From Streptomyces cyaneus (lineage in GTDB: Bacteria; Actinomycetota; Actinomycetes; Streptomycetales; Streptomycetaceae): a DNA stretch of 64,000 nucleotides. The translations under genes and the position numbers were made by a program. Within the stretch, counting starts at the first letter, position 1; each line of letters opens with the position of its first letter. The DNA lies in the NCBI RefSeq assembly GCF_004028635.1, contig NZ_RQJW01000005.1, forward strand, positions 62,001-126,000, read 5' to 3'. Below are positions 1-64,000 of the stretch, one piece after another. The notes under the pieces were generated by a model. It was not told the origin of the DNA, did no database searches, and saw only the letters and a program-made list of their open reading frames with translations.

Positions 1-68
1 TGCCGGCCGCCCCCCACCGGGCGCGTGACAGTCAACGTCGGTGCGCGTCCCGACAGCAAGGATCGACC

Positions 69-1574
69 ATGGCGTCCAGCCTGACGAAGGACTCGGCCCG
101 CCCGGGCACCCCCGGCTCCGAGAAGACCTTCTTCGGCCACCCCCGCGGCCTGGCCACTCTCTTCATGACCGAGATGTGGGAGCGTTTCTCCTACTACGGC
201 ATGAAGGCGCTGCTCCCGCTGTACCTGGTGGCCGACAACGGCCTCAACCTCAGCGGCGCGACCACCATCACCATCGCCTCGGTGTACGTGTCTCTCGTAT
301 ACCTGCTCACGCTGCCCGGCGGCTGGGTCGCGGACCGCATCCTCGGCCCGCGTAAGACGGTCGCCCTGGCCGGCCTGATCATCATGCTCGGCCACCTGAC
401 CCTGGCCCTGCCGTCGGCCGGCATCTTCTACGTGGGACTCGCCCTCGTCGCGATCGGCTCGGGCCTGCTGAAGGCCAACATCTCCACGATGGTCGGCCAC
501 CTCTACGACGGCCCGAACGACCCGCGCCGCGACGGTGCCTTCACCGTCTTCTACATCGGTATCAACACCGGCGCCTTCGCCGCGCCGCTGATCATCGGCA
601 CCGTCGGCGAGAAGGTCAACTGGCACCTCGGCTTCGCGCTGGCCGCGCTCGGCATGGCGCTGGGCCTGGCCCAGTTCCTGCTCGGCACCCGCCACCTGAG
701 CGCCCGCAGCGAGATCGTGCCGACCCCGATGGACGCCGTGGAGAAGCGCAACACCCTGCGCAAGGGCCTGCTGTGGCTGGCCGTGCCCGCGGTCTTCTAC
801 GCCGTCGTCGGCCTCTCCGGCCACTTCACGGAGGCCTGGGCCACGATCCCGCTCACGGTCATCGGCCTGATCGTCCCGATCTGGGTCATCGCCCGGATCA
901 AGCGGGACAAGGACCTGAGCTCCACCGAGCAGTCGAAGGTCTCGGCGTACATCTACTTCTTCGTCGCCGCGGCCGTCTTCTGGATGATCTACGACCAGGG
1001 CGCCACGACGCTGTCGCTGTTCGCCGACTCCTCGGCCGACAACCGGGTCTTCGGCTGGGAGTTCCCGGTCTCCTGGTACCAGTCGGTCAACCCGGTCCTG
1101 ATCATGGCCATCGCGCCGCTGTTCGCCTGGCTGTGGGTGTGGCTGAACCGGCGCGGCAAGGAGCCGAGCACGGCCGTGAAGTTCGCGTCCGGTCTGCTCC
1201 TGATCGGTGTGTCCTTCTTCGTGTTCCTCATCCCGCTGTCGATCGCCCAGGACGGCGAGAAGGCCGCGGCGATGTGGATCGTGGCGATCTTCTTCGTCCA
1301 GACGCTCGGTGAGCTGACGCTGTCCCCGGTGGGTCTGTCGGTCACCACGAAGATGGCGCCGGCGAAGTACGCCTCCCAGATGATGGGCGTCTGGTTCCTC
1401 GCGGTCACCGCGGGCGACTCCGTCACCGCGCTTCTGTCCGACCCGGCCGCCGGTGGCGTCGACCTCAACAAGATGAGCTTCGTCGCGCTTGAGGCCACCC
1501 TCGCCGTCATCGCCGGTGCCGCGGTGTGGATGTACCGCAAGAAGGTCAAGGCGCTCATGGGCGACGTGCGCTAG
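69..1574 (+). CDS. POT/PTR family proton-dependent oligopeptide transporter
   Basis: 501 residues, an integral membrane symporter expected to take up di- and tripeptides with protons. The N-terminus has the POT signature: GHPRGLATLFMTEMWERFSYYGMKALL around residues 22-48 carries the ExxERFxYYG motif (written here only to locate it: key residues E, E, R, F, Y, Y, G). The second PTR signature, FYIGINTGAFAAPL, lies near residue 160. About 12-14 hydrophobic segments are visible. Length is normal for bacterial POT proteins. The ATG at 69 follows AAGGATCGACC, a usable ribosome binding site. It is a single-gene unit closed by a strong hairpin at 1597-1636. Substrate range cannot be read from sequence. 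Confidence 0.93.
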   Translation: MASSLTKDSARPGTPGSEKTFFGHPRGLATLFMTEMWERFSYYGMKALLPLYLVADNGLNLSGATTITIASVYVSLVYLLTLPGGWVADRILGPRKTVALAGLIIMLGHLTLALPSAGIFYVGLALVAIGSGLLKANISTMVGHLYDGPNDPRRDGAFTVFYIGINTGAFAAPLIIGTVGEKVNWHLGFALAALGMALGLAQFLLGTRHLSARSEIVPTPMDAVEKRNTLRKGLLWLAVPAVFYAVVGLSGHFTEAWATIPLTVIGLIVPIWVIARIKRDKDLSSTEQSKVSAYIYFFVAAAVFWMIYDQGATTLSLFADSSADNRVFGWEFPVSWYQSVNPVLIMAIAPLFAWLWVWLNRRGKEPSTAVKFASGLLLIGVSFFVFLIPLSIAQDGEKAAAMWIVAIFFVQTLGELTLSPVGLSVTTKMAPAKYASQMMGVWFLAVTAGDSVTALLSDPAAGGVDLNKMSFVALEATLAVIAGAAVWMYRKKVKALMGDVR

Positions 1575-1596
1575 CGCCTGCGGCTGAGCTGAGCGG

Positions 1597-1636
1597 ACGG
1601 AGGCCGTCGCACTCGTGTGGGTGCGACGGCCTCCGT
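1597..1636 (+). terminator. Rho-independent-type hairpin after the POT gene
   Basis: A perfect 16-bp stem (ACGGAGGCCGTCGCAC at 1597-1612 with its complement at 1621-1636) closes an 8-nt loop, starting 22 bases after the transporter stop. It also lies just downstream of the leftward DUF397 gene, so it may stop both transcripts. There is no long U-tract, as is usual in Streptomyces. Confidence 0.8.
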
Positions 1637-1651
1637 GTTGTGCGGGTCAGG

Positions 1652-1870
1652 TCAGTTCGACAGCTCGCCGTGCCGTACGGCCGTGACGAAGGACGCCCAC
1701 GCGGTCGCCGGGAGGATCAGGGCGGGGCCGTGGGGGTTCTTGGAGTCTCGGACGGGGACGAGGGGGGCGGCAGTGAGGAAGTCGTCGGAGACCTCGATGC
1801 AGTTACCGCCGTCAGGGTTGCTGTAGCTGCTCTTGCGCCACGTCACGCCGTTCAGGTCGATGGATCGCAC
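1652..1870 (-). CDS. DUF397 family small protein
   Basis: 72 residues. The DUF397 hallmarks are clear: WRKSSYSNPDGGNCIEV near the N-terminus and VRDSKNPHGPAL in the middle, ending in a W-x-F-V segment. DUF397 proteins almost always accompany a helix-turn-helix/DUF5753 regulator, and in the abaA/whiJ-type loci such pairs influence development and antibiotic production. The GTG start at 1870 lies inside the 3' end of the upstream regulator (19-bp overlap, other frame) and has a GGAGGA ribosome binding site inside that gene, so the two are translationally linked. Molecular function is unknown. Confidence 0.85.
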   Translation of the reverse strand: MRSIDLNGVTWRKSSYSNPDGGNCIEVSDDFLTAAPLVPVRDSKNPHGPALILPATAWASFVTAVRHGELSN

Positions 1871-2694
1871 GGTGCTTCCTCCAGCATCTGCCCGATGAAC
1901 TTCAGCGACTCGGCCGGGGACAACGCCAGGTCACGCATCGAATCGTACGCACGTTGCAGCCGGTCAACCTCCCTACTTTCCTGGACAAGTTCGCCGTGAT
2001 ACGCGGTCTCGGTGTAGGCCACGGTTCGACCGTCCTGCAGCTTGAGGAACATCACGTCAGTCCCGACCAAGCCGTGCAGACCGGAGCTTTGCGGTAGCAC
2101 CTGGAGCGTGATGTTCGGGCGCTCGGCCACCTCCGCGAGATACTCAAGCTGCTCCCGCCAAGCCCCGGCGTCTCTCGGCGGTGTGCGCAGCGTCGCCTCG
2201 GCCAGGATGGCGCGAAACGGCGGGGCATCCTCACCCATCAGCAGCGCCCGACGGCCCAGCCGTGCGTCCACCTGTTTGGCGAGCTCCTCGCCCTTGATCC
2301 CGCCTGTCGTGAGCACCTCCTGCACGTACCCTGCCGTCTGAAGCAGACCCGGCAGGACACTCACGGAGAACTGCCACAAGCCCACCGCCTCGGCCTCCAG
2401 CAGCATGTACCTCCGGTACTGCTCCTTGAACTGCGTCGGGTCCCCCACCGCCAGCTCCCACAACGCCAGCAACAGCCCCGGCGTCCCGTAGAACTCGTCC
2501 AGCGCCTGGGCCACCTCAGGGCTCCCCAGCGTCTGGCCCCTCTCCAGCTTCCCCAGCGTCGACCAGTCCCAGCCCAGTTCATCGGCGAGCTCCCGCAAGG
2601 TGAGCCCTCTCCCCTCCCGCAGCCGCCGCACCTCCTCCGCGTACCTCAATCGCGGCTCATGGCTCCGGCTCGTCACTGTCCGTCGCTGCGGCAC
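1852..2694 (-). CDS. XRE-type helix-turn-helix regulator with DUF5753 domain
   Basis: 280 residues. Residues about 15-70 form an XRE helix-turn-helix (RRLREGRGLTLRELADELG, then STLGKLERG). The rest matches the DUF5753 ligand-like domain common in actinobacteria, with FKEQYRRYMLLEAEA, the conserved SVLPGLLQTAGYVQ, and VLPQSSGLHGLVG. It is probably a DNA-binding regulator working with the overlapping DUF397 protein. It faces three tiny genes across a 192-bp divergent promoter region (2695-2886), so it may control them. Target and ligand are unknown. Confidence 0.9.
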   Translation of the reverse strand: MPQRRTVTSRSHEPRLRYAEEVRRLREGRGLTLRELADELGWDWSTLGKLERGQTLGSPEVAQALDEFYGTPGLLLALWELAVGDPTQFKEQYRRYMLLEAEAVGLWQFSVSVLPGLLQTAGYVQEVLTTGGIKGEELAKQVDARLGRRALLMGEDAPPFRAILAEATLRTPPRDAGAWREQLEYLAEVAERPNITLQVLPQSSGLHGLVGTDVMFLKLQDGRTVAYTETAYHGELVQESREVDRLQRAYDSMRDLALSPAESLKFIGQMLEEAPCDPST

Positions 2695-2886
2695 CCTGTC
2701 TCCCCCTCCGCCGGGTTGTGGAATTTGTGGAATTTGGAGTGCCGAACGTGGAACTAGCGCGTCTCAGCAGCCTTTTCGCGTCCCCGGCACGGCATGCTCG
2801 TACCTGCACCACCTGAACACGCAGCGTAATCCAGCGAATGCGTGCAGCACAGGCGTTCCTCGGAAGCGAACCTCAAGGAGTGAGCC

Positions 2887-3042
2887 ATGACGGCCACGTC
2901 TCTCCCCCGCGTCCCCCGACTCCCCCGCCGCACGCGCCCGAACCGCTCGTCCGTCACCTGGACGCCGCCCGGCGGCTGGGCGCGGCCTACGCCCACCGTG
3001 CTGCGCGCGATGGAGTCGGCGCTCGAGCGGTGGTCCGCGTGA
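2887..3042 (+). CDS. Small basic protein, first gene of a three-gene mini-operon
   Basis: 51 residues, Arg- and Pro-rich at the N-terminus (MTATSLPRVPRLPRRTRPN), with a C-terminal segment TPTVLRAMESALERWSA that could be a short amphipathic helix. The ATG has a near-ideal AAGGAG site six bases upstream, the best translation signal in this part of the window, which supports a real gene despite its size. Its stop overlaps the GTG of the next gene (GTGA). No family recognised. It is divergent from the XRE/DUF397 pair, and such tiny genes are often found beside these regulators in Streptomyces. Confidence 0.65.
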   Translation: MTATSLPRVPRLPRRTRPNRSSVTWTPPGGWARPTPTVLRAMESALERWSA

Positions 3043-3215
3043 CCGCGCGCACGGCATGGGTGGCGGCGCCCCCGCCGCCGCCCGCCTGTGACGTGTGCGG
3101 GGCGTTACTGGCCCAGCGGGACGCGGCGAGAGAGGCGGGCCGGACCGCCGAAGCAGGCGCCTGCGAACGGGAGTTGCGGGAGCACTGGAGCGTCGGACGG
3201 GGGTGCGCGCCGTGA
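3039..3215 (+). CDS. Small CxxC protein with a TTA codon
   Basis: 58 residues. A Pro run (residues 11-15) is followed by C17-D-V-C20, a potential metal-binding knuckle; a helix-prone segment rich in Ala, Arg and Glu contains a further Cys, with a His just after it and another Cys near the end. It starts with GTG overlapping the previous stop and ends overlapping the next GTG, so all three mini-genes are translationally coupled. Codon 23 (3105-3107) is TTA, the rare leucine codon read only by the bldA tRNA, which is encoded at 43069-43152 of this window. Translation here, and perhaps of the coupled gene after it, is therefore predicted to be development-dependent. No family recognised. Confidence 0.65.
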   Translation: MTARTAWVAAPPPPPACDVCGALLAQRDAAREAGRTAEAGACERELREHWSVGRGCAP

Positions 3216-3397
3216 CCCAGCCGCCGCCGTACCCCTCGTTCGACGTGAGCCGCTCACCGGTCCCCGTGGACGGCTGCGAGCCCTGCCGGAAACTCGCGGC
3301 ACGACGGGCCGCGGCACGCAAGGCGTACGACCACAGCGCGGTGGCCGACGCGAACGTGCTGATGCGGACGCATCTACGGGTGGACCACGGCAGGTGA
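3212..3397 (+). CDS. Small CxxC/HxxxxH putative zinc-knuckle protein
   Basis: 61 residues. C22-E-P-C25 and H54-x4-H59 could together bind one zinc ion; between them is a basic helix (RKLAARRAAARKAYDH). The GTG start overlaps the stop of the preceding gene (GTGA). The CxxC and C-terminal HLRVDH features make it look like a miniature nucleic-acid- or protein-binding module. Function unknown. It ends 86 bases before the convergent end of the surface-protein operon. Confidence 0.65.
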   Translation: MTQPPPYPSFDVSRSPVPVDGCEPCRKLAARRAAARKAYDHSAVADANVLMRTHLRVDHGR

Positions 3398-3483
3398 GGA
3401 GGCGGCGGCGCCTCGGCCGGCGTGCAAGCGCGGCACGTCGGCCGAGGCGGTGGGTGCTGGGCGCTGGGCACTGGGCGCTGGGG

Positions 3484-4884
3484 CTAACGCAGGCGACGCC
3501 CAGGCATGAAGGTGAACACCGCTCCCCCCAGGAGCAGTGCCGTCCCCGCCACCAGAGCGAGGGCCTTCAGCGAGCCGTGGTCCTCGGCGCCCGTCGCCGC
3601 CAGGCCGCCGTCCGTCGACGAACCGCCCGCCGAACCGCCGGTCGAGCTGCCCGCCGAGCCGCCGCCGGACGCGCCGCTCGCCTGCTCGGTCGTGTCCAGC
3701 GTCAAGGACACCTCCGTCTTGGCCGGCGTGCAGGTCGTCGTCGTACCCAGGGCCTCGATGGTCAGGACTCCCGGGGAGAGTGTCGACTCGCCGCTCGCGC
3801 CCGGCTTGTACGTGCCCGTCAGGTCCGGGATCTCGATCGGCTCGCCCGACTTGATGTCCTCGGAGTTGGTCGGGCCCTCGACATGGACCGTGCCCTTGTC
3901 GGAGCCGCCCAGGACGACCTCCATGGACGGCTTGACCGAGTCCTTGGGGATGTCGGCGGGGCTGTCCATCACCGACTTCTTGAACTGGACCGTCAGGTCG
4001 AAGCTGCCGCCGTCCTTCTTGGCGTTGATCTGGACCGGCGAGGTCGCTTCCTTGTCGCCGATGGGCGTCTTGCACTTGTACGGGACCTGGACCTCCTTGC
4101 CGGTGAAGTCGGTCTGGCCGCCGTCACCGCCCCCGCCACCGGTGCTCGAACCGCCGGTGTCCCCGCCCGTCTCGCTCTCACTCGGCGTGGGGCTGGAGGG
4201 GCTCGATGACCCCGTAGGCAGACCTGTCGGCAGGTCCGTCGGCACACTGGTGGGCAGCGTCGGCACGACCGTCGGCAACCCTCCCGTCGTACCGCCCGAA
4301 CTCCCGCCCCCGTCCGTCACCTTGATGGTCGCAGCCGACTTCACCGTCTCCTTCGGCGTGCACTTGGTGTCCGTGGAGATCGGCTTGTTGACGTTGATGT
4401 TGTACGCGTCCGGCGTCAGGGTCACCTCGCCCGGCGCCGTCAGCTTCAGCTTGCCCTTCATGTCGGACAGCTTCATGTCGCTGTTCTTGGGGATCGGCGG
4501 GTTCTGCCGCGGCCCCTCCATGGCGATGGCGGCCGTCTGCGCACCGGCCGCCTTCAGCGTCCCCGTCGGCTGGACCGTGTCCTGCCCGAGGTCGAGGATG
4601 TTCGGGTTCTTCGACGCCGCCTGGACGAACTTCCAGACGATCTCCACCTCGTCGCCGACCTTCGCCTCCGCGGGCGCGGTGATCTCCACCTTGGTCGTGC
4701 CCTGGACCGGCGGCAGCCCGGAGATGGCGGGCGGGATGCACTCGGTCGCGTACGACACCTCGGCGGCCTGAGCGGGCGCGGCGGACACGCCGAGCAGGAT
4801 GCCCGCGCCGCCGAGCATCAGGGCGACGCCCGCCGCGCCACCTCTTCTCGGGCTTGCCGGTGTGACTCTCCTTCGCTTGCTCAC
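3484..4884 (-). CDS. Secreted cell-wall-anchored protein with LAATG sorting signal
   Basis: 466 residues, last gene of a four-gene surface operon. I choose the GTG at 4884 (VSKRRRV), which overlaps the upstream stop and follows GGAAGGGA; it gives a normal signal peptide with a basic start and a hydrophobic core ending near AQAA. Two beta-rich domains follow. A Ser/Thr/Pro/Gly linker joins them, and the second (YKCKTPIGDKEATSP to TTTTCTP) is clearly homologous to the whole exported domain of the first gene of the operon (6942-7622). The C-terminus, GGLAATGAED plus a hydrophobic stretch and RRLR, is a sorting signal of the LAxTG type used by class E sortases in Streptomyces. Conserved Cys pairs suggest disulfides. 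Role unknown, probably structural or adhesive. Confidence 0.8.
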   Translation of the reverse strand: MSKRRRVTPASPRRGGAAGVALMLGGAGILLGVSAAPAQAAEVSYATECIPPAISGLPPVQGTTKVEITAPAEAKVGDEVEIVWKFVQAASKNPNILDLGQDTVQPTGTLKAAGAQTAAIAMEGPRQNPPIPKNSDMKLSDMKGKLKLTAPGEVTLTPDAYNINVNKPISTDTKCTPKETVKSAATIKVTDGGGSSGGTTGGLPTVVPTLPTSVPTDLPTGLPTGSSSPSSPTPSESETGGDTGGSSTGGGGGDGGQTDFTGKEVQVPYKCKTPIGDKEATSPVQINAKKDGGSFDLTVQFKKSVMDSPADIPKDSVKPSMEVVLGGSDKGTVHVEGPTNSEDIKSGEPIEIPDLTGTYKPGASGESTLSPGVLTIEALGTTTTCTPAKTEVSLTLDTTEQASGASGGGSAGSSTGGSAGGSSTDGGLAATGAEDHGSLKALALVAGTALLLGGAVFTFMPGRRLR

Positions 4885-5984
4885 GGGGGTCCCTTCCTGG
4901 TCGGAGCCGCAGGACCCGTAGGACTCGTACGACTCGTCGGGCTGTCGTCGTCGTGCGGTGCGGAGAGCCGACCGGCCGTGCCCGGGTCGTTGTCCGGGGT
5001 GAACCACGGCAGGGTCGAGGGGGCGGAAGAGGCGTGCATCGCCTCTTCGCGGGGCTTCAACCCCGGGATGCGCAGGGCGACTTCAGGCAGGCGGAAGCCG
5101 CGGCGGCGGGCGCTCTGCCGCGGCCGTACCCGGTCCACCACCGCCATCCCGACGCGGAACAACGCCGCCGGTACGACCAGACAGACCAGGACCCAGAACA
5201 GCGTCACGCCCCAGGGCCGGCCCACGCCCCAGGGCTGTTCGGCCATCACCTTGCCGCCGTACTTCAGGGAGACGGTGTAGCCGCCGTGCGCCCCGGCGGC
5301 GAGCTCCACCGGCAGCTCGATCCGCGCCTTCCTGCCGGGCTCGATCGTGCCGCGCCACTGCTGCTCCTCCCACTGGGGGGCGAACACGCCATGGGAGGTG
5401 CCGACCTGGAAGACCGGGTTCTTCACGGCGGAGGTGCCCACATTGCCGACGGTGAAGACGAGCGTCCGCGCCGGCGGTGCGCCGAACCACGTCAGCAGGC
5501 CGCCGGCGCCCTCCAGCCGGGTGTCCGTGAGCACCGACAGGCGCCCGCCCGTCGGCTCCGCGGGCAGCGGCTCGACGGCGTGCCCAGCCACCTGGAAGAT
5601 CGCGTCGGCCTCGGCCTTCGCCCCGGTGGCGGTCGCCACGTGCACCACGCACGGACACGGCACGGGCGGCTCGGCCACCGGCAGCTTCCGGCTGAAGCGC
5701 CCCTCGGCATCCGTCGTCACGGCCCTGCCGTCCGCGTTGGCACAGGAGTTGGTGCCACCGGTCACGCCGGTCGACGGCACGGACTGGCCGCAGATCAGGA
5801 TCATCAGCAACGTGCGCGGCCGCCAGCCACTGCCGGTCACGGTGATCGAACCGCCCGTCCCCGCCTGGGACTTGGACAGCTTCACGGTGGGCGGCCCGTC
5901 CGCCGCCGAAACGCTCACGGCCGCCGCCGGCGACAGCAGCGCCAGCACGGCCAGCAACGCCGCGATCCGCACCCTGGCGTTCAC
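4881..5984 (-). CDS. Secreted Ig-like protein with C-terminal membrane anchor
   Basis: 367 residues. It has an N-terminal signal peptide (MNARVRIAALLAVLALLSPAA), then a beta-sandwich-like region beginning VKLSKSQAGTGGSITVTGSGW, with several Cys including PCPCVVHV. A second region follows (TLVFTVGNVGTSAVKNPVFQVG) that resembles a domain of unknown function with CARDB/Ig character. A single membrane segment (VTLFWVLVCLVVPAALFRVGM) lies near residue 280 and a Pro/Thr-rich cytoplasmic tail follows. It is coupled to both neighbours by four-base overlaps. It looks like the membrane partner of the sorted surface proteins in this operon. No family assignment is certain. Confidence 0.75.
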   Translation of the reverse strand: MNARVRIAALLAVLALLSPAAAVSVSAADGPPTVKLSKSQAGTGGSITVTGSGWRPRTLLMILICGQSVPSTGVTGGTNSCANADGRAVTTDAEGRFSRKLPVAEPPVPCPCVVHVATATGAKAEADAIFQVAGHAVEPLPAEPTGGRLSVLTDTRLEGAGGLLTWFGAPPARTLVFTVGNVGTSAVKNPVFQVGTSHGVFAPQWEEQQWRGTIEPGRKARIELPVELAAGAHGGYTVSLKYGGKVMAEQPWGVGRPWGVTLFWVLVCLVVPAALFRVGMAVVDRVRPRQSARRRGFRLPEVALRIPGLKPREEAMHASSAPSTLPWFTPDNDPGTAGRLSAPHDDDSPTSRTSPTGPAAPTRKGPP

Positions 5985-6910
5985 GTCCCCGCTCCCGTCA
6001 ACTCGGTTGGCCGCAGTGCCCGTTCGGCCCTGTCCCGTTCGGCCCTGTCCCGTTCGGCTCCGTCCCGTTCGGCTTCGTCCCGTTCGGCTTCGTCCCGTTC
6101 GGCTTCGTCCCGTTCGCCGTCGTACGGCTTACGGCGCCTTCGATGCCGTACGGCGAACAAGGCGCCCGCGGTCGCCAGTGCCCCCGCGACGCCCGCCACC
6201 CCGCCCCACGGCACGAACCTCACCGATGTCTGAGCCGTGTCGCTCGCGCCGCCCGCCGCCGTCACCGTCAGCCGTACGTCGACCGCGTCGAGCGCGGGCC
6301 GGTCGGGCCACGGCTCGGTGAGCTCGGTGCGGCTGCCCGGGGGCAGATCGACGGGGAGCGGGCGCGGGGCACGGTCGAGGAGGCGGCCGAGGACACCGTC
6401 GGCGCGCACCGCGAGCGTCGGGGCGAGGGCGGTCGTACCCCGGTTGACCAGCTCGTATGTGATGCCCTCGGCGCGCACCGCGACATGCTCGACGGTGAGC
6501 GCGGACAGTTCGGGGCCGGTGACACGGAGGCGGAGCGGGACGGTCTGCGTGCGGCCGTCGGTGTCGCGGGCGATGATCCCGGCGGAGCGGTCACCGGGGG
6601 CCGTGCCCGCCCCGACGGTCACCGTGAACGGGACCTCGGCGCGGGTGCGGGCCGGTATCCGTACCCGGCTCTCGGCGAAGGCGATCGGGACGCCGGTGCC
6701 GTGCAGCCGTACGGTGACCGGTTCGCGGCCCGGGTTCGTCAAGGACACCGTGTCCTGCAGCAAGGCCCCCGCCTCACCCTCGGCGTAGAAGGACGGCCGC
6801 CCGCCGCCGGAGGGCGCGACGGACCAGCCCTCGGCGGCGGTCGCCGTGGGGGCGGCGGCGACCAGCAGAGCCAGCAGGGACAGGCACAGGACACGGGCAG
6901 CTGACGACAT
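5981..6910 (-). CDS. Membrane-anchored DUF916-like (WxL-interacting-type) protein
   Basis: 309 residues: signal peptide to about residue 26; a beta-sandwich with the pattern DTVSLTNPGREPVTVRL and VPFTVTVGAGTAPGDRSAG, which recalls the DUF916 domain of Firmicute WxL-locus membrane proteins; a second beta domain; one transmembrane segment (VAGVAGALATAGALFAV); then RHRRRRK. The cytoplasmic tail is a run of five-residue AERDE/AERDR repeats. The stop overlaps the next start (ATGA-type coupling at 5981-5984). DUF916 membership is my inference from pattern, not a search. Likely role: an assembly or ligand-binding partner of the sorted proteins on either side. Confidence 0.7.
   Translation of the reverse strand: MSSAARVLCLSLLALLVAAAPTATAAEGWSVAPSGGGRPSFYAEGEAGALLQDTVSLTNPGREPVTVRLHGTGVPIAFAESRVRIPARTRAEVPFTVTVGAGTAPGDRSAGIIARDTDGRTQTVPLRLRVTGPELSALTVEHVAVRAEGITYELVNRGTTALAPTLAVRADGVLGRLLDRAPRPLPVDLPPGSRTELTEPWPDRPALDAVDVRLTVTAAGGASDTAQTSVRFVPWGGVAGVAGALATAGALFAVRHRRRRKPYDGERDEAERDEAERDEAERDGAERDRAERDRAERALRPTELTGAGT
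6021..6117 (-). repeat. 15-bp tandem repeat encoding AERDE pentapeptides
   Basis: Seven tandem copies of a 15-bp unit (CGTTCGGCTTCGTCC on the + strand, starts at 6021, 6036, 6051, 6066, 6081, 6096 and 6111), in frame in the tail of the DUF916-like gene. The unit encodes A-E-R-D-E/R/G. Copy number is likely variable between strains. Confidence 0.9.
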
Positions 6911-6941
6911 CGGCGGCTCCAGCGGTGTGGGACGAGAACGG

Positions 6942-7622
6942 TCAGCGGCGCACCGCCGCCTGCCCCCTCCGCGTCAGCCACAGCGCGCCGGCCGCGCCCG
7001 CAAGCAGGACCGTGCCGCCGAGGGTGCCCAGGGCGATCGCCGAGTCCTCGGGGCCGGTCTGCGGGAGTTCGGAGCCGGAGCCTCCCTGACCGGTGCCGCT
7101 TCCCGCGCCGGCCGCCGCCGTCACGTCGAGGGTCAGTGACGGTCCGGGGCTGTTGGTGGGCGTGCACGTGGTCGTCGTGCCGAGGGCCTTGATGGTGAGC
7201 ACGGCCGCCGTGAACGTGACCTTGCCGGTCTTCTTCGGGGTGTACGTGCCCGTCAAGTCATTGATCTTGATGGGGGTGTTGGCGGGAATCTTCTCCTGGT
7301 TGGCCGGGCCGGTCACCGACATGGTGCCGCTGTCGGCGCCGCCCAGCTTGATGGTGGCGCTCGGGCTCATCGCACCCTTGCCCAGCTCGACCGGGCTGGA
7401 CGAGACGCCCTTCTGCCACGACATGGTGATCTTGTAGCCGCTGCCGCTCTTGACGCCCTTGATGTCGATGGGCGAGACGGCGCTCTTGTCGCCGATCGGC
7501 GTCTTGCAGGCGTAGTTGACGTCGACGACCTCGGCCCGGGCAGCGGGGGCGGCCATCAACACCGCCGAGCCGGCCAGGGCCGCGGCGGTCGCGAGCGCGG
7601 CGGTTCGCTTCTGCTTCGACAC
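6942..7622 (-). CDS. Secreted cell-wall-anchored protein with LPQTG sorting signal
   Basis: 226 residues, first gene of the surface operon. Signal peptide MSKQKRTAALATAAALAG to about residue 30 (AARA). One exported domain carries CKTPIGDKSAVSP near the start and IKALGTTTTCTP near the end; the two Cys probably form a disulfide. It is homologous to the C-terminal domain of the 3484-4884 protein. A Gly/Ser linker leads to SELPQTGPED, a hydrophobic span and LTRRGQAAVRR, a textbook sortase signal. Here it is LPxTG, whereas the homologue at the other end of the operon uses LAATG, so two sortases may be involved. Function unknown. Confidence 0.82.
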   Translation of the reverse strand: MSKQKRTAALATAAALAGSAVLMAAPAARAEVVDVNYACKTPIGDKSAVSPIDIKGVKSGSGYKITMSWQKGVSSSPVELGKGAMSPSATIKLGGADSGTMSVTGPANQEKIPANTPIKINDLTGTYTPKKTGKVTFTAAVLTIKALGTTTTCTPTNSPGPSLTLDVTAAAGAGSGTGQGGSGSELPQTGPEDSAIALGTLGGTVLLAGAAGALWLTRRGQAAVRR

Positions 7623-7695
7623 GATCCCCTCATTCCTGACGGCACATCAGATCGGCCGTCAAGGTACGCCCGGGGCCCTGAGGAAGGAAGACACG

Positions 7696-7729
7696 GCGCA
7701 CGCCGGAGTTGTGACGATCCGGCGTGCGC
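7696..7729 (-). terminator. Hairpin downstream of the seryl-tRNA synthetase gene
   Basis: A perfect 12-bp inverted repeat (GCGCACGCCGGA at 7696-7707 with its complement at 7718-7729) around a 10-nt loop, 45 bases past the synthetase stop on the minus strand. A shorter 7-bp inverted repeat (7754-7776) overlaps the stop codon itself. Confidence 0.65.
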
Positions 7730-7773
7730 GTGAGGGGGGTCGGGTGGAGAGGGTGACCCTCGGTAACCCAGGG

Positions 7774-9399
7774 TCAGGCCGGGCGCAGCACCTCGGGCAT
7801 CCCCCAGCGCCGCAGAACCTCCGGCACGACCACCGTCCCGTCCGCCCGCTGGTACTGCTCCAGGATCGCGGGCAGCAGCCGGCTGGTGGCCAGGCCCGAG
7901 GCGTTGAGGGTGTGGAGGTGGGTCGCCTTGCCGCCGGCGGCCGGACGGTAGCGGATGCCGCCGCGCCGGGCCTGGTAGGCGCGGGCGTTCGACACCGAGC
8001 TGACCTCGGCGTATGCGCCCAGGCTGGGCAGCCAGACCTCCACGTCGTAGGTCTTGGCCTGCGCGGGGCTGGTGTCCCCGGCGGCGAGCTTGGTGACCCG
8101 GTAGTGCAGGCCGAGCCCCGCGACCAACTCCTCTGCCCGCGCGAGTAGTTCGAGGTGCGCGGCGTCCGAGTCCTGCGGCCGGGCGAACTGGAACAGCTCG
8201 ACCTTGTTGAACTGGTGGCCCCGCAGCGTCCCGCGGTCCGCCGTGCGGTGGCTGCCGCTCTCCCTGCGGTAACAGGGCGTGTAGGCGACGTACTTGCGCG
8301 GCAGCTCGCGTTCGTCGAGCGTCTCGCCGCGATGGAGGTTGACCAGGGCGGTCTCGGCGGTGGGCAGCAGGAAGTGCTCGTCCACGCGGAAGACCTCGTC
8401 GGCGAACTTGGGGAACTGCCCGGCCGTGTACCCGGCCTCGTACGTCAGCAGGTGCGGCGGCAGCACGAACTCGTACCCGGCGCGGCGGTGTGCGTCGAGG
8501 AAGTGGTTGAGCAACGCCCACTCCAGGGCGGCGCCCTGGCCACGGTAGATCCAGTAGCCGTTGCCTGCGAGGGCCGCGCCCCGCTTGTAGTCGACCAGAC
8601 CGAGGTCCTGGGCGAGCTCCACGTGGTCCCTGGCCGGGAAGTCGAAGGCGGGTGCGTCCCCCACGACCCGTACGACCTCGTTGCTCTCCTTGCCACCCGC
8701 CACGACGTCGTCGTCCGGGAGGTTGGGCAGAGCGTCGAGGAACTCCTGGTGCCTGCGGGCCAGTTCGGCGAGACGAGCCTCCGCCTCAGCGAGTTCGCCG
8801 GTCAGGGTCTTGGCGGCGGCCTGGAGTTCGTCGACCTGGGTCCGGGCGGTGGCCTGGGGTTCGTCGGCCTGGGGCCCGGGGGCGGCCCGGAGCTGGTCGA
8901 CCTCATTCCCGGCGGCGGCCTGCGGTTCGCCGGCCTGAGCCCCGGCGGCGGCCCGGGGTTCGTCGGCCTGGGGCCCGGCGGCGGCCCGGAGCTGGTCGAC
9001 CTCATTCCCGGCGGCGGCCTGCGGCTCGCCGGCCTGAGCCCCGGCGGCGGCCCGGGGTTCGTCGGCCTGAGCCCCGGCGGCGGCCCGGAGCTGGTCGACC
9101 TCATTCCCGGCGGCGGCCTGCGGCTCGCCGGCCTGAGCCCCGGCGGTGGCCCGGGGTTCGTCGGCCTGGGGCCCGGCGGTGGCCTGTGGCTCGTCGGTCG
9201 CGGGGTGCTCCCGGCGTCGTGCGGCGATCTCCGCCGAGATCCGTCGTCGCTCGCCGCGCAGCCGCTCCACGGCCGTGCGGGCCTCGCGGAAGGCGGTGTC
9301 GAGGGTGAGGAAGGCCGGGATGTCGGCGTCCACGGCGCGTTTGCGCAGGGCCTCGCGGACCTGGTCGGGGTGGTTTCGGATGAGGGTGACGTCGAGCAT
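7774..9399 (-). CDS. serS: Serine--tRNA ligase with an expanded repeat-bearing N-terminal arm
   Basis: 541 residues. It charges tRNA-Ser with serine using ATP. I choose the ATG at 9399 (MLDVTLIRNHPDQVREAL), the normal family start. The class II core is complete: motif 2 around YRRESGSHR (with ...GTLRGHQFNKVELFQF after it) and a motif 3-like GLATSRLLPAILEQYQ. The usual SerRS is about 420-430 residues. The extra length is an Ala/Gln/Glu/Pro-rich insertion in the N-terminal antiparallel coiled-coil arm, made of 33-residue repeats. Upstream lies a T-box leader with a serine specifier, so expression should respond to uncharged tRNA-Ser. Streptomyces normally have another serS elsewhere, so this may be a second, inducible copy; some antibiotic-resistant SerRS paralogues are known in actinomycetes. 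Essentiality cannot be judged. Confidence 0.88.
   Translation of the reverse strand: MLDVTLIRNHPDQVREALRKRAVDADIPAFLTLDTAFREARTAVERLRGERRRISAEIAARRREHPATDEPQATAGPQADEPRATAGAQAGEPQAAAGNEVDQLRAAAGAQADEPRAAAGAQAGEPQAAAGNEVDQLRAAAGPQADEPRAAAGAQAGEPQAAAGNEVDQLRAAPGPQADEPQATARTQVDELQAAAKTLTGELAEAEARLAELARRHQEFLDALPNLPDDDVVAGGKESNEVVRVVGDAPAFDFPARDHVELAQDLGLVDYKRGAALAGNGYWIYRGQGAALEWALLNHFLDAHRRAGYEFVLPPHLLTYEAGYTAGQFPKFADEVFRVDEHFLLPTAETALVNLHRGETLDERELPRKYVAYTPCYRRESGSHRTADRGTLRGHQFNKVELFQFARPQDSDAAHLELLARAEELVAGLGLHYRVTKLAAGDTSPAQAKTYDVEVWLPSLGAYAEVSSVSNARAYQARRGGIRYRPAAGGKATHLHTLNASGLATSRLLPAILEQYQRADGTVVVPEVLRRWGMPEVLRPA
8870..9180 (-). repeat. 99-bp tandem repeat inside serS
   Basis: About three copies of a 99-bp unit; the landmark AGCTGGTCGACCTCATTCCC on the + strand starts at 8891, 8990 and 9089, exactly 99 apart. 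It encodes 33-residue units (NEVDQLRAAAG, QADEPRAAAG, QAGEPQAAAG). The arm should vary in length between strains by slippage or recombination. Confidence 0.92.
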
Positions 9400-9435
9400 G
9401 GTGCGCGCTCCGTCCGGTCGGCCGGGGCGCACGGT

Positions 9436-9675
9436 CCGCCCCGGGGTGATCCCTCGGGGCGTGGGCGAGAGGGTGCTCGCGGTGCCACCACGCCTTCACC
9501 GCCGTACACCACCTGCGTGGCCGTACGACGGACTCGTTCGGGCCCGATGACGGGGGCCGGCCGGCGGGGCATTTCCTCCCCGCACTCGGGAGGGGATTCA
9601 CGCCGGGTGCGCGAGGCCGCCTTCACAGCAGGTGGCGGCTCTCTCGGCTCGCGGGGCCCGGGCTACTCGTCTCCG
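9436..9675 (-). promoter_or_regulatory. T-box riboswitch leader of serS, serine (UCC) specifier
   Basis: On the minus strand, reading 5' to 3': an AGTAG box (9667-9663); a Stem I with CGCGAG pairing CTCGCG and GCCGCC pairing GGCGGC; the specifier region GTGAA followed by TCC (9596-9594), a serine codon matching tRNA-Ser(GGA); then GAAGGCGTGGTGGCACCGCG containing the conserved T-box core (GGTGGCACCGCG, 9489-9478) that pairs with the uncharged tRNA 3' end. A hairpin CGCCCCGAGGG/CCCCGGGGCG (about 9461-9436) follows as terminator-like alternative. The gene it precedes encodes SerRS, exactly as the specifier predicts. There is no U-tract, so transcriptional versus translational control is open. 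Confidence 0.85.
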
Positions 9676-9726
9676 TCAGCGCGTTGCAGACGAGCGTAAG
9701 GGGCACCTTCGACCGGCGGAAACGAA

Positions 9727-10365
9727 TTACGCCGGTGCTCCCAGCTCCGCCCACACCGTCTTGCCCGCGACCCCCGGCGTCCGTACGACCCCCCAGTCCA
9801 GGCACAGCCGCTGCACGATGAACATGCCGTGGCCGCCGGGGCGGCCCGCGCGGTGCGGGGTACGCGGGGCCGGCTGGCCCGTGCCCTTGTCGGAGACCTC
9901 GATACGGATCACCTTGTTGTCGCAGGCGATCCACATCTCGTCCGGCCCCTCGGCGTGCAGACAGGCGTTGGTGACCAGCTCGGAGACGACGAGCAGTACG
10001 TCCTCGGCGGCGGCCCGCTGGTCGGCGGTGGCGGCGGGCAGCCAGCCCCACGCGTACAGGGCCTGGCGGGCGAAGTCGCGGGCGAGCGGAACGACCCCGC
10101 TCTGCCCCTCGAAGCCCAGCCGACGGACCTGACGCGCCACCGACGCCTCGGCGGCCGAGACGGCCCCCTCGGGCCCCTCGCCCCCCAAGGGCCTCTCGGC
10201 TCTCTCGGGCGGCAGGGACGGCACGGCGCCCCCGTCGGACGCTCCGGCCACCGGGGCGCCCTGCTCGGCGCCGCCCGTCGCCGGTACGCCCCCCTTGGCC
10301 GCCCCGGAAGCGCCGCTGGGCTCGGGGCCGCGGTCGCCCGGCGAGAAAGGCCGGGTGGTGCTCAT
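9727..10365 (-). CDS. RsbW-like anti-sigma factor / ATP-binding protein
   Basis: 212 residues. The first 80 or so are low-complexity (Gly, Ala, Pro, Glu); the rest is a GHKL ATPase of the anti-sigma type, with N-box VVSELVTNACLHA, the D-x-G box VSDKGTGQPAPR and the G-box GGHGMFIVQRLC. Such proteins bind SigB-family sigma factors or phosphorylate STAS antagonists. A STAS protein (10601-10999) and a SigB-type sigma factor (11239-12192) are next door, so it is the probable anti-sigma factor of that sigma. In the 235-bp gap upstream, two CGATTCAC direct repeats (10382-10389 and 10406-10413) sit close to the start codon and could be an operator. Confidence 0.85.
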   Translation of the reverse strand: MSTTRPFSPGDRGPEPSGASGAAKGGVPATGGAEQGAPVAGASDGGAVPSLPPERAERPLGGEGPEGAVSAAEASVARQVRRLGFEGQSGVVPLARDFARQALYAWGWLPAATADQRAAAEDVLLVVSELVTNACLHAEGPDEMWIACDNKVIRIEVSDKGTGQPAPRTPHRAGRPGGHGMFIVQRLCLDWGVVRTPGVAGKTVWAELGAPA

Positions 10366-10600
10366 CAGCGCTTCACCTCACCGATTCACCAGTTCAACGT
10401 TCACACGATTCACAAGTCTGTACGCAGAGTCAGTACGCCAGTACACGTCCTTGCCTGATACCTCGGTCACAGTCCCCCACCCCCGGTGGCCGACCTCACA
10501 GCCGACAGTTTCAGGATGCTCCTGCCCGACCGCGCCGAGGGAACACCCCCGGATTCGGCACGAATGATGTGACGTCCGATGCGGTGCCGGACGCGAGTGC

Positions 10601-10999
10601 TCAATCCGGCCCGTCGGCCTCGTCGGCCAGGGCGTCGGCGAGCGAGTCGTGGACCGTGAAGACCGCTTCGGCCCCTGTGATCTCGAACACGCGCGCAACG
10701 ACGGGCAGCATGCCCGCGAGATGCACCCCGCCACCGGCGGCCTCCGCCTTCAGCCGCGCCCCGAGCAGCACGTTCAGCCCCGTGGAGTCACAGAACTCCA
10801 GCCGCGAGCAGTCGACGACCAGCCGACTGAAGCCCTTGCCGAGGCAGTCCTCGAGTGGCTCACGCAACAAATCGGCGGTGTGGTGGTCCAACTCACCCGC
10901 CGGGGTCACGACGGCACTGGAGCCCTCTTCCCGCACCTCGACCAGAAGTCGGCCAGACTGTGCGCTGCCGACCGTCCCGCGGTCCATGCCGTCTCTCAC
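10601..10999 (-). CDS. STAS-domain anti-anti-sigma factor
   Basis: 132 residues, the RsbV/SpoIIAA type. The phosphorylation loop LEFCDSTGLNVLLGA is present with the target Ser in DSTG near residue 78. The unphosphorylated form binds the anti-sigma kinase and frees the sigma factor. An internal ATG four codons in (MDRGTVG) is an alternative start. It sits between the anti-sigma gene and the divergent sigma gene, completing a partner-switching set. C-terminal acidic tail (DALADEADGPD). Confidence 0.88.
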   Translation of the reverse strand: MRDGMDRGTVGSAQSGRLLVEVREEGSSAVVTPAGELDHHTADLLREPLEDCLGKGFSRLVVDCSRLEFCDSTGLNVLLGARLKAEAAGGGVHLAGMLPVVARVFEITGAEAVFTVHDSLADALADEADGPD

Positions 11000-11238
11000 T
11001 CCCGACGTCGTGGCTGCTGACTGACGCTCTCGAACACTACGCCTTCCCTACGCCCTCCAACACCCGAACATCCACCCAGAAACGGACATTTCGGAACAGA
11101 GCGCACTTGCGGTGGGCTCCCGAAAGCGGGTAGGGCTAGTAGAGACACGTAACCGACTCGGCCGGCTTTGGAGGCGCCGCACACCGCAGTGCACGCACAG
11201 GCTTCGGCAGCCATATGCCGAGAACGATGGAGGACATC

Positions 11239-12192
11239 ATGTCACCCCGGCTCGACGCATCGCATACCCAGACGGCGACGTCGGCACCCCGACCGGAACA
11301 TCTGGATCCCATCGAGCGCAGCAGCGACGTTCGTTCCGAACAGGACTTGGGCCAGGACTTCGGTCAGGAGTTCGGCCAGGACGACGCACTCGCCGGGCTT
11401 CCGGACATCCCCCCTTACGACGAGGTGGGGCCGGTGGACGCGCGGGCCCTTTCCAAGACCCTCTTCGAGCGGCTGGAGTCGCTGGAGGAAGGGACCCACG
11501 ACTACTCGTACGTCCGCAACACGCTCGTCGAACTCAACCTCGCCCTGGTCAAGTTCGCCGCCTCCCGCTTCCGCTCGCGCAGCGAGCCGATGGAGGACAT
11601 CATCCAGGTCGGCACCATCGGCCTGATCAAGGCGATCGACCGCTTCGAGCTCAGCCGTGGCGTGGAGTTCCCCACCTTCGCGATGCCGACCATCGTCGGC
11701 GAGATCAAGCGCTTCTTCCGCGACACCTCGTGGTCGGTGCGCGTCCCGCGCCGGCTGCAGGAACTCCGGCTCGACCTGGCCAAGGCCGGCGACGAGTTGG
11801 CCCAGAAGCTGGACCGCGCCCCGACGGTGGCGGAACTGGCGGAGCGCCTCGGTCTGACCAACGACGAGGTCGTCGAGGGCATGGCGGCGTCGAACGCGTA
11901 CACCGCCTCCTCGCTGGACGCCCAGCCCGAGGAGGACGACGCCGAGGGCGCGCTCGCCGACCGGATCGGCTACGAGGACCACGGCATCGAAGGCATCGAG
12001 TACGTCGAGTCGTTGAAGCCGCTCATCGCCGAACTGCCGCCCAGAGACCGGAAGATCCTCTCCTTGCGGTTCGTCGCGGGCATGACCCAGTCGGAGATCG
12101 GCGACGAACTCGGCATCTCACAGATGCATGTGTCGAGGCTGTTGTCGCGGACGCTGATCCGGCTCCGCAAGGGACTGACGGTCGAGGAATGA
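11239..12192 (+). CDS. sigI: RNA polymerase sigma factor, SigB/SigF/SigG family (SigI-like)
   Basis: 317 residues. I choose the ATG at 11239 because GGAGGA sits seven bases upstream, inside the longer reading frame that opens at 11215. Region 2 (LVKFAASRF, DIIQVGTIGLIKAIDRFELSRGVEFPTFAMP), region 3 (SVRVPRRLQELR, PTVAELAERLGL) and region 4 (SLRFVAGMTQSEIGDELGISQMHVSRLLSRTL) are all intact. The acidic N-terminal extension before region 2 is typical of Streptomyces stress sigma factors. Its divergent neighbours are a STAS antagonist and an RsbW-type kinase. The symbol rests on the resemblance to the S. coelicolor sigI neighbourhood beside the hut genes; the family call is secure, the ortholog call less so. 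Confidence 0.9.
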   Translation: MSPRLDASHTQTATSAPRPEHLDPIERSSDVRSEQDLGQDFGQEFGQDDALAGLPDIPPYDEVGPVDARALSKTLFERLESLEEGTHDYSYVRNTLVELNLALVKFAASRFRSRSEPMEDIIQVGTIGLIKAIDRFELSRGVEFPTFAMPTIVGEIKRFFRDTSWSVRVPRRLQELRLDLAKAGDELAQKLDRAPTVAELAERLGLTNDEVVEGMAASNAYTASSLDAQPEEDDAEGALADRIGYEDHGIEGIEYVESLKPLIAELPPRDRKILSLRFVAGMTQSEIGDELGISQMHVSRLLSRTLIRLRKGLTVEE

Positions 12193-12224
12193 CCGCGGGA
12201 GCGATGCCTCCCTCGCGCTGACGT

Positions 12225-12277
12225 GCACTGTGCCCGGTGCCCCGCCGAATTGGTCGGCCGGGCACCGGGCACAGTGC
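12225..12277 (+). terminator. Long hairpin terminator after the sigma factor gene
   Basis: A perfect 18-bp stem (GCACTGTGCCCGGTGCCC at 12225-12242 with its complement at 12260-12277), a 17-nt loop and a short TTT, 33 bases past the stop. Confidence 0.85.
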
Positions 12278-12402
12278 TTTCGCCCTGCTCACCGGCAGGG
12301 CTCGCTTGCGGTTGCCGCGGCTCACGGAGTGGTTCAGAGTCGTGCCAGAAGGCGCGGAAGCCGGTCCTGGCTGGGTGAGGTAAGTGCGGATGGTGAGGGC
12401 GG

Positions 12403-13077
12403 ATGGTGAATCGTCGACGCCTGATGGCCGCCTTGGCCATGTCTGTCCTGTGCGCCGCCTCCGCGTGCAGCACCGGGTCCACGGCCGAGAGCCCTTCGTC
12501 GCCTGCCGGCCGCACGGCTGCGTCATCGGTGACGTATGCGAGCAAGGCATTCGCCGTGCCGTTCACCGTCGCCGTCCCGGCCTCACTCGGGCCGCGCCCC
12601 GCATCGGACACCCGGACATTTCTGACCTGGGTGAAGTCCGACAGCGACGAGGTCAGTTTCCTGCTGCCGACGGCCGTGTACCGGCCCGAGCACCCCAACC
12701 GGCAGAAGCCGCCCGGAAGCTACGAGAAGTACCTGGCCTTCCTGCGTGAGCAGGTCGAGTATCACGCCAAGTGGCGGGACGAGGTCGAAACGACCGTCGA
12801 CGGCCGGCCCGCGACCCTGCTGACCGGAACCACCGACTGGCCGCTCGACGGCATACTCGGTTGCCCCGCGGAGGCCGAGGACGTGGTCGACTGTTACGGG
12901 CTCCAGCCCGACCTGGCACTGCGGGTGGCCGTCGTCGACGTGGCCGGAAAGGTGCTGGTGGCCTGGAGCACCGTGAACCTCGAGAACGTGAACCGCGACA
13001 AGGAGCGGGGCACGTCGGCCGACTTCGCCCGCTTCGAAGGGATGCTCCGCAGCCTCAGGTTCGCGCCGCCGTCCTGA
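12403..13077 (+). CDS. Putative secreted lipoprotein
   Basis: 224 residues. A lipoprotein signal peptide (MVNRRRLMAALAMSVL) ends in a lipobox-like AASAC at about residue 22, then a Ser/Thr-rich linker and a globular domain beginning near YASKAFAVPFTVAVPASLG. Two Cys (GCPAEAEDVVDCYG) near the middle probably form a disulfide. No family recognised; this type of lipoprotein domain in Streptomyces is uncharacterised. It stands alone between the sigma terminator and the ECF-like fusion gene. Confidence 0.72.
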   Translation: MVNRRRLMAALAMSVLCAASACSTGSTAESPSSPAGRTAASSVTYASKAFAVPFTVAVPASLGPRPASDTRTFLTWVKSDSDEVSFLLPTAVYRPEHPNRQKPPGSYEKYLAFLREQVEYHAKWRDEVETTVDGRPATLLTGTTDWPLDGILGCPAEAEDVVDCYGLQPDLALRVAVVDVAGKVLVAWSTVNLENVNRDKERGTSADFARFEGMLRSLRFAPPS

Positions 13078-13226
13078 CCGAGCCGTCCGAAGCCGTCCGA
13101 AGCCTTCCGATCACGGTTACCCACAGAAACCCTTTCCCCAGAACTCGCCTTCCTCCACTATGAGCCGTCATACCCGCCGGTAAGTCAGGTCCCGGACGGG
13201 TCGCAAGGCTGCAAGGAGGCAGGCGG

Positions 13227-14831
13227 ATGGCTCGGGCCGACGACGGCAGGGACTCTGACCCAGGGGCGCACGCGGGCGCCTCCGACGCACGCCTCACCGA
13301 GCTGCTGCGCGCCGACACGGTCACCGCGTACCCGGCGCTCCAGGAACTCCGCGCCCGCCATCACGCACCCGTCCTCGCCTACGCCCGCCTGTGCACCCCG
13401 AACGACTCCACGGCACGGCAGTTGGCGGCCCAGGCGTTCGCGCTCGCGGCCCGCCAGACGGCACGCGGCGTCGACCCGGGCCTGCCCTGGCGGCATCAAC
13501 TCCTGCTCCTGACCGCCGGGTTGACCCGCACATGGGCCATGGACGAGCGGGCGGCGGGCCTCGACGCGAGCCTGCTGCTCGTCCTGAACACAGCCGGCCC
13601 CTCCGGCCCGGTCCCGCCCATGCTCACGGCGTTCCAGTCGCTCCCGTCCCGCACGCAGGGCCTGATCTGGTACGGGGTCGTGGAGCGCGAGCCCGTGGAA
13701 CGCACCGCCGGGCTCCTCGGCCTCACCCGCGCGGACGTCACGTACGGCACCGCCCCCGCGCTCCAGCAGCTGGCCCGCGCCTGCCTGCGCACCCGTCTCG
13801 CCGCCTCCGACGATCCCGACTGCCCCGACTTCGGCCGTCTCATCGAGGAGTCGGTACGTCCGGACAGCCCGCGCGACAGCGCCGACCTGCACGCCCACAT
13901 GGCGCGCTGCCCGCACTGCACGACGGCCTACGAGGAACTGTCGGCGCTCCGGGACACTCCACGCACGGTGTTGGCGGAGGGGCTGTTGCCATGGGGCGGG
14001 ACGGCGTATGCGGCGGGCGACGCGGGAGAGGGGAAGGCCGCCGGCCTTGCTGGCGGGCGCGCAGGCGGCCGTGCTGCGGAGGGGAGGTGGGCGCAGGGGG
14101 CCTGGCCGTGGGATCGCCGTCGGTTCGTACTGGTGTCGGCGGCGCTCGGGGTGGCCCTGCTGCCGCTGGTGGCGTTCCTGGTGGCGCAGGGCGGTTCGTC
14201 GTCGCAGGCGCCGGTGGGCTCGGTCGGGACGCCGGTGAGTGTGCCGCCGGTGGCGGTTACGGTGACGGCCACCGTGTCACCGACGCCGACACCGACACCG
14301 TCGAAGTCATCACCCTCGCCCTCACCGTCCCCGTCGCGGGCGTCCAAGTCTCCTTCCCCCACGAGGAGTTCCACGCCGACCAAGAAGGCGCGCCCGAAGC
14401 CGTCGCCCTCCCCCACACACCCGCCGGACGGCACGTACGCCCAGGTCGTGAACGTCGGCTCCGGGCTGTGCCTGGACGTCGGCGGGGCCTTCTTCAACGG
14501 GACCGACGTGATCACGGCTCCTTGCACCTCTTCCCGCACGCAGCGCTGGCGGGTCGACTCGGCTCGCGGTCTGCTGCAGTCGGCGGCCGATCCCGACTTC
14601 TGCCTGGACAGCCGAGGTTCGACGGACCGCGGGGTCGGGATCTGGACCTGCGACTCCGTCTACGGCCGCAACGGGCAGAACCTGATGTTCATGGTGGACG
14701 GCGACGGACTGATCCGCCCGGCCATCGCCTTCGAGACGGCGGTGACGCCTGAAGGCGGCGCCGGGGGGAGGCTGTCGCTGGAGCCGGTTGGTGGGGGTGT
14801 GGGGCAGCGGTGGCGGGCGGGGGCGGCGTAA
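13227..14831 (+). CDS. ECF-sigma-like / zinc-finger / transmembrane / ricin-lectin fusion protein
   Basis: 534 residues, with AAGGAGG eight bases before the ATG. Residues about 15-200 resemble an ECF sigma factor: a region-2-like segment (LQELRARHHAPVLAYARLCTPNDSTARQLAAQAFALA) and a region-4-like segment (LPSRTQGLIWYGVVEREPVERTAGLLGLTRADV). Then comes an anti-sigma zinc-finger-like LHAHMARCPHC, a membrane span near residues 295-320, a Ser/Pro/Thr-rich cell-wall-spanning stretch, and a ricin-B-type lectin domain (YAQVVNVGSGLCLDVGG, CTSSRTQRWRV, DFCLDSRG) to the end. Sigma-like and sensor parts are thus in one chain, which suggests a membrane-tethered regulator that senses a cell-wall or extracellular glycan. 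Region 2 looks degenerate, so it may not bind promoters. Confidence 0.8.
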   Translation: MARADDGRDSDPGAHAGASDARLTELLRADTVTAYPALQELRARHHAPVLAYARLCTPNDSTARQLAAQAFALAARQTARGVDPGLPWRHQLLLLTAGLTRTWAMDERAAGLDASLLLVLNTAGPSGPVPPMLTAFQSLPSRTQGLIWYGVVEREPVERTAGLLGLTRADVTYGTAPALQQLARACLRTRLAASDDPDCPDFGRLIEESVRPDSPRDSADLHAHMARCPHCTTAYEELSALRDTPRTVLAEGLLPWGGTAYAAGDAGEGKAAGLAGGRAGGRAAEGRWAQGAWPWDRRRFVLVSAALGVALLPLVAFLVAQGGSSSQAPVGSVGTPVSVPPVAVTVTATVSPTPTPTPSKSSPSPSPSPSRASKSPSPTRSSTPTKKARPKPSPSPTHPPDGTYAQVVNVGSGLCLDVGGAFFNGTDVITAPCTSSRTQRWRVDSARGLLQSAADPDFCLDSRGSTDRGVGIWTCDSVYGRNGQNLMFMVDGDGLIRPAIAFETAVTPEGGAGGRLSLEPVGGGVGQRWRAGAA

Positions 14832-14868
14832 GCCAACCCGGTAAGGCACCAACACGCGTCCGCGGGGA

Positions 14869-16086
14869 TCACCTTCCTACCCGAATGCCCTTCTGCCACA
14901 CCCCGCTGACCAGCGGAACGCCCGGCCGATAGGCCAGGTGCACATGGCTCGGTGCGTCGAGGAGGAGTAGGTCGGCGCGGGCGCCCGGGGTGAGGCGGCC
15001 GATGTCGTCGCGGCGGAGGGCTGCCGAGCCGCCCGCAGTGGCCGACCAGACCGCCTCGTCCGGGGTCATTCCCATGTCCCGTACCGCGAGCGCGATGCAG
15101 AAGGGCACGGAGGAGGTGAAGGACGAGCCCGGGTTGCAGTCGGTGGAGAGGGCGACGGTGACGCCCGCGTCGAGGAGGCGGCGGGCGTTCGGCCACTGGG
15201 CGCGGGTGGAGAACTCGGCGCCGGGGAGGAGGGTGGCGACGGTGTTGCCGCTCGCGAGGGCGTCCACGTCCGCGTCGGTGAGGTGGGTGCAGTGGTCGGC
15301 GCTGGCGGCGTCGAGTTCGACGGCCAGCTGGACGCCGGGGCCGTAGGTGAGCTGGTTGGCGTGGACGCGGGGGTGCAGGCCCTTGGCCTTGCCGGCGGTG
15401 AGGATCGCGCGGGCCTGGTCGCCGTCGAAGGCGCCCTTCTCGCAGAAGACGTCGATCCAACGGGCGTACGGGGCGCAGGCGTCGAGCATCTCACCGGTGA
15501 CGAGGGCGACGTACGACGCCGGGTCCTCTGCGTAGTCCGGCGAGACGATGTGGGCGCCGAGGTAGGTGACCTCGTCGGTGTGGGCGGCGGCGATGCGCAG
15601 CGCCCGGGCCTCGTCCTCGACCGTCAGGCCGTAGCCGGACTTGGTCTCGAAGGTAGTGGTGCCCTGGTGCAGCGCCTCACGGAGGTAACGGGTGAGGTTG
15701 GCCTCGAGTTCCTCGTCGCTCGCGGCGCGGGTGGCGGCGACAGTCGTGCGGATGCCGCCCGCGCTGTAGGCCCGGCCTGACATGCGGGCGTTGAACTCCT
15801 GCGTCCGGTCGCCCGCGAAGACGAGGTGGGAGTGGGAGTCGACGAAGCCCGGGATGACCGCCCGGCCGCCTGCGTCGACCCGATTGTCAGTGGCGGGTGC
15901 TTTGCTTTGATCACCGGTCCACATGACGCGGTCGCCTTCGATGACGACGGCCGCGTCCTGGACCAGTCCGAGGGGGGAACCGTCACCGAGGGAGGGGTCG
16001 TTGGTGACCAGGGCGGCGATGTTGGTGATGAGCGTGCTTGCGGTGCTCGCGGAGTGGGCGGGGCTGACGGTCGTCGCGTTGCTCAT
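14869..16086 (-). CDS. hutI: Imidazolonepropionase
   Basis: 405 residues. It hydrolyses 4-imidazolone-5-propionate to N-formimidoyl-L-glutamate, the third step of histidine degradation. Start chosen at the ATG at 16086 (MSNATTV), preceded by AAGGACG. Metal-binding and catalytic residues are in place: [13 protein letters not shown] (HxH), [29 protein letters not shown] and STDCNPGSS. Length is typical. It follows hutF by 77 bp on the same strand and is the last gene of the hut operon (hutU, M20 hydrolase, hutF, hutI). If the ergothioneine idea for the 25-31 kb region is right, a thio-analogue could also pass through this type of enzyme. Confidence 0.95.
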
Positions 16087-16163
16087 GGCGTCCTTGGTGG
16101 CCTGGTCGGCGGTGGGTTCGGGGGCGGGGGCCCAGGCGGGCCGCGCGGGTGAGGGGGCCGGGG

Positions 16164-17537
16164 TCAGCCGCGCAGGGCTTCGACGGCGTCCGCGAGAGCT
16201 TTCGGCACATCCGGTACGAGGGTGTGGACCCCGTCCCGCACGACGTGCCGACCGCCCACGACCGTATGCGACACGTCTGCTGCCGACGCAGCGAATACGG
16301 CCGTCTCGGCCCCGAGCCGCGGAAGCGGCCCTGCCGTCCTGACCGAGTCGAGCGCGATCGTCGTGAGGTCGGCGCGTACGCCGGGCTCGATGGTGCCCAC
16401 GTCGTCCCAGCCGAGAGCCGCGTGGCCGTCGGCCGAGGCCGCCCGCAAGAGGGCCGCCGCCGTCCAGTGACCTCGGGTGCGGGTGCGCAGGCGCTCGTTC
16501 AGCTCCATCGCGCGCGCCTCTTCGAGCAGGTCGATGACGGCGTGGCTGTCGGAGCCGAGGGAGAGCGGGGAGCCCTCGTTCTGCAGGGCGACGGCCGGCC
16601 CGATGCCGTCCGCGAGGTCCCGTTCGGTGGTCGGGCACATACAGGTGCCGGTGCCGCTGCCACCGATGAGGGAGATGTCCTCAGCGGTGAGGTGGGTGTT
16701 GTGGACGCCGGTGGTGCGCGGGCCGAGCACACCGTGCAGGGCGAGGAGCTGGGTGGGCGTGCAGCCGTGGACTTCCAGGCACGCCTCGTTCTCGGCGGTC
16801 TGCTCGGACAGGTGCACATGAAGCGGGGCCCGCCGCTCCTCGGCCCACCGCGCCACGGTCGCCAACTGGTCGGCGGGCACGGCCCGTACGGAGTGGATCG
16901 CCGCCCCGATCCGTGCGTGATCCTGGTCCTTGAGAACTGAACAGCGTTCGGCCCAGGCCTCGGCGTTCCCGTCGGAGAAGCGGAGCTGGTGGCTGTTGGG
17001 CGGCTGACCGAAGCCGGAGGAGAGATAGGCGGTGTCGAGGAGGGTGATACGGATGCCGGCGTCGGCGGCGGCCGCGACGAGGGCCTCGCCCATCGCGTTC
17101 GGGTCGGCGTACCGGGTGCCGCCCGGGGCGTGGTGGAGGTAGTGGAACTCACCGACGGCCGTGATGCCCGCCAGCGCCATCTCGGCGTACACGGCGCGGG
17201 CGAGGGCGTGGTAGGTCTCCGGGGTCAGCCGGTCGGCGAACGAGTACATGACCTCGCGCCAGGTCCAGAAGGTGCCGGAGCCGACCTGGACGGTGCCGCG
17301 CAGGGCGCGGTGGAAGGCGTGCGAGTGGGCGTTGGCCAGGCCGGGGAGCGTGAGCCCGCGGAGGATCTCGGCGCCGGGGGGCGGGGTTTCCTCGCCGGTA
17401 CGGACGGCGGTGATGCGGCCGTCCGCGCCCGCGGCGGAGCCGCTCATGGACACGGTCACGGCCACGCCCGGCTCGACGTGGGTGTCGAGCCAGGCGTGTT
17501 CCAGCCAGTACGTACGGGTCTGCTGGGTGGGCGTCAC
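16164..17537 (-). CDS. hutF: Formimidoylglutamate deiminase
   Basis: 457 residues, an amidohydrolase that deiminates N-formimidoyl-L-glutamate to N-formyl-L-glutamate and ammonia. Metal ligands: [12 protein letters not shown] (HxH), [26 protein letters not shown] and [19 protein letters not shown]. The GTG start at 17537 overlaps the upstream stop (GTGA). Its presence shows that this organism uses the two-step deiminase/deformylase end of the hut pathway rather than HutG-type direct hydrolysis to formamide. Confidence 0.93.
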
Positions 17538-18747
17538 GTGCAGGCCAGTCCTTCCAGTACGTCGGCGAGGGCGATGACTCCGGCCACACAGTCGTCCTCG
17601 GCTGCGAACTCGGCCGGGGAGTGCGAGACGCCCGTGGGGTTGCGTACGAACAGCATGGCGGTCGGGATGCTCCCGGAGAGGATTCCGGCGTCGTGTCCGG
17701 CACCGGTACCCAGGACGGGGACGGTGAGGTCGGTGTCCTTGCCCAGGATGCGGCCGAGTTCGTCGCGCAGGGCGTGGTCGAACTCGACGACGGGCGTGAA
17801 GGACTCACGGACGATGTCGAGGTCGATGCCGTGGGCCTCCGCGTACTGACGGGCCGCCTTCTCGATGCCGCCGACGACGGCGTCGAGGCTCGCCTGGTCC
17901 TCGGCCCGGGAGTCGAGCCAGCCGCGCACCAGGGAGGGGATGGCGTTGACGCCGTTGGGCTCGACAGCGATCTTGCCGAAGGTGGCGACGGCACCGGCGA
18001 GTTCGGCCTCCCGGCGGGCGGCGAGCACGGTCTCGGCGTACGACAGCATGGGGTCGCGCCGGTCCACGAGGCGTGTGGTCCCCGCGTGATTGGCCTCGCC
18101 CCGGAAGTCGAACCGCCACCGGCCGTGCGGCCAGATGGCGCTGGCGATGCCGACCCGGTCGCCGGACAGGTCCAGGGCCCGCCCCTGCTCGACATGCAGC
18201 TCGACGAAGGCACCGATGCGGGCGAGCCGCTCCGGGTCGGCGCCGATGGTGTCGGGGTCGTACCCGGCGGCCTCCATCGCTCGGGGCAGGCTGACCCCGT
18301 CCCCGTCGGTCAGCTTGTGGGCGCTGTCGACGGTGAGCTGCCCGGCGGCGAGCCGTGACCCGACACAGGCGAGCCCGAACCGGGCGCCCTCTTCATCGCC
18401 GAAGTTGACGATGGCGAGGGGCTTGGCGAAGTCGACCCCCCTGCCGCGCAGTTCATCGAGAGCGGCGAAGGACGACACCACCCCGAGCGGCCCGTCGAAG
18501 GCGCCTCCGTCCGGCACGGAGTCGAGATGCGACCCGGTGACGACGGCGCCCCCGGCGGCGGGATCCCCGAGCCAGGCCCACTGGTTCCCGTTCCGGTCGA
18601 CCTCGTAGGCGAGCCCGCGAGCTTCGGCCTGCTCCTTGAACCAGGCCCGGCAGTCGAGGTCGGCGCCGGTCCAGGCGAAGCGGCGGTAGCCGCCGGAGGC
18701 GGAGCTGCGGCCGATCGGCAGCAACTCCGCCCACATGCTGTGAAAGG

Positions 18748-18751
<4 letters not shown>
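17534..18751 (-). CDS. M20-family amidohydrolase (annotated allantoate amidohydrolase type; probable N-formylglutamate deformylase role)
   Basis: 405 residues, a zinc peptidase-like hydrolase of the allantoate amidohydrolase/N-carbamoyl-amino-acid hydrolase group: [21 protein letters not shown] (metal His and Asp), [11 protein letters not shown] (Glu pair), [27 protein letters not shown] (dimer-domain His) and [13 protein letters not shown]. It is sandwiched between hutU and hutF with four-base overlaps at both ends, so its product must serve the same pathway. The hut route through HutF needs an enzyme to deformylate N-formylglutamate, and no classical HutG is present here. I infer it fills that step; the family name alone would mislead. 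Confidence 0.85.
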
Positions 18752-20412
<1,661 letters not shown>

Positions 20413-20540
20413 GGTCTGCCTCCCAGCGGACTGTGACTGCGAACTGTTGAGGTTGGTATTCACATCCTGACTGTCTGAATAGAGCTAGTCAATACGTTCG
20501 CGGGCCAGCGCTCGCGCGTCACGGATGTTTGGCTGGATGT

Positions 20541-21965
20541 ATGGGCTCGGACAACGACATGACGGGGGATGTTGTGGACAGCGGAGTGGGCAACGGTTTC
20601 GAGATACCGGCGTATGACGCCGACCGGGTGACCCGGCGGGACGAGGCGGTGCGGGCCGCCGTGGAGCAGGGGCTGCTGGGGCCCGGCTCCCCCATCGTCG
20701 GCCTGCTCGATGTCACCGGCATCCGGGAGTCGGCGGCGGCGCTGCGGGCGGCGTTCGACGCGGTGGTGGCGCCGGGCACGCCCGTGCTGCACGCCTTCGC
20801 GGTGAAGGCGACCCCGCTGGTGCCGGTGCTGCGGCTGCTGCGCGAGGAGGGCATCGGCGCGGAGGTGGCGAGCCCGGGTGAGCTGGCGTTGGCGCGGGCG
20901 GCGGGGCTGCGCCCGGAGATGACGGTGCTGGACTCGCCCGCCAAGACGCCGGCCGAGCTGCGGGAGGCGCTGGCGCTGGGCATCGCCGTCAACGCGGACA
21001 ATCCGCAGGAGCTGGACCGCATCGACGGCCTGGTGCGGTCGGCCGCCAGCCGCTCCCCGCTGGGGATCCGGGTGAATCCGCAGGTCGGCGGGGGCTCCAT
21101 CGAGGCGACGTCCACGGCCACGGCGACCTCGAAGTTCGGGGTGGCGCTACGCGACGAGGGGGCGCGGGAGTGGGTCGTACGGGCGTACCAGGACCGTCCA
21201 TGGCTGACGCGGCTGCACGCGCACACCGGGTCACAGGGCATCCCGCTGGCGCTGATGGCCCAAGGGGTCGCCCAGACGTACGCGCTCGCGGAGGAGATCA
21301 ACCGGCGGATCGGGCGGCGGCAGATCGACACGCTCGACATCGGCGGCGGGCTGCCGGTGAACTTCGCCTCGGACGCGACGACACCGACGTACGCGCAGTA
21401 CGCGCGGCTGCTGAACGAGGCGGTGCCGGGGCTGTTCGACGGGCGGTACGGGCTGGTCACGGAGTTCGGTCGGTCACTGCTCGCCAAGCACGGGACGGTC
21501 GTGGCGCGGGTCGAGTACGCCAAGAGTGCGGGCGGGCGGCCGGTGGCGGTCACGCATGCGGGCGTGCAGGTCGCGACGCGGACGGTGTACGCGCCGGGGA
21601 GCTGGCCGCTGAGGATCTCCGCGTACGACGGCAAGGGGTGCCCGAAGGAGGGTCCGGCCGTGGTGCAGGACGTGGCCGGGCCGGCCTGCTTCTCGGGCGA
21701 CCTGCTGGCCGAGGGGTGCGCGTTGCCGTTGCTGGAGCAAGGGGACTACGCGGCGGCGGTGGACACGGGGGCGTACTACTTCGCACATCACTACGCCTAC
21801 AACTCCCTCGCCCGGCCCGGCGTTTACGGCTTCGCTCCGGACGAGGCGGGGGGCATCGCCTTCGCGACCGTGCGCGAGCCGCAGTCGCTCGACGAGATCG
21901 TGGCCGAATCCGGAGGGGCGCACGCGACATCGCTCACCACCCTGCCCGCGCCGAAGCGCCGTTGA
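20541..21965 (+). CDS. Diaminopimelate decarboxylase-like PLP enzyme (fold type III)
   Basis: About 474 residues. It has an alanine-racemase-like barrel with the PLP lysine in HAFAVKATPLVPVLRLL, the GIGAEVASPGELALA motif, HAHTGSQGIPLALM and the phosphate-binding DIGGGLPVNF, and a C-terminal domain with CFSGDLLAEG and DTGAYYFAHHYAYN. This resembles LysA-type decarboxylases, but the active-site C-terminal motif is CFSGD rather than the classical CESGD, so the substrate may be another amino acid. Start uncertain: ATG at 20541, or ATG at 20559 (MTGDVVD). Divergent from hutU. Confidence 0.85.
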   Translation: MGSDNDMTGDVVDSGVGNGFEIPAYDADRVTRRDEAVRAAVEQGLLGPGSPIVGLLDVTGIRESAAALRAAFDAVVAPGTPVLHAFAVKATPLVPVLRLLREEGIGAEVASPGELALARAAGLRPEMTVLDSPAKTPAELREALALGIAVNADNPQELDRIDGLVRSAASRSPLGIRVNPQVGGGSIEATSTATATSKFGVALRDEGAREWVVRAYQDRPWLTRLHAHTGSQGIPLALMAQGVAQTYALAEEINRRIGRRQIDTLDIGGGLPVNFASDATTPTYAQYARLLNEAVPGLFDGRYGLVTEFGRSLLAKHGTVVARVEYAKSAGGRPVAVTHAGVQVATRTVYAPGSWPLRISAYDGKGCPKEGPAVVQDVAGPACFSGDLLAEGCALPLLEQGDYAAAVDTGAYYFAHHYAYNSLARPGVYGFAPDEAGGIAFATVREPQSLDEIVAESGGAHATSLTTLPAPKRR

Positions 21966-22000
21966 TGCACGCCGACGAGGAGCAGTACGCCGTTATGTGA

Positions 22001-22029
22001 TCAACTGGAGTGAAAACAGGGACAGTTGA
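22001..22029. promoter_or_regulatory. Inverted repeat upstream of the roadblock cassette
   Basis: TCAACTG (22001-22007) and its exact complement CAGTTGA (22023-22029), 15 bases apart, in the 182-bp gap before the GTG at 22148. It could be an operator or a small hairpin; no regulator can be named. Confidence 0.35.
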
Positions 22030-22147
22030 CCCACCTTAGTCACTCGGCGCATGTTCCACTGGAAAATGCCCGAACGCTCACTCGCCGCACACACGTTGCG
22101 TAGTTTGGCCATCACTCAGCCGAACCCCAGGCGGGAGGGGAGCGACG

Positions 22148-22540
22148 GTGCCCGGAATCGACGAGTGCTTGCTGGAGACGATGCGGCTGCCCGGTGCACG
22201 GGGCGCCGCGCTGGTCGACTGGACCAGCGGGCTGGCCCTGGGCACCGTGGGCGATCCTCCGGGAGGTGACCACGAGACGGCGGCCGCCGAGGCGGCGGAG
22301 CTGGCGCGGCTGGCCGCCGAGCAGCACGCGTTCGGGCCGGGCGAGGGCGCCGACGCCGGGGATCCGCCCGTCGAGGACGTGATCCTCAGCAACCGGGACA
22401 GCTACCACGTACTGCGGTTCGTGCCGACGACCTTCGACAGCAGCGTGTTCCTGTACCTGTGGCTGGCCCGCGCGGACGGCAACCTCGCGCTGGCCCGTAT
22501 CCGGCTGGGCGAGATGGCCGAGCGGCTGGTGCTGGGATGA
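22148..22540 (+). CDS. Roadblock/LC7-like domain protein
   Basis: 130 residues, GTG start preceded by GGGAGGGGAGC. The first half, ECLLETMRLPGARGAALVDWTSGLALGTVG, aligns well with the roadblock protein at 23926-24300 (GATGAALVDYTSGMALGTLG), so the two are paralogues. It ends in LGEMAERLVLG. Roadblock proteins usually pair with small Ras-like GTPases, for example as MglB-type regulators, but no GTPase is encoded nearby. The stop overlaps the ATG of the next gene (ATGA). Confidence 0.8.
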   Translation: MPGIDECLLETMRLPGARGAALVDWTSGLALGTVGDPPGGDHETAAAEAAELARLAAEQHAFGPGEGADAGDPPVEDVILSNRDSYHVLRFVPTTFDSSVFLYLWLARADGNLALARIRLGEMAERLVLG

Positions 22541-23334
22541 CCGTGGTCGGAACCACGCCGCCTCCGCGGCTGCCGGTCCGGGACCGGACGACCGCACACC
22601 AGCGGGCCGGGGGCGGTGTCTCGCCGATGCTGACCCGGCTCGCGGAGGAGCGGGCCACCGGCGTCCTGGACCGCGAGCACGGCACGCTGCATCTCGTCGA
22701 GGGGCGGGTGGTGCACGCCGAGAGCCCTCTCGCCCCCGGCCTCGGCATGCTCCTCACGCTGCACGGCACCCTCGACGCCGAGACCTGGCAGGACGCCGAG
22801 GGCAGCGCCGACGAGGGGCGGCTGCTGCGGCACGGTGTCACGCCGGGGGCGCTGGAGCTGGCGCAGGCGAGCGCCCTGTACGACGCCGCGTACTTCGCCC
22901 TCGCCCCCAGCAGTACGCCCGGCCGCTTCCGCTACGGCACCGCCCACTGGCTCGCCTCCGTGCACCCCGTGCCGGTCGCCGCCCTGGAGCGCGAGACGCT
23001 GCGCCGCCGCGCCCTGCTGCGCCGCATCTGGCCCGACCCGGCGACCGACGCCGCACCCCTGATCCGGGCCGACCCGGTCGCGGCCCCGGCGGTCCCGCCG
23101 AGGCAGGCCGCCGTGCTCGCCCGGGTGGACGGCGTACGGCGGGCCGCCGACATCGCGCGGGAGCTGGGCAGACCGGCGTTCCACACGCTGGTGCACCTAC
23201 GGCGGCTGGCCGCCGCGGGGCTCGTGTCCCCGCAGCCGCCGCCCGCCGCCGAGGACCACCCGCCCGACGACGCCGCCGCCGATCCCTACGTCGCGCTGCT
23301 GAAGAGGGTCAGGGATGCGCTGGAGGCCCTTTGA
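22537..23334 (+). CDS. PATAN/DUF4388-like protein with a winged-helix-like C-terminus
   Basis: 265 residues; the ATG at 22537 overlaps the preceding stop. An early segment (MLTRLAEERATGVLDREHGTLHLVEGRVVHAESP) has the pattern of DUF4388/PATAN domains: a short beta meander followed by GxVVHA. The later part (VDGVRRAADIARELGRPAFHTLVHLRRLAAAGLV) looks like a winged helix. PATAN domains are found with roadblock proteins and two-component systems in myxobacteria and cyanobacteria. Assignment is by pattern only. Likely a partner or output of the flanking roadblock proteins. Confidence 0.65.
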   Translation: MTVVGTTPPPRLPVRDRTTAHQRAGGGVSPMLTRLAEERATGVLDREHGTLHLVEGRVVHAESPLAPGLGMLLTLHGTLDAETWQDAEGSADEGRLLRHGVTPGALELAQASALYDAAYFALAPSSTPGRFRYGTAHWLASVHPVPVAALERETLRRRALLRRIWPDPATDAAPLIRADPVAAPAVPPRQAAVLARVDGVRRAADIARELGRPAFHTLVHLRRLAAAGLVSPQPPPAAEDHPPDDAAADPYVALLKRVRDALEAL

Positions 23335-23413
23335 CCGCAAATCGTTCGAGGACCGTGAGCCGGACGGGGTGCCTCGCCCGCCGCAGCGGTCCCGCGCCGA
23401 GAGGAGAAACCTG

Positions 23414-23911
23414 ATGGCGGCCGAGGCCCCGATACTCGACGAGTTCCGCCGGCTCAGAGCCCGCGTGCCCCAGCTGACCGGCGCACTCGCGGCCGGCGTG
23501 GACGGCCTCGTCCTCGCCCACGACACCCCCGGCGTCGAACCGGACGGCCTCGCCGCGCTGACCGCCGCCGCACTCGGCGTCGCGATGCGGGTGACGGACG
23601 CGACCGGCCGGGGCGACTTCCGCGAGCTGCTCGTGCGCGGGACGGACGGCTATGTGGCGACGTACGCCGCGGGACGCACCGCCGTACTGACCCTGCTCGC
23701 CACGGACGGCGTCAACGTCGGCCGGCTGCACCTGGAGGGCCGCCGCGCCGGTGCCCGCATCGGAGAGCTCGTCGACGCCGACGCGGCGCCCCCGAAGAGG
23801 AGCCCCGCCAAGAGCTCCGCCAAGGAGCCCGCCAAACCCATGCCCACCCGCACGAGAACCGCGCGTGCGGCACGTACTGCCGCCAACGCGCGTACCACTA
23901 CCGAGAGTTGA
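23414..23911 (+). CDS. Roadblock/LC7-like protein with basic C-terminal tail
   Basis: 165 residues from the ATG at 23414, which has AGGAG eight bases upstream. An earlier ATG at 23315 overlaps the previous gene by 20 bp and would add 33 Arg-rich residues of no recognisable domain. The domain (ILDEFRRLRARVPQLTGALAAGVDGLVLAHD to LTLLATDGVNVGRLHLEGRRAGARIGELV) matches the roadblock fold. A Lys/Ala/Pro- then Arg/Thr-rich tail of about 45 residues (KSSAKEPAKPMPTRTRTAR) could bind nucleic acid or membrane. Confidence 0.72.
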   Translation: MAAEAPILDEFRRLRARVPQLTGALAAGVDGLVLAHDTPGVEPDGLAALTAAALGVAMRVTDATGRGDFRELLVRGTDGYVATYAAGRTAVLTLLATDGVNVGRLHLEGRRAGARIGELVDADAAPPKRSPAKSSAKEPAKPMPTRTRTARAARTAANARTTTES

Positions 23912-23925
23912 GAGGACCACACGTC

Positions 23926-24300
23926 ATGGCCAACACCGAGACCACCCTGAAGGAATGCCTCGCCTCCATCGAGGGCGCGACCGGGGCCGCGCTGGTCGAC
24001 TACACCAGCGGCATGGCGCTCGGCACGCTGGGCGGCAGCAAGACCTTCGACCTCAATGTCGCCGCCGCGGGCAACACCGACGTCGTCCGCGCCAAGATGC
24101 GCACGATGGAGCACCTCGGCCTCAAGGGCGGCATCGAGGACATCCTGATCACCCTCAGCGACCAGTACCACCTGATCCGGCTGATCACCGGGCGCGGGGG
24201 CAACGGTCTCTTCCTGTATCTGGTCCTCGACGCCAAGCGCGCCAACCTGGCGATGGCCCGGCACCAGTTGAAGAAGATCGAGGAAGACCTGGAGGTCTGA
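23926..24300 (+). CDS. Roadblock/LC7-like domain protein
   Basis: 124 residues, start at the ATG at 23926 after GAGAGGACC. It has a compact roadblock fold: LKECLASIEGATGAALVDYTSGMALGTLGG, then MRTMEHLGLKGGIEDILITL and LFLYLVLDAKRANLAMARHQLKKIEEDL. It is the clearest roadblock protein of the cassette. Last gene; the next gene runs in the opposite direction seven bases away. Confidence 0.82.
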   Translation: MANTETTLKECLASIEGATGAALVDYTSGMALGTLGGSKTFDLNVAAAGNTDVVRAKMRTMEHLGLKGGIEDILITLSDQYHLIRLITGRGGNGLFLYLVLDAKRANLAMARHQLKKIEEDLEV

Positions 24301-24307
24301 CCGCGCC

Positions 24308-24895
24308 CTACACCAGTGCCGCGGTGCGGCGGCGCGCCCCGCCCGGGGCCGCGTCGCCCGCCGCGATGCCCGTGCTGCGGTAGGCCTTGACCGCCTTGCC
24401 CGCGGGCCGGCCGCTCCGGCCGTCGAGCCAGTCCACCCGTACCCACAGCAGGGCGTTCTCGGCCCGCTCCAGCCGTCCGAGCCACGCGGCCTTGAGCCGG
24501 AGCCCCGCCCCGCACCCCGCCAGCAGCATCCCGCCCACCGCAGGCACGGCGAAAGCGCTGCCCAGCGCGGCGACGAAGGCGAGCACCAGCCACCAGCGGT
24601 GACCCCGGCGCCAGTTGCGGACGGCGACCGCACGGTCCTGGAGCACGTCGTGCTTGCCGGCGCGGGCGGCCGAACGACTCAGCGCGGTGTAGCGCCTGCG
24701 GCGGGCGTACGCGACCACGGCCGTCGCGACGATGAACAGTGCGGCGCCGGCCATGACGCCGATCCTGCGGCCCGTCAGCCCCGGCACCAGCACCCCGATG
24801 CCCGCCGCGAACACCCCGAGCCACCACAGCGGTGCCGCCCCGGCCCGTACGACGACGGCCACCCGAGCCAGCCCCTGCCCACCTCCGCGTGCCAC
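24308..24895 (-). CDS. Four-helix integral membrane protein
   Basis: 195 residues, GTG start with GGGAGGCGGAAC upstream. Hydrophobic segments are visible at about 20-36 (WWLGVFAAGIGVLVPGL), 43-62, 98-113 (WWLVLAFVAALGSAFAV) and 115-130, with a basic loop RRRRYTALSRSAARAGK and a second basic stretch before WRRGHRWW. No domain recognised. Convergent with the roadblock cassette, so not part of that operon. Confidence 0.65.
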   Translation of the reverse strand: MARGGGQGLARVAVVVRAGAAPLWWLGVFAAGIGVLVPGLTGRRIGVMAGAALFIVATAVVAYARRRRYTALSRSAARAGKHDVLQDRAVAVRNWRRGHRWWLVLAFVAALGSAFAVPAVGGMLLAGCGAGLRLKAAWLGRLERAENALLWVRVDWLDGRSGRPAGKAVKAYRSTGIAAGDAAPGGARRRTAALV

Positions 24896-25004
24896 GTTCC
24901 GCCTCCCGTCTCACGTCTGTCCAGCTGCTGTGCGCGCACGCTAGCCAGTCAATGTGAGACGAGCCTTAAGAACTCGCTCGGCCCTCAGGAACTCACTCGA
25001 CGAC

Positions 25005-25877
25005 TCACTCGACGAACAGCCCCCGCGCCACCGCCCGCGCGTCGAACTCCTCCAGCCGCGCCTGGGCGTCCGGCAGGTCGTCGCACATCGCCTCCAGCAG
25101 GACCCGGCCCAGCAGCATCGGCGCGCAGGCCGTGTCGAAGGCGAGGCCCGTGCCGACGGCGGCGGGCAGCAGCAGGTCGGAGACCTTGGCGACCGGCGCG
25201 AAGGCGGAGTCGGCCACCGTCACCACCGTCAGCCCGGCCTCCTTGGCGTACGCCAGGGTGTCCACGACCTCGCGCGGGTGCCGGGGCAGCGCGAAGCAGA
25301 GCAGTGCCGTCGCGCCGGCCCGTACGGCGGCGTCGATACGGTCGTGGATCATCGTGCCGCCCTCGTGCAGCAGCCGTACGTCCGGGTGCACCTTGGCGGC
25401 GAAGTAGGAGAAGCCGTACGCCTGGGAGGCGGCCGCCCGCAGGCCGAGCACCGGCAGCGGACGCGAGGCCGCGAGCAGCCGCCCCGCCTTCTGCACCGGG
25501 CGCGGGTCGGCCAGCACCTCCGCCAGATGCCGGAGGTTCTCGATCTCGGCCTCGACGGCCTGCTGGTACTCGTTGTACGAGCCGGCGTCCGGGGCCGGCT
25601 CCACGGGCGCGACCTCGCGCAGGTGCTTGCGCAGCGCGGGGTAGCCGTCGAAGCCGAGGGCGACGGCGAAGCGGGTCACGGAGGGCTGGCTGACCCCGGC
25701 CAGTTCGGCCAGTTCCACGCTGGACAGGAACGGCACGTCGGCGGCCTGCCGCACCATGCTGTGCGCGATGCGCCGCTGGGTCGGGGTGAGCCGGTGGCCC
25801 TCGAAGAGCGCCTGGAGCCGCGCGGCGGGGCTGTCCGTCCCGTGCGCCGACCCGTTCGTGTTCCTGTCCGCGCTCAT
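25005..25877 (-). CDS. MurR/RpiR family transcriptional regulator
   Basis: 290 residues. The N-terminal helix-turn-helix (LTPTQRRIAHSMVRQAADVPFLSSVELAELAGVSQPSVTRFAVALGF) and the C-terminal SIS sugar-isomerase-like domain (ASRPLPVLGLRAAASQAYGF, TALLCFALPRHPREVVDTLAYAKEAGLTVVTVADS) are both complete. Its ATG overlaps the stop of the ammonia-lyase-like gene (ATGA at 25874-25877), so they form an operon. Such regulators bind palindromes near their own operon; the 18-bp palindromes at 27451-27468 and 28232-28249 are good candidates. The effector may be the substrate or an intermediate of the adjacent pathway. Confidence 0.9.
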   Translation of the reverse strand: MSADRNTNGSAHGTDSPAARLQALFEGHRLTPTQRRIAHSMVRQAADVPFLSSVELAELAGVSQPSVTRFAVALGFDGYPALRKHLREVAPVEPAPDAGSYNEYQQAVEAEIENLRHLAEVLADPRPVQKAGRLLAASRPLPVLGLRAAASQAYGFSYFAAKVHPDVRLLHEGGTMIHDRIDAAVRAGATALLCFALPRHPREVVDTLAYAKEAGLTVVTVADSAFAPVAKVSDLLLPAAVGTGLAFDTACAPMLLGRVLLEAMCDDLPDAQARLEEFDARAVARGLFVE

Positions 25878-27391
25878 GCGGCGCTCCCCCTCCAGATGTC
25901 CGTGAACCGGTCCAGCAGTGCTGCCGCCGCCGTCACGTCATCGGTGAGCGGGCGGTCGGCCAGGTCGTCGTCGAGCACCGACTCGGCCAGCTCCAGTGCC
26001 CGGCCCACCGGAAGATCCGGGTCGGGCCTGAGGTCGCGCAGCCGCAACGCCCGTACGGCGGCGACGAGTTCGCAGCCGACGACCAGACGGTACGCGCCGC
26101 ACGCGCGCAGTGTCTGCCGTGCGGCGAGCGAGGCGAAGCTGGCCTGCTCCTCCACGCCCCGGGAGAGTACAGCGTGGCCGAGCGAGGCGGGGGCGGAGAA
26201 GGCGCGCAGGTCGCCGAGGGCGGCCGCGGCGGCGTACTCGAGGATCATCACGCCGGACGAGGCGGGCTCGTGGTCGGCGAGGAAGGGCTTGAGGCGGGTG
26301 TACGCGGGCTCGTTCAGGGTGGACAGGCGGGACGTCGACAGCCGGGCCACCTGGGTCAGCGCCAGCCGGAAGTGGTCCAGGGCGAGGGCGAGTTGGGCCT
26401 GGTAGAAGCCGCCGTGGTGGTAGGCGGCCATGTCCTCGGGGGAGATGAGGGGGTTCTCGGCGGCGGCGTTGATCTCCACCGCGAGCACCTCCTCCAGGGC
26501 GTCGGCCGCGTCGTGCGCGGGACCGTGGATCTGGGGCAGGCAGCGGAAGCCGTACGGGTCCTGGATCCGGCCGAGCGGAGGGGTCGGCCGGTCCTCGGCG
26601 CCGATCAACTCCCGCATCCGGCGGGCGACTTCGGCGCTGCCCCGGTGCGGTCGGGCGGCGTGCACGGGGGCGGCGTACGCCTCGTGGGAGCCGTCGACGG
26701 CGAGCAGGGACAGGGCGGCGACGACCTGGGTGGCGGCGACGAGGCCGCGCAGTTCGTGCAGGGCCAGGGCCGCCTGGCCGAGGGTGAGGGCGTTGCTGCT
26801 GATGAACGCGAGGGCGTCGTTGTTGTCGAGCTGCTGCGGCTCGGGGGCGCCGGAGCCGCGCCAGGGGTGCTCGCCCGCGAGCGCGAGGCCGGTCTGCGCG
26901 AGCGCCGCGAGGTCGCCGGTGCCGACCGAGCCGAACTCGTTCACGACCGGGTGGGCCCCGCTCTCCAGCGCCTCGCACAGCGCGGTGACGACGGTGGGCC
27001 GCAGGCCGGCACCGCCGGCGAGCAGCTGATTGGCGCGGACGGCCAGCATGGCCCGCACCTGCCGGGCGGGCAGCTCCTCGCCGATGGCGCCGGCGTGGCT
27101 GCGCAGCAGGCGCAGGCCGTGTTCGGCGGCGGCGTCGGTGGGCACGTCCTCGTTCCGGTTGGCGCCCACGCCGGTGGAGCGGCCGTAGACACGTCCGGTC
27201 GCGGCGATGAGGCGGGCGGCGTCCCAGGACTCCTCGGCACGCTTCATCGCGTCGGCCGCGGGAACCGGGCGCGCGGTGCCGCCCGCGAGGCGTACGACGT
27301 CCTCGACGCGGAGCCCGATCCCGTCGAGGACGACCAGGCCGGTGTGCCCGGTGTGCACAGCGCCGGGTGTGTCCACGATCCGAGACGACAT
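25874..27391 (-). CDS. Histidine/aromatic ammonia-lyase homologue lacking the MIO triad (candidate ergothionase)
   Basis: 505 residues from the ATG at 27391 (MSSRIVDTPG). The overall fold is that of the HAL/PAL family: YGRSTGVGANRNEDVP near residue 70, QDPYGFRCLPQIHGPAHDA, and EINAAAENPLISPEDM. The segment that normally reads GSVGASGDLAPL is GSVGTGDLAALA (codons at 26912-26923 give GTGD), one residue short and without the Ala-Ser-Gly that cyclises to the MIO cofactor. It therefore cannot be an ordinary histidine ammonia-lyase. Ergothionase, which removes trimethylamine from ergothioneine, is a known MIO-independent member of this family. The divergent quaternary-amine ABC transporter fits such a substrate. 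Coupled to an RpiR regulator. Function is inference; family membership is secure. Confidence 0.85.
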   Translation of the reverse strand: MSSRIVDTPGAVHTGHTGLVVLDGIGLRVEDVVRLAGGTARPVPAADAMKRAEESWDAARLIAATGRVYGRSTGVGANRNEDVPTDAAAEHGLRLLRSHAGAIGEELPARQVRAMLAVRANQLLAGGAGLRPTVVTALCEALESGAHPVVNEFGSVGTGDLAALAQTGLALAGEHPWRGSGAPEPQQLDNNDALAFISSNALTLGQAALALHELRGLVAATQVVAALSLLAVDGSHEAYAAPVHAARPHRGSAEVARRMRELIGAEDRPTPPLGRIQDPYGFRCLPQIHGPAHDAADALEEVLAVEINAAAENPLISPEDMAAYHHGGFYQAQLALALDHFRLALTQVARLSTSRLSTLNEPAYTRLKPFLADHEPASSGVMILEYAAAAALGDLRAFSAPASLGHAVLSRGVEEQASFASLAARQTLRACGAYRLVVGCELVAAVRALRLRDLRPDPDLPVGRALELAESVLDDDLADRPLTDDVTAAAALLDRFTDIWRGSAA

Positions 27392-27494
27392 AAGGCTCAA
27401 ACACCCCTCAATCCGTGCAGCTTCGACCACGTATTCAGACACCAAGAACTCTGCATGACGTTATACAGCCGGGCAAGGGACATCTCATGATCCA
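27372..27494. repeat. Copy 1 of a duplicated divergent promoter segment
   Basis: It runs from inside the 5' end of the ammonia-lyase-like gene to a dead copy of the transporter start. The right-hand 63-64 bases (about 27432-27494) match 28213-28275 with about five differences and end in ATGATCCA, the first codons of the transporter ATPase, but here followed by CTAG, an immediate in-frame stop. The left-hand 40 bases match 28107-28148 at roughly 85 percent. DUF402 lies between the two copies. Confidence 0.88.
27451..27468. promoter_or_regulatory. 18-bp palindromic putative operator, copy 1
   Basis: CTGCATGAC followed by GTTATACAG, a near-perfect palindrome of consensus CTGYATRAC-GTYATRCAG. 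It lies about 60 bases upstream of the ammonia-lyase-like start on the minus strand. The same site recurs upstream of the transporter operon, so both transcripts are probably under one regulator, most simply the RpiR protein of this locus. Confidence 0.55.
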
Positions 27495-27509
27495 CTAGGG
27501 TCGGGCGCC

Positions 27510-28100
27510 ATGAGGTCACGGTTCCGCAGCGGTGAGGTCGTCGTCCGGCGGGAGATTCTGTCCGGCCGCGAATGGCTGGTGTACCCGGTGCGGGTCGCGA
27601 GCGACGACGAGCGGGCGCTCGCCGTGTACCTGGCCCAGGGCACGCCGCTCACCTTCGGGCACGGCGACTTCCGGTGGGGCCTGCACCCCTGGATCGAGTT
27701 CGAGCACGTGTGGCAGTCCAGCGGGGTCCTGCAGTTGCAGCGCCCCGGGGACGGCTATTCCGTGTGGGGCCGCTGGGAGGACGGCGCCCTGTCGGAGTGG
27801 TACGTCAACTTCCAGGCACCCCTCGTCCGCACGGAGCGCGGGTTCGACACGCTGGACCACGAGCTGGACCTGATCATCCCGGGCGACGGCTCCCCGTACC
27901 GATGGAAGGACGTCGAACACTTCGAGGAGCGAGTGCGCACGGGCGGCTTCGACGCCGAGGAGGCGGACGCCGTCCGTGCGGCGGCCGCCTCCGTCGTGGA
28001 TCTCATCGAGCGGGGGGCGTGCTGGTGGGAGCAGTGGCGTGACTGGCGAGCACCGGCCGACTGGACCGTTCCGGCCCGCGTACCCCTCGGGCACGAGTGA
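27510..28100 (+). CDS. DUF402 domain protein
   Basis: 196 residues. DUF402 features are present: a core from WGLHPWIEFEHVWQSSGVLQL through YVNFQAPLVRTERGFDTLDHELDLIIPGDGSPYRWKDVEHFEE. Some DUF402 proteins hydrolyse nucleoside diphosphates and related compounds; others act in RNA metabolism. It lies exactly between two copies of a duplicated promoter segment, so it seems to have entered an ancestral lyase/transporter intergenic region. Whether it belongs to the same pathway is unclear. Confidence 0.85.
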   Translation: MRSRFRSGEVVVRREILSGREWLVYPVRVASDDERALAVYLAQGTPLTFGHGDFRWGLHPWIEFEHVWQSSGVLQLQRPGDGYSVWGRWEDGALSEWYVNFQAPLVRTERGFDTLDHELDLIIPGDGSPYRWKDVEHFEERVRTGGFDAEEADAVRAAAASVVDLIERGACWWEQWRDWRAPADWTVPARVPLGHE

Positions 28101-28106
28101 CATCCA

Positions 28107-28275
28107 TCCACGATCTGAGACGCCATAACCCCTGAAACACCCCCAAGTCGGTCACCCAGTCCCGCTCCCCGGCCATCCGTTACCGCGGATTAACAGCAGA
28201 GTATTGACAATCTATTCAGCCACCGAGAACTCTGCATGAGGTTATACAGCCGGGCAGAGGACATCTCATGATCCA
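28107..28275. repeat. Copy 2 of the duplicated divergent promoter segment
   Basis: The left end holds a decayed copy of the ammonia-lyase-like start: on the minus strand ATGGCGTCTCAGATCGTGGA, reading MASQIVD against the real MSSRIVD. The right end is the live promoter and start of the transporter ATPase (ATGATCCAG at 28268). About 60 extra bases, including TTGACA at 28204-28209, separate the two conserved blocks in this copy. Confidence 0.86.
28232..28249. promoter_or_regulatory. 18-bp palindromic putative operator, copy 2
   Basis: CTGCATGAG followed by GTTATACAG, 18 bases before the transporter ATPase start codon; one base differs from copy 1. Its position between any upstream promoter and the start codon suits a repressor. 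Confidence 0.52.
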
Positions 28276-29320
28276 GTTCGACGCGGTCCACAAGCGCTTC
28301 CCCAACGGCACGACAGCAGTCCACGACCTCTCCCTGGAGATGCCGGAGGGCGGCGTGACCGTCCTCGTCGGATCCTCCGGTTGCGGCAAGACGACCACCC
28401 TGCGGATGATCAACCGGATGGTCGAGCCGACCTCCGGCACCATCCGGGTCGGCGGCAAGGACGTCACCCGACAGGACGCCGCCGAACTGCGCCGCTCCAT
28501 CGGGTACGTCATCCAGCAGGCGGGCCTGTTCCCGCACCGCACGGTGCTCGACAACATCGCCACCGTGCCGCTGCTGCTCGGCTGGAGCCGCCGCAAGGCC
28601 CGCGCCCGGGCGGCGGAACTGCTGGAGACCGTCGGTCTCGCGGCCGACGCCGGCAAGCGCTACCCACATCAGCTCTCCGGCGGCCAGCAGCAGCGCGTCG
28701 GCGTCGCCCGCGCGCTCGCCGCCGATCCGCCCGTGCTGCTGATGGACGAGCCGTTCGGCGCGGTCGACCCCGTCGTGCGCACCCAGCTCCAGGACGAACT
28801 GCTCAGACTCCAGAAGGAGTTGAGCAAGACCATCGTCTTCGTCACCCACGACATCGACGAGGCCGTCCGGCTCGGCGACCAGATCGCGGTCTTCCGCACC
28901 GGCGGCCACCTCGTCCAGTGCGCCTCCCCCGCCGAGCTCCTCGCCCGCCCCGCCGACGACTTCGTGGCCGACTTCCTCGGCGCCGAGCGCGGCCTGAAGC
29001 TGCTGTCGCTGCGGACCCTCGCGGACGTCCCGCAGGGCCCGGCACCGGAGAGCGGCGACTGGAGCCTCGTACTCGACGCGGCGAACAAGCCCCTGCACTG
29101 GGCGGCGAAGGCCACCAAGGACACGAAGGGCGCCGAACTCCCCGTACGACCGCTCAAGGACACCGACTCGCTCCTGGCGGCCCTGAACGAGTCGATCGCC
29201 TCCCCCACCGGCCTGATAGCCCGCGTCGACGCGGAGGGCGCCCTCACCGGCGTCTCGTCCCGCGACGACATCCACGAGCACGCCGGACAGGCCCACACCG
29301 AGGCGCGGGTGGCCGCATGA
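28268..29320 (+). CDS. Quaternary-amine ABC transporter ATP-binding protein (OpuCA/ProV type)
   Basis: 350 residues. Walker A GSSGCGKTT, Q-loop YVIQQAGLFPH, signature LSGGQQQRVGVARAL and Walker B VLLMDEPFGAVD are intact. The C-terminal hundred residues correspond to the CBS-type osmosensing/regulatory tail of OpuA/OpuC ATPases but look degenerate. Annotation pipelines would call it a glycine betaine/carnitine/choline importer. The OpuC family also includes ergothioneine importers, and the neighbouring MIO-less lyase favours a histidine-betaine substrate. Its stop overlaps the next start (ATGA). Confidence 0.93.
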   Translation: MIQFDAVHKRFPNGTTAVHDLSLEMPEGGVTVLVGSSGCGKTTTLRMINRMVEPTSGTIRVGGKDVTRQDAAELRRSIGYVIQQAGLFPHRTVLDNIATVPLLLGWSRRKARARAAELLETVGLAADAGKRYPHQLSGGQQQRVGVARALAADPPVLLMDEPFGAVDPVVRTQLQDELLRLQKELSKTIVFVTHDIDEAVRLGDQIAVFRTGGHLVQCASPAELLARPADDFVADFLGAERGLKLLSLRTLADVPQGPAPESGDWSLVLDAANKPLHWAAKATKDTKGAELPVRPLKDTDSLLAALNESIASPTGLIARVDAEGALTGVSSRDDIHEHAGQAHTEARVAA

Positions 29321-29958
29321 CCATCGACTGGTCGTGGATAGGCGACCACACCGACGACCTCACCACCCTGACGATCTCCCACCTCCAGGCCGCACTCACC
29401 GCCGTCTTCCTGGGCGTCCTGATCTCCCTCCCCCTCGCGGTGATCGCCCACCGGATCCGCCCCCTGCGCGGCTTCCTGCTCGGCCTCTCGAACGTCCTGT
29501 TCACGATCCCGTCGATCGCGATCTTCGTGCTCCTGCTGCCGGTGTCCGGCCTGACCCGCACGACGACCGTGATCGGCCTGACGATCTACACGCTGGTCGT
29601 GCTGCTCCGGAACACCGTCGAAGGCCTCGACTCGGTCCCCGTGAAGGTGAAGGAGGCCGCGAAGGCAATGGGCACGCGCCCCCTGCGCACGCTCCTCACC
29701 GTCGAGTTCCCGCTCGCCCTCCCCGTGATCATGGCGGGCGTCCGGATCGCGACGGTCATGTCCATCTCCCTGGTCTCGGTCGCGACCTACATCGGCGACG
29801 GCGGCCTCGGCCAGCTCTTCACCGACGGCTTCCAGCGCAACTTCCCGACCCCGGTGATCGTCGGAGTGGTCCTCACCCTCCTGCTCGCCGTGGTCGCGGA
29901 CGCGGCTCTGGTCGCCCTGCAGTACGTCCTGACCCCCTGGCGGAGGCGGCGAGCCTGA
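29317..29958 (+). CDS. Quaternary-amine ABC transporter permease 1
   Basis: 213 residues, OpuCB/ProW type, with five or six membrane helices, beginning LTISHLQAALTAVFLGVLISLPLAV. The EAA loop EAAKAMGTRPLRTLLTVEFPLALPVI contacts the ATPase. The ATG at 29317 overlaps the ATPase stop. Works as a heterodimer with the next gene. Confidence 0.92.
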   Translation: MTIDWSWIGDHTDDLTTLTISHLQAALTAVFLGVLISLPLAVIAHRIRPLRGFLLGLSNVLFTIPSIAIFVLLLPVSGLTRTTTVIGLTIYTLVVLLRNTVEGLDSVPVKVKEAAKAMGTRPLRTLLTVEFPLALPVIMAGVRIATVMSISLVSVATYIGDGGLGQLFTDGFQRNFPTPVIVGVVLTLLLAVVADAALVALQYVLTPWRRRRA

Positions 29959-29959
29959 C

Positions 29960-30622
29960 ATGTACGAACTCTTCAGCAACCTCGGCGCCTGGCTGGTCAG
30001 CGGCGAGCAGTGGTCGGGCCCGGACGGCATCGGCCACCGCCTGGCCGAACACCTCCAGTACTCCCTCGTCGCCACGCTCATCGCGGCGGCGATCGGCCTC
30101 CCCCTGGGCCTGCTGATCGGCCACACCGGCAAGGGCGCCTTCCTCGCGATCAACCTCGCGTCCTTCGGCCGCGCCCTGCCGACCGTCGGCCTGGTCGTCC
30201 TGGTCTTCCTGGCCGGCGGACTGTCCATGCTCCCGGTCTACGTCGCCCTGGTCGCCCTCGCGGTCCCGGCGATCGTCACCAACACCTACGCCGGGATGAC
30301 GGCCGTCGACCCGGACGTGAAGGACGCGGCACGCGGCCAGGGCATGCGCGGCCACCAGGTCCTGTTCCAGGTGGAACTCCCCCTCGCCCTCCCCCTGATC
30401 ATGACGGGCCTGCGCCTGGCACTGATCCAGGTCGTGGCGACGGCCACCATCGCCGCGTACGTCTCCTTCGGCGGCCTGGGCCGCTACGTCTTCGACGGCC
30501 TCGCCCAGCGCGACCTCGTGCAGGTGCTCGGCGGCGCGGTGCTGGTCGCCGTGGTCGCCGTGGCCCTGGACCTGGCCCTCTCCGGCCTCCAGCGCATCCT
30601 CTTCCGCCACCGCACTGCCTAG
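29960..30622 (+). CDS. Quaternary-amine ABC transporter permease 2
   Basis: 220 residues, same family as permease 1 (OpuCD type), starting one base after it. Membrane helices include YSLVATLIAAAIGLPLGLLIG and TVGLVVLVFLAGGLSMLPVY. The EAA-like loop is DAARGQGMRGHQVLFQVELPLALPLIM. Confidence 0.92.
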   Translation: MYELFSNLGAWLVSGEQWSGPDGIGHRLAEHLQYSLVATLIAAAIGLPLGLLIGHTGKGAFLAINLASFGRALPTVGLVVLVFLAGGLSMLPVYVALVALAVPAIVTNTYAGMTAVDPDVKDAARGQGMRGHQVLFQVELPLALPLIMTGLRLALIQVVATATIAAYVSFGGLGRYVFDGLAQRDLVQVLGGAVLVAVVAVALDLALSGLQRILFRHRTA

Positions 30623-30633
30623 GGACCCTTTCG

Positions 30634-31566
30634 ATGAACCGACGTACTCTCCTCGGCGGCCTCTTCGCAGCGGCCTCCGTCCCCGCCCTCTCCGCCTGCG
30701 CGAGCGGCATCACGTCCCTGGACAGCCAGGGCTCGACCAGCGGTGGCGGCGGCTCCAGCAAGGGCGGCATCACCATCGGCACCGCCAACTTCACCGAGAA
30801 CCAGGTGCTCGGGTACCTGTACGCCGCCGTGCTGCAGGAGGCCGGCGTGAAGGTGAACGTCCGCCCCAACCTCGGCACCCGCGAGATCCTCATCCCCGCG
30901 CTCAAGGGCGGCGACATCGATCTGCTCCCCGAGTACCAGGGCGCCCTGCTCCACTACGTCGCCCCCAAGGCGACCGCGACCGAGGAGGGCGAGATGCAGA
31001 ACGCCCTCACCATCGCCCTCCCCAGCGGCCTCCAGGTGCTGCCGTACGGCATGGCCGAGGACTCCGACGCCTTCGTCGTCACCCGGGAGACGGCCGAGAA
31101 GTACGGCCTGACCTCCCTCGCCGACCTGAAGAAGCAGAACGGCAAGCTGGTCATCGGCGCGGCACCCGAGGTGAAGAAGCGGGAGGTGGGCGCGGTCGGT
31201 CTGAAGGACGTGTACGGGGTGGAGTTCAAGGAGTTCAAATCCCTCGACTCCTCCGGTCCGCTGGTCAAGGGCGCCCTGAAGAAGGGCGACGTGGACGTGG
31301 CGAACCTCTTCACCACCGACACCGACATCCAGGCCAACGACTGGGTGGTCCTGACCGACCCCAAGAACCTCATCCCCGGCCAGCACGTCGTCCCCCTCAT
31401 CGCCGACCGCAAGGCCGACTCCACGGTCCGCAAGGCCCTCGCCCGCCTCGGCAACACCCTGACCACCGCCCAGCTCACCGAGCTGAACCGGCAGGTCGAC
31501 AAGGACAAGAAGGACCCTCAGGACGTGGCGGACGCGTACGCGAAGGAGCACGGGTTGGTGAAGTGA
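30634..31566 (+). CDS. Quaternary-amine ABC transporter substrate-binding lipoprotein
   Basis: 310 residues, OpuCC/ProX type. A twin-arginine-like start (MNRRTLLGGLFAAASVPALSAC) ends in a lipobox, with Cys at about residue 22, then a Gly/Ser linker and the type II binding fold: ITIGTANFTENQVLGYLYA, LLPEYQGALLHY and VVPLIADRKAD. Ligand-cage aromatic residues cannot be assigned without a structure alignment. Last gene of the four-gene importer. Confidence 0.92.
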   Translation: MNRRTLLGGLFAAASVPALSACASGITSLDSQGSTSGGGGSSKGGITIGTANFTENQVLGYLYAAVLQEAGVKVNVRPNLGTREILIPALKGGDIDLLPEYQGALLHYVAPKATATEEGEMQNALTIALPSGLQVLPYGMAEDSDAFVVTRETAEKYGLTSLADLKKQNGKLVIGAAPEVKKREVGAVGLKDVYGVEFKEFKSLDSSGPLVKGALKKGDVDVANLFTTDTDIQANDWVVLTDPKNLIPGQHVVPLIADRKADSTVRKALARLGNTLTTAQLTELNRQVDKDKKDPQDVADAYAKEHGLVK

Positions 31567-31647
31567 CGGCGCCCTGCCGTGTACCCCCATGCCAACAGGG
31601 GGGCTAACCCCAGTGCGGCCACCGCCCGCGCTCCCTACCGTGGGCGT

Positions 31648-32088
31648 ATGACCGGAATGGATGCGCGGGACACCGAGCTCAAGAGGGAACTCAACGCAAC
31701 CCTGCAGGCCCGTAGGGAACTAGGCGACGAATACGAGTCCGCGCTGGTCGACTCGTTCCTGGAGAAGGTCGACCAGCGCATCGACGGGGCGGTCGAGCGC
31801 CGGCTGCGGCGGCAGCTGGCCGAGCAGCAGATGGTGGTGGCCCGGGGCGCCCGGTCGCCGAAGGCCACGGACTCCTTCGGCGAGCGCTTCGGCTTCGGCA
31901 TCGTCTCGCTGGTCCTGGCGGTCCCGCTGTCCGCGATCGGCGCCGGCACCGCCCACCTCCCCGGCCTGCTGGTCAGCTGGGTCGGCATCGTCGGCGTCAA
32001 CGTCGTCCAGGCGGCCCGCACCAACCCCGGGCTGTTCCGGAGCTGGCGCCGCAAGTCGGCCAAGGACGAGGACCGCTGGGAGGACTGA
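31648..32088 (+). CDS. Small membrane protein with N-terminal coiled coil
   Basis: 146 residues from the ATG at 31648 (an ATG three codons on is an alternative). A charged helical N-terminus (DTELKRELNATLQARRELGDEYESALVDSFLEKV) is followed by two membrane spans (FGFGIVSLVLAVPLSAIGA and LPGLLVSWVGIVGVNVVQAA). It looks like a conserved Streptomyces hypothetical membrane protein. Function unknown. Confidence 0.75.
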   Translation: MTGMDARDTELKRELNATLQARRELGDEYESALVDSFLEKVDQRIDGAVERRLRRQLAEQQMVVARGARSPKATDSFGERFGFGIVSLVLAVPLSAIGAGTAHLPGLLVSWVGIVGVNVVQAARTNPGLFRSWRRKSAKDEDRWED

Positions 32089-32111
32089 GCCTCCCTGAGC
32101 GGCTACGGCCC

Positions 32112-32876
32112 TCACGCCTGCCGGGTCGGCAGCACCACGACCTGCCGCAGGTTGACGTGCCGGGGGCGGCTGGCGACGTAGGCGACGAGATCGGCGAGCT
32201 CCCCGGCCGCCAGTGTGCCCATCGCCTCGACCATCCCGCCGACCTGCTCGCGCAGACCGTCGTTGTCGATGTGCGAGGCGAGTTCGGTCTCGGTCAGCCC
32301 GGGCTCGATGTTGGTGACCCGCACGTCCCGCGGCCCGAACTCGCCTCGCAGCAGCGCCGAGAGATGGGTGACAGCGGCCTTCGTCGCCCCGTACACGGCG
32401 TAGTTGGTGAAGCCGGTGACGTGCGCGCCGATGGACGAGACGTTCACCAGATCCGCGCTGCGGCCCTGCCCGGCCGCCTCCGTCAGATCCTCGGCGAAGG
32501 CGCCGATGACCCGCAGGACACCGGTGACATTGGTGTCGATCATCCGCTGCCACTCGTCGACGCGCGCGTCCTCGATCGGGTTGGGCAGCATGACGCCGGC
32601 GTTGTTGACGACCAGGTCGACGGTCCCGTACGCCTCGTGGATCCGGTCCGCGGCGGCCGCCACGGACGCGTCGTCGGTGACGTCCGCGACCACGGCCAGC
32701 GCCCGTCCACCGTCGGCCCGGATCTTCTCGGTGATCGCCTCCAGCCGCTCCCCGCGCCGCGCGAGCAGCGCGACCCGCGCCCCCTGGGCGGCCAGCAGTA
32801 CGGCGACGGCCTCGCCGATGCCGCCATTGGCTCCGCAGGGTCGGCCGTTGCTTCTCGGTGCCGGGTTGGTGCGCAT
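32112..32876 (-). CDS. Short-chain dehydrogenase/reductase with abnormal, probably truncated N-terminus
   Basis: 254 residues if started at the ATG at 32876. From GANGGIGEAVAVLLAAQGARVALLARRGERL onward it is a classical SDR: NNAGVMLPNPIEDARVDEW, the catalytic Ser (NVSSIGAHVTG), YAVYGATKAAV (YxxxK) and NIEPGLTETELASH. What precedes it, MRTNPAPRSNGRPC, is not the expected first beta strand (a VALVTG-type sequence). A dispersed repeat sits immediately upstream at 32880-32950. The divergent regulator has lost its 5' end too, so a deletion or insertion event appears to have replaced the shared intergenic region. NAD(P) binding may be impaired; possibly a pseudogene. Confidence 0.7.
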   Translation of the reverse strand: MRTNPAPRSNGRPCGANGGIGEAVAVLLAAQGARVALLARRGERLEAITEKIRADGGRALAVVADVTDDASVAAAADRIHEAYGTVDLVVNNAGVMLPNPIEDARVDEWQRMIDTNVTGVLRVIGAFAEDLTEAAGQGRSADLVNVSSIGAHVTGFTNYAVYGATKAAVTHLSALLRGEFGPRDVRVTNIEPGLTETELASHIDNDGLREQVGGMVEAMGTLAAGELADLVAYVASRPRHVNLRQVVVLPTRQA

Positions 32877-32879
32877 TAC

Positions 32880-32950
32880 CAGCCCGTCCGGCGTTTGAGG
32901 ACAAGGCCGTTCAGGCCGAAACGGGGGGTCTGGGGGCGTAGCCCCCAGAC
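32880..32950. repeat. Dispersed Streptomyces intergenic repeat, copy A
   Basis: It begins AGCCCGTCCGGCGTTTGAGG and ends in a perfect palindrome GTCTGGGGGC-gta-GCCCCCAGAC (32928-32950). The same family occurs at 37235-37365 and 51706-51832. It lies between two apparently 5'-truncated divergent genes. Confidence 0.85.
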
Positions 32951-33016
32951 AGCGGCTGCAACGCCGGGTGCGCTGCGAAGTCACGGTTCTGAAGACTTCC
33001 GCGGCCGTATCCAGGC

Positions 33017-33811
33017 GTGGGGCCGGCCTCGCACGGCCGGCGCCGGGTGCCCGGGCTGCGCCGCGAGGAAGTGGCGCAGCTGGCCGGGGTGAGCGTCGAC
33101 TACTACATCCGCCTGGAGCAGGGCCGGGGACCTGGGGGCACCTCCCGGACGAAGTCTGGGGGAGTCTCGGACGCCGTACTGGACTCGATCGCGCGCGTAC
33201 TGCGCCTGGACGAGACCGAGCACGCCTATCTGCACGCGGTGGCCCGGCCACCGAAGAAGGGCGAGCGCCGCCGGAGTACGCCACGCGTCCGCCCGGGCAT
33301 CCAACTGCTGCTCGACAGCATGGAGCGCACACCGGCCTTCGTCCTCGGGCCCAGCCTGGACGTCCTGGCCTGGAACGCCCTGGCCGACGCCCTGACCGGC
33401 TTCAGCAGCATGGCCCCCTCCCGGCGCAACATGGTCCGCCGGCTCTTCCTCGAACCCGAGGGCCGCGACCTCTACCCCGACTGGGCCGCGATCGCCGCTC
33501 AGAGCGTGGCCCACCTGCGGCTGAGCGCGGGCGCCCGCCCCGACGACCGCGGCGTGCGCGAACTCGTCGGCGAACTCTCCGTCAAGAGCGAGGACTTCCG
33601 CCGCCTGTGGGCCGACCACCAGGTCAAGGCATGCATGTACGGCGTGAAGCGGGTGCGGCATCCGGTCGCGGGCCTGCTGACCCTCCCGTACGAGTCGCTG
33701 ACGCTCCCGGAGGCACCGGAACAGACACTCGTGGTCTACACGCCGGAGCCGGGCTCGGAGACGGCGGAGAGGCTTGCGCTGCTGGCCAGTTGGACAACGA
33801 CCCACGCGTAG
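33017..33811 (+). CDS. MmyB-type helix-turn-helix regulator, probably 5'-truncated
   Basis: 264 residues from the GTG at 33017. It matches the XRE/MmyB-like ligand-binding regulators usually divergent from an SDR gene: GLRREEVAQLAGVSVDYYIRLEQGRGP, then the ligand domain (VLGPSLDVLAWNALADAL, NMVRRLFLEPEGRDLYPDW, LWADHQVKACMYGVKRVRHPVAG). The family normally has about 20 more N-terminal residues (an LGxFLRxRR-type helix), which are missing here. A nine-residue insertion (GTSRTKSGG region) splits the helix-turn-helix from VSDAVLDSIARVLRLDETEHAYL. It may be non-functional. Confidence 0.7.
   Translation: MGPASHGRRRVPGLRREEVAQLAGVSVDYYIRLEQGRGPGGTSRTKSGGVSDAVLDSIARVLRLDETEHAYLHAVARPPKKGERRRSTPRVRPGIQLLLDSMERTPAFVLGPSLDVLAWNALADALTGFSSMAPSRRNMVRRLFLEPEGRDLYPDWAAIAAQSVAHLRLSAGARPDDRGVRELVGELSVKSEDFRRLWADHQVKACMYGVKRVRHPVAGLLTLPYESLTLPEAPEQTLVVYTPEPGSETAERLALLASWTTTHA
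33132..33161 (+). repeat. In-frame repeat-like insertion in the MmyB-type gene
   Basis: CTGGGGGCACCTCCCGGACG and then AAGTCTGGGGGAG interrupt the conserved GRGP-VSDAVL junction with 27 extra bases (nine codons). The CTGGGGG...CCTCCC / TCTGGGGGAG pattern is familiar from Streptomyces intergenic repeats, so this looks like a short repeat that landed in a coding region without shifting the frame. Confidence 0.6.
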
Positions 33812-33832
33812 CCCTGCCCTGAAAAAGCTGTG

Positions 33833-33887
33833 CGCGGGGACCGCCGCACCCCCGTTTCCGGGGGGCGGGACGACGGCGGTCCCCGCG
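33833..33887. terminator. Large hairpin in the 33812-34153 gap
   Basis: Perfect 14-bp arms CGCGGGGACCGCCG (33833-33846) and its complement (33874-33887), with an inner CCCCCG/CGGGGG hairpin in the loop, just after the MmyB-type stop. It probably ends that transcript and may also stop transcription coming from the cbs gene. I see no gene in the rest of the gap (33888-34153), only short GC-rich inverted motifs. Confidence 0.75.
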
Positions 33888-34153
33888 AGGGACGCGGGCC
33901 GGGTCAGGCCGGGCTTGCGCGTCCTAGGCGTCGGTGGAGGTCCGGGAGCCGCTCCGGAGGTCCTTGACGCCGTTTTGGTGCCGGCCTGGGCGGGGAGCCG
34001 CTCCCGCCCTGCCGACACCCACTAATGTGCCGGACCCGTGTTAAGCCGGTGCTGCGTGAACGTGACGCGCTCGTACCAGTTCCGCGACGGCCCGAGCGGC
34101 CCCGGTCACCGCAAGTTCGCCGCGGACACGGCCCGTTCACCGCAGGTTCGCCG

Positions 34154-35542
34154 CTACTTCCCGCCCTTGGCGAGGAAGGCCAGCAGGTCCTGCCGGCTGA
34201 CCACACCGGTCGGCTTGCCCTCGACGAGGACGATCGCCGCGTCGGCCGCGCCCAGCACGGACATCAGGTCCCCGACCGGCTCACCGGAGCCGACCTGCGG
34301 CAGCGGGGCCGACATGTGCTTCTCCAGCGGGTCGTCGAGCGAGGCCCGCTTGGTGAACAGCGCGTCGAGCAGTTCCCGTTCGACGACGGACCCGACGACC
34401 TCCGCCGCCATGACGTCCGGGTGGCCGGCGCCCGGCTTCACGATCGGCATCTGCGAGACGCCGTACTCGCGCAGCACCTCGATGGCCTGGCCGACCGTCT
34501 CGTCCGGGTGCATGTGGACGAGGGACGGGATGGCGCCGTGCTCCTTGTCGTTGAGGACGTCTGAGACGCGTGCGCTCGGGCCCTCGTCCTCGAGGAAGCC
34601 GTAGTCGGCCATCCACTCGTCGTTGAAGATCTTGGAGAGGTAGCCACGCCCGCTGTCCGGCAGCAGCACCACCACGACGTCATCCTCCCCGAGCCGCTCG
34701 GCGACCCGCAGCGCGGCCACGACCGCCATGCCGCACGAGCCGCCGACCAGCAGCCCCTCCTCGCGGGCCAGCCGCCGGGTCATCTGGAAGGAGTCCTTGT
34801 CGGACACGGGGACGATCTCGTCGGCGACGGTCCGGTCGTACGCGGTCGGCCAGAAGTCCTCACCGACGCCCTCGACGAGATACGGCCGCCCGGACCCGCC
34901 GGAGTACACGGAGCCCTCGGGGTCGGCGCCGACGACCTGCACCTTGCCGTCGCTGACGTCCTTCAGATAGCGACCGGTACCGGAGATCGTCCCGCCGGTG
35001 CCCACGCCCGCCACGAAGTGGGTGATCTTCCCCTCCGTCTGCTCCCACAGCTCGGGGCCGGTGGAGTGGTAGTGGGAGAGCGGGTTGTTGGGGTTGGAGT
35101 ACTGGTCCGGCTTCCACGCGCCGGGCGTCTCGCGCACGAGCCGGTCGGAGACGTTGTAGTAGGAGTCCGGGTGCTCGGGATCGACGGCGGTCGGGCAGAC
35201 GACGACCTCGGCCCCGTAGGCCCGCAACACATTGATCTTGTCGGTGCTGACCTTGTCGGGGCACACGAAGATGCACTTGTACCCCTTCTGCTGGGCCACG
35301 ATGGCAAGCCCGACACCGGTGTTACCGCTGGTCGGCTCAACAATGGTCCCGCCGGGCTTGAGCGCACCGCTCTCCTCCGCGGCCTCGATCATGCGCAGGG
35401 CGATGCGGTCCTTCACGGATCCGCCCGGGTTGAAGTACTCCACCTTGGCCAGGACGGTCGCCCCGATGCCCTTGGTCACGTTGTTGAGCCTCACCAACGG
35501 GGTGTTGCCGACGAGGCTGATCATCGAGTCGTGGAAATGCAC
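34154..35542 (-). CDS. cbs: Cystathionine beta-synthase
   Basis: 462 residues. It condenses serine and homocysteine to cystathionine with PLP. PLP lysine in NPGGSVKDRIAL, substrate loop PTSGNTGVGLAIVA, phosphate-binding GVGTGGTISGTGRYL and GGSCGMAVVAAL. Two CBS domains follow (about 340-460: MHPDETVGQAIEVLREYGVSQMPIV and LMSVLGAADAAIVLVEGKPTGVVSRQDLLAFL), expected to bind adenosyl ligands. No heme-binding N-terminal domain, as usual in bacteria. Stand-alone gene. Confidence 0.95.
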   Translation of the reverse strand: MHFHDSMISLVGNTPLVRLNNVTKGIGATVLAKVEYFNPGGSVKDRIALRMIEAAEESGALKPGGTIVEPTSGNTGVGLAIVAQQKGYKCIFVCPDKVSTDKINVLRAYGAEVVVCPTAVDPEHPDSYYNVSDRLVRETPGAWKPDQYSNPNNPLSHYHSTGPELWEQTEGKITHFVAGVGTGGTISGTGRYLKDVSDGKVQVVGADPEGSVYSGGSGRPYLVEGVGEDFWPTAYDRTVADEIVPVSDKDSFQMTRRLAREEGLLVGGSCGMAVVAALRVAERLGEDDVVVVLLPDSGRGYLSKIFNDEWMADYGFLEDEGPSARVSDVLNDKEHGAIPSLVHMHPDETVGQAIEVLREYGVSQMPIVKPGAGHPDVMAAEVVGSVVERELLDALFTKRASLDDPLEKHMSAPLPQVGSGEPVGDLMSVLGAADAAIVLVEGKPTGVVSRQDLLAFLAKGGK

Positions 35543-35701
35543 CGTTGTCTCCGGATGCTGAAAAAGAGGTGGTCGTAGTGGTTACGCCAGCCTATGGCCT
35601 GCGGGGGGCTCGTAAAGGTCGTTCACTCGCCGTTGGGATTGGGCCACGGTCCGTGCGGGGCAAGCAGTGGGTGTACGGCTACGAGGAGGTGGCGGCGACG
35701 C

Positions 35702-36727
35702 ATGACGAGCATGTCGAGGGCGAGGGTGGCCCGGCGGATCGCGGCGGGCGCGGCGTACGGCGGAGGCGGGATCGGTCTGGCCGGCGCGGCGGCCGTCGGT
35801 CTCCTTCTCGCCGAGGTACGGCTGGCAAGGCGCCATGTGGGCAACGGCACCGACAACCACGTACCGAACGCCGACGGCCGCTACGGCCACCTGTACGACA
35901 CCCCGAGCGAACCGCCGCTGCGGCTGACGATCCTGGGTGACTCGACGGCCGCGGGCCAGGGCGTGCACCGGGCAGGTCAGACCCCGGGTGCGCTGCTGGC
36001 GGCGGGGCTGGCGGCGGTGGCGGAACGTCCGGTGCTGATGCGCAACGTGGCCCTGCCGGGCGCCCGCTCGGACGACCTGGACCGCCAGGTGGCCCTGGTG
36101 CTCGCCGACCCCGCCCTGCTGCCCGACATCTGCGTGATCATGATCGGCGCCAACGACGTCACGAACCGTATGCCACCGACGCGCTCGGTGCGCCACCTGT
36201 CCTCGGCGGTACGACGCCTGCGCACGGCCGGTGCGGAAGTGGTGGTCGGCACCTGTCCCGACCTCGGCACGATCGAACCGGTCCAGCAGCCCCTGCGCTG
36301 GCTGGCCCGCCGGGCCTCACGCCAGCTGGCGGCCGCCCAGACGATCGGCGTCGTCGAACAGGGCGGCCGCACGGTGTCGCTGGGCGACCTGCTGGGTCCG
36401 GAGTTCGCGGCGAACCCACGTGAACTCTTCGGCCCCGACAACTACCACCCCTCGGCGGAGGGCTACGCCACGGCGGCGATGGCGGTACTCCCGACGGTCT
36501 GCGCGGCCCTGGGCCTGTGGCCGGCGGAAGAGGAACGCCCCGACGTCACCCGCCGCGAGGGCTTCCTCCCGGTGGCCCGCGCGGCGGCCGAGGCCGCGTC
36601 GGAGGCGGGCACGGAGGTCACGGCAGCGATGCCGACGGGGCCGAAGGGGCCCTGGGCCCTGCTGAAGCGCCGACGCCGCCGCCGCGTCCCCGAACCGGAC
36701 CGCTCCCCGGCAACCCCGTCCCCATGA
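35702..36727 (+). CDS. Membrane-anchored or secreted SGNH/GDSL hydrolase
   Basis: 341 residues from the ATG at 35702 (GAGGAGG about 12 bases upstream; an ATG three codons later is possible). A signal-anchor (AAGAAYGGGGIGLAGAAAVGLLL) precedes the catalytic domain: block I ILGDSTAAGQGV, block III VIMIGANDVTN and block V NYHPSAEGYATAA (Ser and His of the triad). It is an esterase/lipase-like hydrolase of unknown substrate. The C-terminal 70 residues are low-complexity and end in a basic LLKRRRRRRVPEPD. Confidence 0.87.
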   Translation: MTSMSRARVARRIAAGAAYGGGGIGLAGAAAVGLLLAEVRLARRHVGNGTDNHVPNADGRYGHLYDTPSEPPLRLTILGDSTAAGQGVHRAGQTPGALLAAGLAAVAERPVLMRNVALPGARSDDLDRQVALVLADPALLPDICVIMIGANDVTNRMPPTRSVRHLSSAVRRLRTAGAEVVVGTCPDLGTIEPVQQPLRWLARRASRQLAAAQTIGVVEQGGRTVSLGDLLGPEFAANPRELFGPDNYHPSAEGYATAAMAVLPTVCAALGLWPAEEERPDVTRREGFLPVARAAAEAASEAGTEVTAAMPTGPKGPWALLKRRRRRRVPEPDRSPATPSP

Positions 36728-36756
36728 AGGGGCCGCCGCCCCTTCAACCCCGCAGG

Positions 36757-36960
36757 TCGGCCAGGAAGCTGCCCTCGAAAGACCCTGGGGGCTCCGCCCC
36801 CAGACCCCCGGACCTTTGCCCACCCGCCCACCCGACTCGGTCGGCCAGGAAGCTGGACTCGAAAGGCCCTGGGGGGCTCCGCCCCCAGACCCCCGGGCCT
36901 TTGCCCACCCGCCCACCCGTCTCGGTCGGCCAAGAGGCTGGACTCGAAAAGACTCTGAGA
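36757..36960. repeat. 84-bp tandem intergenic repeat
   Basis: Units start TCGGCCAGGAAGCTG at 36757 and 36841 and TCGGCCAAGAGGCTG at 36926; the first two contain CCTGGGGGCTCCGCCCCCAGAC-type palindromes and CACCCGCCCACCCG. About 2.4 copies in the 763-bp gap after the SGNH hydrolase. Confidence 0.88.
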
Positions 36961-36980
36961 CCCGCCCTCCAGCACCTCCG

Positions 36981-37234
36981 CTTCCCGGCGCCGGCCGGCT
37001 TCATCCAGCCCGTCCGGCGGCGTTCGAGGACGAGGCCGTCACTATCCCAAACCCCCACCCACCCGCTGGGGGCCCAGCCTCGCGACGTCGACGGTCACTT
37101 CCCAGCGCCGGCCAGCATCATCCAGCCCGTCCGGCGTTCGAGGACGAGCACGGCCATCCCGATCCCCCACCCACCCGCTGGGGGCCCAGCCTCGCGACGT
37201 CGACGGTCACTTCTCAGCGCCGGCCCAGGTATTT
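36981..37234. repeat. 112-117-bp tandem intergenic repeat
   Basis: Units start CTTCCC(A/G)GCGCCGGCC at 36981 and 37098, with a partial unit from 37210. Each has CCAGCCCGTCCGGCG plus TTCGAGGACGAG, CCCACCCACCCGCTGGGGGC and CCTCGCGACGTCGACGG. The core is shared with the dispersed repeat family. Confidence 0.88.
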
Positions 37235-37365
37235 CAGCCCGTCCGGCGTTTGAGGACGAGGCCCCTTCAGGGCCGAAGCGGGGGTCTGGGGGCCGCAGGC
37301 CCCCAGGAGGCGGGGTCGAAGGGGCGGCAGCACCTGGAGGACGGGACGGGTAGGGGCGGCGGGGG
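37235..37365. repeat. Dispersed Streptomyces intergenic repeat, copy B
   Basis: CAGCCCGTCCGGCGTTTGAG, then a GGGGGTCTGGGGGCCGCAGGCCCCC palindrome region and GACGGGACGGGTAGGGGCGG; nearly the same order as 51706-51832. The remaining bases to the thiolase start (37366-37490) show no gene. Confidence 0.85.
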
Positions 37366-37490
37366 CGAGGAAAGCAAGCGCTTAGAAAATTGCGGCCAGG
37401 GTCACACCGCACTACCGGTGACCCTGGCCGTACGGACGGGTAACTTCCCTCACAGCCCTGCCTGACCCCCGGTATGCCAATGGAGCCGTG

Positions 37491-38711
37491 ATGCCCGAAG
37501 CCGTGATCGTCTCGACCGCCCGCTCCCCCATCGGCCGCGCCTTCAAGGGCTCCCTGAAAGACCTGCGCCCCGACGACCTCACCGCCACGATCATCCAGGC
37601 GGCCCTCGCCAAGGTCCCCGAGCTGGACCCGAGGGACATCGACGACCTGCACCTCGGCTGTGGCCTCCCCGGCGGCGAGCAGGGCAACAACCTCGGCCGC
37701 ATCGTCGCCGTACAGATGGGAATGGACCACCTCCCGGGCTGCACCATCACCCGGTACTGCTCCTCCTCCCTCCAGACGAGCCGCATGGCCCTGCACGCCA
37801 TCAAGGCCGGCGAGGGCGACGTCTTCATCTCGGCCGGCGTGGAGATGGTCTCCAGCTACGCCAAGGGCAACTCCGACAGCATCCCGGACACGCACAACCC
37901 CCTGTTCGCCGAGGCCGAGGCCCGCACCGCCGAGGTCGCCCAGCAGGAGGGCACGACCTGGCACGACCCGCGCGAGGACGGCCTCGTCCCCGACCCGTAC
38001 ATCGCGATGGGCCAGACCGCCGAGAACCTGGCCCGCCTCAAGGGCATCACCCGCCAGGACATGGACGAGTTCGGCGTCCGCTCGCAGAACCTCGCCGAGG
38101 AAGCCATCAAGAACGGTTTCTGGGAGCGCGAGATCACCCCGGTCACGACCCCGGACGGCACGGTCGTCTCCAAGGACGACGGCCCTCGCCCCGGCGTCAC
38201 CATGGAGGGCGTGGCGGGCCTCAAGCCGGTCTTCCGCCCCGACGGCCTCGTCACCGCCGCCAACTGCTGCCCCCTCAACGACGGCGCGGCCGCGGTCGTG
38301 ATCATGTCCGACACCAAGGCCCGCGAGCTCGGCCTCACCCCGCTCGCCCGCATCGTCTCCACCGGCGTCTCCGGCCTCTCCCCGGAGATCATGGGCCTCG
38401 GCCCGGTCGAGGCGAGCAACCAGGCCCTGCGCCGCGCCGGCCTGACGATCGACGACATCGACCTGGTCGAGATCAACGAGGCGTTCGCCGCCCAGGTGAT
38501 CCCTTCCTACCGCGAGCTGGGCATCGACCTCGACAGGCTGAACGTCAACGGCGGCGCCATCGCCGTCGGCCACCCCTTCGGCATGACCGGCGCCCGCATC
38601 ACCGGCACGCTCATCAACTCCCTCCAGTTCCACGACAAGCAGTTCGGCCTGGAGACGATGTGCGTCGGCGGCGGCCAGGGCATGGCGATGGTCATCGAGC
38701 GCCTGAGCTGA
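37491..38711 (+). CDS. Acetyl-CoA C-acetyltransferase (thiolase)
   Basis: 406 residues from the ATG at 37491 (a GTG immediately before is possible). Thiolase signatures are all present: nucleophilic Cys in [39 protein letters not shown], and the second Cys in [16 protein letters not shown]. It catalyses Claisen condensation or thiolysis of acetoacetyl-CoA or longer 3-ketoacyl-CoA. Degradative or biosynthetic role cannot be told from the sequence; no partner genes lie alongside. Confidence 0.94.
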
Positions 38712-38806
38712 CCCACCGATCCAGATCACCTCGGCAGCCCGAGGCAGCCCCGAGGCAGCCCCGAGCCAGCCCCTAGGTAGTCAACTCACCACCCAGCGTG
38801 AGCCTT

Positions 38807-38843
38807 CGGCCCAGAACCCGGGAAACTCCAAGGTTCTGGGCCG
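38807..38843 (+). terminator. Hairpin after the thiolase gene
   Basis: Perfect 12-bp arms CGGCCCAGAACC and GGTTCTGGGCCG around a 13-nt loop, followed by ATTTGTG, 95 bases after the stop. The rest of the 329-bp gap (38844-39040) is less GC-rich and shows no gene or RNA I can name. Confidence 0.75.
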
Positions 38844-39040
38844 ATTTGTGATCCAATCTCCCCCAGGATGTGACCTATCTCCCTTCGCGGAGGGATTTAC
38901 GCAGGTCAGAGCCGCTTCACCACTAAACACAGGGCCCAAAGTCCTGTCCGTTTCGTGACGTTACGCACTGACAGCTGGATAGTCCGCCCTTCAAGCTGAT
39001 GTAGGAAGTCGGGGGTCGACTTTGAACCGGGAGTACGTCA

Positions 39041-39832
39041 GTGAGCGCCATGCCGATCGCCTTGCTGCTCACCACGGCCGCCACCGGCGCCGTGGGCGTC
39101 GCCGTCCTGCGCACCCTCATGGTGTTGCGCCGACAGGTCGCGGCCCTGCACACCGAGCTGGCACAGACCAACGCGGCCGCGGCCCGCGGTCTCGTTCCGC
39201 CCGCCCGCCTCTCCGCCGACGCCGATGAGATACGCGCCGCGGTGGCCGAGGCGCTCGCCGAGGAACGCGAGCGGGAGCTGGCCGAGGCGCGTGCCTTCTG
39301 GGCCGCCCAGGAGGCCCGCGACGCCTCCGACGCACCCACTCTGCTCGGCCTGTCCGACAGCGAGCTGTTCCTGCCCCGCCAGGCCGATTTCGCGGGCTTG
39401 GAGCACCTGGAGCCGGTGAGCGAGACGACCGCGGACGCCGACGAGTTCGCCGGGGAGTCCCCGGAGCTGGCCGCGGCCCGCCGCCGCCACCCCTCCCACC
39501 CGGATTTCGTCCCGGTCTCGTCACCGGCCGTGAACGATCACGAGCGCACGGTGGCCACCCTTGAGGAACTGGCCGTCTCCGCCACCGAACTGACCGACGT
39601 CCGCCCGGGCCCGCTCGGCACCCTCGACGTCTACGTCTTCGCCGACGGCACCACGCTGTGCATGACCCCGGGCCACCGCGAGACCGCGGAACGCCTGGCG
39701 GCGGCCCTGCGCGCAGGCCAGACGCCGGTGCTGCTGGGCGGTTCGGGAGTGTCGGGGGCGTACACCCTGACCTTCGCCTGCGGCGAGGAGAACGTCTACA
39801 TCCTGGCGGACCGGGTCATAGCGTCCCTCTAG
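39041..39832 (+). CDS. Membrane-anchored coiled-coil protein of unknown function
   Basis: 263 residues, GTG start. An N-terminal membrane helix (AMPIALLLTTAATGAVGVAVL) is followed by a coiled coil (about residues 25-90: LRRQVAALHTELAQT, EIRAAVAEALAEERERELAEARAFWAAQEA). An acidic linker leads to a small C-terminal domain of about 95 residues with alternating beta segments (LGTLDVYVFADGTTLCMT, TYTLTF-like GAYTLTFACGEENVYILADRVIASL). No family recognised. Confidence 0.72.
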   Translation: MSAMPIALLLTTAATGAVGVAVLRTLMVLRRQVAALHTELAQTNAAAARGLVPPARLSADADEIRAAVAEALAEERERELAEARAFWAAQEARDASDAPTLLGLSDSELFLPRQADFAGLEHLEPVSETTADADEFAGESPELAAARRRHPSHPDFVPVSSPAVNDHERTVATLEELAVSATELTDVRPGPLGTLDVYVFADGTTLCMTPGHRETAERLAAALRAGQTPVLLGGSGVSGAYTLTFACGEENVYILADRVIASL

Positions 39833-39856
39833 GGGCTGCACTCGGTTTGCACCCGG

Positions 39857-40168
39857 TCACACCCCCGCCCGCTTCTGCGCCTCCTCCACCAGCCTCAGCG
39901 CGTCCTCGACCTCACCCTCGTTCGTGAGTACGAGAGCCAAGTCGTGCACGGCAACGGTGATTTGGTCGGCCGCGGCGAACATGCCGGCGTCCGGCATCTC
40001 CCGAGGCTCCACCCCGGGCGCCTCCACCACCTGCGCCCACCGGGCCAACTCCCTGGCCAGCCGCAGTGCCTCCCCCGCGGCCCCCCTCTGCAGCCGACTC
40101 TGGGGCGCGGCCCTCAAACGGTCGGCGAAGTGATCAACGGCACGAGTCAAGGGCGTCGTATCAACCAC
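39857..40168 (-). CDS. Conserved small helical protein
   Basis: 103 residues, GTG start. Mostly helical and Ala/Leu/Arg-rich (EALRLARELARWAQVVEA, AADQITVAVHDLALVLTNEGEVEDALRLVEEAQKR). This looks like a widely conserved Streptomyces hypothetical protein; no function can be inferred. Confidence 0.65.
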   Translation of the reverse strand: MVDTTPLTRAVDHFADRLRAAPQSRLQRGAAGEALRLARELARWAQVVEAPGVEPREMPDAGMFAAADQITVAVHDLALVLTNEGEVEDALRLVEEAQKRAGV

Positions 40169-40272
40169 CCCACAAACCTACGCGTCGCACCGCGACTGTT
40201 GCCAACGGGCGAACGCTCAGGCACGGTGACCTGAAGGACCGGCTTACATCCCCTTTGCGTCCGGAGGCGCCG

Positions 40273-40503
40273 ATGTCCCACGTCCTCTCCGAGGAGACCC
40301 ACCGCAACATGCTCGCCCGCATCCCCCACTGCACCGGTCGTGAAGTCTCCGACTGGCTGCGCACCGTAGAAGAAGGACCGGCTCTCTTCCGCTTCGAAGA
40401 GAAGGTCAGCTGGCTTCGCCACGAATACGACCTCGCGTACGGCCACGCGAAGGCGATCGTCCACGAGTACGACCTGAGGAGGGCGGCGCGCAAATTCCTC
40501 TAG
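40273..40503 (+). CDS. DUF4287-like small protein
   Basis: 76 residues, ATG after CCGGAGGCGCCG. The pattern RNMLARIPHCTGREVSDWLRTVEEGP, then FEEKVSWLRHEYDLAYGHAKAIVHEYDLRRA, matches DUF4287-type proteins. Function unknown. A bidirectional terminator separates it from the convergent BI-1 gene. Confidence 0.8.
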   Translation: MSHVLSEETHRNMLARIPHCTGREVSDWLRTVEEGPALFRFEEKVSWLRHEYDLAYGHAKAIVHEYDLRRAARKFL

Positions 40504-40533
40504 GCGCGCACAGACGGACCGCTCACAGACGAC

Positions 40534-40590
40534 GAAGGGCCCCGGGACCACGCGGCGGTAGCCGCATGATGTAAACGCCCGGGGCCCTTC
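40534..40590. terminator. Bidirectional terminator between convergent genes
   Basis: Perfect 13-bp arms GAAGGGCCCCGGG (40534-40546) and CCCGGGGCCCTTC (40578-40590) between DUF4287 (ends 40503) and BI-1 (ends 40610). Confidence 0.85.
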
Positions 40591-40609
40591 GCTGCACAAC
40601 CGTCGCAGA

Positions 40610-41521
40610 CTAGTCGCTGCTGTTGAGGATCGCGATGATCCGCAGGAACTCCATGTAGATCCACACCAGCGTCAGCGTGAGGCCGAAGGCCGCCAGCCAG
40701 GCCTCCTCGCGCGGCGCGCCGTAGGCGAGACCGTCCTCGACCTGCTTGAAGTCCAGGGCGAGGAAGCAGGCGCCGAGCAGGATGCCGACGACACCCATGA
40801 TGATGCCGAGCGGGCCGCTGCGGAAGCCGAGGCCGTCACCGCCGCCGAAGACGGCGAACAGCAGGTTGACCGCCATCAGCAGGATGAAGCCGAGCGCGGC
40901 CGCCATCACGAAGCCGACGAAGCGGCGGTTGACGCGGATCCAGCCGGCCTTGTAGGCCACCAGCACCGCGGCGAAGACCGCCATCGTGCCGAGCACCGCC
41001 TGCATGGCCGCACCGTCGGCGATGTGGTTGTCGACGATGCTGGAGATCACGCCGAGGAACACGCCCTCGAACGCGGCGTAGGTCAGGATCAGCGCGGGCG
41101 AGGCCTTGCGCTTGAAGGACTGGACGAAGGCCAGGACCATGCCGATCAGCGCGGCGCCGATGCCGATGCCGTAGGACCGGCTGATGTTCGCCTCGTCGAC
41201 GGGCAGCAGCGCCCAGGCGAGCGTGGCCGTGACGATCAGGACGCCGAGCGTGGTGCCGGTGCGCAGGATGACATCGTCCAGCGTCATCCGGCCGGTGGTG
41301 GCCGGGGCCTGCGGCGGTGCGCCGTGCTGCAGGTCCTGCTGGGCGTACGGGTTCTGGGCGTAAGGGTTCTGCGCGTACGGGTTGCCGGCCTGCGGCTGGG
41401 CGTACGGGTTGCCCTGCGTGCCGACAGCGGCGCCCCCGGCCTGCGGCGCGGTGTTGAAGCCCGCGTAGCCGTTGTCGCGGCTGAACCCCCGTCGCGAGAA
41501 GACCGGGTTGCTGCTCCTCAT
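40610..41521 (-). CDS. Bax inhibitor-1/YccA family membrane protein
   Basis: 303 residues from the ATG at 41521 (MRSSNPVFSRRGFSR), which has GGAGGAG just upstream. The cytoplasmic N-terminal 85 residues hold NPYAQ repeats (NPYAQNPYAQNPYAQQ), and seven membrane helices follow, including LGVLIVTATLAWALLPV and YAAFEGVFLGVISSIV. BI-1 proteins form pH-sensitive calcium leaks in characterised cases; role in Streptomyces unknown. Confidence 0.88.
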   Translation of the reverse strand: MRSSNPVFSRRGFSRDNGYAGFNTAPQAGGAAVGTQGNPYAQPQAGNPYAQNPYAQNPYAQQDLQHGAPPQAPATTGRMTLDDVILRTGTTLGVLIVTATLAWALLPVDEANISRSYGIGIGAALIGMVLAFVQSFKRKASPALILTYAAFEGVFLGVISSIVDNHIADGAAMQAVLGTMAVFAAVLVAYKAGWIRVNRRFVGFVMAAALGFILLMAVNLLFAVFGGGDGLGFRSGPLGIIMGVVGILLGACFLALDFKQVEDGLAYGAPREEAWLAAFGLTLTLVWIYMEFLRIIAILNSSD

Positions 41522-41743
41522 TTCACTCCTCCATGGCCACCAGGCGTGGCCTTGGCTCAAGAGTAATAGGTAGGCAAAGGATTGACCCTAGTGCTTGGGG
41601 AGGATCTTTCCCTCGTCGTGCTGCGCAACACGCTACGCGGCCGGGTGATTCCCAGCCACGGAGGGGCTCATTCATGACGAACCTGGTACGTGGCCGGAAC
41701 CGGCCGGAGATCCGGAGATCACTCCCCCGCCCCACAGGTTCGA

Positions 41744-42919
41744 TCACCCGAACGGGAACCCCGTGTATCCCTCGGCCAGATCCGTCTCGGCCGCCCTCGA
41801 CCCCGCGATCCGCTCCAGTCGCGCCAGCTGGAGCCGGTCCTCGAAGGGCGTGGCGTCGGGGGCGCGGTGCAGCAGCGTCGTCATGTCGTACGAGAACCGC
41901 TCGGCCTGCCAGACGCGGCGCAGACAGGTCTCGGAGTAGGCGTCGAGGAGCTCCGCCGAACCGGTCCGCCGCTCGTGCGTCAACGCCCTCGCGAAGGTGA
42001 CGACGTCACCGACGGCCAGGTTCAGGCCCTTCGCGCCGGTCGGCGGCACGATGTGTGCCGCGTCACCGGCGAGGAAGAGACGGCCGTGGCGCATGGGCTC
42101 GTGGACGTAGGACCGCATGGGCGTGACCGACTTCTGGGTGATGGGTCCGCGCTCCAGGCGCCAGTCGTCGGCGGTCTCGAAGCGGCGCTCCAGCTCGGCC
42201 CAGATCGCGTCGTCGCTCCACGCCTCGGCGTCCGTGCCCTCGGGCACCTGGAGGTAGAGGCGGGAGACGGACGGGGAGCGCATGGACAGCAGGGCGAAGC
42301 CGCGGTCGTGGCGGGCGTAGACGAGTTCGTCGTGCGAGGGCGGTACGTCGGCGAGGATGCCGAGCCAGCCGAAGGGGTACGTCCGCTCGAAGACCCGGGT
42401 GAGCTCGGCGGGGATCGCCTTGCGGGACACGCCCCAGAAGCCGTCGCAGCCGACGACGTAGTCGCATTCGAGGACGACCTCGCTCCCCTCGTACCGGAAG
42501 CGCACGCGCGGGCTGTCGGTGTCCGCGCCCTCGACGGCCAGGGCCTCCGCCTCGAAGAGCAGCGGGCCGCCCTCCTTGAGTTGGAGGGCGATGAGGTCCT
42601 TGCAGACCTCGGTCTGGGCGTAGACCATCACGGACCGGCCGCCGGTGAGGGCGGGGAAGTCGACGCGGTGGCGCTGCCTGTCGAAGCGGAGCTCGATGCC
42701 GTCGTGGCGCAGGCCCTCGCGGTCCATGCGCTCCGCGGCGCCGGCCGCGCGCAGCACGTCCACCGTGCCCTGCTCCAGGATTCCGGCGCGCTGGCGGTGT
42801 TCGACGTAGGCGCGGTCGCGGCTCTCCAGGACGACCGAGTCGATGCCGGCGTTGTGGAGCAGCCGGGCGAGGAGGAGGCCGGCGGGGCCCGCTCCGATGA
42901 TGCCGACGGTGGTGCGCAT
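41744..42919 (-). CDS. pobA: 4-hydroxybenzoate 3-monooxygenase
   Basis: 391 residues from the ATG at 42919 (AAGGGAAG upstream), matching the usual ~394. A flavin monooxygenase that makes protocatechuate from 4-hydroxybenzoate with NAD(P)H and oxygen. FAD motif VGIIGAGPAGLLLARLL, the RAGILEQGTVDVL segment, DG motif YVVGCDGFWGVSRK and GD motif GRLFLAGDAAHIVPPTGAKGLNLAVGDV. Single-gene unit with a palindrome upstream. Confidence 0.94.
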   Translation of the reverse strand: MRTTVGIIGAGPAGLLLARLLHNAGIDSVVLESRDRAYVEHRQRAGILEQGTVDVLRAAGAAERMDREGLRHDGIELRFDRQRHRVDFPALTGGRSVMVYAQTEVCKDLIALQLKEGGPLLFEAEALAVEGADTDSPRVRFRYEGSEVVLECDYVVGCDGFWGVSRKAIPAELTRVFERTYPFGWLGILADVPPSHDELVYARHDRGFALLSMRSPSVSRLYLQVPEGTDAEAWSDDAIWAELERRFETADDWRLERGPITQKSVTPMRSYVHEPMRHGRLFLAGDAAHIVPPTGAKGLNLAVGDVVTFARALTHERRTGSAELLDAYSETCLRRVWQAERFSYDMTTLLHRAPDATPFEDRLQLARLERIAGSRAAETDLAEGYTGFPFG

Positions 42920-42966
42920 CGGTCGCTTCCCTTCGCTGTTCGTCACTGTTCCATCGTTGTTCGCCA

Positions 42967-42984
42967 GGTGAAGTTTCATTCACC
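42967..42984. promoter_or_regulatory. Palindrome upstream of pobA
   Basis: GGTGAA-gtttca-TTCACC, perfect six-base arms, about 48 bases upstream of the pobA start. A plausible operator for an unlinked PobR-type (IclR or AraC) regulator; none is encoded next door. Confidence 0.4.
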
Positions 42985-43068
42985 ATTTCCTGACGCGAGT
43001 CTCCGGCCGCGCACGCCCGCTGTCAACGGTTGCGCGTGAACTCTTGAAGGGAAGGAGAGACTCGGAAG

Positions 43069-43152
43069 TGCCCAGAGCCGGACTTGAACCGGCACGCCCG
43101 CGAAGGGGCAGCGAGGTTTAAGCTCGCCGTGTCTGCATTCCACCATCTGGGC
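43069..43152 (-). tRNA. bldA: tRNA-Leu(UAA), the bldA tRNA
   Basis: 84 nt on the minus strand. Acceptor stem GCCCAGA/TCTGGGC with discriminator A; class II variable arm (TGCCCCTTCGCGGGCG); T arm GCCGG-TTCAAGT-CCGGC. The anticodon arm is GCGAG-CTTAAAC-CTCGC, giving anticodon TAA, which reads TTA. In Streptomyces this tRNA is bldA, whose charged form limits translation of TTA-containing developmental and antibiotic genes. The CCA end is not encoded. The 43153-43543 stretch up to the ABC gene holds its promoter side and an AT-rich patch (43224-43242) but no other gene. Confidence 0.96.
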
Positions 43153-43543
43153 AGGCCATGGGCTCCGCATCGAGGTTCCGAGCCTATCGGGATACATCCC
43201 CCGAACAGCGGACGGGCGGACCGATGTTGTCTTATTTTATTGACGTCTGAGGGTGCATCAGCCCACGGAACGCGCCATCCGCACTTGCCAATAGCCTTAC
43301 GTGCGGCGCTCGGCGGCGCATACGGAATGACGGAATTTCACCGTCCGAACGAGGACGCTCCACCTGTTCCTGACACGAACACCCGTCAGGGTTCCTCGTC
43401 ATCCTCAGGTATGACACGACGGTGCCCGGTCCCTCCGGAGTCTGCCTTCGGAACCAGAACAGCGACTGACTACACGGCGGCACTCGGCCGGGACGATGGA
43501 TGACGTCCTCGAACACACCGTCGTCCCTCAGGAGCGCCTTCTC

Positions 43544-44314
43544 GTGACCACCGCATCCATCGCCGACCGGGCCACCAGCGTGGCCGCGCGTGCCACGGAT
43601 CTGTCGAAGATCTACGGACAGGGCGAGACCCAGGTGGTCGCCCTGGACCGGGTCTCCGTCGACTTCCGGCAGGCCGAGTTCACCGCGATCATGGGCCCGT
43701 CCGGCTCCGGCAAGTCCACGCTGATGCACTGCGTCGCCGGCCTGGACACCTTCTCGTCCGGCTCGGTGCGCATCGGTGACACCGAGCTGGGCTCCCTGAA
43801 GGACAAGCAGCTCACCAAGCTGCGCCGGGACAAGATCGGTTTCATCTTCCAGGCGTTCAACCTGCTGCCGACGTTGACGGCCCTGGAGAACATCACCCTC
43901 CCGATGGACATCGCGGGCCGCAAGGCTGACAAGCAGTGGCTGGATTCGGTCATCCGGATGGTGGGCCTGGCCGATCGCCTCAGTCACCGCCCCGCCCAGC
44001 TCTCCGGCGGCCAGCAGCAGCGCGTCGCCGTGGCCCGCGCCCTGGCCTCCAAGCCCGAGATCATCTTCGGCGACGAGCCGACCGGAAACCTCGACTCGCG
44101 CTCGGGCGCCGAGGTGCTGGGCTTCCTGCGCAACTCCGTACGGGAGTTGGGGCAGACCGTGGTGATGGTGACCCACGACCCGGTGGCCGCGGCGTACGCG
44201 GACCGGGTGGTGTTCCTCGCGGACGGCCGGATCGTCGACGAGATGTACAAGCCCACCGCGGACAACGTCCTCGACTTCATGAAGCAGTTCGACGCGAAGG
44301 GCCGCACCAGCTGA
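43544..44314 (+). CDS. MacB/LolD-type ABC transporter ATP-binding protein
   Basis: 256 residues from the GTG at 43544, chosen because AGGAG lies at 43530; an ATG at 43496 would add 16 residues. Walker A GPSGSGKST, Q-loop FIFQAFNLLPTL, signature LSGGQQQRVAVARAL, Walker B EIIFGDEPTGNLD and a His switch in VMVTHDP. It pairs with the FtsX-like permease whose ATG overlaps its stop (TGATG). Confidence 0.93.
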   Translation: MTTASIADRATSVAARATDLSKIYGQGETQVVALDRVSVDFRQAEFTAIMGPSGSGKSTLMHCVAGLDTFSSGSVRIGDTELGSLKDKQLTKLRRDKIGFIFQAFNLLPTLTALENITLPMDIAGRKADKQWLDSVIRMVGLADRLSHRPAQLSGGQQQRVAVARALASKPEIIFGDEPTGNLDSRSGAEVLGFLRNSVRELGQTVVMVTHDPVAAAYADRVVFLADGRIVDEMYKPTADNVLDFMKQFDAKGRTS

Positions 44315-46848
44315 TGTTCCGCACCGCCCTGCGCAACGTACTCGCGCACAAGGCCCGGCTGTTGATGACCGTGCTCGCCGTCATGCTCGGCGTCGCCTTC
44401 GTCTCCGGCACCCTGGTCTTCGCCGACACCCTCTCCAACGCCTTCCGCAACCAGTCGGCGAAGAGCTACGACGACGTCGCCGTCGCCATCACCTCGCACG
44501 CCGACCCGGACGACGCCAAGGAGGAGCCCGGCCTCTCCCGGAAGACCCTCGACAAGATCGCCGCCGTGGACGGCGTCGCCGGCGCGTACGGCCGCGTCGA
44601 GGGCTTCGCCGGGGTAGCCGACCCCGACGGGAAGCTGATCGGCGTCGGCTGGTCCAACAAGGGCTCCAACTTCGCTCCCGGCAAGGACGGCAAGGACACC
44701 GCCTACACGTTCACCGACGGCTCCGGCCCGGTGAAGGACGATCAGATCGCCCTGGACAAGGACTCCGCCGCCAAGGGCGAGTACCAGGTCGGCGACCGGG
44801 TCCGCGTCGCGACCAACGGGCCGGTGAAGGAGTACACCCTCAGCGGCGTCTTCACCACCGACGACGGCGCCGTGAACGCCGGCGGCAGCCTCGTCCTCTT
44901 CGACACCGCGGTCGCCCAGAAGCAGTACCTCAAGCCGGGCTACTTCGAGAGCGCCACCGTCACCGCCGCCCCCGGCGCGTCCGACGCGAAGATCCTGGAC
45001 GCGGTCCAGCCGCTGCTGCCGGACACCGCCGAGGCCAAGACCGGCCAGGCGCTCGCCGACGAGCAGGCCGAGCAGATCGAGCAGGGTATGAGCTCGCTCA
45101 AGCAGGTGCTGCTCGGCTTCGCGGGCATCGCGCTCTTCGTCGGGATCTTCCTGATCTCCAACACCTTCACGATGCTGGTCGCCCAGCGCACGAAGGAGAT
45201 CGCCCTGATGCGCGCCGTCGGTGCGTCGCGCAAGCAGATCACCCGCTCGGTGCTCGCCGAGGCCGCGGTGGTGGGCCTGGTCGCCTCGGTGATCGGCTTC
45301 GTCCTCGGCATCGGCCTCGCGGTCGGTCTGCGCTCCGGAATGGCCGCGTTCGACATGAAGATTCCGGGCGGCCCGCTGATCATCTCCGCCACGCCGGTGA
45401 TCGCCGCGATCGGCGTCGGTGTGCTGATCACGATGTTCGCCGCCTGGCTGCCCGGCCGCCGGGCCGCGAAGATCCCGCCGGTGGCGGCCATGAACAGCGT
45501 CCACGCGGTGGCCACCACCAAGTCGCTGGTGGTGCGCAACTCCATCGGTGCGGCCATCACCGCTCTGGGCGCTGCCGCGATCGTGACGGGTGCCTCGGCC
45601 GGCGGCGACGACGGCCGGATGTACATCGGGGCGGGCGCGTTCTTCGCGCTGATCGGTGTGATCATCCTGATCCCGCTGCTGTCCCGGCCCGTGATCGCGC
45701 TCGTCCGTCCGCTGCTGGTCGGCCCGTTCGGGGTGGCCGGCAAGCTGGCCGGCCAGAACGCGGTCCGCAATCCGCGCCGTACCGGCGCCACCGCCTCGGC
45801 GCTGGCGATCGGGCTGACGCTGGTGACCGGCCTGTCGGTGCTCGGTATCACCGTCGGCACGGCCATCGACAAGATGACCACGGCCAACATCAAGGCCGAC
45901 TACATGGTCTCGATGGCGAACGGCGGCGACCTCGACCAGACCGCACTGACGGCGCTGGAGAAGGCCAAGGGCGTCTCGGCGGTCTCGCCGCAGCAGGACG
46001 TCTACTTCCAGGCCGGTGACGAGGACTTCGTGTCCGCTTCGGCGGTCACGCCGGGCGACATCGAGCAGGTCCTGAACGTCGACGTCGTCAGCGGCAACAT
46101 CGGCTCGCTCGCCAAGGGGCAGATCGCGGTCGCCGAGAAGACGGCCAAGAGCAAGGGCTGGAAGACCGGCGACAGCGTCCCCGTCACCTTCAACGACGAG
46201 AAGAAGGACACCCTGACGATCGGCGCCGTCTTCAAGGACAGCGAGTTCCTCTCCCCCGTCCTCGTCGACACGAAGGTCGTGAACCCGCACGAGGTGAAGC
46301 CGTACATCCGGCAGATCTTCGTGAAGGTGGACGGCGGCCAGTCCGCGGCGAACGAGAAGGTCCTCATCGACGCGCTGGGCGACAACCCCGCGATCACGGT
46401 CATGGACCGGCAGGACATCCGCAACGAGTTCGGCGGCGCCATCAACACCCTGCTGAACATCATGTACGGCCTGCTGGCGATGGCCCTGATCATCGCGGTG
46501 CTGGGCGTCGTCAACACCCTCGCGATGTCGGTCTTCGAACGGCAGCAGGAGATCGGCATGCTGCGGGCGATCGGTCTCGACCGGCGCCGGGTGAAGCGGA
46601 TGGTCCGGCTGGAGGCCGTGGTCATCTCGGTGTTCGGCGCGGTGGTCGGCATCGGTCTCGGCTCGTTCCTCGGCTGGGCGATCGGCGAAACCTTCGCGGA
46701 CCAGGTCCCGGGCTACGCGCTGGTCCTGCCCTGGGACCGGATCGGGATCTTCCTGGTGCTGGCCGCGCTGGTGGGCGTCCTGGCCTCGCTGTGGCCGGCC
46801 CGCAGCGCCGCCAAGCTGAACATGCTCAACGCGATCAAGGCCGAGTAG
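44314..46848 (+). CDS. FtsX-like (MacB-type) ABC transporter permease
   Basis: 844 residues with two FtsX repeats: an N-terminal membrane helix (LLMTVLAVMLGVAFVSGTLVF), a periplasm-side domain of about 240 residues, helices around VLLGFAGIALFVGIFLISNTFTMLVAQR, a middle helix set, a second external domain, and terminal helices (LLNIMYGLLAMALIIAVLGVVNTLAM, IGIFLVLAALVGVLASLWPAR). Proteins of this type export or extract peptides, lipids or drugs by mechanotransmission; substrate unknown. Coupled to its ATPase. Confidence 0.92.
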   Translation: MFRTALRNVLAHKARLLMTVLAVMLGVAFVSGTLVFADTLSNAFRNQSAKSYDDVAVAITSHADPDDAKEEPGLSRKTLDKIAAVDGVAGAYGRVEGFAGVADPDGKLIGVGWSNKGSNFAPGKDGKDTAYTFTDGSGPVKDDQIALDKDSAAKGEYQVGDRVRVATNGPVKEYTLSGVFTTDDGAVNAGGSLVLFDTAVAQKQYLKPGYFESATVTAAPGASDAKILDAVQPLLPDTAEAKTGQALADEQAEQIEQGMSSLKQVLLGFAGIALFVGIFLISNTFTMLVAQRTKEIALMRAVGASRKQITRSVLAEAAVVGLVASVIGFVLGIGLAVGLRSGMAAFDMKIPGGPLIISATPVIAAIGVGVLITMFAAWLPGRRAAKIPPVAAMNSVHAVATTKSLVVRNSIGAAITALGAAAIVTGASAGGDDGRMYIGAGAFFALIGVIILIPLLSRPVIALVRPLLVGPFGVAGKLAGQNAVRNPRRTGATASALAIGLTLVTGLSVLGITVGTAIDKMTTANIKADYMVSMANGGDLDQTALTALEKAKGVSAVSPQQDVYFQAGDEDFVSASAVTPGDIEQVLNVDVVSGNIGSLAKGQIAVAEKTAKSKGWKTGDSVPVTFNDEKKDTLTIGAVFKDSEFLSPVLVDTKVVNPHEVKPYIRQIFVKVDGGQSAANEKVLIDALGDNPAITVMDRQDIRNEFGGAINTLLNIMYGLLAMALIIAVLGVVNTLAMSVFERQQEIGMLRAIGLDRRRVKRMVRLEAVVISVFGAVVGIGLGSFLGWAIGETFADQVPGYALVLPWDRIGIFLVLAALVGVLASLWPARSAAKLNMLNAIKAE

Positions 46849-46865
46849 CCACGCCCCGGCACACC

Positions 46866-46906
46866 GAAGGGCCGGGCTTCCCCACGACGGGGGAGCCCGG
46901 CCCTTC
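46866..46906. terminator. Bidirectional hairpin terminator
   Basis: GAAGGGCCGGGCT (46866-46878) pairs perfectly with AGCCCGGCCCTTC (46894-46906), and an inner TCCCC/GGGGG extends the stem. It lies between the convergent permease and cyclopropane synthase genes. Confidence 0.87.
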
Positions 46907-46920
46907 CGCTTGCGTCCGGA

Positions 46921-48234
46921 TCAACCGCGCCCGGTCTCCGTCCACTTGCGGGCCCGCAGCGGCATCCCGGAGTCACCGGAATCGGGTGTTCTGACGGCCA
47001 GCACCTGGTTGACCCCGATGCGATTGCGCTCGAAAGCGAGTGCGCAGGCGGCCATGTACAGCTGCCAGACGCGGGCGCGCCCCGGGCTGGTGAGCTTGAC
47101 GGCCCGCGCCCAGTCGGCCTCCAGGTTGGCGACCCAGCGGCGCAGGGTCAGGGCGTAGTGCTCCCGGAGCGACTCCATGTCACGCACCTCGAAGCCGGCC
47201 CGCTCCAGCTGGGCGACGGTGACGCCGATGGGCTGGAGCTCGCCGTCGGGGAAGACGTAGGAGTCGATGAACTCGTCGACCTGGTACGTGGATTCGTCGC
47301 GCTGCGGCCGCCGCCCGATCTGGTGGTTGAGCAGCCGCCCACCGGGCTTCAGCAGCCGGTACAGCACATCGGCGTACTCCAGATACCGCTCGGCGCCGAC
47401 GTGTTCGGCCATGCCGATGGAGGAGAGGGCGTCGTAGGGCCCGTCTTCGACGTCCCGGTAGTCCTGTACGCGGATCTCCACCTTGTCGGTGAGCCCCTCG
47501 TCGGCGACGCGCTTGCGGGCGTACGCCGCCTGCTCCTGGGAGAGGGTGATGCCGACGACGCTCACGCCGTACTCGCGGGCGGCGTGCACGGCCATGGCGC
47601 CCCAGCCGCAGCCGACGTCGAGCAGCCGCAGGCCGGGTCTCAGGGCGAGCTTGCGGCAGATGAGGTCGAGCTTGTCGTGCTGGGCGGCTTCGAGGGTGCC
47701 GTGCGGGGGCGGGGCCGACCAGTAGGCGCAGGAGTACACCATGGACGGCCCGAGGACGATCTCGTAGAAGTCGTTGCCGACGTCGTAGTGATGGCTGATG
47801 GCGCGTCTGTCGGTGCGCTTGGTGTGCAGATGGCCGCGGACCCGGCGCACCTCCTCCGGCGGCGGCGCGGGCGGCAGCGGAAGCCCGCCGAGCTTGACCA
47901 GCCCGCGTACGGCGGCCCGCACTTCGGGATCCCGGAGCGCCTGAGCCAGGCTCCGGGCGTCCTCCCCCCGCTCCCACACGAGTCCGGCGAGCAGGTCGAG
48001 GGCGGCGTACAGATCCCCCTCGATGTCGAGGTCCCCCGCGACCCAGGCCCGGGAGAGCCCCAGCTCACCGGGTTTGAACAACAACCGCCGCACGGCACGG
48101 CGATTGCGTACGACCAGGGTCGGCGCGCCCGGCGGACCCGCCTGCGAACCGTCCCAGGCGCGGATACGCACCGGGAGCGGAACTCCCAGCAACTGTTCCA
48201 GCAGGCCCTTCAGCCGCACAGCGGCGTCTGCCAT
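46921..48234 (-). CDS. Cyclopropane-fatty-acyl-phospholipid synthase family methyltransferase
   Basis: 437 residues from the ATG at 48234 (CGGAGG upstream). SAM-binding LLDVGCGWGAMAVHAAREYGV, lipid-site motifs HYDVGNDFYEIVLGPSMVYSCAYW and LSSIGMAEHVG, and C-terminal REHYALTLRRWVANLE. It transfers a methylene group from SAM to unsaturated phospholipid chains, or a methyl group as in 10-methyl branching. The N-terminal 110 residues match the usual Cfa lipid-binding domain. Confidence 0.92.
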   Translation of the reverse strand: MADAAVRLKGLLEQLLGVPLPVRIRAWDGSQAGPPGAPTLVVRNRRAVRRLLFKPGELGLSRAWVAGDLDIEGDLYAALDLLAGLVWERGEDARSLAQALRDPEVRAAVRGLVKLGGLPLPPAPPPEEVRRVRGHLHTKRTDRRAISHHYDVGNDFYEIVLGPSMVYSCAYWSAPPPHGTLEAAQHDKLDLICRKLALRPGLRLLDVGCGWGAMAVHAAREYGVSVVGITLSQEQAAYARKRVADEGLTDKVEIRVQDYRDVEDGPYDALSSIGMAEHVGAERYLEYADVLYRLLKPGGRLLNHQIGRRPQRDESTYQVDEFIDSYVFPDGELQPIGVTVAQLERAGFEVRDMESLREHYALTLRRWVANLEADWARAVKLTSPGRARVWQLYMAACALAFERNRIGVNQVLAVRTPDSGDSGMPLRARKWTETGRG

Positions 48235-48355
48235 GGCGCACACCTCCGTGATGGGATCCCGGAATGTCCAACACCACGTAAACACCTGGGAGCCCCGTGC
48301 GCAGTCCCCCACGCGCGTTACAGCTGGGCAAACAACCGTCCCGGAGGGACGAACG

Positions 48356-48397
48356 CCGAAGGACCTCCCGCACCACGGATGGCGGGAGGTCCTTCGG
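48356..48397 (-). terminator. Hairpin terminator of ndh
   Basis: A perfect 16-bp stem (CCGAAGGACCTCCCGC at 48356-48371 with its complement at 48382-48397) with a 10-nt loop, 23 bases beyond the ndh stop on the minus strand. Confidence 0.85.
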
Positions 48398-48419
48398 TTG
48401 GTTCAGCGACCGGCGAGGG

Positions 48420-49826
48420 TCAGGAGGCCTTGGCCTTCTCGCCCTTGTCGGCCTTGTCAGCCTTGTCGGTCTTGCTCGCGGCAGCGACCGGCGCCGGCTT
48501 GGCGGCCTCGTAGAACTCCTCGCGCGGGTGCTCCATCGCGCCGAGGGAGACGACCTCGCGCTTGAGGAACATGCCGAGGGTCCAGTCGGCGAAGACGCGG
48601 ACCTTGCGGTTCCAGGTCGGCATCGCCAGGCCGTGGTAGCCGCGGTGCATGTACCAGGCGAGACGGCCCTTGAGCTTGATCTTCATCTTGCCCATGACGA
48701 TCATCGCCACGCCCTTGTGGAGGCCGAGGCCCGCCACCGCGCCCTTGTTGGCGTGCGAGTAGTCCTTCTGCGGGAAGCCCCGCATACCGGAGATCACGTT
48801 GTCGCCGAGGACGCGGGCCTGACGCAGCGCGTGCTGGGCGTTCGGCGGGCACCAGGCGTTGTCGTTGCCCGCCTTGCGGCCGACGAGGTCCGGGACCTGG
48901 GCGTTGTCGCCCGCGGCCCAGATGTAGTCCGTGCCCTTGACCTGGAGCGTCGTCTCGCAGTCGACGTGACCGCGGGGGCCGAGCGGCAGACCGAAGCGGG
49001 CGAGGGCCGGGTTCGGCTTGACGCCGGCCGTCCAGACGATCGTGTTGGAGTCGACCTCGAGGCCGTTCTTCAGCACGACGTGGCCGTCGACGCAGGAGTC
49101 CATCGAGGTGGAGAGGTAGACCTCGACCCCGCGGGCCTCCAGGTGCTCCTTGCCGTACAGGCCGAGCTTCGGGCCGACCTCGGGAAGGATCTTGTCGGCG
49201 GCGTCGACGAGGACGAACCGCATGTCCTCACGGGAGACGCTGGTGTAGTACTTGGCCGCGTCGCGGGCCATGTCCTCGACCTCGCCGATGGTCTCCGCAC
49301 CCGCGAAGCCACCGCCGACGAAGACGAAGGTGAGCGCCTTGCGGCGGATCTCCTCGTCGGTCGTGGAGTCGGCCTTGTCAAGCTGCTCGAGGACGTGGTT
49401 GCGCAGGCCGATGGCCTCCTCGATGCCCTTCATACCGATGCCCTGCTCGGCGAGGCCGGGGATCGGGAAGGTGCGGGAGACCGCGCCCATCGCGATAACC
49501 AGGTAGTCGAAGGCCAGCTCGTACGCCTCGCCGACCAGCGGGGCGATCGTGGCGACCTTGCGGTCCTGGTCGATGGTGGTGACCCGGCCGGTGAGGACCT
49601 CCGCCTTGGGCAGCACGCGTCGCAGCGGGACGACGACGTGGCGCGGGGAGATGCTGCCGGCGGCGGCTTCGGGGAGGAAGGGCTGGTAGGTCATGTACGA
49701 CCGGGGGTCGACGACCGTGACGGTCGCCTCGCCGTAGCGCATCTTCTTGAGAATGCGCCGAGCTGCGTACAGGCCTACGTACCCACCGCCTACTACGAGG
49801 ATCCTGGGACGCTCCGTGGTGCTCAT
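48420..49826 (-). CDS. ndh: Type II NADH dehydrogenase (NDH-2)
   Basis: 468 residues. A single-subunit, non-proton-pumping NADH:quinone oxidoreductase. FAD motif ILVVGGGYVGLYAAR, NAD motif FVFVGGGFAGAETIGEV, and the second FAD motif IWAAGDNAQVPDL. The C-terminal part (GVAMIVMGKMKIKLKGRLAWYMHRG and VRVFADWTLGMFLKREVV) provides the membrane-binding surface. The tail is a Lys/Ala/Asp repeat (KTDKADKADKGEKAKAS). A Rex-type operator lies about 320 bases upstream. Confidence 0.94.
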   Translation of the reverse strand: MSTTERPRILVVGGGYVGLYAARRILKKMRYGEATVTVVDPRSYMTYQPFLPEAAAGSISPRHVVVPLRRVLPKAEVLTGRVTTIDQDRKVATIAPLVGEAYELAFDYLVIAMGAVSRTFPIPGLAEQGIGMKGIEEAIGLRNHVLEQLDKADSTTDEEIRRKALTFVFVGGGFAGAETIGEVEDMARDAAKYYTSVSREDMRFVLVDAADKILPEVGPKLGLYGKEHLEARGVEVYLSTSMDSCVDGHVVLKNGLEVDSNTIVWTAGVKPNPALARFGLPLGPRGHVDCETTLQVKGTDYIWAAGDNAQVPDLVGRKAGNDNAWCPPNAQHALRQARVLGDNVISGMRGFPQKDYSHANKGAVAGLGLHKGVAMIVMGKMKIKLKGRLAWYMHRGYHGLAMPTWNRKVRVFADWTLGMFLKREVVSLGAMEHPREEFYEAAKPAPVAAASKTDKADKADKGEKAKAS

Positions 49827-50145
49827 GCCATCGAGTATCCACCCGTCTCAGGGGGGTCGCTCGTGCGCCCCTTCACAAGCTCTTGCAGGCCCTGTGCTAC
49901 ACTCCCCGGCCCGCGTGACGCAGGTCATGGTCACGATCGGGAACCAGGGTGCGTTACACCCCGTTGTCAATGCCGCGTGAGCTGCCTCTCTGGGTTTTCG
50001 GAGGCCCTGTGAGCGGGTCGAAACACCCTCCGGCGAGAGGCTCCCCGCCCACCCTTACACCGGCCATCTGAACATGTTCAAGGGCCTGTTCACCCCTCGG
50101 ACGGGTCAACCGACGCCGATCCGCGCCCCGACAGGGCAGAATTCC

Positions 50146-50164
50146 TTGTGAAGAACTTCACGAA
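50146..50164. promoter_or_regulatory. Rex operator-like palindrome upstream of ndh
   Basis: TTGTGAAGAACTTCACGAA matches the Rex operator pattern TTGTGAAxxxxTTCACAA at all but one or two positions. Rex senses NADH/NAD+ in Streptomyces and represses respiratory genes including ndh-type genes. It sits in the 547-bp gap 49827-50373, which has no gene; if it is the ndh operator the transcript has a leader of about 300 nt. Confidence 0.7.
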
Positions 50165-50373
50165 GTTTCTTCGGCGGGTGCCTCCGGAGGGTTCCCGAAG
50201 GGCCCGGAAGACCCCCTCGGGGGCGCTCATACGCTAGCCGACCTGCTCAGTCGGCGGCTACCGTCCAGTAGCAAACGAGACCCGGACCACCCTCCTGCGG
50301 CGGCCTGGATCACCGTTCACCCGTCAGGCACATTCCGCGCGCGCATGGACAGAAGTGTGCATAGCGTGCAGCC

Positions 50374-50622
50374 ATGATCACCTCACAGAAGGCCCTCAAG
50401 CGGGCCACCTCGCGAATAGTCTCGGTCGGCGCGGCTCTGGGCATCGCTCTCGCGGTGGGGGCGGCAACCGCCGCATCCGCTGCGGCAGCACCGTCCACCT
50501 CACGCGTCGTCACAAGGGCCGCGGACGGCGGCCACCACCATCACCACCACCACGACCACCACGGCCACGGCGACCACGACGGCGGGTCGTGCAGCGGCCT
50601 CCTGGTCCTTCTCTGCAATTGA
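50374..50622 (+). CDS. Small secreted histidine-rich protein
   Basis: 82 residues. A signal peptide (ISVGAALGIALAVGAATAASA-type, cleaved near residue 37) gives a mature peptide of about 45 residues containing GGHHHHHHHDHHGHGDHDGG: eleven His and three Asp in some 18 residues, then SCSGLLVLLCN with two Cys. It should bind Zn, Ni or Cu; it may buffer metal outside the cell or simply be a structural secreted peptide. A U-tailed terminator follows, supporting a real monocistronic gene. Confidence 0.75.
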   Translation: MITSQKALKRATSRIVSVGAALGIALAVGAATAASAAAAPSTSRVVTRAADGGHHHHHHHDHHGHGDHDGGSCSGLLVLLCN

Positions 50623-50647
50623 CGGACAGCCCGCACGGGCCAAGACG

Positions 50648-50688
50648 ACGGCCCCGGTTCCTCACCACGAGGTACCGGGGCCGTTTTG
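50648..50688 (+). terminator. Intrinsic terminator with U-tract
   Basis: ACGGCCCCGGT (50648-50658) pairs perfectly with ACCGGGGCCGT (50674-50684) and is followed by TTT. Also usable by the convergent ppx gene. Confidence 0.88.
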
Positions 50689-50703
50689 CGTCGCCGCCGC
50701 AGA

Positions 50704-51675
50704 TCAGCCGCCGTGCCCTTGCTCTTCCGCGGCTTCCGCCACCTTGAAGGCGATGCCGTCGAGGATGTCGTGCTCGCTGACGACGACCTCCTGCGCACCG
50801 ATCCGTTCCATGATCGCGAGCAGCACCAGCGCACCCGCCGCGATGACGTCGACTCGCCCCGGATGCATGGACGGTACGGCCGCGCGCTCGGCGTGGGTGG
50901 AGTGCAGCAGCCAGTCGGTGATCTCCCGGACCCGCTCGCGGGTGATCCGGGAGTGGTGGATGCGGGTCGAGTCGTACTCGGGCAGCTCCTGGGCGATCGC
51001 CGACACCGTGGTGACCGAACCGGCCAGCCCCACCAGCGTGCGCGCCTCGCGCAACGGCACCGTCTCCTCGGCGAGGTCGAGGGCCGCCTCGATGTCGGCC
51101 CGCATCGCCGCGATCTGCTCCGCGGAGGGCGGGTCGCAGACGACGCCGTCGCGGACCAGGTGACGCTCGGTCATCCGCACACAGCCGACGTCCACGGAGC
51201 GTGCCGCGCGCACGTGCTCCTCGCCGACGACGAACTCGGTCGACCCGCCGCCGATGTCCACCACCAGATAGGGCTTGGGGAAGTGATCGTGCTCCGCCAG
51301 CTCCTTCGTCGCGCCCGTGAAGGAGAACTCGGCCTCCTGGTCCCCGGAGATGACCTCGGGCTCGACCCCCAGGATGTCGATGACCCCGCGCACGAACTCG
51401 TCCCGGTTCTCGGCGTCCCGGGAGGCGGACGTGGCGACGAAGCGCAGCCGCTCGGCGCCGTGCTCCTTGATGATCGCCGCATAGTCACGGCAGGCGGCGA
51501 AGGTACGCTCCAACGCCTCGGGGGCGAGCCGGCCGGTCCGGTCGACGCCCTGTCCGAGCCGCACGATGGTCATACGGCGATCCAGGTCGACGAGTTCACC
51601 GGTAACCGGGTGCACGTCGGCCACGAGGAGCCGGATGGAGTTGGTACCGCAGTCGATGGCGGCGACGCGGGTCAT
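50704..51675 (-). CDS. ppx: Exopolyphosphatase/GppA-type phosphatase
   Basis: 323 residues from the ATG at 51675 (AAAGGCACCCCC upstream). ASKHA-fold phosphate motifs AAIDCGTNSIRLLVADV and YLVVDIGGGSTEFVVG, and GLAGSVTTVSAI. It is the short actinobacterial form that degrades polyphosphate and/or (p)ppGpp-related nucleotides. Last gene of the conserved eno, divIC, DUF501, ppx group. Confidence 0.9.
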   Translation of the reverse strand: MTRVAAIDCGTNSIRLLVADVHPVTGELVDLDRRMTIVRLGQGVDRTGRLAPEALERTFAACRDYAAIIKEHGAERLRFVATSASRDAENRDEFVRGVIDILGVEPEVISGDQEAEFSFTGATKELAEHDHFPKPYLVVDIGGGSTEFVVGEEHVRAARSVDVGCVRMTERHLVRDGVVCDPPSAEQIAAMRADIEAALDLAEETVPLREARTLVGLAGSVTTVSAIAQELPEYDSTRIHHSRITRERVREITDWLLHSTHAERAAVPSMHPGRVDVIAAGALVLLAIMERIGAQEVVVSEHDILDGIAFKVAEAAEEQGHGG

Positions 51676-51705
51676 GGGGGTGCCTTTCGATGTGCGGGAC
51701 ATTCT

Positions 51706-51832
51706 CAGCCCGTCCGGCGTTTGAGGACGAGGCCCGTTCAGGGCCGACGGGGGTCCAGGGGGCGGAGCCCCCTGGCGGGGTCGAAGGGGCGGAGCCCCTT
51801 CAGGACGGGACGGGTAGGGGCGGCGGTGGCGA
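51706..51832. repeat. Dispersed Streptomyces intergenic repeat, copy C
   Basis: CAGCCCGTCCGGCGTTTGAG at 51706, then a palindrome-rich middle (CCAGGGGGCGGAGCCCCCTGG and AAGGGGCGGAGCCCCTT) and GACGGGACGGGTAGGGGCGG. It fills the whole gap between DUF501 and ppx, so it could separate their transcripts. Confidence 0.87.
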
Positions 51833-51834
51833 GA

Positions 51835-52353
51835 TCACTCGGCGGAGACCACGCACGGCCCCTTCGCCCACCACTCGGGCAACATCGCGATCGCCTCGTC
51901 CCCCAGCGGATTGACACCAGGCCCGGCCGCCAACGAGTGCGCGACCAGCACATGCAGGCACTTCACCCGATCCGGCATACCGCCCGCGCTCGGGAAGCCC
52001 TTCAGCTCCTCGATCTCGTCGCGCCGCCGGATGTAGTCCTCGTGCGCGGCACGGTACGCGGCCGCCAGCTCCGGGTCGGTCTCCAGCCGCGCCGTCATCT
52101 CCTTCATCACGCCGTTCGCCTCCAGCGTGCCGATCGCCGACGACGCCTTGGGGCACGTCAGGTAGTACAGCGTCGGGAAGGGCGTGCCGTCGGGCAGCCG
52201 GGGAGCCGTCTCGACCACGTCCGGCTGCCCGCACGGGCACCGGTGCGCGATCGCGCGCAGCCCGCGCGGCGGACGTCCGAGCTGCTGCTTGAATGCCTCG
52301 ACGTCCGCGTCGGTGGGGTCGGTACGCGGGGTGGGCGGCGGGGGCGTTTCCAT
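51835..52353 (-). CDS. DUF501 domain protein
   Basis: 172 residues. The DUF501 pattern is clear: FKQQLGRPPRGLRAIAHRCPCGQPDVVETAPRLPDGTPFPTLYYLTCP, with a CxC and a further Cys that may bind metal, then CLHVLVAHSLAAGPGVNPLGDEA. Conserved in actinobacteria between divIC and ppx; function unknown. Confidence 0.92.
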   Translation of the reverse strand: METPPPPTPRTDPTDADVEAFKQQLGRPPRGLRAIAHRCPCGQPDVVETAPRLPDGTPFPTLYYLTCPKASSAIGTLEANGVMKEMTARLETDPELAAAYRAAHEDYIRRRDEIEELKGFPSAGGMPDRVKCLHVLVAHSLAAGPGVNPLGDEAIAMLPEWWAKGPCVVSAE

Positions 52354-52432
52354 GCCTGTCTTTCTATCGGTTCTCGTCGGCGAACCCGTCGGCCGGTCCG
52401 GACGACGGGTCCGGGCGACCGGTTCGCCGGTC

Positions 52433-52909
52433 TCAGTGGTCGGAGGCGTCGGCCTTGTCGACCCCGTCCCAGATGTTCGTGTACCAGGGCCGGTCGGCCG
52501 CGCCCAGTTCGTTCCGCGACTGCTTGGCCGCGTCCGGGTCGATCACGATGTAACCGGTCTCCCCGGGCATCACATAGTGCAGCCGCTGCCGGATCTGCTG
52601 CTTCGCGTACGCGTCGTCCTGCCAGCGTGCCTTGAGATCGCGCAGCTGCTCGACGCGCTGGGCCGCCTCTTCCTTCTGCCGCCGCATGTCGGCGATGTCG
52701 GCGCGCTGGGAGACGTACTGCCTTATGGGGTAGGCGAGCGCCACGACCAGCGAGCAGACGACCAGCGCGAGCAGCGCGGCGCGTCCGGTGAGCCTGGAGC
52801 GCCGGGCCTGCCGCTTGGTCTGGGAGCGGTAGACGCGGGCCGCCGTCTGCTCTCCGAGCAACCGGATCCTGGTCGCGGTGGAGAACCGGTCCCGGTCCTT
52901 CACGGCCAT
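52433..52909 (-). CDS. divIC: FtsB/DivIC family septum formation protein
   Basis: 158 residues: a basic cytoplasmic N-terminus, one membrane helix (ALLALVVCSLVVALAYPI), a coiled coil (QRADIADMRRQKEEAAQRVEQLRDLKARW) and the conserved extracellular LHYVMPGETGYIVIDP. It acts in the divisome with FtsL and FtsQ. Located after eno, as in most actinobacteria. Confidence 0.92.
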   Translation of the reverse strand: MAVKDRDRFSTATRIRLLGEQTAARVYRSQTKRQARRSRLTGRAALLALVVCSLVVALAYPIRQYVSQRADIADMRRQKEEAAQRVEQLRDLKARWQDDAYAKQQIRQRLHYVMPGETGYIVIDPDAAKQSRNELGAADRPWYTNIWDGVDKADASDH

Positions 52910-52931
52910 GTCCCGCCTCCCGTTTCACACG

Positions 52932-52976
52932 CGTACGTCCCCGCACACGGTACGGGACCGAGTACGGGGACGTACG
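52932..52976 (-). terminator. Hairpin between eno and divIC
   Basis: Perfect 12-bp arms CGTACGTCCCCG (52932-52943) and CGGGGACGTACG (52965-52976). It could partly terminate the abundant eno transcript before divIC. Confidence 0.6.
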
Positions 52977-53035
52977 TACGACTGGCTAAGGCTCACCCCA
53001 GGTTGGGGTCAGCCGGGGCTCAGCCCTTGCTGTGC

Positions 53036-54379
<1,344 letters not shown>

Positions 54380-54498
54380 CTAGAGCCTAACCGCCTCGGG
54401 GACATCGGCAGCCGACCGACCGTCCCGTGGACAGGACCGAACCGTACCCATTGTTCCCTGCCGGAACAAAGGGTGGGTGACATACAGGGAAAGAAAAA

Positions 54499-54542
54499 GC
54501 CCCGCCCCGGTGCGTACGGGGGAACACGCACCGGAGCGGGGA
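54499..54542 (-). terminator. Intrinsic terminator of rpfA
   Basis: On the minus strand a GCCCC-rich stem (GCCCCGCCCCGGTGCGT pairing with ACGCACCGGAGCGGGG, one bulge) is followed by CTTTTTCTTT, a rare true U-tract for this genome. The stem lies about 105 bases downstream of the rpfA stop. The rest of the gap (54326-54648) shows no gene. Confidence 0.85.
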
Positions 54543-54648
54543 GCCCGTGGGGACGGGGGTGGCCCTCACGAGGTCTTCACTATGAAGTCCACGGATGTGA
54601 GGGCGCTGTGGTTCAGCTGTCGGCCCTGTATTGCTTATCGCTTCAGGA

Positions 54649-55344
54649 CTACTTCAGGTGCAGCTGCTGACCCGGGTAGATCAGGTTCGCGTCCTCGACG
54701 ATGTCCTTGTTCAGCTGGAAGAGCTTCTCCCAGCCGCCCTTGACGTCGTGCTCCGCGGCGATCGAGCTGAGGGTGTCGCCCTTGACGACCTTGTACTCGC
54801 CGTCGCCCTTCTTGACCTTCTTGCCGGTCGGGGTGGTGACGGTCTTGGTGCTCTTCTTGGCGGCGGGACGCTCGCTGGAGCGGGAGGCCGACTGCTGCTC
54901 GGTGGAGCGGGTGGTGGTCTCGCTGCTCTGCGAGGAACCGCTCGACGAGGAGCCGGAGCCGCTGTACGCGGCGCTCGACAGGCCGGTGCCGCAGTGCGGC
55001 CAGGCACCCTTGCCCTGGCTGGCGAGGACCTTCTCGGCAATCTGGATCTGCTGGGCCTTGCTGGCCTGGTCGGCGGTGGAGGCGTAGGCCGTGCCGCCGT
55101 ACGCGGCCCAGGTGGAGGCGGAGAACTGCAGACCGCCGTAGTAGCCGTTGCCGGTGTTGATCGACCAGTTGCCGCCGGACTCGCACTGGGCGACGGTGTC
55201 CCACTCGGAGGCGGTGGCGGCGGAGGCGCTGCCGGCCGCCATCAGCGGGGCGGCGACGGCGGCGGCGCCGGTGACACCGACGACGGCTATGGCGCGAGCG
55301 GCCTTGGACGGACGACGGTGCTTGCCCTTGCTGGAAAACAGCAT
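54649..55344 (-). CDS. rpfA: Resuscitation-promoting factor-type muralytic enzyme with LysM domain
   Basis: 231 residues. Signal peptide to about residue 42 (SASA); Rpf transglycosylase-like domain about 44-115 ([27 protein letters not shown] with the catalytic Glu in CESGG); Ser-rich linker; C-terminal LysM (about 180-230, [26 protein letters not shown]) for peptidoglycan binding. It cleaves cell wall to promote spore germination or dormancy exit. The leader looks like a ydaO-type c-di-AMP riboswitch, as known for rpfA in S. coelicolor. Confidence 0.93.
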
Positions 55345-55384
55345 GGAGAGATCCCCTCACCGACGCCTGCGAGGTGAGCTGTCG

Positions 55385-55600
55385 GGTTCGGGCCGGTTGA
55401 GTTGCCCGGCCGCGCACGTTCGCCTTTCGGCTCCCGTTGCGCGGCTTCACCCCAAGCCGACTCCGGCCGTGCGGCCCCGAAGGGCCTCAACTGCCGGACC
55501 CGGCACTTACCTTGGGTCCCCCGCTCCTGCCTACGGCGCTTTACGCGACGACTGTTCCCGTACGGCCGCTGGCAGGATTCGGCGTTGCGGCAGCCGGGGC
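55385..55600 (-). promoter_or_regulatory. ydaO-yuaA-type (c-di-AMP) riboswitch candidate in the rpfA leader
   Basis: Minus-strand leader of about 215 nt with the hallmark pieces in order: GCCGAATCCTGCC (about 55583-55571), GTAGGCAGGAGCGGGGGACCC, GGCTTGGGGTGAAGCCG, and the closing ACTCAACCGGCCCGAACCCG. The GGGGGACCCA and GGGGTGAA segments are the conserved ydaO core. A small hairpin (CTCACC/GGTGAG, 55356-55378) lies between it and the start codon. Boundaries are approximate. Confidence 0.75.
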
Positions 55601-55753
55601 TCGTGGTGACGAGCGGTCATGACCGTAGCCACGCGATTCGCGGAATTTCAAAGACGATCAGGGCTTCTGAGATCTATCTCTCACTACATTCAAAACGGAC
55701 ATACAGTGCGAACCGTGACGCGAACTTCCGCTGTTTTTCGCCCTGTTCGCCCC

Positions 55754-56788
55754 CTATTTGGTGGGGACATCCAGGGTCTGACCGGGGAAGATGTGGTTCG
55801 CGTCAGTACCGATGGCCCGCTTGTTCGCGTCGTACAGCGCGGACCATCCGCCGTCGAGGTCAAGGGAGTCGGCGATGGAGGCGAGAGTGTCGCCGGCGCG
55901 GACGGTGTACGAGGCATGCCGGCCGGAGGACTTGGTCGCCGCCTCGGAGTCCTCGCTCTCGTCGGCACTGGGACCGCGATGACGTCCGGAGCCGGCTGCC
56001 GTGTCGTCGATCGACCCGGTGTCGACGAGGCTCCAGGAACCCACATCCTGCTCAGAGTTGTCCCGATTGTCGCTCTTCGAGCTCGCAGTGGGTGAGCTGT
56101 CCGGCGACTTTGAGGCCTTCGAGCCCGAGGACGCATCGGACTTCGAGGAGTCTTCGGCCTTAGAAGACGAAGAGGACGAAGAGGACGAAGACGAGGAATT
56201 CTCGGGCGATTCGGACGAAGTGTCGGGCGAACCGCTCGGCGAGTTCGAGGAGCCGTCGGACGACGTCGAACCCTCGGACGAGTCGGATGAACTCGATGAA
56301 CCGGACGAGCTGGATGAGTTCGACGATCCGGACGAATCGAGCAAACCGGAGGATCCGGACACCTCGGAGGGCGAGTCTCCCGCCACCCCGGTGTCGAGGT
56401 CGACGGACCCGGACGTCTTGGTGAGTCCGTTGAGTACTGCGCAGGTGCCCCAGGGGCTGGTTCCCCGGTCCGCCAGGACGTCTTGCGCCACGGCTATCTG
56501 CTGGGAGCGGCTGGCCAGGTCGGGGCTGGAGGCGTAGTCGAGGCCGCCGTACTTCTCCCAGTCGTCCTGCGTCAACTGGAGTCCGCCGTAGCGCCCGTTG
56601 CCCTCGTCGGCGCTCCAGGAGCCGCCGCTCTCGCAGTCGGCCACCTTGTCCCACACGGTGCCCTCGGCCGCGCTCGCGCCCGTGGCGCCGAGGAGCGGGA
56701 TGGCGATGGCGGACCCGGTCACTCCGGCCGCGACGAGGAGCGCCGGAGCCTGACGGGGGCGACGGTGACGACCGTTCCCGGAGAGCAT
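55754..56788 (-). CDS. rpfC: Resuscitation-promoting factor-type protein with long Ser-rich linker and LysM domain
   Basis: 344 residues from the ATG at 56788 (GAAAGG upstream). Signal peptide to about 39; Rpf domain about 41-115 (WDKVADCESGGSWSADEGNGRYGGLQL, catalytic Glu in CESGG); about 150 residues dominated by Ser with Asp, Glu, Gly and Lys (one run is a dozen Ser); LysM at the end (YTVRAGDTLASIADSLDLDGGWSALYDANKRAIG). Tandem with rpfA but with its own promoter and no riboswitch visible. The symbol is by neighbourhood recall and less certain than the family. Confidence 0.88.
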   Translation of the reverse strand: MLSGNGRHRRPRQAPALLVAAGVTGSAIAIPLLGATGASAAEGTVWDKVADCESGGSWSADEGNGRYGGLQLTQDDWEKYGGLDYASSPDLASRSQQIAVAQDVLADRGTSPWGTCAVLNGLTKTSGSVDLDTGVAGDSPSEVSGSSGLLDSSGSSNSSSSSGSSSSSDSSEGSTSSDGSSNSPSGSPDTSSESPENSSSSSSSSSSSSKAEDSSKSDASSGSKASKSPDSSPTASSKSDNRDNSEQDVGSWSLVDTGSIDDTAAGSGRHRGPSADESEDSEAATKSSGRHASYTVRAGDTLASIADSLDLDGGWSALYDANKRAIGTDANHIFPGQTLDVPTK

Positions 56789-56867
56789 GCAGGGGCCTTT
56801 CGCGAGACAGCAGGGACCGGCGCGACCGGGTGAAGCCGGTGATGCAGGGGCCGCGCTGATCCGTGAA

Positions 56868-56897
56868 CGTATAGGCAGGCGATCACTTGTCACAAGT
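56868..56897 (-). promoter_or_regulatory. Promoter with palindromic -35 region for the second rpf gene
   Basis: On the minus strand TTGTGA (56896-56891), a 17-bp spacer, then TATACG (56873-56868), about 80 bases before the start codon. The -35 lies within ACTTG-tca-CAAGT (56885-56897), a perfect five-base-arm palindrome that could be an operator. Confidence 0.55.
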
Positions 56898-56988
56898 TAA
56901 TGCCGCGTAGATCACGTGAAGATCACAGACTAGAGGGTCTGTCATCTTCAGGTGTGCGAGAGGGCCGTGCTGGGTACAGAGAGCGCCC

Positions 56989-58272
56989 CTACCGGGTCGG
57001 TGTGAACTCGACCGGCAGTGTGCGCAGTCCACGCATGATGAGGCCGCCCCGCCACCGCAACTCGGCCGGATCCACCGCGAGTTCCAGGTCCGGCAGACGG
57101 GTGAGGAGAGTGGCGAGGGCGGTCTGGCCCTCCAGGCGGGCGAGCGGGGCGCCGAGGCAGTAGTGGATGCCGTGGCCGTAGCCGAGGTGCTGGTTGTCGC
57201 GGCGGCCGAGGTCCAGGACATCGGGGTCCGCGAACCGCTCCGGGTCACGGTCGGCGGCGGCCAGTACGACGAGGACGGGATCGCCGGGTGCGATGTGCTG
57301 CCCGCCGATGGTGAGGGGTTCGGTGGCGAAGCGCCAGGTGGCGAGTTCGACGGGGCCGTCGTAGCGGAGGAGTTCCTCGACGCCGGTGGCGAGGAGGGCG
57401 GTTTCGCCGCGGGCGAGGGAGGTCTGCAGGCGGGCGCGCTGCTCGGGGTGGGTGAGCAGGGCGTAGGTGCCGTTGCCGATGAGGTTGACAGTCGTCTCGA
57501 AGCCGGCGAACAGCAGGATGAAGGCCATCGCCGCGGCCTCGTTCTCGGTGAGGTGCTCGCCGTGGTCGGAGGCGCGGATGAGGCCGGAGATGAGGTCCTC
57601 GCCGGGGGCGGGGGTGTCGGGGAGTGCCTCGCGCTTGCGGTGGATGAGGTCGGCGAGATAGCCGCGCATCTTCTTCACGGACCGTGCGACGCCGCCCCGG
57701 GGGCCGCCTTGGTGCCGGATCATCATGCCCGCCCAGTCCCGGAAGTCGTCCTGGTCCTCGCGGGGGACACCGAGCAGGTCGCAGATGGCGTAGATGGGGA
57801 GCGGGAAGGCGAACTCGTGGATGAGGTCGGCGTTCCCCTTCTTTGCGAACCCGTCGATGAGGTGGTCCGTGAGCTCCTGCACGCGGGGGGCGAACTCGGC
57901 GACGCGGCGAGGGGTGAAGGCCTTGGAGACGAGTCTGCGCAGGCGGGTGTGATCGGGCGGGTCGATGTTCAGCAGGTGCGTCATCAACTCGGCCTTGCGC
58001 TCACCCGGGATGCCGGTCTTGCCCTTGGCGTGGGCCGGTTCGTCGTGGTGGGCCGGGTTCTTGGAGAGGCGGGCGTCGGCGAGGGCCTGCTTGGCGTCGG
58101 TGTAGCGGGTGACCAGCCAGGCCTCCACGCCGCTGGGGAGGCGGGTGCGGTGCACTGGGGCGTGCTCGCGGAGCCATGCGTAGGCGGGATAGGGGTCCGT
58201 CGCGAACTCCCAGGTGAAGAGTTCGGGGGCGGGAACCGCGGAGGCGGAGGAGGCGGTGGGCTGGTCGGTCAC
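56989..58272 (-). CDS. Cytochrome P450 (CYP107-like)
   Basis: 427 residues from the GTG at 58272 (VTDQPTAS), which overlaps the stop of the STAND-type ATPase gene (GTGA). I-helix FILLFAGFETTVNL (the usual AGxxT has E-T-T), K-helix ExxR in GVEELLRYDG, and heme loop LGYGHGIHYCLGAPLARLE with the Cys ligand. Complete and of normal length. Substrate unknown. Position corresponds to what I recall as the CYP107U1 gene of S. coelicolor, reported to affect sporulation; that equivalence is unchecked. No ferredoxin gene nearby. Confidence 0.93.
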   Translation of the reverse strand: MTDQPTASSASAVPAPELFTWEFATDPYPAYAWLREHAPVHRTRLPSGVEAWLVTRYTDAKQALADARLSKNPAHHDEPAHAKGKTGIPGERKAELMTHLLNIDPPDHTRLRRLVSKAFTPRRVAEFAPRVQELTDHLIDGFAKKGNADLIHEFAFPLPIYAICDLLGVPREDQDDFRDWAGMMIRHQGGPRGGVARSVKKMRGYLADLIHRKREALPDTPAPGEDLISGLIRASDHGEHLTENEAAAMAFILLFAGFETTVNLIGNGTYALLTHPEQRARLQTSLARGETALLATGVEELLRYDGPVELATWRFATEPLTIGGQHIAPGDPVLVVLAAADRDPERFADPDVLDLGRRDNQHLGYGHGIHYCLGAPLARLEGQTALATLLTRLPDLELAVDPAELRWRGGLIMRGLRTLPVEFTPTR

Positions 58273-60599
58273 TCCTTGACGGTATCCGGCCGGGCCGACG
58301 AATCCCGCTCGATGGCCATCCGCATCTTGTACGCCCAGTAGTAGCCCTGCTCCTCGGCCCTGCGGAGCCACTCCGAGGTCAGCGGCTCACCGCTGCACGC
58401 GGCTCTGAAGTACTCGGCGGCCGGGTCGCCTCGCTTTTCCCCCTCGCCGTACAACGCCAGTGCGGCATCGGTGTCGCCCTGCCGTTCCTTCAGCATGCCG
58501 AGCATGGTCGGAGCTTGGACGTGCCCGGCCATGGCAGCCCTGTGGAGCAGCGACTCCGCCTCCGTGTCGTGATCAGCGCCCTTGTGGAAGAGCAGGGCCC
58601 CCAGGTCGCACACCCCCTGCACGTCCCCTTCGTCGACCGCGCGCCGGTACCACGCTTCGGCCTCCTCCTCGCTGCCCGCGGCGTGCAGCAGCTTGGCGAT
58701 GGCGACCGCAGCCGAGGTCTTGCCACGCGCGTACGCCTTCAGGTGCCAGCGCATGGCCTCGTTCCCCCGCCCCGGCGTGCTGCCGACGAGTTGGGCGAGG
58801 TCGTGCGCCGCCCCTGCCTCACCGGCCTCGGCCGCCGTACGCAGCCAGTGCTCGGCCCGGTCCCGCAACAGGCTCCCGAGCCTCGCCGCGGCCCGCGCGC
58901 TGCCCGCCTCGGCCGCCCGCTCCAGGTACGACAGCGCGTCGGCCTCCTCCCCGCGGTCCCGACGGATCTCCGCCAGCTCCACGGCCGCCCACGGATCCCC
59001 CGCATCCGCCGCCTGCCGCAGCCACACCTCACGCTCGTCGCCCTCGGTGCGCCGGGCGAACCCGAGCGCGACCTCCGTGTCCCCCGCCTCCACGCGGTCG
59101 TGCAACGCATTGCGGGCCGCGTCGAGGACGGCGGGGAAGTCGAGCGAGGAGTCCGGCTCCCGGGCGGCGTCGAGCAGCGTCCACCACACCCCGTCCGGCA
59201 CCGGCTCCAGGTCGCCGGACCGCAGGGCCTCCGCAACCAGCGCCCCGTACGCCCGCCAGGTGCCGTCCTCCTCGCCCGCCACGAGCAGTCCCGAAACCCC
59301 GAACATCGGTGCCGTCGCCCAGGCGAGGGCGTCCTCGAACGACTCCCGGTCCTCCGCCCTGTACTGCTCCTGGACCCTCCCGAGCAGCCCGGCCGGCACC
59401 GCTCCCGTGACCCCGCAGCGGGCGAGATCGACCGCTGCCCGGACGAGCAGCTGCCCGCGGGGGTGCTCCAGTCGCGTGCCTACGCGGCGCCACTCGTCGT
59501 ACAGGTGGTGCCCGACGGCGAAGTACGAGGCCACGCCCTCCCGGCCGCTCCACACGTACGCCGGATACGCCCGTGGATCGTCGAGCGGCGCCAGCCGTGC
59601 CAGTTCGGCCTCGGTCCACTCGCGCGCCAGCTCCACCGTGCGCGCCGCGGCGATGACACGGTCGCCGGGGGTGGTCCCCGTGCGGCGCCGGTAGTAGTCG
59701 GCGAAGCTCATCGTGGCGAGCACGACGGCACCGAGATCGCTGAGCCGGCCCAGCAGCCGCAGATCCAGGCGGCCCGCGCCGAGATGGCCGGTCAGCTCGT
59801 CCAGCCAGACGACGGATTTGCCGGGGTTGCTCTGCAGTGCGGCCGCCAGGGGCCGCAGGTCCTCGCCCGGATCCGGGGCGTACAGGCGGTGCCCCTCCAA
59901 GGACCGCACGCCATGCCACGCGGTGTACGACTTGCCCACGCACGGTTCACCCAGGATCAGCACGAGGCTGCTGCCGGCGAGTTGGGCACGCAGGTTCTCG
60001 TCGCAGTCGCGCGGCACATACGGCGGCACGTCGGGCAGCCCGGGGACGGGCCGGGTCGGGCGTACGCCGAACTCCCGCGGCCCCACATCACCCACCGGCC
60101 GTAACTCCGCCGGGGCGGGAACGGTGCCGTAGTGGTTGTGCTGCACCCCGACGACGCGGTCGTGGAAGGTTGAGTCGCGGAAGTCGATGTGGTCACCGGC
60201 GACATACCTGGAGCGGGTGTTGTCGCCGGTCACGGCGAGCCCGATGTCCCCGCCCGCCGCGACGGAACGGGGACCGCCGGCCGTGACGCCGGAGGCGGTG
60301 CTGGTCGGAGGGGGCAAGGGGGCGGCGTGGTCGGCCGCGATCGCCTTGAGGTCGGAGAACTCCCGGGGATGGTTTCTGCGCAGGATCGCCAGCAACCTGA
60401 CCCAGTCGTGGGCGTCCGCACTGTCCGTGGAGGCGATTCCGGCTGTCCGGATCCAGAGGTCCGCCGCCCCTGCGATGCTCGACCGCATCAGCGGCTTCAA
60501 GACCCGCTGCGATGCGTCCCGCGAGTCGAGCATGGCGCGCAACAGCGCGTCCCTCAGCTCCTCCAACTCCGTTGCCACACCGGCCCCCACGGCTCGCAC
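58269..60599 (-). CDS. STAND-type P-loop ATPase with Sel1/TPR-like repeats and a TTA codon
   Basis: 776 residues. An N-terminal helical domain (about 1-95) may be an effector or death-fold-like module. A connector holds VAAGGDIGLAVTGDN and FHDRVVGVQHNHYG, typical of STAND proteins. The NTPase has Walker A LILGEPCVGKSYTAW (about 213-226) and Walker B-like SVVWLDEL (about 262-269). Sel1/TPR repeats run from about 500 to the end (ARAAARLGSLLRDRAEHWLRTAAEAGEAGAAHDLA, EAEAWYRRAVDEGDVQGVCDLG). Codon 166 is TTA (60104-60102). Coupled to the P450 and 21 bases behind mazG. STAND proteins sense signals and signal by oligomerising; some are anti-phage. The GTG start at 60599 is weakly supported. Confidence 0.8.
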   Translation of the reverse strand: MRAVGAGVATELEELRDALLRAMLDSRDASQRVLKPLMRSSIAGAADLWIRTAGIASTDSADAHDWVRLLAILRRNHPREFSDLKAIAADHAAPLPPPTSTASGVTAGGPRSVAAGGDIGLAVTGDNTRSRYVAGDHIDFRDSTFHDRVVGVQHNHYGTVPAPAELRPVGDVGPREFGVRPTRPVPGLPDVPPYVPRDCDENLRAQLAGSSLVLILGEPCVGKSYTAWHGVRSLEGHRLYAPDPGEDLRPLAAALQSNPGKSVVWLDELTGHLGAGRLDLRLLGRLSDLGAVVLATMSFADYYRRRTGTTPGDRVIAAARTVELAREWTEAELARLAPLDDPRAYPAYVWSGREGVASYFAVGHHLYDEWRRVGTRLEHPRGQLLVRAAVDLARCGVTGAVPAGLLGRVQEQYRAEDRESFEDALAWATAPMFGVSGLLVAGEEDGTWRAYGALVAEALRSGDLEPVPDGVWWTLLDAAREPDSSLDFPAVLDAARNALHDRVEAGDTEVALGFARRTEGDEREVWLRQAADAGDPWAAVELAEIRRDRGEEADALSYLERAAEAGSARAAARLGSLLRDRAEHWLRTAAEAGEAGAAHDLAQLVGSTPGRGNEAMRWHLKAYARGKTSAAVAIAKLLHAAGSEEEAEAWYRRAVDEGDVQGVCDLGALLFHKGADHDTEAESLLHRAAMAGHVQAPTMLGMLKERQGDTDAALALYGEGEKRGDPAAEYFRAACSGEPLTSEWLRRAEEQGYYWAYKMRMAIERDSSARPDTVKE

Positions 60600-60620
60600 C
60601 CACCCGTTGCCCCCACGGTA

Positions 60621-61598
60621 CTAAGAGGACACCCCCTCAGCAGCCCGCACAGCATCCCGGTAGGCCCGCGCGGCAACCCGCAGGGCCGCCTCCGGATCCA
60701 CCCCGGCCGCCTCCGCCCGCACCGCCATCGCGAGCAGCTCGTAGCCGATGCCCTCACCCGACGGCAGCGGCACCTCCAGCCCCGCCGTACGCACCCGCGA
60801 CGCCAGCTTCGCCGCGAGGGCGAGGCCCGGCTGGCCCAGGGGTATGCCCTCGGTCACCGACTCCCGCTGCTTCTCCACGGCCTTCGTGCGCAGCCAGTGC
60901 TCCTTGACCTCCTCGGGCGTCGTCGCCGTCTCGTCGCCGAAGACATGCGGGTGGCGGTGGATGAGCTTGGTGACGATGCCGCCGGCCACGTCGTCGATGG
61001 AGAAGGGGGACTCCGGGTCCTCCTCGGCGATACGGGAGTGGAAGACGACCTGCAACAGCACGTCGCCCAGTTCCTCGCGGAGCTCGTCGCGGTCGCCGTC
61101 CTCGATCGCCTCGACGAGTTCGTACGCCTCCTCGATGCCGTACTTCGCCAGGCCCTTGTGGGTCTGCTGGGAGGACCACGGGCACTCGGCGCGAATGCGG
61201 TCCATGACCTGGACGAGGTCGAGGAGGCGGGCGCCCGGGAGGTCGTAGGAGGCGGGGAGCAGCTCCAGTTCCGGCATCTGGATGCGGCCGCTGCCCGCCA
61301 GGCGGGCCAGGCCGTCCGTCAGGGCCGGCTCGCCCTCACCGGTGGCCACGACCACGACCGTGCGGCCGCCGGCGCAGGCGTCGATCAGTTCCTCGGCGGT
61401 CGGGGCGGCCTCGTCGACCGCTATCCGGGCCTCCCGCAGATACGGCAGCTGCGGATGCGCGCCGTCCGCGCACAGCACGCGGTCGGCGGCGTGCAGCGCC
61501 TGCCACGCCGGCCAGGACAGCAGGCCGGGTGCGACGCGGTGGCTGGTGGTGAGCAGGACGATGCGGCCGGGGGCGGCTTCGGGACTGGTTGCGTTCAC
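60621..61598 (-). CDS. mazG: MazG family nucleoside triphosphate pyrophosphohydrolase
   Basis: 325 residues from the GTG at 61598 (VNATSPE). The MazG domain (about 130-240) has the metal motif EEAYELVEAIEDGDRDELREELGDVLLQVVFHSRIAEED. The N-terminal 120 residues (GRIVLLTTSHRVAPGLLSW, TVVVVATGEGEPALTDGLARL) resemble a degenerate tetrapyrrole-methylase-like domain, as in YabN-type fusions. It hydrolyses non-canonical or excess NTPs to NMPs. Followed closely by the STAND ATPase and P450 on the same strand. Confidence 0.93.
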   Translation of the reverse strand: MNATSPEAAPGRIVLLTTSHRVAPGLLSWPAWQALHAADRVLCADGAHPQLPYLREARIAVDEAAPTAEELIDACAGGRTVVVVATGEGEPALTDGLARLAGSGRIQMPELELLPASYDLPGARLLDLVQVMDRIRAECPWSSQQTHKGLAKYGIEEAYELVEAIEDGDRDELREELGDVLLQVVFHSRIAEEDPESPFSIDDVAGGIVTKLIHRHPHVFGDETATTPEEVKEHWLRTKAVEKQRESVTEGIPLGQPGLALAAKLASRVRTAGLEVPLPSGEGIGYELLAMAVRAEAAGVDPEAALRVAARAYRDAVRAAEGVSS

Positions 61599-61722
61599 GA
61601 TCCGAACGTAACCCAAGCCACGCACAACCCCCTGAGTTATCCACAGGCGGGCTGCCCGTCGTTGTCCACAGGCCGGGCGGCTCCGCGGTTGTCCACAGGG
61701 GGCGGGCCGCCCCGCCGTGGCG

Positions 61723-62367
61723 TTACGCCGTCTGCGGTGTCCCGGCCGCCGTCACCTCGCGCACCCACGGCGTCTTCGCGTCCGCCCGGCTGCTCTTTTG
61801 GACGTCCCAGGTGCCGTAGCGCGGGTTGAGGTCGATGTCGAGCTTCTTGGAGGCCTCGGCCAGGGCGTTCCAGAAGGCCGGCTTGCCGGTGTCGGTGCCG
61901 AGGGCGGCGGCGAGTTTCTGGGCCTCGAGCTGGAGGCGGAGGTTCTCGTCGAGGCGCTCCGGGGCGATGCCGTACTGCTGGAGCCAGGCCGTTTCCAGCG
62001 CCTTGGCCCCGCCGACCTGCCCTTCCAGCTCGGAGCGCATCTTCTGGAGCTCCTTGCGGGTGACGGTCACGCCCGCGTCCTGCGCGGCGCGGTGCAGCAC
62101 CCGGTCGAGGACCAGGTTGTGCAGAACGTCGCGCGGGAGGGTGCCCGACTTGGCGATGACCTGCGCGTACTGGGCGTCGTCCGGCACGGCCGCGCGCTGA
62201 GCCGCGCGCACCTCGCTCACCCTGTTCTCCAGCTGCGCCACGGTGATCCGCTGGCCGCCGACGACGGCCGCCGCACCGGGATGCGCATCGTTTCCGCAAG
62301 CGGTGAGCAAGGGCGCCGCGGCGATCGCGGCGGAGAGCAGGAGCGCGGTGCGACGGCGGCGGTGCAA
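61723..62367 (-). CDS. SurA N-terminal-like chaperone lipoprotein
   Basis: 214 residues from the TTG at 62367, which follows GGGAGGTTTCC; no ATG or GTG in frame gives a signal peptide. Lipoprotein signal HRRRRTALLLSAAIAAAPLLTAC with Cys at residue 24. The SurA N-terminal region follows: GGQRITVAQLENRVSEVRAAQR, LPRDVLHNLVLDRVLHRAAQDAGVTVTRKEL. No PPIase domain. It probably assists folding of exported proteins. Located upstream of mazG as in other Streptomyces. Confidence 0.85.
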   Translation of the reverse strand: MHRRRRTALLLSAAIAAAPLLTACGNDAHPGAAAVVGGQRITVAQLENRVSEVRAAQRAAVPDDAQYAQVIAKSGTLPRDVLHNLVLDRVLHRAAQDAGVTVTRKELQKMRSELEGQVGGAKALETAWLQQYGIAPERLDENLRLQLEAQKLAAALGTDTGKPAFWNALAEASKKLDIDLNPRYGTWDVQKSSRADAKTPWVREVTAAGTPQTA

Positions 62368-62545
62368 GGAAACCTCCCGAGGAGATTGTGCGACGGTGCA
62401 CAAAGTCTTGCGGTGATCGATGGTAGGCAGTCGGCAAGCTCTGGCCAACCCATTCGACCAACGATTCACGAGGACTTCGGGCACCGACGCCTCCCCGGCA
62501 CGACCCGCACGGCCCACTCGGTCCGCTCGGCCCGCTTTGGCCTGC

Positions 62546-63235
62546 TCAGCCCGTGATGGCCACCGGCGCGTCCCACGCGTCGCGGTCCACGGTGATCGTG
62601 TAGCCGTTCCGCGTCTCCTTGCTGTTGACCATGTACTGGTAGCCGCGGCTGTGACCGGTGTACTGGGTGGCGCCCCACGGCCAGTCCGCGGTCGTGGTGT
62701 TCTGCTTGTCCCACAGCGCATACCAGAGCTTGCCCGGCAGGTCGGTCTTGTCCGTGGCGGTCGCGACGGCCTTCGCGCTGGAGCTGGTGACCCCGTAGTA
62801 GCCGGCGCGGTAGATCTTGGCGCGCAGGCCCTTGTCGAAGGCGCGGACGTAGGTGAGGACCGCGTCGTTGCACGCCTTGTTCGTGATGTCGTACGGCTCC
62901 ATGTCGAGGTAGATCGGGATGAGCTTCCAGCCGACCGAGCTGACCGACTTCACCCAGGAGGCGGTGAGGTTGGGCTGGGAGCAGCCGCGGTTCTTGCCGC
63001 CGACGTAGACGGCGGCGGCGCCGTAGAAGCCGTTGGTGCGCCAGGCCTTCATCGCGGAGAGGGAGGGTGCGGCGCAGGTGTCGAAGGCGCGGCCGGTGTA
63101 CGTCCGCTGCGCGGGCCAGGTGGTGGTGGCGGCCATGGAGGTCTGCGCGGCGATGCCGGCCCCGGCGACGACTGCTGCGCCGGCCACCGCCCAGGTGAGG
63201 TATCTGCGCTTCTTCGACTGACGGTGACTCGACAT
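62546..63235 (-). CDS. Secreted DUF1906 glycoside-hydrolase-like protein
   Basis: 229 residues from the ATG at 63235 (MSSHRQSKKRRYLTWAV). Signal peptide to about residue 35 (TSMA). The DUF1906/Rv2525c-like TIM-barrel domain begins TYTGRAFDTCAAPSLSAMKAWRTNGFYGAAAVYVGG and continues WKLIPIYLDMEPYD, which has the acidic pair typical of this glycoside-hydrolase-like fold, and ends DWPWGATQYTGHSRGYQYMV. Three of four Cys are paired by spacing. Probable cell-wall glycan target. Confidence 0.87.
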   Translation of the reverse strand: MSSHRQSKKRRYLTWAVAGAAVVAGAGIAAQTSMAATTTWPAQRTYTGRAFDTCAAPSLSAMKAWRTNGFYGAAAVYVGGKNRGCSQPNLTASWVKSVSSVGWKLIPIYLDMEPYDITNKACNDAVLTYVRAFDKGLRAKIYRAGYYGVTSSSAKAVATATDKTDLPGKLWYALWDKQNTTTADWPWGATQYTGHSRGYQYMVNSKETRNGYTITVDRDAWDAPVAITG

Positions 63236-63378
63236 GTCCGGCCCCACCCCATGGTCTGCATGACTTCGCGTGACTTCGCGTGACAAGAAAGCGGCTCGCA
63301 ACGTAACCGGCACTCGTCCTGGGTTCGGGAAACGCCGCCCCGCGGGCGTCACAAGGATCTTTCAACCCCCGGCAAAAA

Positions 63379-64000
63379 CTAGCCGCGTACCTGCCCGAGC
63401 CACTGCAGCGTCCGCCGTACGTCCCCGGCGAGCGGGTGGCCGGGGCCGTGCAGCCGTTCCACGTCGAGCAGCAGGCGGGCCAGGGTGTCGTGGGCGGCGG
63501 GGCGGTCGCCGAGGGCGAGCAGGAGGTGGCCGATGCGGCGGCGCACGTCGTGGGCGAGCTGGGGGTCGCCGGAGACGTACTGGTTCTCGTAGTACGGCAG
63601 CAGCGAGCGGTACTCGGCGAGCGCGGCCGCCGGTTCGCCGAGCTGTTCCAGGCAGTGGGCGGCGTCGTAGCGGAAACGCAGGGACTGCGGGTCGGCCTGG
63701 CCGGCCTCGGTAGCGCGTTCGTCGGCGAGGCGGCGCAGTTCGGGCAGCGCGCGCCGGTACTGGCCGTCGTCCATGAGGGTGGCCGCGTACTGCTTGCGCA
63801 GGGTGCGCACGACCGGGGAGTTCTCGCCGTGCTGTTCGGCGGCAGCGGGCAGGATCGCGCCGAGGATGTCGACGGCCTGGGTGATACGGCCCTCGCCTAG
63901 GAGGCGCTTGACCTCGTCGACGGCGCGCGCGACGTCCGGTTTCTCGGTGGCGGGCGCGACCGGTGTGACGGGGGCGGGCTGGGGCGCGGGGGTGCGGGCG
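63379..64000 (-). CDS. Helical-repeat (TPR-like) C-terminal part of a protein cut by the window edge
   Basis: At least 206 residues; the frame is open through base 64000, so the start lies outside. A Pro/Ala-rich segment (ARTPAPQPAPVTPVAPATEKP) precedes a helical region: DVARAVDEVKRLLGEGRITQAVDILGAILPAAAEQHGENSP and YAATLMDDGQYRRALPELRRLADERATEAGQ, then CLEQLGEPAAALAEYRSLLPYYENQY. TPR-type character is clear. In Streptomyces such a tail often ends a Ser/Thr protein kinase, but the kinase itself would be beyond the edge, so that is a guess. Confidence 0.75.
   Translation of the reverse strand, partial: ARTPAPQPAPVTPVAPATEKPDVARAVDEVKRLLGEGRITQAVDILGAILPAAAEQHGENSPVVRTLRKQYAATLMDDGQYRRALPELRRLADERATEAGQADPQSLRFRYDAAHCLEQLGEPAAALAEYRSLLPYYENQYVSGDPQLAHDVRRRIGHLLLALGDRPAAHDTLARLLLDVERLHGPGHPLAGDVRRTLQWLGQVRG

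Follow-up and report, generated by a model that had tools for sequence, protein, structure and literature searches.

A serine-specific T-box leader upstream of an accessory seryl-tRNA synthetase gene in Streptomyces cyaneus

The serS2 locus and its leader

The window analyzed here is a stretch of 64,000 nucleotides from Streptomyces cyaneus, and all unprefixed positions refer to it; L and G numbers denote loci and genomes. Its minus strand carries serS2, which encodes a seryl-tRNA synthetase (SerRS) and is preceded by a T-box leader. The covariance-model search proposed in a preliminary description of the sequence returned a full-length match to the Rfam T-box family RF00230 at 9458-9688 (minus strand; model positions 1-219 of 219; 47.1 bits; E 2e-9 in 401 bases), and the same leader was recovered with E = 1.1e-8 from the whole 9.8-Mb genome. 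Its 3' boundary lies 58 nt from the serS2 start (ATG at 9399). The elements named in the preliminary description were indeed found in order on the minus strand, which presents an AGUA bulge, the AGAGA distal motif, the specifier loop GUGAA-UCC, stems II, IIA/B and III, the T-box core UGGCACC and finally the serS start at 9399. The T-box itself was correctly recognized, but the stretch assigned to it (9436-9675) was misplaced, so that it lacked the 5' foot of stem I and partly included a downstream hairpin. The features of the locus are as follows.

7774-9399, minus: serS2, accessory seryl-tRNA synthetase of 541 aa (TIGR00414; Bacillota-like clade)
9401-9432, minus: hairpin P2 holding the Shine-Dalgarno sequence, predicted with the antiterminator forced or blocked
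9408-9411, minus: Shine-Dalgarno sequence GGAG, 8 nt before the start codon, read in the sequence
9437-9461, minus: hairpin P1, CGCCCCG(A)GGG-AUCA-CCCCGGGGCG, overlapping the 3' strand of A1 and without a U-tract after it
9451-9473, minus: candidate helix S1, CCCUC (9469-9473) with GAGGG (9451-9455), from loop/tail complementarity
9458-9688, minus: T-box leader (stems I, II, IIA/B and III, antiterminator), from the RF00230 match and compensatory changes in 47 leaders
9458-9494, minus: antiterminator/antisequestrator; A1 is 9488-9494 with 9458-9464, A2 is 9476-9480 with 9465-9469
9481-9487, minus: 7-nt T-box bulge UGGCACC between A1 and A2, its UGGC complementary to GCCA-3' of tRNA-Ser
9499-9531, minus: stem III (92.6% paired; compensatory change in 8 of 9 pairs)
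9541-9563, minus: stem IIA/B pseudoknot (IIB 94.8% paired, compensatory change in 3 of 5 pairs; IIA 97.9% paired, none)
9564-9583, minus: stem II (98.9% of cells paired; compensatory change in 2 of 6 pairs)
9589-9688, minus: stem I, comprising its foot, the AGUA bulge, the AGAGA and distal loop motifs and the specifier loop, from the Rfam alignment and pairing
9594-9596, minus: specifier codon UCC (Ser), in the specifier loop GUGAA-UCC
9637-9645, minus: AGAGA distal motif, from sequence
Inside 9661-9668, minus: AGUA bulge, from sequence
9693-9698, minus: candidate -10 box TACGCT, read in the sequence

Given the candidate -10 box, transcription would start where the foot of stem I starts; TANNCT-like boxes appear, by eye, to be similarly placed in many aligned leaders. 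The region next to serS2 (9727-12192) encodes an anti-sigma factor antagonist, a SigB/F/G-type sigma factor and a protein that matches the RsbA family weakly (40.2 bits against a cut-off of 210).

The score of 47.1 bits falls short of the RF00230 gathering score of 93, which is why a default Rfam scan of the window does not list the leader. T-box matches at E 0.001 or better were obtained in 245 of 246 Streptomyces genomes, and in none of the 246 does a match reach the gathering score. The genome search gave two matches in this genome, the serS2 leader and one before a putative ileS, a gene whose N-terminus reads as that of an isoleucyl-tRNA synthetase. Single-sequence folding of the leader, which has a GC content of 74%, was uninformative as a test for a T-box (z -1.30; 24 of 200 shuffles equally good). 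Against the low score and the unexceptional fold, it is the comparative evidence that decides whether the T-box is real.

Comparative support for fold and specifier

Forty-seven leaders were aligned. They comprise 29 distinct serS2 leaders (21 from 392 Streptomyces genomes and 8 from named records, with the duplicates L037 and L043 left out) and 18 leaders of genes for proteins resembling aspartyl-tRNA synthetase (AspRS-like), drawn from the 30 best-scoring T-box loci, of which the remainder are 4 serS2 and 8 ileS-type loci. The scored structure was written from the window sequence, so that the pairing of the window leader itself is no independent test. Across the alignment 95.8% of 2594 cells are paired, and 28 of 58 pairs have changed on both sides, compared to a mean of 12.3 after shuffling, with 0 of 500 shuffles as high. 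Kinship among the leaders inflates this shuffle test; controls in which the 3' partners were slid by 1-3 columns keep the kinship and gave 41.8-48.7% pairing. Compensatory changes occur in seven of the 11 named helices (the middle, upper and distal helices of stem I, II, IIB, III and A1), while almost no variation is seen in the stem I foot, in IIA or in A2. Both A1 and A2 are 100% paired in all 47 leaders, with compensatory changes in 3 of 7 pairs of A1 and in none of A2. Within stem I, pairing ranges from 76.1 to 100% over its five helices, and the lowest value, that of the middle helix, in our view results partly from misaligned columns. Motifs and pairing identify the AGUA bulge and specifier loop of a T-box stem I, and a K-turn can be assigned by motif. 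On this evidence the presence of a T-box leader is confirmed.

In three of the 29 distinct serS2 leaders (L122:2822-3012, L123:1039-1237 and L039:5772-5966) the distal arm of stem I has been lost. Specifier and antiterminator are kept in all three, which makes them natural stem I truncations.

The specifier changes with the gene between fixed flanks. All 29 serS2 leaders have UCC and all 18 AspRS-like leaders have GAC, in each case preceded by GAA (the GGAA of L008 has the same ending) and shortly followed by CUC. This swap, which tracks the gene while the flanks remain unchanged, fixes the specifier frame. Among the 69 tRNA matches in the genome, the 11 longest kinds were fetched and five of these are tRNA-Ser, with the anticodons GCU (two), UGA, CGA and GGA. 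The genome's own tRNA-Ser(GGA) ends in GCCA and can thus pair with the UGGC of the bulge. The UCC/GAC swap and the discriminator match of UGGC together uphold the serine specificity that had been proposed from the window alone. As to whether the serine leaders arose once or through several specifier switches, the leader tree needs three changes (bootstrap range 3-4), and a single clade of serine leaders is not rejected by the AU test (p 0.166).

Two sceptical readings of these data can be weighed here. The leader could resemble a T-box by chance, as might be argued from its score below the gathering score and from a fold no better than that of shuffled sequences; the motif order is kept in the aligned relatives, however, and the covariation, matched by none of the 500 shuffles, refutes this reading, to which we give practically no weight. 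Alternatively, the specifier might be read in another frame (CCC for proline, AUC for isoleucine) or the T-box might answer another tRNA, because a single leader does not reveal the codon boundary and UCC is followed variously by C, A or G. In all 47 leaders, in contrast, frame 0 yields serine or aspartate in agreement with the gene; the shifted frames read Ile/Arg or Pro/Thr, neither of which names both amino acids, and UGGC fits the end of tRNA-Ser(GGA). A different frame or tRNA is thus very improbable.

An accessory synthetase and the paralogous AspRS-like leaders

The preliminary assignment of the downstream gene to SerRS agrees with the equivalog TIGR00414, which the product matches with 364.5 bits against a cut-off of 301.65 (scanned on a longer frame from 9432). 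By this match the protein is a seryl-tRNA synthetase, with aminoacylation as its predicted activity. It shares 38% identity with its own genome's housekeeping SerRS and up to 63% (best segment) with SerRS of Clostridia and relatives. A tree of 73 SerRS proteins, sampled by similarity and with a very long outgroup branch, unites the 25 actinobacterial members in a single group (SH-aLRT 100) that falls amid mostly Bacillota sequences; the tree does not fix the position of this group among the others. The tree omits L037, L127, L129, L131, L135, L137 and L141 as well as 27 of 69 non-actinobacterial loci.

A serS2 gene with a T-box is present in 21 of 392 Streptomyces genomes. All 21 also hold an ordinary SerRS, 85-100% identical to that of the window genome, and serS2 therefore encodes an accessory, second SerRS. 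Its spread is patchy and it is sometimes decaying, as in G110, where serS2 contains an in-frame TAG, and in G352, where the N-terminal frame is broken. The T-box core precedes 21 of the 26 second-SerRS matches of the genus, and those 21 are the ones with an identity of 67% or more. Before the five other second SerRS genes of Streptomyces (45-59% identity) the core GGTGGCACCGCG is absent; one of them, L143, carries GGTGGCACCGAG upstream. The serS2 of the window contains a 33-bp tandem repeat at 8812-9197 (11.7 copies, or 3.8 copies of 99 bp) that adds 11-residue repeats to the expected tRNA-binding arm, and the protein measures 541 aa compared to 424 aa in L119, L120 and L036.

Outside the Actinobacteria, a T-box core was found at most 330 nt upstream of serS in 7 of 69 loci tested, with start codons assigned by a simple rule and less than 250 nt of upstream sequence in three loci. 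The Catenulispora locus L049, which is not among the 69, likewise has the core upstream of serS. In the stretch read of the Yinghuangia locus L042, the first branch of the actinobacterial SerRS group, no T-box was found. A direct hand-over of T-box and serS from a sampled donor is unsupported by the 7 of 69 loci and by L042.

The AspRS-like leaders share helices and tail with the serS2 leaders and differ from them in the specifier (GAC) and the gene. Within Streptomyces, serine and AspRS-like leaders are 75.9-85.7% identical in six pairs, and the mean of all serine-aspartate pairs is 79.6%. One 110-aa fragment of the AspRS-like family was scanned and gave NF003483, aspartate--tRNA(Asn) ligase, as its best match; the other 17 genes were named by their similar N-termini. 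A pattern for the core shared by both kinds of leader, which misses some Rfam matches, detects at least 52 copies, spread over 43 of 392 Streptomyces genomes. In a set of 394 genomes of the class it occurs in 11, of which three are Streptomyces. One match, L225, precedes a gene that reads as ileS. The Asp-type T-box L205 of G318 has an altered antiterminator loop and pairs weakly in S1; the roughly 120 nt that follow it showed no long frame.

In three genomes that were read (G040, G117 and G240) serS2 and the extra AspRS-like gene lie close together, with their T-boxes 2.9-3.0 kb apart and an antisense gene between them. The paired loci are:

L185:7456-11769 (G040): by our reading of a cysteine motif, the antisense gene is radical-SAM-like; a Pfam scan of it gave no match
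L186:7843-12201 (G117): the antisense gene is APH-like (23.7 bits, cut-off 23.2)
L187:8647-12922 (G240): the antisense gene appears similar to the one in G117

The T-box fold, the specifier, the tRNA match and the accessory nature of the gene are all supported by these computations.

Expression platform and proposed mechanism

The absence of a U-tract, already remarked upon in the preliminary description, is a general feature of the serS2 leaders. Of the 29, just one, L135, contains TTT anywhere from the T-box core (+20) to the start codon, and there it lies in the loop of the antiterminator helix A2, whereas control leaders with a T-box core before serS in Bacillota contain TTTTT in 7 of 7 cases. 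Constrained folding of the window predicts ten pairs in P1 when the antiterminator is blocked and six when it is forced; the Shine-Dalgarno sequence is unpaired to 0.26 in both states. A clear release of the Shine-Dalgarno sequence is predicted in eight of the 29 leaders (L124 and L129-L135), with values of 0.29-0.46 when the antiterminator is forced versus 0.00-0.01 when it is blocked. In the predicted folds of L124, L130 and L133, the closed Shine-Dalgarno sequence is paired with GCUCC, made up of the 3' strand of A1 and the bases just beyond. The seven sister leaders L129-L135 have a predicted Shine-Dalgarno sequestrator and no P1. In the remaining 20 leaders the largest shift is 0.23 (L137), followed by 0.22 in L040 and less in the others, and some leaders shift in the opposite direction, such as L121 with 0.02 forced and 0.20 blocked.

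A relay through an internal hairpin, formed by the 3' strand of P1 and the 5' strand of P2, was considered and rejected for the window, where the Shine-Dalgarno sequence fails to open. In L118 forcing A1 lowers the preference of the fold over the internal hairpin from 5.2 to 1.7 kcal/mol, with the Shine-Dalgarno sequence staying at 0.30. In L120, L121, L123, L126 and L038 the internal hairpin, when forced, opens the Shine-Dalgarno sequence to 0.20-0.52; this costs 2.2-7.8 kcal/mol. The platform shows thin covariation. P1, which is 96.9% paired in 16 leaders and has one compensatory pair, is equalled by 61 of 500 shuffles, the internal hairpin by 20 to 303 depending on the measure, the direct sequestrator by 113-472 and the inner helix of P2, which is without covariation support, by 379-500. 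With a static Shine-Dalgarno sequence in the window and such thin covariation, control at translation is probable in the sister leaders only; for the window leader, we consider it about an even chance.

A further candidate element is S1. Complementarity between the A2 loop and the tail that directly follows A1 on its 3' side occurs in changing sequence versions: CCCUU/AAGGG, CCCUC/GAGGG (the window), CCCUGC/GCAGGG, CCCCU/AGGGG and CCCG/CGGG. For 34 distinct loop/tail types the mean length of the longest Watson-Crick run is 4.74, compared to 4.25 with swapped tails (0 of 2000 swaps reach the observed mean) and 2.97 with shuffled tails (at most 3.38 in 1000). Exceptions are two types with three pairs (L124 and L223) and one with two (L205). 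Since CCC/GGG is nearly invariant and the types are related, these statistics are no more than suggestive of a helix joining the antiterminator loop to the 3' tail. S1 would enclose the 3' strands of A1 and A2; it most likely belongs, therefore, to the closed state, in which it would form an H-type pseudoknot with the helix made by the A1 strand. A place in the open state was set aside on the reasoning that a linker of 2-3 nt seems too short to span A1 and A2. S1 is not known to have a counterpart in Firmicutes serS T-boxes.

From these data we infer tRNA binding, the direction of regulation, the level of control and the purpose of the serS2 T-box as follows. The leader would bind tRNA-Ser(GGA) through the specifier UCC in stem I. 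If the tRNA is uncharged, its free GCCA end would pair with UGGC of the bulge and lock the antiterminator A1/A2, and A1 would thereby take the 3' strand otherwise used by a competing structure, so that serS2, as a backup SerRS, would be made. A fall in charged tRNA-Ser, due to serine shortage or to inhibition of the housekeeping SerRS, would accordingly raise the second SerRS. The output is most likely translational, as predicted for the sisters in which the 3' strand of A1 pairs directly with the Shine-Dalgarno sequence; in the lineage of the window P1 would stand in place of this direct pairing, with U-less termination as the main alternative. That serS2 carries a full-length serine-specific T-box, at whichever level it acts, is a conclusion we hold with good confidence.

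Premature transcription termination overlaps with this explanation. In that case P1 would be a GC-rich terminator without U-tract that A1 cuts from ten to six pairs, and several observations are in its favor: P1 overlaps the 3' strand of A1, as terminators do, it is full when the antiterminator is blocked and shortened when it is forced while the Shine-Dalgarno state stays constant, and its pairing is conserved in 16 leaders, with one compensatory pair. No T run follows P1, however, in contrast to the TTTTT of the seven Bacillota serS leaders, and L129-L135 have a Shine-Dalgarno sequestrator predicted instead of P1. Termination is hence a substantial alternative, though we lean against it. It is also conceivable that the leader is decaying before a dispensable gene and nonfunctional in this strain. 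Damaged serS2 genes in G110 and G352, the tandem repeat array inside the window serS2 and the fact that most Streptomyces live without serS2 point this way, but all named motifs and helices are intact in the window leader, its serS2 passes the TIGR00414 cut-off and the near relative G104 has an almost identical leader, which makes decay unlikely. The preferred reading remains a functional serine T-box.

T-box control of serS is not new as such. One study records its conservation across nearly all Firmicutes, with a count of at least 29 among 34 (PMC2494555). The window leader resembles those Firmicutes leaders (RF00230, class I, transcriptional) in its serine specificity, its position on serS, a full-length stem I, stems II, IIA/B and III and a UGGN bulge. 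It differs from them in its GC content, in being attached to a second SerRS and in lacking a U-tract terminator; the intrinsic terminator with U-tract that defines class I is absent from the serS2 leaders. For Actinobacteria, a 2005 survey reports T-boxes only on ileS, describes them as free of terminators and proposes Shine-Dalgarno sequestration (PMC1262725). This survey and the second T-box of the genome, before the putative ileS, fit the earlier remark that actinobacterial T-boxes are best known before ileS. With these translational, class II leaders the serS2 leaders share the actinobacterial origin, the missing terminator and, for some sisters, predicted Shine-Dalgarno sequestration. Unlike serS2 leaders, the nine ileS-type leaders compared have UGGU and no AAGGG tail, and precede another gene with another leader sequence. 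Stem I is said in PMC7778990 to be shorter in translational than in transcriptional T-boxes, whereas that of the window is full and has distal motifs. What sets the leader apart from this known kind of T-box is a full-length aptamer on a U-less platform, the existence of Ser/Asp paralogues and an accessory synthetase. Within the openly licensed literature searched, including PMC7583486 and PMC10651847, no serine or aspartate T-box of Streptomyces was found; an earlier listing is possible.

Together with its aspartate counterpart, the serine T-box has the look of a backup system that has escaped notice. Antibiotic producers are known to protect themselves by means of second synthetases, and SerRS2 is listed as albomycin-resistant in PMC9437257. 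Alb10/SerRS2 of albomycin producers, likened here by description, is also a second SerRS in Streptomyces, and that the serS2 of the window serves self-resistance in an antibiotic producer is a guess. A wider and more doubtful proposal is that Streptomyces and some other actinobacteria possess an overlooked T-box class, in which a full-length aptamer is combined with a U-less platform closed as an H-type pseudoknot. S1 would join the antiterminator loop to the 3' tail, a second helix, S2, would join the 3' strand of A1 to the Shine-Dalgarno region or, in the window, form P1, and a UCC or GAC specifier would drive backup SerRS or AspRS-like genes as inducible cover against natural inhibitors. 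We advance this tentatively and consider it rather unlikely to hold in full.

If the reading is right, T-box control in Streptomyces extends beyond ileS to accessory synthetases, and synthetase inhibitors should induce the backup enzymes, which might be a pointer to producers or targets of SerRS and AspRS inhibitors. Annotation by the Rfam gathering score misses this T-box, as it would every T-box match in the 246 genomes. The paralogous leaders, differing in specifier and gene, constitute a natural swap experiment for the specifier rule.

Elsewhere in the window, a c-di-AMP (ydaO) riboswitch is located at 55349-55548 on the minus strand (62.4 bits). The open frame of a secreted protein, which we take to be Rpf-like, starts beside it at 55344.
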